Source: Phormidium tenue FACHB-886
GTDB lineage: Bacteria > Cyanobacteriota > Cyanobacteriia > Elainellales > Elainellaceae
DNA: 34,716 nt
Direction: 5' to 3'
Assembly: GCF_014764505.1 (NCBI RefSeq)
Contig: NZ_JACXWX010000050.1
Coordinates: 1-34,716, forward strand
Below are positions 1 through 34,716 of this stretch, piece after piece. How positions within the stretch are numbered: position 1 is the stretch's first letter; the number at the start of each line of letters is the position of its first letter. The translations under genes and the position numbers were made by a program. The notes below the pieces were generated by a model, which made no database searches, was not told the origin of the DNA, and saw nothing but the letters and a program-made list of their open reading frames with translations.

Positions 1-259
1 TAATGCCGTAAAGTTTCTCTTTGAGTTTGTGACTCACCGACAAACCTTTGACTTTCCAAAGCTGTTTACCTATGGCTGTTTCTCACAACTCAAATAGGAT
101 TGCTATATACTTGGAGTTGATTTGAGTTTATATGTTTTCCAGGCACTAGAGTCGTCTCCCCAGCAAACGGGACAACTCCTAGTGTTTTTTATTACCTGAT
201 TTGAGTTGCTGTTCTAGACCACATTTAAGCAGCCAAGTTAGTTGGCATCCTCAGGCTTC

Positions 260-599
260 CTAATTGTCGCTTAATACTCCGGTTTCATCAATTAGCAGGA
301 TCATCGCTTGTTTCTCAGTCAGTTCCAAGATTAGATTTAAGCGACGCTGCCGCAAGCGACTCACCGACCAGGGAGACTCTGTTAACAAGTTGTGCAAGCC
401 TTGCTCATGGTCTAATCCAACAGATGAGCGCAATGGCTGGCAACGTTTTGCGTTTGAGATCTGAGATCATCCCGAGGTGCAGATATTTGAACGCTTCAAA
501 GCTTCGCACCTCGGGAAATAAGTCAGCATACAGTTGACAATACTCATCGACAAATCGCAGCGTTGGACGAGCTTCACGTGGCGTAACCATACCCTTCAA
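260..599 (-). pseudogene. IS701-family transposase, N-terminal remnant
   Basis: The first frame (599 down to 405) begins MVTPREARPTLRFVDEYCQL and runs through SFEAFKYLHLGMISDLKRK, which matches the start of cyanobacterial IS701-type DDE transposases. It ends at a stop after WIRP. One base shift resumes the same protein as GLDHEQGLHNLLTESPWSV, then LNLILELTEKQAMILLIDETG, which carries the first catalytic Asp (IDETG) of the DDE triad. It stops at 260-262. So the gene has one frameshift and has lost everything after the first Asp, and it cannot be active. I see no clear terminal inverted repeats. A distant derivative of another DDE family is possible but less likely. Confidence 0.8.
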
Positions 600-667
600 A
601 TTGGCAACAGGAACATCATCTCTATTCTAATTATTCCTTGTTTAAAGGATGGAAGAGGGATATCTAA

Positions 668-1558
668 TTAGACTTTCATAGCATTAATCAGCCATACCCC
701 TCGACCATCATCCTGGTCTGCTGTTTCAGTACTAACTGGTATCGACTTGGGATACCTGCCATATCCTGCTTCAACGTCTTGCGGCTCAACCACTTCTGCA
801 GCCCACCCATACCTTGCCAGCAGTCGTTTCGGATGATCGTCACCAAACTGCCAATGCCGTACTACTCTGCCTCGATCTGCTTTTCTCGCTCGCTGCCCAG
901 CCACAATTGAACCTACTTTGACCCCATCCATACCCAGGGCACTACCAGGAACGCTTAATTGGGAGAGGGTTTGGAGTAGCAAATGTACTTCTTTCTCCTG
1001 CAAATACATCACCACTCCTTCTACTAACCAAATGGTTGGCACTGTGGTCTGATACCCAGCATCTAGGATGGCTGCTGCCCATTTCGCATCCGGTGTAGCC
1101 AGATCTCCAGATACAGGTCGATAGGTGCAAGCTGGGGTAATGTCCTGCAAAACTTGTGCTTTGTACTGCAGCACTTCTGGGCAATCCACCTCATATACAG
1201 TTGTACCAGGTGCCCATGCCAGTCGATATGCTCTCGTGTCTAGTCCGGCTCCCAGGATAACTACTTGCTTATACTCAGCCTTAGCTAGCCTCGAGTTGAG
1301 GAGGTCATCCATAAATTTTGTGCGAACTGCAATATAGCGGGTTCGTTTGGTAATCACTTGCTCCAACGGAACGGCTTGAGCCTCAGCAACCTTGTTCCAA
1401 CGCGAAAGTAAGGCATCGACTTCATCTCCTGCCAGGGCAGCTGCATAAGGATCTTTGAACAAGGGAGAAGATTGGAGTTGCTCGATCGCCCGCTTAGCCG
1501 CAACAATTCGTGCGGTATAAGAAACTGGATCGGAGGACTGAAGCAGAGCGGGTTCCAT
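668..1558 (-). CDS. SAM-dependent methyltransferase, TIGR00027/leucine carboxyl methyltransferase-like
   Basis: The 296-residue protein has the layout of the TIGR00027 / PF04072 class I methyltransferases. The N-terminal helix block (residues 10-85) contains KRTRYIAVRTKFMDD. The SAM-binding motif GAGLDTRAYR is at about 103-112, followed by the acidic motif YEVDCPEV (122-129) that would hold the SAM ribose. The C-terminal half has WLVEGVVMYL, a family hallmark. Length is normal. These enzymes O-methylate small molecules or carboxylates and are mostly uncharacterised; the substrate here is unknown. The start ATG has only a weak GAAAG upstream. It is a single gene with remnants on one side. Confidence 0.87.
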   Translation of the reverse strand: MEPALLQSSDPVSYTARIVAAKRAIEQLQSSPLFKDPYAAALAGDEVDALLSRWNKVAEAQAVPLEQVITKRTRYIAVRTKFMDDLLNSRLAKAEYKQVVILGAGLDTRAYRLAWAPGTTVYEVDCPEVLQYKAQVLQDITPACTYRPVSGDLATPDAKWAAAILDAGYQTTVPTIWLVEGVVMYLQEKEVHLLLQTLSQLSVPGSALGMDGVKVGSIVAGQRARKADRGRVVRHWQFGDDHPKRLLARYGWAAEVVEPQDVEAGYGRYPKSIPVSTETADQDDGRGVWLINAMKV

Positions 1559-1736
1559 ACAATTCTTTCGGGCTGTTAGGACTCACCTGATCGTGCATCA
1601 AATGGCTACTTTATTGCAATTTTCAGGAATGGCTGATGGGACAATTGTTCCTATCGAAATGCCACAACTCCAAGTGCCACAACCAGTTCCTCTGGCTTTC
1701 ATGTCACCTAGATTGCACTTCCATACTGTCCTCAGA

Positions 1737-2102
1737 TCAACCCTGCCAAACCCAACTTAGCAAAAACAGAGCACCCAGGAAGGCTTCTGCCACCACACCG
1801 CTAATGTTTTTCACCGTGATGCTGCGGTCAAAAATGCTTGATAGTAACCGGACGATCGCCGCTCCCAAAGACGCCACTCCCAAAACTATAAAGGCATCAG
1901 CAGACTGCAACCAGAGGCAGGTGGCGCCCAACCCCAAGAAGAAACTACCCAATGTTGAGCGAATCTCAGAAATGCCTACCGGGGCGATCGGACCAAGACC
2001 GACAAAGGCAGCTATCGTTTTTGGAAAGAGCAATGCCGCTCCACCCACCAGCATTAGAAGTACTGCCGCTACGTTGGGAGCAAATTGAATCAAAGTTTCC
2101 AC
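1737..2102 (-). CDS. Small four-helix membrane protein, DUF4345-like
   Basis: A 121-residue hydrophobic protein starting from GTG (VETLIQFAP). Four membrane segments are visible at about residues 9-30, 45-65, 66-88 and 98-118. The pattern of a Gly/Arg-rich turn (SEIRSTLGSFFLGLGATCLWLQ) resembles DUF4345 membrane proteins. Function is unknown. No good ribosome binding site precedes the GTG, so the true start may be a few codons later. The stop lies 178 bp upstream of the methyltransferase start on the same strand, so the two could share a transcript, but nothing shows this. Confidence 0.6.
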   Translation of the reverse strand: METLIQFAPNVAAVLLMLVGGAALLFPKTIAAFVGLGPIAPVGISEIRSTLGSFFLGLGATCLWLQSADAFIVLGVASLGAAIVRLLSSIFDRSITVKNISGVVAEAFLGALFLLSWVWQG

Positions 2103-2200
2103 AGGTACAACAGAATGAGAACTATCTCTATTGGATTTATCTAAATTGGGATAGGCTACTGTCCATTGGTAGAAGTTCTCATTTTTCCTGCGTCTCTCTT

Positions 2201-2320
2201 ATGTTTCAGTCCGCCTGTTTTCAATTGGGAGTCGGCATCGTTGCCAGCATCCTGCTCATGCTCATGCTTTTCCAAAAGGTGATTCTGATTGAACTAAAAC
2301 GAACACTGGTTGCCCGATAA
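2201..2320 (+). other. Possible 39-residue single-span membrane peptide
   Basis: From ATG 2201 the frame reads MFQSACFQLG and then a strongly hydrophobic stretch VGIVASILLMLMLF, followed by a basic end (ELKRTLVAR). This could be a one-helix membrane peptide just upstream of alkC. There is no convincing ribosome binding site and no homologue that I recognise, so it may be chance. Confidence 0.2.
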
Positions 2321-2380
2321 GCGACTTCACGCTACAAGTTTAAACTCATAACTTTATTGGTCGCCTAAAAGGAGTTGTTT

Positions 2381-3535
2381 TTGGCTGAACCCCTTAAAAA
2401 CCAATTTGGAATTGAAATACCCCGAAAAATAGCTGCGATGATTTCTGGGGTAACGCCTAACTTTCCTACAGAAGCTTTTCTGAACGAGGTACTAGATGGA
2501 TATGACGACCTGAACTTGATGCCACGGGGATGGAAAATCGCGGAGGCACTCCATCATCATTTATCCAGCAAGTACGAAGAAGCTGCCAATATTCTGATTG
2601 CCTCATTGGGGCCGAAACTCGAAGGAACCACTGAGTTTGGAATGGCTCCCTTCTTATACCTTCCTTATGTTCTGTTCGTTGCCAAATACGGGCTGGAGCA
2701 TTTTGAGGTTTCGATGCAGGCTCAGTATGAATTAACACAACGATTTACCGCAGAGTTCAGTATTCGCCCATTTTTAGAACGATATCCCGATGCAACCCTG
2801 GCGCGTCTGCAAACATGGGCACAAGACCCCAGCGCTCATGTGCGCCGCTTAGTCTCCGAAGGGACTCGCCCCCGCTTGCCTTGGGCACCTCGTTTGCGAG
2901 AATTTCAGAACAATCCCTATCCCGTCCTGGAGTTGCTGGAACTGCTCAAAGATGATCCAGAACTCTATGTGCGCCGTTCTGTTGCCAATAATTTGAATGA
3001 CATCGGCAAGGATCATCCGTCATTACTAGTGGAAATCGCTCATCGCTGGTTGGTCAATGCAACAGATGAACGACGCTGGTTGATTCGCCACGCACTGCGA
3101 TCGGCTGTGAAGCGAGCTGACCCCGAAGCGATCGCCGCTCTGGGCTTTAGTGATGAGGTAACGGTATCGATTAACAAAGTCAGCATTACACCTCAGCAAG
3201 TCGTGATTGGGGGATCTGTTTCCATTGTCTTCGAAATCACAAACACCGCTTCTCAGCCTCAGCAACTTTTGATTGATCTTCGGATTCATTTTGTAAAGGC
3301 AAATGGCAAGATAAGCCCCAAGGTGTTCAAGTTAAAGACCGTTGAACTTGCACCCAGTGAAACGATACAACTCGGTAAATCAATTTCCCTGGCAGACATG
3401 ACAACCCGTAAACATTATGCTGGAACCCATCAAATAGAAATCTTATTGAATGGGCGAACGTTTCCTTTAGGTTCATTTGAATTAAGGAGGACAATGCCAC
3501 CTAACGATGCTCATGTCTTCAACGTTGAGATTTGA
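2381..3535 (+). CDS. AlkC-type DNA alkylation repair glycosylase
   Basis: About 384 residues. The N-terminal two thirds is an alpha-helical HEAT-like array: EIPRKIAAMI, then repeats such as RLQTWAQDPSAHVRRLVSEG, LLKDDPELYVRRSVANNLND and DERRWLIRHALRSAV. The last ~120 residues (from VTVSINKVSITPQQVVIGG) form a beta-rich Ig-like domain. This HEAT-plus-Ig architecture defines AlkC, a glycosylase that excises N3-methylated purines without base flipping, in contrast to AlkD, which lacks the Ig part. Start: AAAAGGAG at 2367-2374 is 6 bases before TTG 2381, giving MAEPLKNQFG, a typical AlkC beginning. TTG 2375 would overlap the ribosome binding site spacing. No adaptive-response regulator is adjacent. 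Confidence 0.85.
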   Translation: MAEPLKNQFGIEIPRKIAAMISGVTPNFPTEAFLNEVLDGYDDLNLMPRGWKIAEALHHHLSSKYEEAANILIASLGPKLEGTTEFGMAPFLYLPYVLFVAKYGLEHFEVSMQAQYELTQRFTAEFSIRPFLERYPDATLARLQTWAQDPSAHVRRLVSEGTRPRLPWAPRLREFQNNPYPVLELLELLKDDPELYVRRSVANNLNDIGKDHPSLLVEIAHRWLVNATDERRWLIRHALRSAVKRADPEAIAALGFSDEVTVSINKVSITPQQVVIGGSVSIVFEITNTASQPQQLLIDLRIHFVKANGKISPKVFKLKTVELAPSETIQLGKSISLADMTTRKHYAGTHQIEILLNGRTFPLGSFELRRTMPPNDAHVFNVEI

Positions 3536-3644
3536 CTGGCTTGTTTGCGATCAATCATCCCAACTTTGCAGTTTTGCAACGTTCTGCCAGCAAAGGAACA
3601 AAAGTACACTGCTGCACGACGTTACCACCAATTGAGGAGGAACC

Positions 3645-4004
3645 ATGAACAACACGACGTATCGATTTGCCGCTGGTGTCGCGATCACGGCAGCACTCAT
3701 TCTGGTCTGGCTCAGTCTCGGCGTCGGCATTATCGGAAGGGATGGTGACCCTGCCAACCTGATGTACTTCGGGGTGCTCGCCGTCGGGGTTATCGGCTCC
3801 CTCATGGCGCGTTTCCGACCCCGTGGAATGTCCCGTGCGCTGTTCGCCACAGCGCTTGCTCAGACGTCAGTCGGCACGATCGCGCTGACTGCCCAATTGG
3901 GCTACCCCTGGAGCGGACCGCTAGAGCTTACGGTTCTGAATGGATTCTTTATTGCACTGTTCGCCGGATCGGCATGGCTGTTCCGTCGTGCTGCGTATAG
4001 GTGA
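3645..4004 (+). CDS. Hypothetical four-helix membrane protein, GC-rich
   Basis: A 119-residue protein with four predicted membrane helices (about residues 7-29, 38-56, 64-86 and 94-114) and polar turns RDGDPANLMYFG and ARFRPRGMSR. A strong ribosome binding site, GAGGAGG, sits just before the ATG. Similar short proteins occur across proteobacteria and actinobacteria with no assigned function. The coding sequence is visibly richer in GC than its neighbours, with many C/G third positions (GTCGGGGTTATCGGC), and it has no HIP1 site, which suggests recent acquisition. No enzyme motif is visible. Confidence 0.75.
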   Translation: MNNTTYRFAAGVAITAALILVWLSLGVGIIGRDGDPANLMYFGVLAVGVIGSLMARFRPRGMSRALFATALAQTSVGTIALTAQLGYPWSGPLELTVLNGFFIALFAGSAWLFRRAAYR

Positions 4005-4046
4005 TCCGAACGAGACGGGACATGCGCCGACCGCTCACCTTGACCG

Positions 4047-4203
4047 TTAACTTTTCTCTTCCTCATCCTCTCCGATCGCTCTCAAATATGCCTCAGCTGT
4101 CGCCTGCTTAAAGACACCTTTGGTGTAACGTTGGAAGACGCGCTCGCTCTTAATCCCTATCTGAGGGCTTCCAGCAGGATGGAATGGCAGGAGCAGAAGC
4201 AGA
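4047..4203 (-). pseudogene. Unidentified C-terminal gene fragment
   Basis: Read on the minus strand, a frame ends at TAA 4047-4049 and includes PAGSPQIGIKSERVFQRY, TKGVFKQATAEAYLRAIG and a terminal EDEEEKS. The amphipathic, charged composition looks like real protein, but the frame is closed by a stop just upstream and has no start. I do not recognise the family. It is probably the tail of a deleted gene, and could also be chance. Confidence 0.3.
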
Positions 4204-4853
4204 AGTCAGTGGATAAGGCTTTCATGTCCCCAGTATTCTTTAAGGGGAGGAGAATCGAAAAGCCCTGTTGATAAGAGGTGCTTTGTTCCCTAAGTCCGAC
4301 TCAGCCCGAAATTGACCAAGCTGGCATGCAACCTCCAGCTCAACGTAAAACTCGTCGCGAAACTCAGCCTCGATTTAGGGCTGATGAGCGGAGCGGCTTC
4401 ACTTCCTAAACGTCATCGAGCATTGCTCCCTCCGCTGGTTCTCATCGTCTGCCCATTCTCATCAAACAGACCTGAAATAAAACCAGCTAGATGAAATCAA
4501 TAAGGGATTGAGCTTTGACTCATAATGCGAACGCCAAATGAATTGGAATCTGTCCTCCTAATTGAGAAACACGAATAAATTCCACAGGCATTAGCGTTTC
4601 AAAAAGGAGACCATCGATTTCCCTACCATTACCGTTGCTGGTTAGTTCTGAAGACGACAAGACTCACTATCTCTATAACTTCTAACGAGCGATCTTAGCA
4701 GCAAAATCAATGGGATGAATTCTCATGCCCAGGAACACAACTGACAAACCTATTACGCTCAATTAGCTGGAATAACCTAAATGGTAACAGCGTTGAGATA
4801 TTCTGTGAACCTGTTCGAGAGCCAGCTAGTGATTACCAAAGTAACGTTCTCTA

Positions 4854-4881
4854 AAATCTCTGCCTCACCCTAGAGAGATTT
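4854..4881 (-). terminator. Weak hairpin after the catalase-like gene
   Basis: AAATCTCT and AGAGATTT form an 8-bp stem 68-95 bases past the stop of the catalase-like gene. On the minus strand it is followed by only a short T run, so it is a weak factor-independent terminator at best. Confidence 0.3.
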
Positions 4882-4948
4882 CAGAGTTCTATAACAGTAA
4901 ATCGCACGTATCTTGAATGTGACCCGTGATGGTTTCACGACCGTGTTT

Positions 4949-6055
4949 CTAGTCAGGCATTTCCTGAATGCTGCGCGGTTCAATCTGCGGCTGCTGATTC
5001 ATCTCATGGCGATAACGGCTGGAGGCTTCATATACCTGCTTCCGAACTCGCTGAATCGAGCCCAGTGGTCGATGCGCCGCAATACAGTGCCAAGCATTGA
5101 ACGATAGCACTTCATCTACATAAACCCGACGCGCCGGACTAAACGCCTCCTGCACCGGAATCGTTATCTTGGCGATCGCCTGATAGGGACTTTCCTGCTC
5201 TGACCACTCAATCGAGGCATCCTCGATCGGCATCGTCTTCAAATCTGTGCAAAGCTGAGCCTGCAGCTCATACTCAGCCGCTTGCTGAGCGAAGAACTCG
5301 ACAATTAAATCGCGCAGAACAGAAGGGTCATCTGTTTTAACCGTTTTGCCCACCAGCGGCTGTAGAGTGTCTGATACAGGAACTGCTCTGAGTTTAGCGA
5401 TGTAGTCTCCATGGCGCAGGGCAGCAGTTGTGTAGTAGGTCTCTCCCAAAATGTGCGTTTCTGGGAGAGTGATACCCAAAGCGGTCGGGTAGAGGTCTAT
5501 CCCCACCTTCTCAGTGACTGCGTTCACGGTACGCAGGGCAGTCGTCAGCAGTTGTTGTGCTTCTTCAGGGGCGTTGACCACAACCTTTTCTTGGAGCAAC
5601 TGTTCATTGAGATAGCGAGCGACATTTCCCGCTGGAAAAACCGGACGGTTAATCATCAGAAAATCTTGGGTCAGCGCGTCTGGTTCAGTGCTAAACAGCT
5701 TAGGTCCTTCCACTCCAATCACCTTAATCGCCAGACCCCGGAATGAGGACATGCCATCCGGCATAATGTCACCGGGGGCAGTCGAGAAGCGAATCATTAC
5801 AGGATAAGTTCGAGGTTCACCAAACAAACCCTGTGCAAGCGGTGCAGGCAGGTTGTCGTAAATCTTCAGTTCTCCTTTGAGTCCACCATGTCCTTTCGCA
5901 TGGGCACCGCGCATAGCATGACGATGTTTGTCAAATACCTTTTGCCCCATTCGAGAAACCGAATTTAGGGTTTCTTGGATGATTCTATCCTCATCGGGTT
6001 GCTTTACTTCTACACTGTCCGAGTAGCGAACGTAGCGTTCTAGCGGATTCGGCAT
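4949..6055 (-). CDS. Catalase-related heme protein (y4iL-like)
   Basis: 368 residues, shorter than a monofunctional catalase (about 480 or more). The catalase core is recognisable. GAHAKGHGGLKGEL (50-63) carries the distal His of the VHAKG signature; RFSTAPGD (89-96) matches RFST; FRGLAIKV (105-112) and FLMINRPVF (132-140) align with the segments around the distal Asn. Near the end, R-x3-Y in VRKQVYEASSRYRH is the likely proximal heme-ligand Tyr region. This places it in the catalase-like y4iL group, which also includes allene-oxide-synthase-type enzymes. Substrate (H2O2 or organic/lipid peroxide) cannot be told from sequence. No signal peptide is seen, so it is cytosolic. The start follows AGGAG at good spacing. 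Confidence 0.82.
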   Translation of the reverse strand: MPNPLERYVRYSDSVEVKQPDEDRIIQETLNSVSRMGQKVFDKHRHAMRGAHAKGHGGLKGELKIYDNLPAPLAQGLFGEPRTYPVMIRFSTAPGDIMPDGMSSFRGLAIKVIGVEGPKLFSTEPDALTQDFLMINRPVFPAGNVARYLNEQLLQEKVVVNAPEEAQQLLTTALRTVNAVTEKVGIDLYPTALGITLPETHILGETYYTTAALRHGDYIAKLRAVPVSDTLQPLVGKTVKTDDPSVLRDLIVEFFAQQAAEYELQAQLCTDLKTMPIEDASIEWSEQESPYQAIAKITIPVQEAFSPARRVYVDEVLSFNAWHCIAAHRPLGSIQRVRKQVYEASSRYRHEMNQQPQIEPRSIQEMPD

Positions 6056-6186
6056 TAAGGCTCCTGGTCAACTTGGGAAGTCATTTGAGACAGTTGTAGT
6101 TTAACAACATAGAATTAAGTCTGCTTTCATGAGTCGCAATTTCTACAGCATTACGGGCAGCCTCAGCATCTGCGACACAACCTGGA

Positions 6187-6906
6187 TTAGAGTACTGGCT
6201 GTGGCAGAACTAAGCTAACTTGCCAATCATCATCCACCTTTAAGATATCAAGAACAGGCACAGTCTGAAGTAGCTCAGTCAATCTCATATCAGGGCATAC
6301 CCTTCGCATCACAGCCCGGATGGGTTGGTGATAATAATCGCCAAACTGGCGACTCAATTGCGCGACAGTGACAACTTTTTTCGGATTATTTGCCATCAAG
6401 CCCTTGAAAATCTCAATCAACGCTAGTTCCAAGTCATTGACTGAGTTGATTTTAGAAACCAAGCCAGGTTGATCTCCTGAGGAATCCTGAGATCGGCAGG
6501 ACGGGAACCGTTTATCACACATCTGATCCAACCGCTCCAGCAAACGCCCATCAACTTCCCACGGTTGCTTCACTTTATATCGAGTAGGTGAGGTCTGAAC
6601 GCGATGAAAACCAGGAACGACTGCCTCAAACAGAGCAATATAAAACGCTTGAGGAAGTTGAGTTCCGTAGATTGAAAAGCGCTTGCTCCCTTTGAGCAGG
6701 CTCCTCAAACCATCGCTATATCCTTGAACAAGTACCAGATATTCAAGTGACACTCCATACTTTGCCTCAAACATCTCAATGAGCCTGTTTATACTTAACC
6801 AAGGATGTCCGTTGTGTTGAGACTCAAAACTGATTAAGTGCTCTAGTTCTTCTAGTAGCTGTTCGAGCGATAAAGGCAAAGACGGATCTAGATTAGACTC
6901 ATCCAT
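6187..6906 (-). CDS. Hypothetical protein with two possible LOTUS/OST-HTH-like modules
   Basis: 239 residues, not matched to a named family. Two similar helical units can be read. The first (about 16-90) runs LEQLLEELEHLISF, then SINRLIEMFEAKYGVSLEYL, then GLRSLLKGSKRFSIYG. The second (about 155-232) runs LELALIEIFKGLMA, then VAQLSRQFGDYYHQPIRAVM, then LTELLQTVPVLDIL and a final strand. The order (long helix, xxLxxxF-x-YG-x-x, then L-x-x-LL with a beta strand) resembles the OST-HTH/LOTUS winged-helix fold known from RNA-binding proteins. This is my inference from pattern, not a motif match. A polar linker (residues 135-152) joins the units. No nuclease domain is fused. The start codon lacks a clear ribosome binding site. 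Confidence 0.6.
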   Translation of the reverse strand: MDESNLDPSLPLSLEQLLEELEHLISFESQHNGHPWLSINRLIEMFEAKYGVSLEYLVLVQGYSDGLRSLLKGSKRFSIYGTQLPQAFYIALFEAVVPGFHRVQTSPTRYKVKQPWEVDGRLLERLDQMCDKRFPSCRSQDSSGDQPGLVSKINSVNDLELALIEIFKGLMANNPKKVVTVAQLSRQFGDYYHQPIRAVMRRVCPDMRLTELLQTVPVLDILKVDDDWQVSLVLPQPVL

Positions 6907-7017
6907 TGGTTCACTGGCACCTAATTAAGCACGATAGTGAGATATCTACAGCCTTAATACTGAGTATTTCATATCGCTTTAGGTACGGCTCTCATCACCG
7001 AGAAAACCCTGATCTAG

Positions 7018-7281
7018 CTATTCTTCATCCGAATCCCCAGCATCGAAATTCGAGATATGGTGGGCAATAGCGTGATTACGTCGATCGAAATTTTGTCTCC
7101 AGTCAACAAGCGAGAACCCGGACTCACTGCATATCAGCGTAAGCGGCTGCAACTCCATAATGCGGGGGTTCATTTGCTGGAACTGGATTTACTGCGCGGG
7201 GAACCTGCCCATTTCATCATCCCCGGCTACCAGACGTTCCTTATCTCATATGCTGACGCGATCGTAATCAAATTTGGTTGA
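7018..7281 (+). pseudogene. DUF4058 protein remnant
   Basis: The frame contains IPSIEIRDMVGNSVITSIEI and LSPVNKREPGLTAYQRKRLQ, then NAGVHLLELDLLRGEP, the conserved core of cyanobacterial DUF4058 proteins. These are normally about 200-270 residues. Here the frame is closed by TAG at 7015-7017 and the N-terminal half is missing. The end (ISYADAIVIKFG) deviates from the family. ATG 7057 has no ribosome binding site. It is best read as an internal fragment of a dead gene. Confidence 0.75.
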
Positions 7282-7341
7282 GGTTTAGCCGATCGCCCTT
7301 CAGGATCAATTGCCGGTTCTTCCGATTCCCCAACAGGGTTA

Positions 7342-7371
7342 CTGACAAATTTTAGTTGAGATCGCTATAAT
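7342..7371 (+). promoter_or_regulatory. Candidate promoter for the T-box/ileS transcript
   Basis: CTGACA at 7342-7347 and a perfect TATAAT at 7366-7371 are separated by 18 bases. Transcription would begin near 7378-7380, about 20 bases before the T-box stem I begins. The match to a group 1 sigma factor promoter is good, but this is sequence inference only. Confidence 0.5.
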
Positions 7372-7621
7372 TGCCTCAAATTACATATTTCACTAAAGGC
7401 AATGAAGGGAACGAGTAGTTGCTGCGACGGTGCCGAGCGAGCCAGGGACGGTGTGAGCCTGGTCATACGACAGTAATGAAAATCCTCCCTGAGCCGCCCT
7501 CCGAAACAGGCTTCAACCTGTAGTAGACAGGGACGTGTTCTGCACGTTACAGCAGATCGCTCTTCCCGTTTGGGAGTAGCGTTTAAGGCTGAAGTCTCCA
7601 GACTTCGGCGAAATTGGGTGG

Positions 7622-7728
7622 TACCGCGCATACCTCAGCGCCCCAAGGTAGAGGGCAGACTTGGCAGTGATCAAGTCTGTTTGTCAATCCAGTGGCTTCG
7701 ACTTGGATAGCACTTTTGAGGCGCGGTA
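7622..7728 (+). promoter_or_regulatory. Predicted Shine-Dalgarno sequestrator of the T-box
   Basis: TACCGCGC (7622-7629) is exactly complementary to GCGCGGTA (7721-7728), and CTCA (7634-7637) to TGAG (7717-7720). The 12 pairs have a four-base bulge (ATAC). The downstream strand includes GAGG (7718-7721), the ribosome binding site of ileS. This helix uses the same UACC and GCGC bases as the tRNA-stabilised helix, so the two folds exclude each other. That points to control of translation rather than, or as well as, termination. Confidence 0.7.
7656..7679 (+). terminator. Hairpin between T-box core and ileS
   Basis: CAGACTTG and CAAGTCTG form a perfect 8-bp stem with an 8-base loop, followed by TTTGTC. 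The U tract is poor and the stem does not overlap the antiterminator strand, so it may simply fill the loop of the sequestrator. A weak attenuator is the alternative. Confidence 0.3.
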
Positions 7729-7731
7729 ACT

Positions 7732-10700
7732 ATGTTTAAACCCGTTGAAAAATCCCCCAATTTTCCTGCCTTAGAGCAGGCTGTGATTGACTTTTGGAAG
7801 GAGCACCACATTTTCCAGAAGTCCATTGCAAAAGAGGCTCCCCAGGGCAATTTTGTATTTTACGAAGGACCGCCAACCGCCAACGGTAAACCGGGAGTGC
7901 ATCATGTCATTTCCCGCGCCTACAAAGACTTGTTTCTGCGCTACAAGACCATGCAAGGCTATCGAGTCGAGCGCAAAGGCGGCTGGGATACCCACGGGCT
8001 ACCTGTGGAGCTAGAGGTGGAAAAGCGGCTGGGGTTTACCAAAAAGTCTGACATTGAAGCTTTTGGCATTGCCCGGTTTAACCAGCTCTGCAAGCAATCT
8101 GTGTTTGAGCGCATCCAGGACTGGAATGTCATGACCGAGCGCATTGGCTACTGGCTAGACCTGGAAAACGCTTATATCACCTATGAAAACCGGTACATCG
8201 AGTCTTGCTGGTGGCTGATGAAGTCACTATGGGAGCGAGATTTGCTGTTTGAAGACTACCGATCGACCTGGCATTGTCCCCGCAACAACACCAGCCTGTC
8301 TGACCATGAGGTCGCCCAGGGATACCGAGAAGCAGAAGATCCCTCGGTCTATCCAAAGTTTCCGCTTCATGCTGAGGAGTTGGTACAGCGAGGATTGCTG
8401 ACAGGTAGCGATCGCCCGGTCTACCTACTAGCCTGGACAACCACACCCTGGACACTCGCAGCAAATGTGGCGATCGCCATCAAACCCGACGCTCAGTACG
8501 GGCTCTTTGAAGCCCCAGCGCAGCACGGTAATTCTGAGACAACCGATCTCTACATCCTGGCGGAAGACCTGGCAGAGAGCACCTTTGGTTCTGGACAGTA
8601 CCAAACTCTTCAGACCTTTGCGGGAGACGTTTTAGTGGGTCTGCGTTATGACCCGATCTTGCAGGGGCGAGTGCCTGAAGGCGAAAATCTCAGCCGAGCC
8701 TTTCGGATCGTGGCTGACGAGCAGGTCATGATCAATGAAGGCACCGGGGTATTACACATCGCCCCAGCCTACGGCGATCTAGAGGTTGGACGAAAGCAGG
8801 GGCTACCGATGCTGTTTTCGGTGGATCTGTTGGGGCAGGTTTATCCAGAGGTTAAGCTGCCGGATGCCCCCGCAGGTGATGGTCCTTACACGGGCAAATT
8901 CTTTAAAGATGCCGATCGTGCGATCGCTCAGGATTTGCTGGCGGCCAACCGACTCTACCGGGCGACTACTTACACCCACACCTACCCTTTCAACTATCGC
9001 GACAACACGCCGCTGATCAACTACGCCAAAAAGAGCTGGTATATCCGCACGACTGCTATCAAAGACAAACTGCTGGAAAACAACCACAAGATCAATTGGC
9101 ACCCGCAGTACATCCGGGATGGTCGCTTTGGTGACTGGTTACGGAACAACGTAGACTGGGCGTTATCACGTGAACGGTACTGGGGTGCGCCTTTGCCCAT
9201 TTGGGTGAGTGAGGACGAGAGTGAGCAGGTATGCATCGGCAGCGTTCGCGAGTTAGAGGAACTGACCGGACAAGACTTCTCCCAACTGGATCTGCATCGA
9301 CCCTACATTGATGAAATCACCTTTGAGAAGAATGGCAAGCGCTTCCGTCGGGTGCCCTACACAGTCGATGTTTGGTTTGAGTCGGGAGCAATGCCCTATG
9401 CTCAGGGACACTACCCCTTTGAACACCCAGAGCAGTTGAGCCAGAACTTTCCGGCTGACTACATCTGCGAAGCGATCGATCAGACACGCGGCTGGTTTTA
9501 TAGCCTGCATGCTCTAGCTAGCCTGCTGACCCACACCGGTGATGGTCTCCGTCCGGGAGCATTGGCAGACATCGCCCAAGACTCCCCCGCTTTCAAAAAC
9601 GTGATTGTGCTGGGGCACATTGTCGATGAGAAAGGCGAGAAGATGTCGAAGTCCAAGGGCAATGCCGTCGATCCGTGGACTGTCCTCGATGCCCAAGGAG
9701 CCGATGCTCTGCGCTGGTATCTTTACAGCGCCAGTCCACCAGAAACCACGAAACGCTTTTCTCAATCGCTCGTCGAAGATACAATCCAGGACTTTTTGCT
9801 CACGCTATGGAACACCTACAGCTTCTTTGTGCTCTATGCCAATTTAGACCGTCCCAATCTGCGGCAGTCGGTTCCTGTGGAGGAACGTCCTGACATCGAT
9901 CGCTGGTTAGTAGCTAAGCTTCATGAATTGATCAAGGCGGTGACTGAGCGGCTAGACGACTATGACCCCACCAGCGCCAGCCGCTTGATCCGCGATTTTG
10001 TGGTGAACCATCTTTCCAATTGGTATGTGCGCCGTAACCGCCGCCGCTTCTGGAAATCTGACAATGATCTTGATAAACTGTCGGCTTATCGTTCGCTCTA
10101 CGAAGCACTGGTTGCGATCGCTAAGCTGATGTCCCCGATGGCTCCTTTTCTCGGTGAACACCTGTATCAAAATCTGGTGCTGAGTGTGTTTCCAGAAGAG
10201 CCAGAGTCGGTGCATCTAGCCCCGTGGCCCACGGTAGAATCGTCCCTAATTGATGCCGGTTTACTGAGCGATATGACCACCCTGATCCGGTTAGTGGAAT
10301 TGGGACGTGCAGCACGTGCAGAAGCCGGAGTCAAGGTGCGTCAACCTCTGGCAGAACTGTTGGTGCGATTGCACAGCGAAAGGGAGCAGGCTGGGGTACA
10401 ACGTCTGGAGGATCAGCTCAAGGAGGAACTCAACGTCAAACAGGTCACTTATCTGGATCTGACCGCAGACTTTGTCGACTACACCGTTAAGCCCAATCTG
10501 CCCCTGCTAGGCAAACGTCTGGGTAAGCGCCTGCCAGCTCTCCAGCAAATCCTAGCGACGATGGACAGCCGCGAGATCGTTCACAATATCCGGCAAAACC
10601 AGCCCACGGTTCTAGAGCTGGCGGGAGAATCTTGCTCCCTGGAACCGGAAGCCTTTTTGATTGAGGCTAAAAGCCCAGCAGGTTATGTGGCGATCGAGGA

Positions 10701-11085
10701 TCAGGGATATCTGGCTGCGTTGAATACCCAACTGACCCCCCAACTCATTCAAGAGGGGCTGGTTCGAGATACAGTTCGGCTACTGCAAGAGGTTCGGAAA
10801 CAAGCAGGCTTAAATTTATCCGATCGTATTTTCCTGGGTTTGCAAACCTCTGGGGATTTGCTGACAGCACTTCAGCAATACGTGGAGCTCATTAAGGCAG
10901 AGGTGCTGGCGGATGAGGTTGTCTTCGATGCGTTGGTCATTGGTGCAACCGCCCCGAAGGAGCTAAACCAGATCTCAAGAGCGATCGCAAGCGAGAGTAT
11001 TGCGACATCTGAAGCCATCACCCGCCATATGCTATCTCTCCAAGGCACCGAATTAACCTGTTGGATTGCTCGAAAGAATAGCTAA
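7732..11085 (+). CDS. ileS: Isoleucyl-tRNA synthetase, type 2, with GVHH signature
   Basis: Cytosolic enzyme that charges tRNA-Ile with isoleucine and edits valine. It has 1117 residues, long as in type 2 (eukaryote-like) IleRS; the usual bacterial type is about 940. YEGPPTANGKPGVHHV covers the class I signature. Where HxGH is expected the order is G55-V-H-H58, a swapped GxHH. KMSKS is intact at about 637-641 (GEKMSKSKGN). The segments GGWDTHGLPVE, TTTPWTLAANVA (editing domain), GAPLPIWVSE and YVRRNRRRFW (anticodon-binding domain) are also present. A type 2 C-terminal extension follows. Start ATG 7732 has GAGG 10 bases upstream. Several HIP1 octamers lie inside (for example near 8470, 8932 and 10115), so the gene has long resided in a cyanobacterium. 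GxHH in type 2 enzymes has been linked to very high mupirocin resistance. Whether this is the only ileS in the genome cannot be seen here. Confidence 0.95.
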   Translation: MFKPVEKSPNFPALEQAVIDFWKEHHIFQKSIAKEAPQGNFVFYEGPPTANGKPGVHHVISRAYKDLFLRYKTMQGYRVERKGGWDTHGLPVELEVEKRLGFTKKSDIEAFGIARFNQLCKQSVFERIQDWNVMTERIGYWLDLENAYITYENRYIESCWWLMKSLWERDLLFEDYRSTWHCPRNNTSLSDHEVAQGYREAEDPSVYPKFPLHAEELVQRGLLTGSDRPVYLLAWTTTPWTLAANVAIAIKPDAQYGLFEAPAQHGNSETTDLYILAEDLAESTFGSGQYQTLQTFAGDVLVGLRYDPILQGRVPEGENLSRAFRIVADEQVMINEGTGVLHIAPAYGDLEVGRKQGLPMLFSVDLLGQVYPEVKLPDAPAGDGPYTGKFFKDADRAIAQDLLAANRLYRATTYTHTYPFNYRDNTPLINYAKKSWYIRTTAIKDKLLENNHKINWHPQYIRDGRFGDWLRNNVDWALSRERYWGAPLPIWVSEDESEQVCIGSVRELEELTGQDFSQLDLHRPYIDEITFEKNGKRFRRVPYTVDVWFESGAMPYAQGHYPFEHPEQLSQNFPADYICEAIDQTRGWFYSLHALASLLTHTGDGLRPGALADIAQDSPAFKNVIVLGHIVDEKGEKMSKSKGNAVDPWTVLDAQGADALRWYLYSASPPETTKRFSQSLVEDTIQDFLLTLWNTYSFFVLYANLDRPNLRQSVPVEERPDIDRWLVAKLHELIKAVTERLDDYDPTSASRLIRDFVVNHLSNWYVRRNRRRFWKSDNDLDKLSAYRSLYEALVAIAKLMSPMAPFLGEHLYQNLVLSVFPEEPESVHLAPWPTVESSLIDAGLLSDMTTLIRLVELGRAARAEAGVKVRQPLAELLVRLHSEREQAGVQRLEDQLKEELNVKQVTYLDLTADFVDYTVKPNLPLLGKRLGKRLPALQQILATMDSREIVHNIRQNQPTVLELAGESCSLEPEAFLIEAKSPAGYVAIEDQGYLAALNTQLTPQLIQEGLVRDTVRLLQEVRKQAGLNLSDRIFLGLQTSGDLLTALQQYVELIKAEVLADEVVFDALVIGATAPKELNQISRAIASESIATSEAITRHMLSLQGTELTCWIARKNS

Positions 11086-11089
11086 TCTG

Positions 11090-11122
11090 CAAGGGGCTGG
11101 AGATGTCAAAACTAGCCCCTTG
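11090..11122 (+). terminator. Hairpin after ileS
   Basis: CAAGGGGCT and AGCCCCTTG form a perfect 9-bp GC-rich stem starting four bases after the ileS stop. No T run follows, so it may act as an RNA-stabilising end or a weak terminator. Confidence 0.45.
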
Positions 11123-11149
11123 TCAGGCTGTGACTGAGCAGTAAAGCTT

Positions 11150-11322
11150 GCGCAATTAGCAAATCAGTTGCGCGCTTTCTAAACCTTTGAAACCTCTATT
11201 ATCTAAGGCTTCCAGATATTGAGACAAATCAAGCCAAGGAATATCAACATCCTACCCTTGAAGCCCACAATGCTTGCTCAGCGTAGGATCAGAGATTTAT
11301 GCCATTCATTTGCTAATTGCGC
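11150..11322. repeat. 15-bp inverted repeats flanking about 143 bp
   Basis: GCGCAATTAGCAAAT (11150-11164) and its exact reverse complement (11308-11322) bracket a non-coding stretch in the 310-bp gap between ileS and the response regulator. Size and layout resemble a small non-autonomous element (MITE). I see no clear target-site duplication. This gap holds no gene. Confidence 0.4.
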
Positions 11323-11395
11323 CAAATCATTTGCTCGTCTACAAATGTTCTACCTGACAATCCGGACTGCGCCGCAATGACCAAATTTTCTAACT

Positions 11396-12031
11396 TCAGC
11401 TAATCAAATGCTGTTGTGCCCAAAGAACTGCTTGTATGCGATCGCGGAGATTAAGCTGGCTCAAGATCCGAGTGACATAGTTTCTGACGGTTCCGTCGCT
11501 TAGATGCAGAATTTCAGCAATTTCTTGATTATTTTTGCCTTGACCAATCAGTTTTAGTACCTCCCACTCGCGTTTACTCAACTGAGAGGAGTCAATAACC
11601 TCACCTGGAGGTTTGGCACTCACCTGACTGAAAACCTTAGCAGCAACCGTTGGGCTTAGCTGGCTGTAACCTAGATACGCCGAACGAATGGTAGCAACTA
11701 TTTGATCCGCCGGAGTTCGCTTTAGCAAATACCCAATCGCCCCTGCCTGAAGGGATTGCCAAATATATTCATCATCATCAAAGGTTGTAAGTACCACAAT
11801 CTGAATCCACGGATATTGCTGGTGAATCTCTTGAGTTGCCAACACACCATCATAAACTGGCATCCGTACATCCATTAAAATAACATCAGGCTGTAATTCT
11901 GCGGTAAGGGCGATCGCTTCTTGCCCATTGCAGGCTTCTCCTACCACCTCTATATCCTCCCGTACCGAAAGCAGAGTAGCCAAGCCTTGTCGAAAAATAT
12001 CTTGGTCATCCACTAGTAAAACTCGAATCAT
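11396..12031 (-). CDS. NarL/FixJ-type response regulator
   Basis: 211 residues. The N-terminal receiver domain has the acidic pair DD (8-9), phosphoacceptor D54 (VILMDVRMP) and the conserved K in LLKRTP. The C-terminal LuxR-type helix-turn-helix is at about 149-209 (LSKREWEVLKLIGQGKNNQE, then LSDGTVRNYVTRILSQL). It is a DNA-binding transcription factor activated by its partner kinase. Its ATG overlaps the kinase stop by four bases (ATGA), so the two are translationally coupled. Target genes are unknown; the neighbouring remnant and CPBP gene are candidates only by position. Confidence 0.93.
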   Translation of the reverse strand: MIRVLLVDDQDIFRQGLATLLSVREDIEVVGEACNGQEAIALTAELQPDVILMDVRMPVYDGVLATQEIHQQYPWIQIVVLTTFDDDEYIWQSLQAGAIGYLLKRTPADQIVATIRSAYLGYSQLSPTVAAKVFSQVSAKPPGEVIDSSQLSKREWEVLKLIGQGKNNQEIAEILHLSDGTVRNYVTRILSQLNLRDRIQAVLWAQQHLIS

Positions 12032-13191
12032 GGCAGTTGAAACGAATAAGGAATGACGATCTGCACTTGCGTACCTTGATTGGGCTGACTGTAAATTCTG
12101 AATTGTCCGTTGAGTGACTGGACTCGTTCTTCAATGCCCTTCAAACCAAAACCCGATCGTACCATTTGAAGATCAAGCCCTCGACCATTATCAGCAATTT
12201 CTAGAATAATTTCTTCAGATATTACTTGCCCTCGAACCCAGACTTTCGAGGCTTGAGCATGTTTTTGGACATTCATAAGTCCTTCTTTCACAATGCAGTA
12301 GAGATGATGGCTCATTGATGTGGGAATATACGGCAGATTCATCTCCCAGTAAACCTGTAAAGATTGATTCTGCTTGATGTGTTCAATCAATGAGTTGAGA
12401 GTTTGGCTGAGGTTGAAATTAGATTGCCGTATCGAAGAAAGGGATTGGCTGACATCTTCAATACATTGATCGGTTAACCGTTTTGCCACATCGATCGATC
12501 GGAATGCTTGATCTAGATCGTGTTGTCGAAACTCCTGTGCTACAGCTAGCTGAACCTGGAGATTCGTAAGAGTGTGCCCTAGTGAATCATGAATGTCACG
12601 AGCAATGCGTGTGCGTTCAAGTGTAACTCCTAAGTTCTCGACTTCCTGGGCTAATGCTTCTGCCCGTCGTCGGCTTCGCTGCTCCGCAATCACCATTGAA
12701 CTAAATAAAATCGCAAATGTATTACCTGCTAGGTAATTTCCTAAGTAATTAACGGTAAATTTTTGGATCTCACTAGAATTATTCATAAACTGGCAAGAGA
12801 AGCCTTGGAGAATTTTTGGCAACGCATTGATATAAATAGGAGTGCTGATCAGCGCCGTTATAATTACAGCCGCTATAACACTTTTACGATCTAGCAAGAA
12901 GCAGCTTTTGGCAATATAAAGATATAGAAATACATTAAAATCGATGCCGAGCGAATAAGCAATCAGAACCAAAGAAAGACCTAAGATGATATATCCTCTT
13001 CGTTGCCAGAGAGGACGATGGATTGGAAGAACTAAACTCAAAAAAGCGAAGGCAGCCAGAAAAATGATCCCAAGCCAAACGTTGGCATCGCCATTCATTG
13101 CACTGTTGAACGCAATAATTGCGACTAATGCCCACTCTACATAGCGCAGGAGGCGAGAAATCGCCGGAGATAAATCAATATCAGAATTCAT
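12028..13191 (-). CDS. DesK/NarX-like sensor histidine kinase
   Basis: 387 residues. Several membrane helices occupy residues 18-170 with no large external domain, so it probably senses within or near the membrane. The HisKA_3 dimerisation segment has IARDIHDSLGHTL with phosphorylated H201. The HATPase part has the N box KEGLMNVQKHA and the G1 box IADNGRGLD, with FGLKGIEERV following. This is the DesK/NarX class that pairs with NarL-type regulators, consistent with the overlapping partner downstream. The ATG is preceded by no clear ribosome binding site. Confidence 0.92.
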   Translation of the reverse strand: MNSDIDLSPAISRLLRYVEWALVAIIAFNSAMNGDANVWLGIIFLAAFAFLSLVLPIHRPLWQRRGYIILGLSLVLIAYSLGIDFNVFLYLYIAKSCFLLDRKSVIAAVIITALISTPIYINALPKILQGFSCQFMNNSSEIQKFTVNYLGNYLAGNTFAILFSSMVIAEQRSRRRAEALAQEVENLGVTLERTRIARDIHDSLGHTLTNLQVQLAVAQEFRQHDLDQAFRSIDVAKRLTDQCIEDVSQSLSSIRQSNFNLSQTLNSLIEHIKQNQSLQVYWEMNLPYIPTSMSHHLYCIVKEGLMNVQKHAQASKVWVRGQVISEEIILEIADNGRGLDLQMVRSGFGLKGIEERVQSLNGQFRIYSQPNQGTQVQIVIPYSFQLP

Positions 13192-13367
13192 GGTGATCGA
13201 GTGCCGAATTCCTATGACAAGGGTTCATCATTAACCCTAACTGATTTAGCTCTATTTGGAATATGACTGGTGTCATCAAGCTTTATGACGCCTAGCTGTA
13301 GCCATTAGCAGGGTTTGTTCAATAGCTTTAGGGGAAATTGTCTTTTCTCGGCGCCTAATGCTTAGCA

Positions 13368-13635
13368 TTGACAGCAATGGGAATACCTCATGAGACCTTC
13401 AAATACGAGTTAGGAGTTCTATATGGAGATATTTCTGGAATTGATAAGGTTTAGCAGCACGGAAGCGATAATGATGGCTAGCGCTCGCATGTATTATTTG
13501 CCCGATCGAAAGATTACTGCTGTAGTTGTTGAAAATGGTGATATTGCTCAACGACGCAACAATGGCAATTTAGCAGCACCCATCTTTTTAATCGACGCTC
13601 TAATTGAGCAAGTTGTGCAACGGACTGCAACCTAG
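13368..13635 (+). pseudogene. Serine hydrolase (class C beta-lactamase-like) C-terminal remnant
   Basis: One frame reads AMGIPHETFKYELGVLYGD, then ISGIDKV, a TAG stop at 13452-13454, and QHGSDNDG. The adjacent frame then continues ARMYYLPDRKITAVVVENGD. Together these match the end of beta-lactamase/D-aminopeptidase-type serine hydrolases (Y-x-LG, HGG, M-x-YLPD-x-KI-x-VVV). In-frame stops plus a frame change and the missing catalytic N-terminus (SxxK) show a dead gene. The 70-codon frame starting at 13423 is therefore not a real gene. Confidence 0.65.
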
Positions 13636-13698
13636 ATTACCAAATATTCTGCCTTGAACTCAATGTCATTAGTAACTATTGTAAATAGGCAAATCACA

Positions 13699-14646
13699 AT
13701 GCTCAAACATCTAAAAGACTCGATCAAGAAGTATCCGTTGGCTTGGTTTTATGTCATCTCAGTTTTGATTGAAGTTGCGATCATTCCAGTCTTCTTTTTC
13801 ACAGGTGTTGCGGATACACTGGGACAGGCGATCGAAAAATCTGGGCTTCCCTTCAAAACTGATCTAGTCACTGCATTTCGAGTAGTGCTAGCGGCTCCAG
13901 AAGCATTTCCTGGAATCTTTCTAGCAATTACTCAGGTTGCAGCCGTTGATATTGCGGTCTTCATTGTTGCAAAAATTGCTTATGGACAACAGGGAATTAT
14001 TGATTTGAAAACTCGCTTTCGCTTCTGGAAAAAAGATATCCCCTGGCAACGTGCCCTCACAATCTGGGGAATTTGTATTGTTCTGTTTAGTTGCATCAAC
14101 CTGATTGCTGCCGGGCTCAACAAGCTGATGTTCTCAAATTTCTTTATTTGGGATGTTAACTTGTCTCCGGTTGATTTCTTAATTAGTTTAGCTATCACAT
14201 TGTTTCTAGATGCAGGCGGCTTATTTGAAGAGAACGGCTGGCGAGGATTCGCTCTACCCCGCTTGCTACAGCACTTTAGCCCACTCAAAGCGACTGTCAT
14301 TCTAGGTTTTTTGTGGGGACTTTGGCATTTTCCAGTCAAGTTTGATCTTTTTAATGGTTTTGGTTTCACTGGAGGTCTTTTGTATCTTTGTGTTTTCACA
14401 CTGCGACTTACCTTTGTCTCAATTCTCATGACACATTTCTGGAATCGCTTAGGACAAACAACAATTATTGCAATTGCTATGCATGGACTAATCAACGATT
14501 CGATCGGTTTAGGGGGCAGAATGGAGTCTGAGAATTTTATTTCTCAATTATTTACTGAAGTCAATTTGCTGATTCCAACAGCGATCGCTGCCATCGTTTT
14601 GATTTTGCGAACAAAAGGTAAACTGGGAGCTAGGGCAAATAACTAA
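13699..14646 (+). CDS. CPBP-family intramembrane metalloprotease
   Basis: About 315 residues from ATG 13699; upstream starts at 13654 (TTG) and 13663 (ATG) are possible but have no better ribosome binding site. Residue numbers below count from 13654. The protein is strongly hydrophobic with 7-8 membrane helices. The three CPBP (Rce1/Abi) motifs are present: FEENGWRGFALPRL (EExxxR, 192-197), GFLWGLWHFP (His at 225) and AMHGLIND (His at 277). These His/Glu residues form the metal site inside the membrane. Bacterial members act in bacteriocin self-immunity, CAAX-like processing or signalling; the substrate here is unknown. It lies beside the NarL-type pair, in the opposite orientation. Confidence 0.88.
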   Translation: MLKHLKDSIKKYPLAWFYVISVLIEVAIIPVFFFTGVADTLGQAIEKSGLPFKTDLVTAFRVVLAAPEAFPGIFLAITQVAAVDIAVFIVAKIAYGQQGIIDLKTRFRFWKKDIPWQRALTIWGICIVLFSCINLIAAGLNKLMFSNFFIWDVNLSPVDFLISLAITLFLDAGGLFEENGWRGFALPRLLQHFSPLKATVILGFLWGLWHFPVKFDLFNGFGFTGGLLYLCVFTLRLTFVSILMTHFWNRLGQTTIIAIAMHGLINDSIGLGGRMESENFISQLFTEVNLLIPTAIAAIVLILRTKGKLGARANN

Positions 14647-14736
14647 AATCCTGGAGAGCAGATCGAGATGCATCACACTGCCAACTACGGCTATCTACAG
14701 ACGTAAAGACTGTGCTCGATTAGATTGCGTCGAGAT

Positions 14737-15756
14737 TTACTTCAGAAGGACCGCCCAAGCATCACGCCCTTGTTGTTTTGCTTGGTACAGTGCAGCGTCC
14801 GCATCTGCAATTAAATCCTGAGGGGAAGAAATTAACGTAGGAATCAAGCAGGCGATCCCTAAACTGAGGGTAATATGTTCAGCAATAGCTGAAGTCGCAT
14901 GAGGAATCTGTAAACATTCAAGTGTTTTCTGAATTGTCTCGACGATCGTTATCGCCCCTTCCTGATCAGTGTTAGGTAGAATGATGGCAAACTCTTCTCC
15001 TCCATAACGAGTAATTTTATCGGCAGGACGATTAATACATCTAGAAATGGCTTGGGCTACCTGCTGTAAACAAGCATCGCCTGCTGGATGCCCATAGCGA
15101 TCGTTGTACTGTTTAAAGTAGTCGATGTCACACAGGATCAACGATAGGGGCTGTTGCTCACGTTTGAGCCGTTGCCATTCTTGCTCAAGCGTTTCGTTAA
15201 AACAACGACGGTTGGCAATTTGAGTGAGGCTGTCTGTATTTGCAATTCGTCGCAGTTCCAGATTTGCCTGTTGAAGAGCAGCTTCTATCTGCTGGAGCTG
15301 CTCATTTTGGGCAGCAAGCTGCTGCTGTTGCCGCAAGATTGTAATTTGATGACGAACCCGTGCCAACACTTCTTCGGCTTGAAAGGGTTTGGTTACATAG
15401 TCTGCTCCGCCCATAGCAAATGCCTGCACCTTGTCGTCTGTATCATTTGAGGCGCTCAAGAAAACAATTGGAATGTTGCTGGTTTTTGGATTTGCTTTGA
15501 GTCGTTCACAGACTTCGTAGCCATTCATTTCTGGCATCCGAATATCTAGAAGTACGAGGTCAGGATGAGCAACCCGGATCGTTTCCAGCGCCATTTCGCC
15601 GCTAGTAGCTTTCCGAACCAGATATCCTGAGTTACTCAACAGCAAAGCAAGCGATCGCACGTTCTCGAAATGGTCATCCACAATTAAAAGACTGGCAGGG
15701 TTGACATTAACCCGGTCTGTATCAGGCTCCCGCATTTCCTCTTTAAGCATTGTCAT
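14737..15756 (-). CDS. REC-GGDEF response regulator, diguanylate cyclase
   Basis: 339 residues. The receiver domain (21-140) has DD at 27-28, phosphoacceptor D71 (LVLLDIRMP) and K123 in VTKPF. A Gln-rich coiled coil (140-170) links it to a GGDEF domain with the active-site sequence GGEEF (252-256). R243-P-A-D246, exactly five residues before GGEEF, is an intact RxxD inhibitory site, so product feedback by c-di-GMP is expected. It should make c-di-GMP when phosphorylated. The start overlaps the end of the giant kinase by 14 bases (ATG 15756; ATG 15750 is also possible), so the kinase is its likely partner. Confidence 0.95.
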   Translation of the reverse strand: MTMLKEEMREPDTDRVNVNPASLLIVDDHFENVRSLALLLSNSGYLVRKATSGEMALETIRVAHPDLVLLDIRMPEMNGYEVCERLKANPKTSNIPIVFLSASNDTDDKVQAFAMGGADYVTKPFQAEEVLARVRHQITILRQQQQLAAQNEQLQQIEAALQQANLELRRIANTDSLTQIANRRCFNETLEQEWQRLKREQQPLSLILCDIDYFKQYNDRYGHPAGDACLQQVAQAISRCINRPADKITRYGGEEFAIILPNTDQEGAITIVETIQKTLECLQIPHATSAIAEHITLSLGIACLIPTLISSPQDLIADADAALYQAKQQGRDAWAVLLK

Positions 15757-18700
15757 TCACAGCCCCTGATGTTGTTAGACTAATAATCTGTTTAAAGTTG
15801 TAGTTTTGCAGCAGTTGGCGCAATCCCTTAATTAAGAATGCCTCTTCCGCCGGAATCTGCTCAATCAGACCTTCCACCGCGGTGTCATCGCAGAGATAGG
15901 CGGCTTGACGGAGTGTAGCAATCCAGTTGGGCGGCATGATCAACAGATCAGAAGGATGTAGTGTAATCGAAGAATCCAACGACTTCCCATCCAATGAAGT
16001 GACTTGATTCTTTGCATAACTATACTGCAACCCCAAATACTTCGCTATTTTGCTAAATAACACCTCTTCCTGAAATGGCTTGCTGAGATAGTCATTGCAG
16101 CCTGAAGCGATGGCTAACGTGCGATCGCCTCTAGATGCTTGAGCCGTAAGCGCTATGATGATTGGCGTTTGCCCATTAGGAGTAGCGCGAATTTGCTGAG
16201 TCGCCTCGTATCCGTTTAACAGAGGCAGCCGTATATCCATGCAGATCAGATGCGGTTGCCATTGTTGCCATTGGGTGACTGCTTCCGGTCCATCAGCAGC
16301 TTCTCGTACTTTTAGCCCAATTTGAGTCAATAATTTGACCAGTAGCTTGCGGTTTTCTGGCTGGTCATCTACTACAAGGACGCGGTAAGCGGGTTGATTT
16401 GGGGTTACTCCAATGACTTGAAACTTGGAGGAAGTCATTGCAGCATCAGCCGATTTCATCAAGTGAACTGGAACAGTGAAGGCGAAGGTGCTGCCCTGCC
16501 CTAATGAACTTTGAACTGTAATCTCACCACCCATTATTTGCACAAACTTACGACTGATGGTTAATCCTAAACCAGTACCATCGGGAGAAATTTTTCCAGC
16601 TTGAGTCTGCACAAATGCCTTGAAAATTGTTTCTAACTCAGCTGAGTGAATCCCTATTCCGGTATCTTTAACCTCAAACCGGATGCAGGACAGATTGAAA
16701 GTAAGAGGCTGATCGTTCTCTACTTGCTGTACCTGTAAAACTACTTCTCCCTGTTTGGTGAACTTGATGGCATTGCCCAGTAGATTGATCAGCACCTGCC
16801 GCAGTTTGTTGGCATCGGTCGTCACATATTGGGGCAGGTTTGGGGCGAGTTCAAGACGGAGCTGCAGTCTTTTGACAGCTGCACGTTCGCGGAACATTTG
16901 CTCTAGCGATCGCAATAAGTCAAGCAAGTCAACCTTGCTTTCTTCAAGAGTGATATGTCCAGATTCGATCTTGGACAAATCTAAAACATCGTTGATTAGA
17001 CTCAACAAGTGATCGCCACTGCGACGGATAATTTGCAGATTCTCTCGCTGCTCAGGGGTGAGCCGTTCATCACGGTACATCACTTGAGCGAAGCCCAAAA
17101 TTACATTGAGTGGAGTCCGCAACTCATGACTCATGTTCGCCAAAAAGATACTCTTGGCTTTGTTAGCGGCTTCTGCAGCTTCTTTTGCCTGTTGCAAATC
17201 ATGTTCAATTTGTTTGAGGTCGGTGATATCGGTAGTCGCTCCTACAATTCCAGTGACTTGTCCTTCTACGTTAATCAAAGGGTTGATTATGGTTTGATAC
17301 CAGCGAGTTACACCTATCGCAGTCACAATTATTTGCGAAAGGTCTGTATGAGGTTGTCGAGTTTGCATCACCTGCTGGTTAATAGACAAAAACTCTTTGA
17401 GTTGTTCTACTGAAAAGTTGGGATTAAAGTCAATTTCTCGCTTGCCCAACATTGCTTCCACGGTTGTTCCATGGGCAGATGCCCCTGCCTGATTCACAAT
17501 TAAGAAGCGTCCCCCTTTATCCTTAGCAAAGATAATGTTAGGAACTGAGTCAATTACCTGTCGCAGGAAGGCTTGCTGAGACTTTTGTTCAACTTCTGCC
17601 AGTTTGCGATCGGTAATATCGGCAGCAATGCCATAGACGTAGAGCGGTTGACCTATCTGATCGTGAATGGCTGTTCCAATTGAGAGCGTCCATCTTACCG
17701 TTTCATCAGGTCGAACAATCCGAAATTCAGCGTAAAACTCGCCTGCTTCTCTGATCGCCCGGTCAAACTCTGCCTGCACCCAGTCTCGATCCTCCAGGTG
17801 GACCTGAGTTTTCCATTCCTCGTAGGTTTTGTGAGTTTGTCCTGGCTCCAGTCCATAGATTTCACTAATATCGCTTTCAGACAGTTCGCCTGTAGCAACG
17901 TTATATTCCCAGGTGCCAAATTTTGCTGCTTTCAATGCTAAACGTAAGCGTTCTTCACTTTGGCACAACAATCCCTCAGCTCGTTCCCGTTCTCGCAATG
18001 CAACCTGTCGAGCGCTAATATCACTAAAGGTGCAAATCACCTGCTGAACGTTACCATTTTCATCAAGCCAAGGTTCTGCATCGACTAATAGCCAGACGCG
18101 ATCGTTATGCTGAGGACGATAAACGCCCATAATTACACTGCGAACAGAGCCACCCGTCGTGATTACCTGCAGAACCGGATCAGACTCGCTGGGAAACGGA
18201 GAGCCATCTTCGTGGATTACATTCCAGTCTGGATCAAAAGATGCTTTGCCCATAAATTGTGCTTCTGTAAGACCCAGCAGCTCTAAAGCTTTGGAATTGC
18301 TTAGCAAAACTTCAGCTTTTGCTCCCTGCACTACTACACCAACCTGTAGATCTTCAAGCAGCGTCCTGAAACGAGTTTCACTGTCCCGCAAGGCTTGCTC
18401 CATCTGCTTGCGATCGGTAATGTCGCGCACCATCACTAGCACTTCATTCGCTTGCAGTGCCACAACGCGAGCTTCTTCATAGTAAGGTTGACCATCTACG
18501 GTTAATAGGTATTCATGAAGCTGCACTTCACCTGTTCGCAATGCCTGGTTGGCGCAGTGCAATCGCTCATCAGCTACATTGGGTGGCAAAACATCAGTAA
18601 CCCTACTGCCTGCAAATGCAGTGTCGGCTTCAACAAAGTGAGCACAGCCCTGATTAATCAGTTCTAATTGAGTACCATCATCCCTCATACGAATCAGTAG

Positions 18701-21061
18701 ATCTGGGATTGCCTGAATCATGGCACGTTTTGTATTTTCGCTTTCTTTGAGAGCAACTTCGATACGCTTTCGTTCACCAATATCTTTGTGGGTTCCCATG
18801 ACTCGTAGTGGCTCTCCATCCCGCTTGCGGCTCATCACCATGCCGCAAGCGAGAACCCATTTATAGGAGCCGTCCTTGCACAAGACTCGATGTTCACTCA
18901 CGTACTGAGAGACTTTACCCGAAAAATGCTTTTCAAGGGCAGCATATACCTCGGCTCTATCGTCAGGATGAATTCGTTTGTTCCATTCACTCCAATCATT
19001 GCCGATCTCGGCTTCATTGAAGCCGAGCATGATTTTCCACTGTCGCGAGAAGAATACTTCGTTGGTTTGGGTATTCCAGTCCCAAAGCCCGTCGCCGTTT
19101 CCTTCTATTGCATATCTCCAGCGTTCTTCACTCTCTCTCAATTCTGCTTCCGAGGCTTTACGCTCGGTAATATCTTTATGAGTGCCAATCATTCGCAGCG
19201 GCTTTCCTTGCTGATCCCAGGTAACGACTTTACCGTAATCTGCAATCCACTTCCACTCGCCAGATTTGGTTTGCATTCGGTATTCGCAGGCAAACTGAAC
19301 CAGCTGATTCTGTAGATGACCATTCAGCAGATCAAATACTCTAGATTTATCGTCTGGATGAATTGACTCTTCCCACGACTTAATGTTCTCTGGTAGTTCT
19401 GCATCCCCATAGTCTAAAATCTCTAGGTATCGGCGGCTTCGATATACGTTTCCAGTATCTATCTGCCAATCCCACAGCCCTTCATCTGATGCTTCTAAAG
19501 CAAGCTGTAGTTGCTCTTGACTCAGCCGTAGCTCTTCTTCAACCTGTTTACGAGCGCTAATATCTCTGGCGGCAGCGTAGATATAATTTCCATTAGGAAC
19601 CGATCGCCACTCTAGCCAACGGTAGGAACCATCCTGATGGCGATAGCGATTCACAAATCCTAGAAGCGGCTGTTTAGTTGCCTGAATGCTGGCAGCGAGA
19701 GTTGTTTGCAGATCATCTGGATGAACAAAATCAAGAAAATATTTGCCCTCTAATTCTTGTAGCCTGTAACCCAGCGTTCGCTCCCATTCTGGATTAAGCC
19801 GGAGAGAATAGCCTCTTGTGTCGGCAATGCAGAGTAGATCGATTGCGCTGGAGAAAAATCCCTCCAGCTCTTCGGTTTTCTGTTGTAAGGCAGCTTCAAT
19901 TTGTTTAAGCGTTGTAATGTCATTCATGACACCCAGTACGTATCGCTTCTGCGCATCTGATGACAGTACGGGTTTTTTGGTTGATTGAAAGTAACGAATT
20001 GTTCCGCTTGCAGTGGTGAAAGTCTCTTCTAAATTCAGAAGAGGCTGTAGAGTTCGCATTACCTGGCGATCGGCTTGTGCATACTGATCGATATCGCTTG
20101 GGTTGGAGCAAAAATCAGCATCCATTTTGCCAATAATATCTTCAGGTGTGGTGTTATAAAGCTTGGCTAACGCTTGATTGGCTAAAGTAAACCTGCCCTC
20201 CCAGTCCTTCACAAATATCAGGTTTGGGTTGCTGTCAATCACCTGTCGTAGAAATTGTTGCTGGGCTTGAAGCTCTGCCTCAGCTTGCTTGCGATCGGTG
20301 ATGTCCCGCAGGAATACTGTAAAAATTTTCTCGCCTGCCGCTTCTAGCTTAAAAATCAAAGCTTCTGCTGGAAACTCAGTGCCATCTTTACGACGACCAA
20401 GGATTTCACTGCGCTCCCTTCTGTGCCGGGTATTCCCATTTTGTTCGTTAACGCTGCTGGCATGCTGATGGTGCAAGGCTGCAAACCGCTGTGGCAGCAG
20501 CAGCTCAGCCGATTGCCCCAAGACCTCCTCTGCTGTATAGCCAAACGCCTTCTCGGCTGCCTGGTTAAATAGGGTAATGCATTGATTTGCATCAATCGAA
20601 ATAATCGCATCATTGGTAATATCTAGAATGCCTGCAAATCGAGTTTGAGAAATCTGTAGCGCTTCGTTTAGTCGCTGTAATTCAGCAGGGTTTGGAATTG
20701 CTAAAACTTGTGGAATCAGGGGCAGAAGTTTGAGCGCAGTAAAGATCGAAATTAGCGCCGTGATTGCCCTCATGCTGCAAGAGAGCCAGTAGATCGGATA
20801 CCAGAGCGCCCAGATTTCTAGAAGGTGAAGCGTTCCATAGGAAATGATAAACGCTCCAGACAGCAGAAATATCCACTTGAACGACAGGTCTTTGCGCTGG
20901 CAAACGAAATAGAGCAAAGCAATTGAGATGGAGTAGTAAGCAAGGGCAATCAGAGCATCAGCCGTAATATGGAGCCCAACCAGTCCTGGTTTCCAGAGGT
21001 AACAATGCTCGTGAGGAACGAACAGTCTAGGGCTGGAAATAGCTTTGAGAGCGTCTAGCAT
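15743..21061 (-). CDS. Giant hybrid histidine kinase with ethylene-receptor-like membrane domain and nine PAS domains
   Basis: 1772 residues. The N-terminus (about 25-120) has three membrane helices like the ethylene-binding domain of ETR1: ITADALIALAYYSI keeps the Asp (D35) and GAFIISYGTLHLLEIW keeps the His (H79). The copper-ligand Cys of ETR1 (C65) is Tyr here (Y75, codon TAT at 20837-20839). Nine PAS units follow, counted by nine endings of the DIT/DIS/DIG-x-x-K type. Next come HisKA with H1312 (FLANMSHELRTPLN), HATPase with LLGNAIKFT, DTGIGI and GTGLGL, and a C-terminal receiver with phosphoacceptor D1609 (LICMDIRLP). An 80-residue tail has no recognised domain. It should pass phosphate within itself and to the overlapping REC-GGDEF protein. 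The ligand is unknown; several PAS units (GLWDW types) often bind small molecules. Confidence 0.93.
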   Translation of the reverse strand: MLDALKAISSPRLFVPHEHCYLWKPGLVGLHITADALIALAYYSISIALLYFVCQRKDLSFKWIFLLSGAFIISYGTLHLLEIWALWYPIYWLSCSMRAITALISIFTALKLLPLIPQVLAIPNPAELQRLNEALQISQTRFAGILDITNDAIISIDANQCITLFNQAAEKAFGYTAEEVLGQSAELLLPQRFAALHHQHASSVNEQNGNTRHRRERSEILGRRKDGTEFPAEALIFKLEAAGEKIFTVFLRDITDRKQAEAELQAQQQFLRQVIDSNPNLIFVKDWEGRFTLANQALAKLYNTTPEDIIGKMDADFCSNPSDIDQYAQADRQVMRTLQPLLNLEETFTTASGTIRYFQSTKKPVLSSDAQKRYVLGVMNDITTLKQIEAALQQKTEELEGFFSSAIDLLCIADTRGYSLRLNPEWERTLGYRLQELEGKYFLDFVHPDDLQTTLAASIQATKQPLLGFVNRYRHQDGSYRWLEWRSVPNGNYIYAAARDISARKQVEEELRLSQEQLQLALEASDEGLWDWQIDTGNVYRSRRYLEILDYGDAELPENIKSWEESIHPDDKSRVFDLLNGHLQNQLVQFACEYRMQTKSGEWKWIADYGKVVTWDQQGKPLRMIGTHKDITERKASEAELRESEERWRYAIEGNGDGLWDWNTQTNEVFFSRQWKIMLGFNEAEIGNDWSEWNKRIHPDDRAEVYAALEKHFSGKVSQYVSEHRVLCKDGSYKWVLACGMVMSRKRDGEPLRVMGTHKDIGERKRIEVALKESENTKRAMIQAIPDLLIRMRDDGTQLELINQGCAHFVEADTAFAGSRVTDVLPPNVADERLHCANQALRTGEVQLHEYLLTVDGQPYYEEARVVALQANEVLVMVRDITDRKQMEQALRDSETRFRTLLEDLQVGVVVQGAKAEVLLSNSKALELLGLTEAQFMGKASFDPDWNVIHEDGSPFPSESDPVLQVITTGGSVRSVIMGVYRPQHNDRVWLLVDAEPWLDENGNVQQVICTFSDISARQVALRERERAEGLLCQSEERLRLALKAAKFGTWEYNVATGELSESDISEIYGLEPGQTHKTYEEWKTQVHLEDRDWVQAEFDRAIREAGEFYAEFRIVRPDETVRWTLSIGTAIHDQIGQPLYVYGIAADITDRKLAEVEQKSQQAFLRQVIDSVPNIIFAKDKGGRFLIVNQAGASAHGTTVEAMLGKREIDFNPNFSVEQLKEFLSINQQVMQTRQPHTDLSQIIVTAIGVTRWYQTIINPLINVEGQVTGIVGATTDITDLKQIEHDLQQAKEAAEAANKAKSIFLANMSHELRTPLNVILGFAQVMYRDERLTPEQRENLQIIRRSGDHLLSLINDVLDLSKIESGHITLEESKVDLLDLLRSLEQMFRERAAVKRLQLRLELAPNLPQYVTTDANKLRQVLINLLGNAIKFTKQGEVVLQVQQVENDQPLTFNLSCIRFEVKDTGIGIHSAELETIFKAFVQTQAGKISPDGTGLGLTISRKFVQIMGGEITVQSSLGQGSTFAFTVPVHLMKSADAAMTSSKFQVIGVTPNQPAYRVLVVDDQPENRKLLVKLLTQIGLKVREAADGPEAVTQWQQWQPHLICMDIRLPLLNGYEATQQIRATPNGQTPIIIALTAQASRGDRTLAIASGCNDYLSKPFQEEVLFSKIAKYLGLQYSYAKNQVTSLDGKSLDSSITLHPSDLLIMPPNWIATLRQAAYLCDDTAVEGLIEQIPAEEAFLIKGLRQLLQNYNFKQIISLTTSGAVNDNA

Positions 21062-21673
21062 GGGTTGGCGATCGAGGGAAATTACTTAGCTTGGCGAGAT
21101 GGAAGCTTCCATACTTAAGTATTCCCAAACCTAATCTTGGTTTAAATTACTCACGCAGTTGCCAACCTGCAGTCCTGAACTCACAAATTCGCTCTGATCG
21201 ATAACCTCATGTTCTCCCGGTCTCGTTGCGCTCGTTGCAGCAGTTTCAAGCTCTCACTTTACCTGGGCTGCAGCAATAGCAGCAGTGAGTGAAATGCAAT
21301 GTTAAGCGATTATTTCTTGCAATGCATCCAAACCTGGTTTGGACATTCGATCAAAGCAATGGCAAGCGACTAAACCAAAAGGGATATTTGCTGATTAACA
21401 TTTGATGTGGAAGCCAATGCAAAAGCTTTGCTGGGGAACGACAAACGCATTGCTTTGGCAATCAGGACAAATAACAGAAACTAGTATTGGGGTGATTATA
21501 GGTAGAAGGGTTGAGTTTGCCGCTTGCAATTGCCCTTATTTTCTCCGGTCCAGGGTGACAGAAGGAAAATGTACAACGCAAGCGGTTCCACTAGAATGAG
21601 CAACACAGGTCTATACTCGCAGGACCAAGATAAATTATTTTCTTTGCTCTTTTCTAAAAAAATATCTTAATTT
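21062..21673. other. Intergenic region between two divergent-looking minus-strand units
   Basis: About 610 bp upstream of the giant kinase and downstream of the protease. It contains an 8-1-8 palindrome at 21327-21343. A 65-codon plus-strand frame (21402-21599) has no ribosome binding site and no recognisable family, so I do not call it. Nothing else is supported. Confidence 0.5.
21327..21343. promoter_or_regulatory. Palindrome, possible operator
   Basis: TCCAAACC-T-GGTTTGGA is a perfect 8-bp-arm palindrome 266 bp upstream of the giant kinase start. The shape suits a dimeric regulator, but no factor can be named. Confidence 0.3.
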
Positions 21674-23035
21674 TTACTCTTCATATTCCTCATCGCTGTA
21701 TTCTTCTTCGTTGTCATATTCCTCATCGCTGCATTCCTCATCGCTGCATTCCTCATCGCTGTATTCTTCTTCGTTGTCATATTCCTCATCGCTGCATTCC
21801 TCATCGCTGTATTCTTCAACGCATTCTTCTTCGTCAATACATTCTTCTTCTACTTCCTCATTGCTATATTCTTCATTTTCCTCATTGCTGTATTCTTCTT
21901 TCTCTTCTGCACTTGCTTTAGGATCTATGCAATAGTCATAGTCTTCATCAATCGCATATTCTTCGCAGAGCGCATCTAACTCCCCAAGGAACTCAGTCGG
22001 ATCATCGATCGTTAAATCAAAGTTGGTAATATGAACGATATAGCCATCCCCATTCTCCTCTTCTTCGTAGTCGAAGTAATAGTCCTCTTCAGTTTCAATG
22101 TAGCCTTGACACAGTGTATCGAGGTCGCCAACAAATCCTTCTGGATCGCTCGTGCAAACATAAAAATCATACAGGAGTAGCGATCCTTCGTCTGCAAAAA
22201 CAGAGTCTCCTTCTTCCCAAACGTCGACACTGAAATCGAGATCGTTAACAGCTTTGATAATCCACGAGTCATGACCGTTATAGTCTGGATGTATCACGTA
22301 ATCATAAGGAATATAGCAATAGCCTCTATCACCCCAGGCTGTGCCCCAAGAATTTCGCACAACGAACATTCGATCTTTGTCAGAATAGCCAACACACAGC
22401 ATGGCATGCCATCCATGCGTTTCACGAACGTTATCTGATCGCTTTGGCATGGAAACGCGACCCCGATTACTAGTGGCATCATCAAATGATTCGAAAGTAT
22501 TCAGCGCAAATGCGATTGGGTATCCCTCTGCTAAGGTGTGCCGCCATAAGTCCAAATCCGTTTCAATACATTCTGCCTCTGTAATTTTGAAGTTTGCCGC
22601 ATGTTCATAAGCATTTGCATCTGGCTCTTCACAAATTAGCAATTCATCATTTGCCCAGATATCTTCACAGCAAGCACCGTGCTCAATTAGGCTATCAATC
22701 GCACAATACATCTGTGAACCACCATCTTCGTGTTCACAACCTTCCCGTGCCCGTGCGTTGTAGTAGACAAACAGACGGCTGACATTACCCGATTCGCCAA
22801 GTTCACGTTTGGCAAGATATTCATATGCGCCAACAAACGCATTGGCAACACAGCTCTTGCCAACTTGCTCTTCAACTTCACTCATATGCTTACGCAGATC
22901 AACCTTGTGAGGTAATTCATCCCCACGAAACCGTGCTTTCTGATGATATTTCGTATCTTCTGGCTTCTGACCAGGACGGTAGCCCCCGATGCGGTATTTC
23001 CGATTTTGCAGGTTCTGCAACACACTCAACACCAT
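21674..23035 (-). CDS. Papain-like (C1A) cysteine protease with acidic repeat tail
   Basis: 453 residues, no signal peptide. The catalytic domain is residues 44-262: oxyanion Q57 and nucleophile C62 in EEQVGKSCVANAF, H210 in ETHGWHAMLCVGY and N228 in VVRNSWGTAWGDRGY, giving a complete Cys-His-Asn set. VSRLFVYYNAR is typical of the bacterial C1A group. Residues 289-370 contain two related units, FYVCTSDPEGFVGDLDTLCQ and FDLTIDDPTEFLGELDALCE. The last ~70 residues are very acidic. The end is built of five-residue SDEEC/SDEEY/EYDNE steps, and the DNA is a near-exact tandem repeat. The protein is rich in Cys. AAGGAG precedes the ATG. Target and role are unknown; the acidic tail may bind Ca2+ or basic partners. 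Confidence 0.88.
   Translation of the reverse strand: MVLSVLQNLQNRKYRIGGYRPGQKPEDTKYHQKARFRGDELPHKVDLRKHMSEVEEQVGKSCVANAFVGAYEYLAKRELGESGNVSRLFVYYNARAREGCEHEDGGSQMYCAIDSLIEHGACCEDIWANDELLICEEPDANAYEHAANFKITEAECIETDLDLWRHTLAEGYPIAFALNTFESFDDATSNRGRVSMPKRSDNVRETHGWHAMLCVGYSDKDRMFVVRNSWGTAWGDRGYCYIPYDYVIHPDYNGHDSWIIKAVNDLDFSVDVWEEGDSVFADEGSLLLYDFYVCTSDPEGFVGDLDTLCQGYIETEEDYYFDYEEEENGDGYIVHITNFDLTIDDPTEFLGELDALCEEYAIDEDYDYCIDPKASAEEKEEYSNEENEEYSNEEVEEECIDEEECVEEYSDEECSDEEYDNEEEYSDEECSDEECSDEEYDNEEEYSDEEYEE
21677..21817 (-). repeat. Tandem repeat encoding the acidic protease tail
   Basis: A 15-bp unit (AGCGATGAGGAATGC or its TAT variant) recurs, organised in two longer near-identical blocks that each end in the codons for EYDNEEEY. 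This is in-frame coding repeat, prone to length change by slippage. Confidence 0.8.
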
Positions 23036-23180
23036 CTTTTTGGCTCCTTACCTTCGTTGGTATTTTCACTAAAGATAAAGTGCCCAAATTCGCAGTACTG
23101 TCTACGTCTACTTGCAGAAGCCAGAGAACATGGTAATTCAGCTTCTCACGCTCCACGTGCTTGGCATCCTCTTCTTGGCA

Positions 23181-23316
23181 CTACCTATTTTTGCGACCAC
23201 ACAGATCTGGTGCGACACGCCTAGATCGAGATTTTCTTGTATAAAAAATCCGCTATGTGGGTCTTTTATACAAGAATTGTCTTAATAAATGTACGTAGCG
23301 CTATATCTGTTAGCTC
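23181..23316. repeat. Dispersed intergenic repeat, copy A
   Basis: It shares CGCCTAGATCGAG, a following A/T-rich segment ending AAAAA, and the end GCGCTATA with copy B near 29014-29086; GGCACTAC also precedes both. Copy A has extra sequence and contains the 13-bp inverted repeat. It is non-coding and lies between genes. Confidence 0.45.
23234..23276. repeat. 13-bp perfect inverted repeat
   Basis: TTCTTGTATAAAA (23234-23246) and TTTTATACAAGAA (23264-23276) are separated by 17 bases. It is AT-rich with no T run after it on either strand, so a terminator role is doubtful. Confidence 0.6.
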
Positions 23317-23471
23317 ACTGGTATGAGCAATATCTTGAGAAGCTAATGAGCCTGGAGCAATCTTGTGAGAGTGAAGGGTATGCTCTGCTACAAGCGGTGG
23401 AGCGAGCTTGATCCGCAAAGACCTTCATGGAGTCCTATCAAGCGGTAGCTAAAGCCAAAAGACTGTCTTAG
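23289..23471 (+). pseudogene. Short unidentified frame broken by one TGA
   Basis: From ATG 23289 the frame reads MYVALYLLAHWYEQYLEKLM and ends ...QAVERA at TGA 23409-23411. Beyond the stop, the same frame continues SAKTFMESYQAVAKAKRLS to TAG 23469. The amphipathic helical content is continuous across the TGA, suggesting a small gene with a nonsense mutation. I do not recognise it and there is no ribosome binding site. Confidence 0.25.
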
Positions 23472-23599
23472 AATCGTGACTTATGTTGACGAAAGGCAAG
23501 CGGCTTCTCCACTGAACCCTGACCTGTACTTGGGGATTTAGTGTTTCTTGCGTCATATTGTTTGGTAAATATAGTTATTAGGTAGAGCAAGATTATTAG

Positions 23600-23953
23600 T
23601 TAAATAGATTCAAACTTGCCCACATACTGATCAAAGGTTCCGTCTGGTCCTGGTTCAAACGAAGAAACGCGGACGATCGCATCTAAATTAATAGGTCCGT
23701 AGATGTGAGGGAAAAGCTCTTCTCCTCCTTCCAGGTTCTCGTAAACAAGGCGGGGGCGTAGCAGTTCAGTCTTGATGTGCAAAAGTATCAAACCTTGCGT
23801 GTTTCTGAAGAGGTGGTTAGCCACTCGAACAACCTGATTAGCATCGGAACAGTGAATAAAACCTTCCGATCGAAAAAACTCAGCCTCGTACTGGTTTTGT
23901 CCTTGGGTGTCGTGCCATTGATGCTCCATTGTAATGTGATAAATCGTCGGCAT
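23600..23953 (-). CDS. DUF952 family protein
   Basis: 117 residues. The family markers are clear: IYHIT at the N-terminus, EGFIHCSDANQVVRVAN (30-46), a strand LILLHI, then VYENL and ELFPHIYGPINLDAIVRV (79-96). DUF952 proteins are small cytosolic proteins of unknown biochemical role, with a fold related to ADP-ribosyl/RNA 2'-phosphotransferase-like proteins. GGAGAG precedes the ATG. It is a single gene with no operon partner. Confidence 0.88.
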   Translation of the reverse strand: MPTIYHITMEHQWHDTQGQNQYEAEFFRSEGFIHCSDANQVVRVANHLFRNTQGLILLHIKTELLRPRLVYENLEGGEELFPHIYGPINLDAIVRVSSFEPGPDGTFDQYVGKFESI

Positions 23954-24337
23954 TAGACTCGCTCTCCAATAGAAATTTCTTAATACTTATACTGATAATT
24001 CATCAATTCGCATATTTAATTCTATTCCGTATTGTCTTACTGTTGTCAAACTTAGATCAATAAACGGTTTGCTTTCACGGTGAAAAAATTTCTCAGATCG
24101 ATTTCTTTGATAAGCATTCACAGCATACCTACCGGATATCCTAGAGTGAGTATCAAGTCAACCGTTGAGTTGGCCAAGGCAGACCAGATAAGCAGAGCCG
24201 AAACACAAGTCGTTAGACCCGTAGGAACACCGCTTGTTTCATGAGCGCGGCGATCAAATTTTTGCTGATGAGCCGTCTGTAATGCACCTGGGAGAGGAAA
24301 CCCAACTTAAGCTTAACGCCAGCCACAAACCCTTTGC

Positions 24338-24490
24338 GCGGTCGCTTTTATTGCTGAAGTGCCAACCTACTACAGAAGGCGCATCTACCTGGTCGGTGGT
24401 GCGGAAACCTGCGAGCCGCCTTTGACTAGCAGCGACGTTTTCAGGGGTATGAACAACGCCATTGAACTAGCAGAAGCTCTGGCAGGATAG
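24338..24490 (+). pseudogene. Possible FAD-dependent monooxygenase C-terminal remnant
   Basis: The frame reads AVAFIAEVPTYYRRRIYLVG, then GAETCEPPLTSSDVFRGMNN and AIELAEALAG before TAG 24488. The spacing of VGGAE, P, a G near the middle, N-x-AI and LAEAL resembles the GD motif region of group A flavin monooxygenases, with the GD written as GG. There is no N-terminal part in frame (a TAA lies at 24314). Assignment is tentative. Confidence 0.35.
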
Positions 24491-24634
24491 TAAGCTTGAT
24501 GAAGCGTTTCAGCGGTGGAGTGTTCAGCAGCCTCAAACAGGCAAACGCATAACCCTGCTGGGTTGATAGCTGAAAAAGGCGCTCATCTGGTCTATCCTGA
24601 TTTCTTACAGACAGATAAGGTGGCAGCGAACCTT

Positions 24635-24667
24635 GTGGCAAGAAGGTGGCAAGAAGGTGGCAAGAAG
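24635..24667. repeat. 11-bp tandem repeat, three copies
   Basis: GTGGCAAGAAG is repeated exactly three times head to tail in non-coding sequence. It is a simple microrepeat. Confidence 0.7.
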
Positions 24668-24905
24668 TGGTTAAAGTGCCGGAAAATATATTCTTCTGCT
24701 GCGATCGACCTCTGGAGCCTCTGCTTCTACCGTAGCAAGAGTTAAATTCACTATGCCGTAGTGTCCTGTAATATGTTTGCCATAGCGGAAAATATTTCTG
24801 GCTCTGCTTGTGGTAAATGGCTTACTCTCAGTTCATTAAGCTCGATCGACAGGGATTAAGATACTCTGCCGTGCATCGTAGCCCTACAGCTCTTCTGTTA
24901 AACCC

Positions 24906-25544
24906 ATGAACGACCTTAACCGCATCTTAATTTTATTCGCTCATCCTGCACTCGAAAAGTCATGGGTGAATCGACAGCTAATCCAAGCCATTCGAGGATT
25001 AGACTCGATCACGATTCACGATCTCTATGAGCGGTATCCCACTTTTAACATTGACGTAAAGTATGAGCAGGATCTCCTGCGTGCCCACGATATCATCGTT
25101 TTCCAGCATCCCTTCTACTGGTATAGCAGCCCTGCAATTCTCAAAGAGTGGCAAGATCTCGTGCTGGAGTATGAATTTGCCTATGGTCATACGGGGACTG
25201 CCCTCCGAGGGAAAAAGTTTCTCTCGGCAATTACGACGGGCGGCAGCGAGAAGGCTTACTGCCGTCAGGGATACAATCACTTCACAGTTCGAGAATTGCT
25301 GGCTCCCTTCGAGCAAACAGCGCGACTATGTGGGATGGAGTATCTGCCGCCTTTTGTGATTCAGGGAACACACAAGCTGCGAGAGCCAGAGCATATTGCC
25401 AAACATACGGAAGATTATCGGACAACGTTGATCGCCCTGCGAGACAACAGGATCCATTGGGATCGCCTTGAGCAGCTTAAACACCTGAACCTGAACCTAG
25501 AGCAGCTGATCAAAACACCGGAGACTGCACATCATGCACAATGA
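24906..25544 (+). CDS. KefF-like NAD(P)H quinone oxidoreductase
   Basis: 212 residues with the flavodoxin-like fold of the NQO1/KefF family. The beta1 and phosphate loop are ILILFAHPALEKSWVNRQL (7-25); DLYERYPTFNID (39-50) and FQHPFYWYSSPAILKEWQD (71-89) follow, the latter a family hallmark, and TTGGSEKAYCRQGYN (110-124) binds flavin. In E. coli KefF reduces quinones and is the ancillary activator of the KefC K+ efflux system. The stop overlaps the KefC-like start by 11 bases, strongly supporting the same role here. It is a cytosolic flavoprotein. No ribosome binding site is evident. Confidence 0.9.
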   Translation: MNDLNRILILFAHPALEKSWVNRQLIQAIRGLDSITIHDLYERYPTFNIDVKYEQDLLRAHDIIVFQHPFYWYSSPAILKEWQDLVLEYEFAYGHTGTALRGKKFLSAITTGGSEKAYCRQGYNHFTVRELLAPFEQTARLCGMEYLPPFVIQGTHKLREPEHIAKHTEDYRTTLIALRDNRIHWDRLEQLKHLNLNLEQLIKTPETAHHAQ

Positions 25545-27432
25545 GAGTTTATTTTTCCAGGCATTTATCTACCTAATGGCAGCAGTGTTGTCAGTGCCAA
25601 TCTCAAAACGACTAGGGCTGGGCTCTGTTTTGGGATACTTGATTGCTGGTGTAGTCATTGGTCCTTTTGGGCTGCATTTGGTGGGGCAGGAGGGGGAAGA
25701 TGTCATGCACTTCGCCGAGTTCGGCGTGGTAATGATGCTTTTTCTGGTGGGCTTAGAACTGCAGCCTTCCTTGCTCTGGAGACTGCGTACCCCGATTTTG
25801 GGGCTGGGCGGGCTGCAAGTCGTTGTCACTACGCTGGTGGTGGGTGTGATCAGTCTGCTGTTTGGGGTTCCCTGGCAAATCGGGCTGGCAGTAGGCATGA
25901 TTCTCTCCATGTCATCGACGGCGATCGTACTGCAAACGTTAAATGAGAAGGGTCTGACTAGAACCGAAGCTGGGCAGTCTGCCTTCTCAGTGCTGCTGTT
26001 TCAGGATATTGCTGTCATTCCTATCTTGGCGTTTTTGCCACTGCTAGCAATAGGCAACAGTGCATCAGTGGGTTTTGCGGCAAAGCAGGTGATGTTTGTG
26101 GCAGCAGAAACTACAGAACAAGGTGCTGCCCTACCGCCCTGGCAGCAGGCGTTGCTGGTGATGGCGGTCGTGGGAGGCATTATTGTCGGCGGACGGTTTC
26201 TCATGCGCCCGGTGTTTCGCTTCATTGCCGCAACTCGGCTGCGAGAAATTTTTACGGCAACGGCGTTGCTATTGGTGATCGGCATTGCGCTGGCAATGCA
26301 GCAGGTCGGGCTTTCTCCGGCTTTGGGGACGTTTGTGGCGGGCGTTGTGCTGGCAGACAATGAGTACCGTCATGAGCTAGAGAGCGACATCGATCCCTTC
26401 AAAGGCTTGCTATTGGGATTATTCTTCATTTCCGTAGGAGCCAGTATCAACTTTAATCTGCTGCTGCAACAGCCGCTGCTAATTTTGGGACTGGTGATCG
26501 GGCTGGCGCTCGTCAAATTTGCCGTTTTGCTGGCGCTGGGGCGATTCTTTAAGCTGGAGCTGAGCCAGAACTTGCTGTTTGCTTTTGCCTTAGCGCAGGG
26601 TGGAGAATTTGCCTTTGTGCTATTCTCCTTTGCGACACAGGCAAACGTACTGCCTACGGCGGTAGCAAGTCCTTTGGTTGGGGTTGTGGCGCTGTCAATG
26701 ATGCTGACCCCGCTGATCATGATCTTCAATGATAGGATCGTCCAACCCCGCTTTGCGGCACAGACAGACGAACGGGAAGCAGATGAGATTGACGATGGCG
26801 AAACCCCGGTAATCATTGCCGGATTTGGTCGGTTTGGGCAGATCGTGGGACGGCTGCTGCTTGCCAATGGCTGCCAAATCACCGTGCTAGATCACAGTCC
26901 CGGACAAATTGATCTGCTGCGCCGCTTTGGCTGGACGGTGTTCTATGGTGATGCCTCCCGGCTCGATCTTCTACATGCCGCAGGAGCCGAGCGAGCCAGG
27001 CTCTTGGTGGTGGCGATCGACGAACGCGAGAAAACACTAGAAATTGTGGAGCTAGCGCACAAGCATTTTCCGCATCTAAGAATTTTGGTGCGAGCGATCG
27101 ATCGCCGTCATGCTTACGAACTGATTCGCCATGGCGTTGATGCCGTCCGACGAGAGACTTTTGGTTCTGCCTTGGAAATGGGAGTTGACGCATTAAAGCT
27201 ACTAGGGATTCGTTCGCACCGGGCACATCGCGCTGCTCAAACCTTTAGACATCATGACGAAGAAGCCTTACGGGATGTAGCGGCAGCAGGGGATGAAGAT
27301 GATTCGGTGGTGATCGCTCGCTCACGACAGCTGGCAAGAGATTTGGAGCGGCTGCTGCAGACAGACCAACGAGAAATGACTCAAGATGTTGATCGAGCGT
27401 GGGATATCTCAGCACTGCGTAAGGATGCGTGA
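25534..27432 (+). CDS. KefB/KefC-like K+/H+ antiporter (CPA2) with RCK domain
   Basis: 632 residues. About twelve membrane helices span residues 5-405, with the CPA2 core sequences LGYLIAGVVIGPFGLHL, FLVGLELQP and the ion-site segment LLFQDIAVIPILAF. The cytosolic TrkA-N/RCK domain begins near 423 with the Rossmann loop IIAGFGRFGQ and has VLDHSP and FYGDASR. In Kef systems this domain binds glutathione and its adducts and gates K+ efflux, acidifying the cytosol to protect from electrophiles. A polar tail of about 70 residues follows the RCK part. It is translationally coupled to the KefF-like gene. Plain cation/proton antiporter function without glutathione control is the alternative. Confidence 0.92.
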   Translation: MHNESLFFQAFIYLMAAVLSVPISKRLGLGSVLGYLIAGVVIGPFGLHLVGQEGEDVMHFAEFGVVMMLFLVGLELQPSLLWRLRTPILGLGGLQVVVTTLVVGVISLLFGVPWQIGLAVGMILSMSSTAIVLQTLNEKGLTRTEAGQSAFSVLLFQDIAVIPILAFLPLLAIGNSASVGFAAKQVMFVAAETTEQGAALPPWQQALLVMAVVGGIIVGGRFLMRPVFRFIAATRLREIFTATALLLVIGIALAMQQVGLSPALGTFVAGVVLADNEYRHELESDIDPFKGLLLGLFFISVGASINFNLLLQQPLLILGLVIGLALVKFAVLLALGRFFKLELSQNLLFAFALAQGGEFAFVLFSFATQANVLPTAVASPLVGVVALSMMLTPLIMIFNDRIVQPRFAAQTDEREADEIDDGETPVIIAGFGRFGQIVGRLLLANGCQITVLDHSPGQIDLLRRFGWTVFYGDASRLDLLHAAGAERARLLVVAIDEREKTLEIVELAHKHFPHLRILVRAIDRRHAYELIRHGVDAVRRETFGSALEMGVDALKLLGIRSHRAHRAAQTFRHHDEEALRDVAAAGDEDDSVVIARSRQLARDLERLLQTDQREMTQDVDRAWDISALRKDA

Positions 27433-27451
27433 TGCTGGGCTGTAGTACGCA

Positions 27452-28240
27452 CTAAAGGGCTGTACTCAAAATCGGTGTGCCTGCATGCTTCTGCGGTGCT
27501 GTTACATCTTCGATCGTGACTGCAACTCGCACAACCAAGTCTTTCGATCGATATACGGATGGCAATGTCACGGTTTGAGAGGTACTGCCTTCTGCATCAA
27601 CCTGAAAGACTCCGGTGAGAATGGAAGCCTTCTTATCTTTAGTGAAAGGGGCATCTGGCTTCACGATTGTCCAGAGTACATAGGTCTTTCCGGGCGGCAA
27701 AGGAGGTAAGTTCTGAGCAGTTAGAACAGCATCCAGCCGACTGGGATTAACGACCACAGTGGCAGTAGCAGTGCTAGCTATGCTCGTACTTTGTAGCGCA
27801 TAGGTCATTGGTTCTGGATTATTGGGAAGAACAGGCTGGGAAATTTGCCGTGTGGCTTGCAGAGCGCTCCAGAGGTGATAATTGTTGAAGCTTAAGACGA
27901 CGATTGCCACTGCTGCCGCTATGCGGATTGCGCTAGTCCAGCGGTATGGGTGAATGAAGAAGCGAGCTGTGGGCGAGGGATTATGGGTTGGGTTGCTGCG
28001 GATTGAGTTGAGTTGAGGATTGGCGTTTAGAATAGCTGCCCGCAGGTAGGTAGGAGGCTGCACTTCGGCTGAAGCATAAACGAGTTCCAACGTTTTCTGA
28101 ATCTTTTCCGCTTCGCTTGTAATCGCCGGGTCATCTGTGAGCAGTCGCTGCAGTTCTGCTGCTTCTGCTGCATTAAGGTTGCCCAGAATATATCCTGCGA
28201 TGAGAAACTGTAAATGTTCTAAATGCATTGACCCGTTCAT
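27452..28240 (-). CDS. RskA-like anti-sigma factor
   Basis: 262 residues from ATG 28240 (a second Met at codon 5). The N-terminus HLQFLIAGYILGNLNAAEAA with a helical bundle to about residue 65 matches the sigma-binding part of anti-sigma-K type proteins. One membrane helix is at about 106-123 (IRIAAAVAIVVLSF). The outside domain has the RskA features LPPLPPGKTYVLWTI (175-189), TGVFQVDAEGS and VAVTIEDVTAPQKHAGTPIL near the end. It should hold an ECF sigma factor at the membrane until released, but no sigma gene is adjacent in this window. It ends 19 bp from the KefC-like gene, converging with it. Confidence 0.85.
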   Translation of the reverse strand: MNGSMHLEHLQFLIAGYILGNLNAAEAAELQRLLTDDPAITSEAEKIQKTLELVYASAEVQPPTYLRAAILNANPQLNSIRSNPTHNPSPTARFFIHPYRWTSAIRIAAAVAIVVLSFNNYHLWSALQATRQISQPVLPNNPEPMTYALQSTSIASTATATVVVNPSRLDAVLTAQNLPPLPPGKTYVLWTIVKPDAPFTKDKKASILTGVFQVDAEGSTSQTVTLPSVYRSKDLVVRVAVTIEDVTAPQKHAGTPILSTAL

Positions 28241-28465
28241 AGATGTCTGATAAAGCTTAAGCAGTATGTTGAATTAAAGAATAAGTGATGTGGCGATTTC
28301 TGGATCTAGAACGGGAAAAGGGCCAACCCCTGACGCTCCGAATGCTTAAAGCGACAGGAAAGCTGACCATGAAGATAATTAAATTGAATAATCAGGATAT
28401 TAACCTTTGCAGGAGTTACGATCGAAAGTCTAGATCTAGAAGCAGCGGATTAAGTTTGATTCAGG

Positions 28466-28699
28466 CTAAAGCAAACTGTCGGTTTCTGGTGGGTTTACAT
28501 CACAGTCATAGCTACGATCGAATAGCTGAAAAGGAAGTAAATCGGTGAGGAAAGTCAAGACACCGCCAACGCCCTCACAGGGGTTTGTTAAGGGTGGAAT
28601 TGTTTGGGCTTTGACGCTGCTGCTTGCCACTACAAGGATCGTCAGGGTTAGTCCTAAACCCATAAATGAGCGATGTAGAGTTTTGGTTGCTTTTGCCAT
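28466..28699 (-). CDS. Small secreted protein, two cysteines
   Basis: 77 residues from ATG 28699. AAAAGGAG lies 7 bases before this ATG, whereas the ATG two codons earlier (28705) abuts the ribosome binding site. A classic signal peptide (basic MAKATKTLHRS, hydrophobic MGLGLTLTILVV, cleavage after SSSVKA) leaves about 46 mature residues with two Cys (NPCEG and YDCDV) and an acidic end. The family is not recognised. It is 226 bp upstream of the anti-sigma gene on the same strand, so it could be part of that regulon. Confidence 0.6.
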   Translation of the reverse strand: MAKATKTLHRSFMGLGLTLTILVVASSSVKAQTIPPLTNPCEGVGGVLTFLTDLLPFQLFDRSYDCDVNPPETDSLL

Positions 28700-28948
28700 G
28701 AACATTCTCCTTTTGGTTCTTAGTGAGCGGTGACAATGAGTAAACTCTCATGAGCAAATCCGGTTAATGACCAGATATTGCTTGTTTTTTGCCAATTGCC
28801 CAACTAGGTGAGTGAATTTGAACAACTTTAGTACGCCTGCGATCGCAGATTGGACGCACTTTTTCTGAAGAAACTTTTCAGCCTGCATTTGTGCCTAGCT
28901 CTGGGAGCCGCTCAGCACAGACCTGACGCAAATTCTACATAAAGCAAA

Positions 28949-28990
28949 AATGCGGGCGTTAGCAGTCCTCGCACCGCTAACGCCCACATT
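28949..28990 (-). terminator. Terminator of the coiled-coil gene
   Basis: GGGCGTTAGC and GCTAACGCCC form a perfect 10-bp stem, extended by flanking pairs. On the minus strand it is followed by GCATTTTTGC, a T5 tract. It lies about 150 bp past the stop of the gene at 29140-29616, which it may terminate. Confidence 0.6.
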
Positions 28991-29013
28991 CTCAACGTTA
29001 TGAATGGCAATTA

Positions 29014-29086
29014 TGGCACTACGCGCCTAGATCGAGGTGTTTTTACACAAAAAGATTCGTCCTGACAGGTTAGGCGTGGCGCTATA
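29014..29086. repeat. Dispersed intergenic repeat, copy B
   Basis: GGCACTACGCGCCTAGATC followed by GAG, an A/T-rich core with ACACAAAAAGATTCG, and GCGCTATA match copy A near 23181-23316 with mostly transition differences. It sits in the 440-bp gap (28700-29139) that otherwise holds only the terminator hairpin. Confidence 0.45.
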
Positions 29087-29139
29087 AGAGATAGAGACGG
29101 ACTAGGTAGCCATTGGCTCTCTCAACCCTCTTCTGAGTT

Positions 29140-29616
29140 TTATTCTGTCCGTAGGGCAAGATCAAGCACTTTTCTGGCAGACTCAGCTTGCACTCTCGCT
29201 TGCTTATACTGAATATTTGCCTGAGCAAATGTACTCAACACCTTCAACCCTTGCTTGAGCTGCTCTAGTTGCTCTTCTTTAATTCGCTCATCTGAGAACA
29301 ACAGATCGATCAATTCCCGGATCTGCAATGCCTCTTCCCGCGTTTGCTCCACTTTAGTTTTCAGCTTAATCAGCTGATGCAAAACCTGCACTGCCTCAGA
29401 AACTTCATCCACCTCGGCTTGAATCGATTCAGTGGGTTGGGGGTCTTCTGCCAAAATTAGTTCGTCCTGTGTCAGACCGTTCGGAAGTTCGATCGTTTGC
29501 TCATCGAGTAGTTGATACGCTTGCTCCATTGCCTTTTGCCGCGATGCTTTGGAGTCTTTGCTTCCGGGTACAACAAGACTGACTTCTGGGTGTTCTTTAA
29601 GGGTATAGGTGGGCAT
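29140..29616 (-). CDS. Hypothetical coiled-coil protein
   Basis: 158 residues, no recognised domain. The N-terminal part (1-30) has short beta strands (YTLKEHPEVSLVVPG) and a basic helix KASRQKAMEQAYQLL. Residues 65-155 are almost entirely helical, rich in Glu, Gln, Lys and Leu with heptad spacing (VLHQLIKLKTKVEQTREEAL, then EEQLEQLKQGLKVL). It is soluble and probably self-associating. It looks like a cyanobacterial conserved hypothetical. The ribosome binding site is weak. It is a monocistronic minus-strand gene. Confidence 0.65.
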   Translation of the reverse strand: MPTYTLKEHPEVSLVVPGSKDSKASRQKAMEQAYQLLDEQTIELPNGLTQDELILAEDPQPTESIQAEVDEVSEAVQVLHQLIKLKTKVEQTREEALQIRELIDLLFSDERIKEEQLEQLKQGLKVLSTFAQANIQYKQARVQAESARKVLDLALRTE

Positions 29617-29920
29617 AGTGCTTACTGAGTACCTTTATACTAATCTAAATGTACACCGAGATTTATAGAACGGACGATTTGTGGGTTAAGTTTTCCGATG
29701 TGGCTGGCGGCAAGGCTTTGAGAGGTAGGACGATCGTGTTATTGCCTTCACCAATGCGGAGACAGCAAAATCCCAATTGCCCTCATGTCTACACTCAGCT
29801 CGTGGCTCATGTAAATATAGCGCTATACAAAAATTCGGGCTTCGGCGGCATGGGATGCCATCAAAGCCCGCTTGCTGGAAACGGCTTAGAAGCCGATCGA
29901 AGATTCCATTCTGCAAAAAG
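29617..29920. other. Gap between coiled-coil and carotenoid-protein genes
   Basis: About 300 bp. It holds the terminator at 29826-29870. The plus-strand frame at 29649-29924 and the minus-strand frame at 29686-29979 run through this terminator and are not real. Nothing else is seen. Confidence 0.6.
29826..29870 (-). terminator. Terminator after the carotenoid-protein gene
   Basis: On the minus strand, CGGGCTT...AAGCCCG encloses an inner GGCAT/ATGCC stem and is followed by GAATTTTTG. The nested stem with T5 tract lies 51-95 bp after the stop of the gene at 29921, a good factor-independent terminator. Confidence 0.7.
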
Positions 29921-30382
29921 TTAGGCGGAAGCGCCCATATCGCGGACAATACTCCGCATGAAGTTGATACGCTCCTCAAAGTCCACCTGCTTAATCAGGT
30001 TGGTAAACTCTTCTGTTTGAGAAGGCAGCTTATAGTCAGAAGGAACTTGGATAACTTCGCCTTGCTCCATCCCCTTTCCAAGCAACAGCCAAAGCTCAAT
30101 ACGAGCGCTAGGATCAAACGCTGCATACTCACGGCTGAATTCAGATTCTTTAGACTTCTCAAGAATGTCCCGCTGTGCTTGCAGTTGTTCCTGCTGAGGC
30201 AGTGATTTAATGCGATGATAGACTGCCGTTGCCAAGTTATCGGATTCGTAGGGAGGTCCAGGATTCAGGTTGTCTTTGATATCTAGATAGCCAAACCACA
30301 GCAGCGCAAGCTTAGTATCTGTGTCATAGCTATTGAATTTGTCGATCGCTTGCTTGGTGGTATCACTGGTAGCGTATGTCAT
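29921..30382 (-). CDS. Helical carotenoid protein (OCP N-terminal domain homologue)
   Basis: 153 residues, the size of a stand-alone OCP N-terminal domain. LALLWFGYLDIKD (25-37) aligns with the OCP segment carrying W41 and Y44 (here W29, Y32). IELWLLLGKGMEQGEVIQVP aligns with the segment around OCP W110 (here W98), and the end FEERINFMRSIVRDMG matches the last helices. These residues line the carotenoid tunnel. HCPs bind a ketocarotenoid and quench singlet oxygen, and some quench phycobilisomes; which paralogue group this is cannot be set by eye. No C-terminal-domain homologue (CTDH) lies next to it. AAGGA is 6 bases before the ATG. Confidence 0.92.
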   Translation of the reverse strand: MTYATSDTTKQAIDKFNSYDTDTKLALLWFGYLDIKDNLNPGPPYESDNLATAVYHRIKSLPQQEQLQAQRDILEKSKESEFSREYAAFDPSARIELWLLLGKGMEQGEVIQVPSDYKLPSQTEEFTNLIKQVDFEERINFMRSIVRDMGASA

Positions 30383-30688
30383 AGTGGTCCTTCAAAATCT
30401 ACAGTTAGGCTGCTAGCCACGCTTAGTAACTTAACGAATCGATCTAGTTTTTTTGCCCTGCTAACGACAGAAGTTGCACTCATAACGCATGACAGATGGA
30501 AAAACAGGATGAATTGCGCCAATAGGTAGCAATGGCTACTTTTCTTTGTCAGGCGGACAATCTGACTTTCTCCGATCTTTAGATCAGACTTTTTCTGGCT
30601 GACGAATAGAAAAAGATTTTCTATCCTCAAAATGCTCCTTCTTCTTACTGTATTTGCCTTGTATACTAGACCCCCTTTGAGGAGAAAC
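30383..30688. promoter_or_regulatory. Divergent promoter region of HCP and GNAT genes
   Basis: About 305 bp between divergent genes. It contains a palindrome ATAGAAAA-AGA-TTTTCTAT (30606-30624) and a TATACT box (30662-30667) upstream of the GNAT gene with a poor -35. Overlapping frames here are not credible genes. Confidence 0.4.
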
Positions 30689-31213
30689 ATGATTGAAACG
30701 ATCGCAACCGATCGGCTGCTTCTCACGCCTGTGTCCAAGCAGGATGCCGAAGAACTTCACCACTTATGGATGCATCCACTCGTGCGTCGGTATTTATTCG
30801 ATGACAAAGTTCTTCCGCTCAGCGAGACTGAAGCATTTATCGCAAAAAGCCTCGAATTCTCACAAACTGAACATAACGAGCTGTGGTTGGCAAGGCTCAA
30901 AAACAGCCCAACTATCGTAGGTTTCGGAGGGTACTGGACATTTTTTGATCCGCCAGAAGTTCAGCTCATCTATGGTTTATCGAACGACTATTGGGGACAA
31001 GGGCTCGCCACCGAGATGGCAAGCGCAATGGTGCAATATGGCTTTGAAACGCATCAGTTTGATGTAATTCGTGCCAGCACCAACAGTCCCAACGTTGCTT
31101 CGATCGCAGTGATGAAACGGCTGGGAATGGCTTATGAGAAACAAGCAACGATTGACGGACAAGATTTAATCTTCTACAGGTTAAACCGCGATCGTTACTC
31201 CAAAGGCAGATAG
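30689..31213 (+). CDS. GNAT acetyltransferase, RimJ/RimL type
   Basis: 174 residues starting MIETIATDRLLLTPVSKQDA. This start has GAGGAG just upstream; the frame is open 19 codons further, but that lead is hydrophobic, lies over the promoter and lacks a binding site. Acetyltransf_3 features: TDRLLLTP at the start, IVGFGGYW in the middle, VQLIYGLSNDYWGQGLATEM (the acetyl-CoA pyrophosphate loop Q/RxxGxA as GQGLAT) and VIRASTNSPNVASIAVMKRLG. It transfers an acetyl group from acetyl-CoA to an amine, perhaps an N-terminal amino group; the substrate is unknown. Confidence 0.9.
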   Translation: MIETIATDRLLLTPVSKQDAEELHHLWMHPLVRRYLFDDKVLPLSETEAFIAKSLEFSQTEHNELWLARLKNSPTIVGFGGYWTFFDPPEVQLIYGLSNDYWGQGLATEMASAMVQYGFETHQFDVIRASTNSPNVASIAVMKRLGMAYEKQATIDGQDLIFYRLNRDRYSKGR

Positions 31214-31248
31214 CTTAGCAACTCATAGCCGCAGCCATTTTCAGTAGG

Positions 31249-31881
31249 CTAAGGCGACGAACGCAGATATTCAGGAATTTGCGTTGGAACCGTCCATTTG
31301 TAGAGAATTCGGAGGCGATCGGCTGGCACTACTACTGTTTCTTCAGGTTGCCACTCGCCCATGTCAAACCCATGGGAGATGATTCGAGTTCCGGGCTTTA
31401 GCTGCTGCAATAGCACGGGTCGTAGTCGGAGGTTGACCTCTGGCAGTAAATAAAGCGTGACAACAGTTGCCTCACTGAAGTCAGTTTGAAACAGATCTTG
31501 CTGGCGGAACTGGACGCGATCGGCAACCCCTGCAGCTTGGGCATTTGCAGTTGCTTGCTGCACTAACTCTGGGTCAATTTCAATTCCCACACCCCGCGCC
31601 CCAAACTGCTTGGCAGCGGTGATGACTACCCGACCATCGCCACTGCCCAGGTCATAAACGATATCCTCAGGTCCAACCTTGGCTAACTCCAGCATCCGAT
31701 CGACAACGACCTGCGGTGTGGCGACGTAAGGGGCATCAAGTGGCTCTTGCTCCGCCTGAGATACCGTAAGCGAAGCTGGGGGTTCGGTGGCTTGAGCAGG
31801 CAGAAGCAAAGCGTGTGGATCTCCAGCAAGATAACTCAGCCCTAGCGCAGTCAACAACCCTAGACTCCGGTTTGTGCTCAT
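31249..31881 (-). CDS. Class I SAM methyltransferase with N-terminal signal/anchor
   Basis: 210 residues. Residues 6-31 form a hydrophobic signal-like segment ending in LLPAQA. The methyltransferase core then starts at PYVATPQVVVDRMLELAKVG. The SAM motif is VYDLGSGDGRVVITAA (75-90), the acidic residue is in GVGIEIDPEL, and QFRQQDLFQTDF and TVVTLYLLPEVN follow. This resembles the FAM173/ATPSCKMT-like lysine methyltransferases and their bacterial relatives. AGGAGG is 8 bases before the ATG, so the start with the signal is well supported. A methyltransferase outside the cytoplasm would lack SAM, so the segment may be an uncleaved anchor. The target is unknown. Confidence 0.82.
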   Translation of the reverse strand: MSTNRSLGLLTALGLSYLAGDPHALLLPAQATEPPASLTVSQAEQEPLDAPYVATPQVVVDRMLELAKVGPEDIVYDLGSGDGRVVITAAKQFGARGVGIEIDPELVQQATANAQAAGVADRVQFRQQDLFQTDFSEATVVTLYLLPEVNLRLRPVLLQQLKPGTRIISHGFDMGEWQPEETVVVPADRLRILYKWTVPTQIPEYLRSSP

Positions 31882-32467
31882 TAAACCAACCTCCTGCAGC
31901 AGAAATAGTAGAGTAAATCCTCTTGTTTCGCCTACCGCGACGGTTAAGCGTTTAGAGTTATCGTGTGTGTCAGCATCGCTAGAATAACACCAGCAGCGAT
32001 CGCAGTTGTAGCAGTTCTCCCTTTAGAGGCTGTTTCAAAAGTATCGAATGTTATCTGTTTGTCCTCTAACTCTACAGCTTCTATAGCGCTTCGCGCTCAA
32101 TTAAAGGATAGTTTTTGTTGTGTGCTGTGCGGAGCACAGCACACAACAAAAACTATCCTTCACGCAATTGAAAATTAGTCTTTAAGCCTGGTTTGCGTTA
32201 GCTGCTGGGATATGTAGTCTCTTTTGCTATCCAGCCTTTCCCAAAAGAAAAATAGTAGAATTCTTGTAGGATTAATCACTTTCTGACCTATCCATATACC
32301 TATTCTATAAGGCATAAAGCAGGTATAGGGAAAAACACTATCATTCATCACTATGACAATAACGTAAGGAATTAAAAGTTAAGCTGAGCCTCTAGTATGA
32401 GGATACATTACAGAAGCAAACCTAGAATACAAAAACGTACGCCTAGTTCTGTAGGGAAGAATAAGCA
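31882..32467. other. Intergenic region with long palindrome
   Basis: About 590 bp between divergent genes, holding the 27-bp-arm palindrome and its lead-in (32084-32160). The frame 31963-32178 runs straight through the palindrome and is not a gene. The 270 bp before the DUF2795 gene is AT-rich and probably holds its promoter, but I cannot fix the boxes. Confidence 0.5.
32084..32160. repeat. 27-bp-arm perfect palindrome with lead-in, copy 1
   Basis: Arms 32104-32130 and 32134-32160 match without a mismatch around the 3-base loop GGA. The tip is GCTGTGC-GGA-GCACAGC. The lead-in TATAGCGCTTCGCGCTCAA precedes it. Copy 2 is at 34524-34597. Confidence 0.85.
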
Positions 32468-32662
32468 ATGACTAAAGTTAATCCAATTCAACTTCAAAAG
32501 TTTCTCAAAGGGATCGACTATCCAGCCAAGAAAGAAGATTTGCTGAGCCATGCCAAACAGCATGGTGCTGATGAAAATGTTCTCAGCACTCTGGAGCAGC
32601 TACCTGAAGAAGAATATGAGACTCCAACAGAAGTTAGTCAGGCTGTTGGCAGCATTGAGTAG
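32468..32662 (+). CDS. DUF2795 domain protein
   Basis: 64 residues that are the DUF2795 domain alone: NPIQLQKFLKGIDYPAKKED, LLSHAKQHGADENVLSTLEQ and LPEEEYETPTEVSQAVG. These small acidic helical proteins are common in cyanobacteria and actinobacteria and have no assigned function; some are stress-linked. GGGAAG lies about 10 bases before the ATG. A strong hairpin follows 14 bp after the stop. Confidence 0.9.
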   Translation: MTKVNPIQLQKFLKGIDYPAKKEDLLSHAKQHGADENVLSTLEQLPEEEYETPTEVSQAVGSIE

Positions 32663-32675
32663 TTTCGTCGAATGA

Positions 32676-32716
32676 GCAGAATGGGGTGTCATGCTATACA
32701 TGACACCCCATTCTGC
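32676..32716. terminator. 18-bp-arm hairpin between convergent genes
   Basis: The arms GCAGAATGGGGTGTCATG and CATGACACCCCATTCTGC are perfect complements around CTATA. It lies between the stop of the DUF2795 gene and the stop of recQ, which converge, so it can serve both strands. It lacks a T tract. Confidence 0.65.
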
Positions 32717-32748
32717 ATTAGCGACAGACGCAGCGGTTTTGAATAACA

Positions 32749-34398
32749 TTAGTCAATTTGACGCAAGAGACCTCGAAGAGCAGCGATCTGTATGCCAAGC
32801 GTTTTATAGCCAACTCTATCAAACAAAACTACAATTTTGTCGCCTTCGTAGCGCATCACTATCCCTTTACCCCAGGCTTTGTGAACTACTTGACTATTGA
32901 GTGGAAAAGGTTGACGATCGGCATCTTCTTCCTTCACCGTTATTCCAGCCTTGCAGTTATCGCAATAGCCACAGGGTTTCCCTAAGTCTTCACCAAAATA
33001 GTTAAGCAAGTATCTCCGTCGGCAATCACGAACTTCGGCATAGCCGCGCATCATTTCCAAACGGGATTTTTCAACCTGCTGCCATTGCTCCTGTGCATCA
33101 GTTGCAGCGGTCACAGTCTCCTCTATATCCTCTAGCTTTTCGCTGGCAGATACCTCTCCTGTAGGTTCAGTGGCGATCGCCTCCACTTCCGCCAGTAGGG
33201 TCAAGGTCGCTTTGAGCTTAGGTTTGGAGAGAGCAACTTGGTCTTGCAGTGCCTTAACGGGCATGGGTTCTGTCTGGGATTCCAGCGCCTCTGCAACTTC
33301 TTCTAGCTGATCGGGCTTGACTTGCCCCCGGCTTGTAAAAGAACGCCGCAGGTTTAAGTCCTTCGGATTGTAGAATAACACTGCTTGAGCAGGTTCGCCA
33401 TCTCGTCCCGATCGCCCAATTTCCTGGTAGTAAGAATCCAGTGAGTCACTGATATCGGTGTGAAAGACAAAGCGCACGTTGGGTTTATCCATTCCCATCC
33501 CAAATGCTGTTGTTGCTACTAACACATCAATTGCATCTTCCAGAAAGGCTGCTTCAACTGCCTCCCGTTCTGATTTTTTCATCCCTGCATGATAGAAGCT
33601 GGACTTTATGCGCTGGGTTTCCAGAAGTTGAGTAATTTCTTCGGTTCGTTTGCGGGTAGCAGCGTAAATGATGCCTGGTTTTTGAGCACGAATCACCTGC
33701 TCAAGCAGGACACTTTGCTTTTCGGCTTCATCCTCAAACCGCTCAACTGCTAATCTGATATTAGGACGATCGAACCCCCGCACAACCACCTTAGGGTTCT
33801 GCATCTCCAACCGCTTAACAATTTCTTCTCGAACGGGCGGCGCAGCAGTTGCCGTTAATGCCAATACTCTGGGATGACCTAGCGCTGCGATCACTGCCCC
33901 TAACCGTAGATAATCTGGACGGAAATCGTGTCCCCAAGCGCAGATGCAGTGAGCTTCATCAATGACGAAGAGCGAGGGTTTTGCTGTTTGTAGATGTTCC
34001 AGCGTCTCAGGATTGTTGAATTGTTCGGGGGCAAGAAACAGAAACTCTAGCTCTCCTGCTTCCAGATCTGCAAATGCTTCTGCTCTTACCGACTGTTGCA
34101 CCTGCGAATTCACAATGGCAGCCTCACCCACATCCTGCTCGGCAATCGCCTGTGCTTGGTCGCGCTGCAGCGCCAGCAAGGGAGATACAACAACCGTGGG
34201 ACCGGAGATCAAAAATGCTGCCATCTGGTAGATCGCCGATTTTCCAGACCCTGTTGGCATAACCACTAGGGTATCATGACCGTCTAAAACTGCTTGGATT
34301 GCCATTTCTTGCCCGAAATGTAGTTCCGCATAGCCAAAACGTTCCTGGGCAATCTGCTGTAGCGATTTATCTAGCTGTCGCTTATCTTGCTTTTTCAT
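32749..34398 (-). CDS. RecQ-family ATP-dependent DNA helicase without HRDC
   Basis: 549 residues. The helicase core has Walker A MPTGSGKS (47-54), the DEAH box VIDEAHCICAWGHDFRPDY (145-163, where most RecQ proteins have CISQWG), LALTATA, TTAFGMGMDKP (296-306) and motif VI QEIGRSGRDG (325-334). The zinc site is C459, C476, C479 and C482. The winged-helix region is shortened and there is no HRDC domain. The last 50 residues (NSQVVHKAWGKGIVMRYEGD onward) resemble the small DUF3553-type beta domain that follows RecQ in some proteins. It unwinds DNA 3' to 5' in recombination repair. AGGGG precedes the ATG. It is a paralogue type shorter than E. coli RecQ (about 610 residues). Confidence 0.92.
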   Translation of the reverse strand: MKKQDKRQLDKSLQQIAQERFGYAELHFGQEMAIQAVLDGHDTLVVMPTGSGKSAIYQMAAFLISGPTVVVSPLLALQRDQAQAIAEQDVGEAAIVNSQVQQSVRAEAFADLEAGELEFLFLAPEQFNNPETLEHLQTAKPSLFVIDEAHCICAWGHDFRPDYLRLGAVIAALGHPRVLALTATAAPPVREEIVKRLEMQNPKVVVRGFDRPNIRLAVERFEDEAEKQSVLLEQVIRAQKPGIIYAATRKRTEEITQLLETQRIKSSFYHAGMKKSEREAVEAAFLEDAIDVLVATTAFGMGMDKPNVRFVFHTDISDSLDSYYQEIGRSGRDGEPAQAVLFYNPKDLNLRRSFTSRGQVKPDQLEEVAEALESQTEPMPVKALQDQVALSKPKLKATLTLLAEVEAIATEPTGEVSASEKLEDIEETVTAATDAQEQWQQVEKSRLEMMRGYAEVRDCRRRYLLNYFGEDLGKPCGYCDNCKAGITVKEEDADRQPFPLNSQVVHKAWGKGIVMRYEGDKIVVLFDRVGYKTLGIQIAALRGLLRQID

Positions 34399-34716
34399 TT
34401 ATCCCCTAAATTTTTGCGATCATTCTCGTCTTATAGTGCTTTTAAAGCCAGACCTAGTCAAAACTACGGTGCTAAAAGTGCGGTTGCTAATGCAGCAAGC
34501 TCTAAGAATATGAAAATTTTTTACAGTGCTTGGCGCTCAAACATAACCAAATTATTTTTTGAAAGCCGTGTAGCACGGCTTTCAAAAAATAATTTGGGAT
34601 CTATTCAAGGGGCACCTCGATTAATTGGTTTTTGACAAGTTGGCGTCTCAAATGAGACAGAAGCATAGCTGCTCAAGCTACCGTTGCTTTGAACTTCAAC
34701 TGAGTAACAAACCTTG
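34399..34716. other. Upstream region of recQ with palindrome
   Basis: About 320 bp at the window end. It contains the second long palindrome (34524-34597) and presumably the recQ promoter. The plus-strand frame 34387-34635 passes through the palindrome and is not a gene. Confidence 0.5.
34524..34597. repeat. 24-bp-arm perfect palindrome with lead-in, copy 2
   Basis: Arms 34547-34570 and 34574-34597 match perfectly around the loop TAG. The tip is GCCGTG-TAG-CACGGC. The lead-in ACAGTGCTTGGCGCTCAA parallels that of copy 1, while the outer arm sequence is different. Confidence 0.85.

Follow-up and report, generated by a model that had tools for sequence, protein, structure and literature searches.

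A predicted tRNA-Ile T-box leader precedes a second isoleucyl-tRNA synthetase gene in a cyanobacterial genome

The present study identified a T-box leader in front of an isoleucyl-tRNA synthetase gene in Phormidium tenue FACHB-886. The window, i.e., the whole stretch of DNA analyzed, is one entire contig of 34,716 bases. Judged from its sequence, the leader is a genuine T-box in a cyanobacterial genome, and the gene behind it encodes a type 2 enzyme (IleRS2) with a GXHH motif in a genome that also encodes an IleRS1. We consider it probable that this tRNA-Ile T-box controls the translation of IleRS2, that the enzyme serves as a resistant spare responsive to tRNA charging, and that the leader and gene came from a Trueperaceae-like lineage.

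The Rfam T-box model RF00230 matched positions 7393-7648 of the plus strand over its full length (model positions 1-219) with 103 bits, above the gathering cut-off of 93, and an E-value of 6.8e-22 (cmscan). No other Rfam match in the window exceeded its cut-off, and no second RF00230 match turned up when 150 of 166 candidates were scored across the draft genome, which comprises 8.93 Mb in 255 contigs. The preliminary description had proposed a complete T-box before ileS, with an AGUA motif, a distal Stem I hairpin, an AUC specifier, a core with a UGGU bulge, and an antiterminator-type helix. The significant match to the covariance model agrees with this proposal, and all of these parts are present in order before the ileS start at 7732. 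The element begins at 7393 and not at 7400, the start of the proposed extent (7400-7731). The helix itself was also found, at 7614-7646; however, antisequestrator is a better name for it because a simple consensus scan of 7200-7800 did not detect any terminator-like site. The features are as follows.

7342-7371, plus strand: sigma-70-like promoter CTGACA-18-TATAAT, 11 of 12 consensus matches; weak alone, with 0.7 sites expected in the region
7393-7648, plus strand: T-box leader, whole RF00230 match, 103 bits, with covariation in cyanobacterial and Trueperaceae leaders
7399-7494, plus strand: Stem I, full length, with AGUA and distal hairpin (RF00230 alignment; pairs counted)
7414-7417, plus strand: AGUA motif, within Stem I
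7441-7463, plus strand: distal Stem I hairpin (RF00230 alignment)
7482-7484, plus strand: specifier codon AUC (Ile), invariant among the aligned leaders
7497-7532, plus strand: Stem II with the internal loop GAA / AGUAGA, which we take to be S-turn-like; pairing in 12 leaders
7533-7556, plus strand: Stem IIA and IIB pseudoknot; pairing and double changes across leaders
7588-7609, plus strand: Stem III; double changes in seven cyanobacterial leaders
7614-7646, plus strand: antisequestrator, with helices A1 and A2 flanking the UGGUACC bulge; all cells paired in seven cyanobacterial leaders
7616-7628, plus strand: T-box core GGGTGGTACCGCG, with UGGU at 7619-7622
7721-7728, plus strand: GCGCGGTA, proposed 3' arm of the sequestrator, pairing with 7622-7629 and ending three bases before the start codon
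7732-11085, plus strand: ileS2, type 2 isoleucyl-tRNA synthetase of 1117 residues with the motif G55-V-H-H58; TIGR00392 892 bits (cut-off 621)

Two further details of the layout were noted. A hairpin at 7558-7582 (arms CTCTTCCC and GGGAGTAG) lies between Stem II and Stem III; it is an insert relative to the Rfam model and is recognizable in all seven cyanobacterial leaders described below. In addition, CCUC in the antisequestrator loop (7633-7636) and GAGG downstream (7651-7654) are complementary and invariant in the same seven leaders, and may represent a further pairing. When positions 7393-7650 were folded alone, the z-score was -1.39 and the fold was unlike a T-box; therefore, this fold was not counted as evidence.

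Evidence for the structure comes from a comparison of leaders. Seven cyanobacterial leaders were aligned, namely, those of the window, another genus of its family (G007), Fischerella muscicola PCC 7414, Rhizonema, a Scytonema MAG, and two genomes of the same class found with a tailored model (G543 and G611). Of the 392 cells of the 56-pair T-box structure, 97.2% were paired, and both sides had changed in 14 pairs. Shuffles of this alignment gave 92.6% and 4.7 double-changed pairs, none of the 500 being as good as the real alignment, and slid versions of the structure gave at most 46.5% and 0 to 2 double-changed pairs. A second alignment joined five of the cyanobacterial leaders (G543 and G611 were left out) with seven from Trueperaceae. 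In these 12 leaders, 86.8% of 665 cells were paired, with 34 double-changed pairs versus 22.3 in shuffles and 9 to 16 in slid versions, the latter being paired in at most 45.7% of cells. The weakest helices were the middle of Stem I (66.7%), inner Stem II (72.9%), Stem III (75%), and the base of Stem I (75%). The outer helix of Stem II was paired in 100% of cells, with two of four pairs changed on both sides. The IIB pseudoknot was paired in 100% of lettered cells, 7 of the 12 rows being gapped at two of its four pairs; within the seven cyanobacterial leaders, two of the four were changed on both sides, as in UCUG/CAGA in the window and CCCG/CGGG in Fischerella. Stem III of these seven had five of nine pairs changed on both sides and 92.1% of cells paired, and the antisequestrator was fully paired and nearly invariant. 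Thus, compensatory changes, which the preliminary description had named as a check, occur between related leaders in both alignments, and those within cyanobacteria indicate selection on the T-box structure.

The specifier predicts which tRNA is sensed. The AUC at 7482-7484, claimed as the specifier from the outset, is invariant in 14 leaders (7 cyanobacterial and 7 from Trueperaceae), and the base preceding it is A, G, T, or C among 12 leaders. It marks the leader as specific for tRNA-Ile, as judged by codon identity. In three genomes (G008, G611, and G543), the discriminator base of the tRNA-Ile(GAU) gene is A; followed by CCA, it gives a 3' end that complements the UGGU bulge. A pattern search found tRNA-Ile(GAU) in 4 of 10 genomes, including the single-contig cyanobacterial genomes G008 and G041, and missed it in the window genome (G000), G007, three named cyanobacteria, and one Trueperaceae genome. 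In the draft genome of the window, it was found neither by this pattern nor by a tRNA search that scored 150 of 327 candidates and gave 42 matches. Its absence from drafts is probably due to assembly gaps at the rRNA operons.

The gene behind the leader was originally described simply as ileS. It encodes an isoleucyl-tRNA synthetase; however, it is not of the IleRS1 type, an identity that was rejected because a full-length IleRS1 is encoded on another contig (C190). Along almost its full length, the product matched the resistance models MupA (775 bits) and MupB (761 bits), both under the cut-off of 1900, and it is 37% identical to plasmid mupA. The MupA match over approximately 1050 residues (17-1063) and an identity of only 29% to the IleRS1 on C190 assign the product to IleRS type 2, the group nearer to MupA and eukaryote-like IleRS than to bacterial IleRS1. 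Its class I signature is GVHH (residues 55-58) versus HMGH in that IleRS1. Excerpts of PMC10485003 describe GXHH IleRS2 enzymes as hyper-resistant to mupirocin, with a Ki in the millimolar range, and state that the IleRS2 of D. radiodurans naturally has GXHH. Based on this motif, the IleRS2 of the window should tolerate mupirocin. The same excerpts mention the co-occurrence of IleRS1 and IleRS2 in a small group of Bacillaceae, which makes a standing pair unusual. All seven carrier genomes hold a full-length IleRS1, those of the six others being 70-78% identical to that of the window genome. In the two Trueperaceae genomes searched (one a draft), the best match to IleRS1 was the IleRS2 itself, and no separate IleRS1 was seen. 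Therefore, a T-box that serves seemingly the only IleRS in Trueperaceae serves a spare in cyanobacteria.

The combination of T-box and ileS2 is rare in cyanobacteria. Among 386 genomes of the phylum, RF00230 with strict filters and 5 candidates scored per genome detected one carrier, the window genome; a search of 40 relatives added the G007 leader, and 2 of 36 genomes of the order are carriers. The tailored model (R1), with 4 candidates scored per genome, found the leader in 4 of 388 genomes of the class: the window genome and G007, both of which had contributed to the model, and two new carriers, G543 and G611. Among the 80 loci listed from contigs of named genomes, the best relatives of IleRS2 were three cyanobacteria (71-77% identity), followed by Trueperaceae of the Deinococcota (56-65%) and by Dehalococcoidia and a Chloroflexi MAG (47-48%). 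A Firmicutes origin of the gene is thus unsupported, since the nearest non-cyanobacterial kin in this list are Trueperaceae. Plasmid carriage was also rejected: all IleRS2 matches in a plasmid collection were below 60% identity, and the leader had no match there.

In a maximum-likelihood tree of 23 rows (the G007 row combines two reading frames, and the incomplete Rhizonema and G611 genes were left out), the five cyanobacterial rows grouped in a single clade (100/100). Seven Trueperaceae formed its sister group (100/98), and the two groups together had 100/100. Two loci from another class of the phylum, L009 (G073) and L010 (G084), carry another IleRS2, 37-41% identical, and L009 is located in a different part of the tree. 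The T-box core was present upstream of ileS in all seven Trueperaceae loci with upstream DNA (the eighth, L078, has none) and absent upstream of ileS in all three Chloroflexota loci. One of the seven Trueperaceae leaders scored above the RF00230 cut-off, five scored below it (E 7.5e-6 to 0.06), and one (L069) was unmatched. Judging from these relations, the leader and gene seem to have a common origin with those of a Deinococcus-like lineage. The sister relation leaves the direction of transfer unfixed; based on the rarity of the pair and its second-copy state, we infer a transfer into cyanobacteria.

Over the lengths compared, the cyanobacterial loci do not share flanking genes. When 8 window ORFs were compared with 9 loci having limited flanks, the only matches were one to a GGDEF protein in G007 and one to a regulator-kinase pair close to the window genome's own decayed copy; the Fischerella, Scytonema, Rhizonema, G543, and G611 loci gave none. 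Elsewhere in the window, 15743-21061 encodes a hybrid histidine kinase of 1772 residues whose N-terminal domain resembles that of ethylene receptors (ETR1_N) and which also has several PAS domains and a receiver; it adjoins a GGDEF response regulator. Furthermore, 21674-23035 encodes a protein with a papain-family cysteine protease domain. A group II intron match (RF02001, 88 bits) was noted near the G611 T-box and ileS2 (L189 3120-3308).

The genome has an estimated contamination of 3.54%, the window makes up a contig of its own, and the non-cyanobacterial kin of the gene belong to the Deinococcota; these points would fit a contig from a non-cyanobacterium. However, the window contains 16 HIP1 sites versus 0.66 expected, with 5 inside ileS and none in the leader. 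It also encodes, at 29921-30382, a protein with an orange carotenoid protein N-terminal domain, and this domain is a cyanobacterial hallmark. Furthermore, the T-box and ileS2 occur in six further genomes, three from named cyanobacteria, including the strain F. muscicola PCC 7414, and three from the family or class of the window genome, and a decayed copy is located on another contig of the same genome. Contamination was rejected on the grounds of HIP1, the orange carotenoid protein domain, and the six further carriers, and its probability is negligible. The original argument that HIP1 excludes Firmicutes DNA holds against contamination but does not speak against a foreign origin; HIP1 is best read as a sign of residence and not of origin. 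The decayed copy, G000:C183:40145-40392 (L191 1501-1748), was found with the tailored model; RF00230 did not report it, even at E 0.1. In this copy, most of the Stem I and Stem II region remains highly identical. Four bases are missing at the AGUA motif, as is everything between a point slightly upstream of the T-box core and a point slightly upstream of the start codon, and an ileS2 stub containing an in-frame TAG follows. Approximately 3.2 kb beyond it, a kinase-regulator pair (L194 9592-10916) is 30% and 44% identical to the pair that closely follows ileS2 in the window (11396-13191), and it may be what remains of a duplicated segment. The ileS2 gene is not intact as assembled in three of the seven carriers (a frame change in G007, an internal gap in Rhizonema, and a cut by N in G611), and these breaks may be assembly faults. 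Together with the decayed copy, they indicate that the gene may be dispensable, and they suggest a spare that is useful only at times. A leader that is itself a decaying relic without function would explain the loss of the whole T-box discriminator in one copy and the broken genes. Nevertheless, we regard this as highly improbable because the window copy keeps all the elements tested and an open gene of 1117 codons, and compensatory changes point to selection within cyanobacteria.

The output of the leader was assessed from the region between the antisequestrator and the start codon. Pairing is possible between the T-box arm UACCGCGC (7622-7629) and GCGCGGUA (7721-7728); both the minimum-energy fold of 7610-7761 and the RNAalifold consensus of five leaders include it. 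Among the 85 positions separating the antisequestrator from the start codon, 12 are invariant in the seven cyanobacterial leaders, and the longest invariant run before the start, GCGGU, is complementary to the T-box arm in all seven. The 7-pair sequestrator helix was paired in 95.9% of 49 cells versus 14-55% when slid. Its duplex energy beat shuffles in each of the seven (0.019, 0.032, 0.001, 0.009, 0.030, 0.0055, and 0.004), where the shuffles keep base composition only, the 30-base region was picked after the match had been noticed, and the leaders are related. No pair of these arms was changed on both sides in the seven leaders, and alignment shuffling is uninformative there. The same duplex test was below 0.05 in one of the seven Trueperaceae leaders (0.026, 0.052, 0.10, 0.16, 0.33, 0.65, and 0.82), and the Trueperaceae locus L066 has a terminator-like hairpin by eye. 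The complementarity to GCGGU and the lack of a terminator-like site at 7200-7800 make translational control more likely than antitermination. The same T-box might instead act by transcription attenuation or Rho-linked premature termination without hiding the start: annotated T-boxes mostly act on transcription and generally have a full-length Stem I there (excerpt of PMC7583486), and the fold of 7610-7761 contains a hairpin at 7655-7680 downstream of the antisequestrator. However, this hairpin neither overlaps the antisequestrator nor has a T run, and the longest block invariant in all seven leaders is the one that complements the T-box arm. The same excerpt lists a few translational T-boxes with a long Stem I. 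We consider either transcriptional route unlikely.

With translational control as the preferred output, we propose the following mechanism. As long as tRNA-Ile is largely charged, the segment just before AUG would be paired with the T-box strand, keeping ileS2 off. If IleRS1 were inhibited, for example by a mupirocin-like antibiotic, or if isoleucine were short, uncharged tRNA-Ile would build up; it would bind the AUC specifier through its anticodon and UGGU through its free ACCA end. This would let the antisequestrator form and open the start site. The IleRS2 produced, with its GXHH motif, should tolerate mupirocin and would restore charging. In this scenario, the leader and gene probably arrived together from a Trueperaceae-like lineage of the Deinococcota, and the spare role arose in cyanobacteria. 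Alternatively, IleRS2 may be an ordinary second synthetase induced by starvation and not a resistance device, as is thought for T-box-controlled second synthetase copies in Bacillus. By its design, a T-box reacts whenever charging is lost, from whatever cause; the scan of 20 window ORFs recognized no antibiotic gene cluster; and the Trueperaceae T-box precedes what seems to be the only IleRS in two genomes, all of which fit starvation. On the other hand, the known link of GXHH to mupirocin hyper-resistance (excerpt of PMC10485003) speaks for a resistance role, and the sparse distribution with no shared flanking genes is what an acquired accessory trait would show. Overall, we regard this reading as less likely than not, although it is a serious alternative.

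A bolder form of the proposed resistance role is that a Deinococcota-like donor gave cyanobacteria a complete sense-and-replace cassette, in which the T-box reads the inhibition of IleRS1 and opens a GXHH IleRS2 hyper-resistant to mupirocin. We offer it tentatively, at slightly less than an even chance. If it is true, what was a housekeeping feedback switch now works as a resistance switch inducible by an antibiotic, with its RNA logic unchanged, because the enzyme sensed and the enzyme produced are no longer the same. The present results extend a well-studied RNA switch into cyanobacteria and may provide a clear example of a riboswitch that was transferred between phyla along with its gene. 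They also lead to a general and testable idea: a T-box before a resistant spare synthetase would sense when the sensitive one fails, irrespective of the drug involved.

The leader resembles known RF00230 T-boxes in its full-length match and in having Stem I with AGUA, the specifier, Stem II/IIA/B, Stem III, the UGGU core, and the antiterminator-type helix, and differs in its cyanobacterial host. An excerpt of a 2008 survey reports T-boxes in none of 13 cyanobacterial genomes and an ileS T-box in D. radiodurans (PMC2494555). A limited literature search did not turn up any published account of a T-box in cyanobacteria, and these leaders may already be entered in TBDB or among the Rfam members. 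The translational ileS T-boxes of Actinobacteria also precede ileS and have a start-hiding hairpin in place of a terminator (excerpts of PMC1262725 and PMC7583486). However, their Stem I is mostly shortened, with few long ones (excerpt of PMC7583486), whereas that of the window is full length, and the window gene is a second copy. The Trueperaceae T-boxes share the T-box core and structure and precede the nearest relatives of the gene; in contrast, no separate IleRS1 was seen there in two genomes, and the start-site pairing passed in one of seven leaders. MupA and related IleRS2 resistance synthetases are similar along most of the protein (MupA model, 775 bits); the window IleRS2 differs in scoring under the cut-off of 1900, in its GXHH motif, and in the T-box in front, a leader that is unmatched in the plasmid collection. 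The T-box family is already known; what is unusual is the host phylum, the history shared with the gene, and the place before a GXHH spare synthetase.
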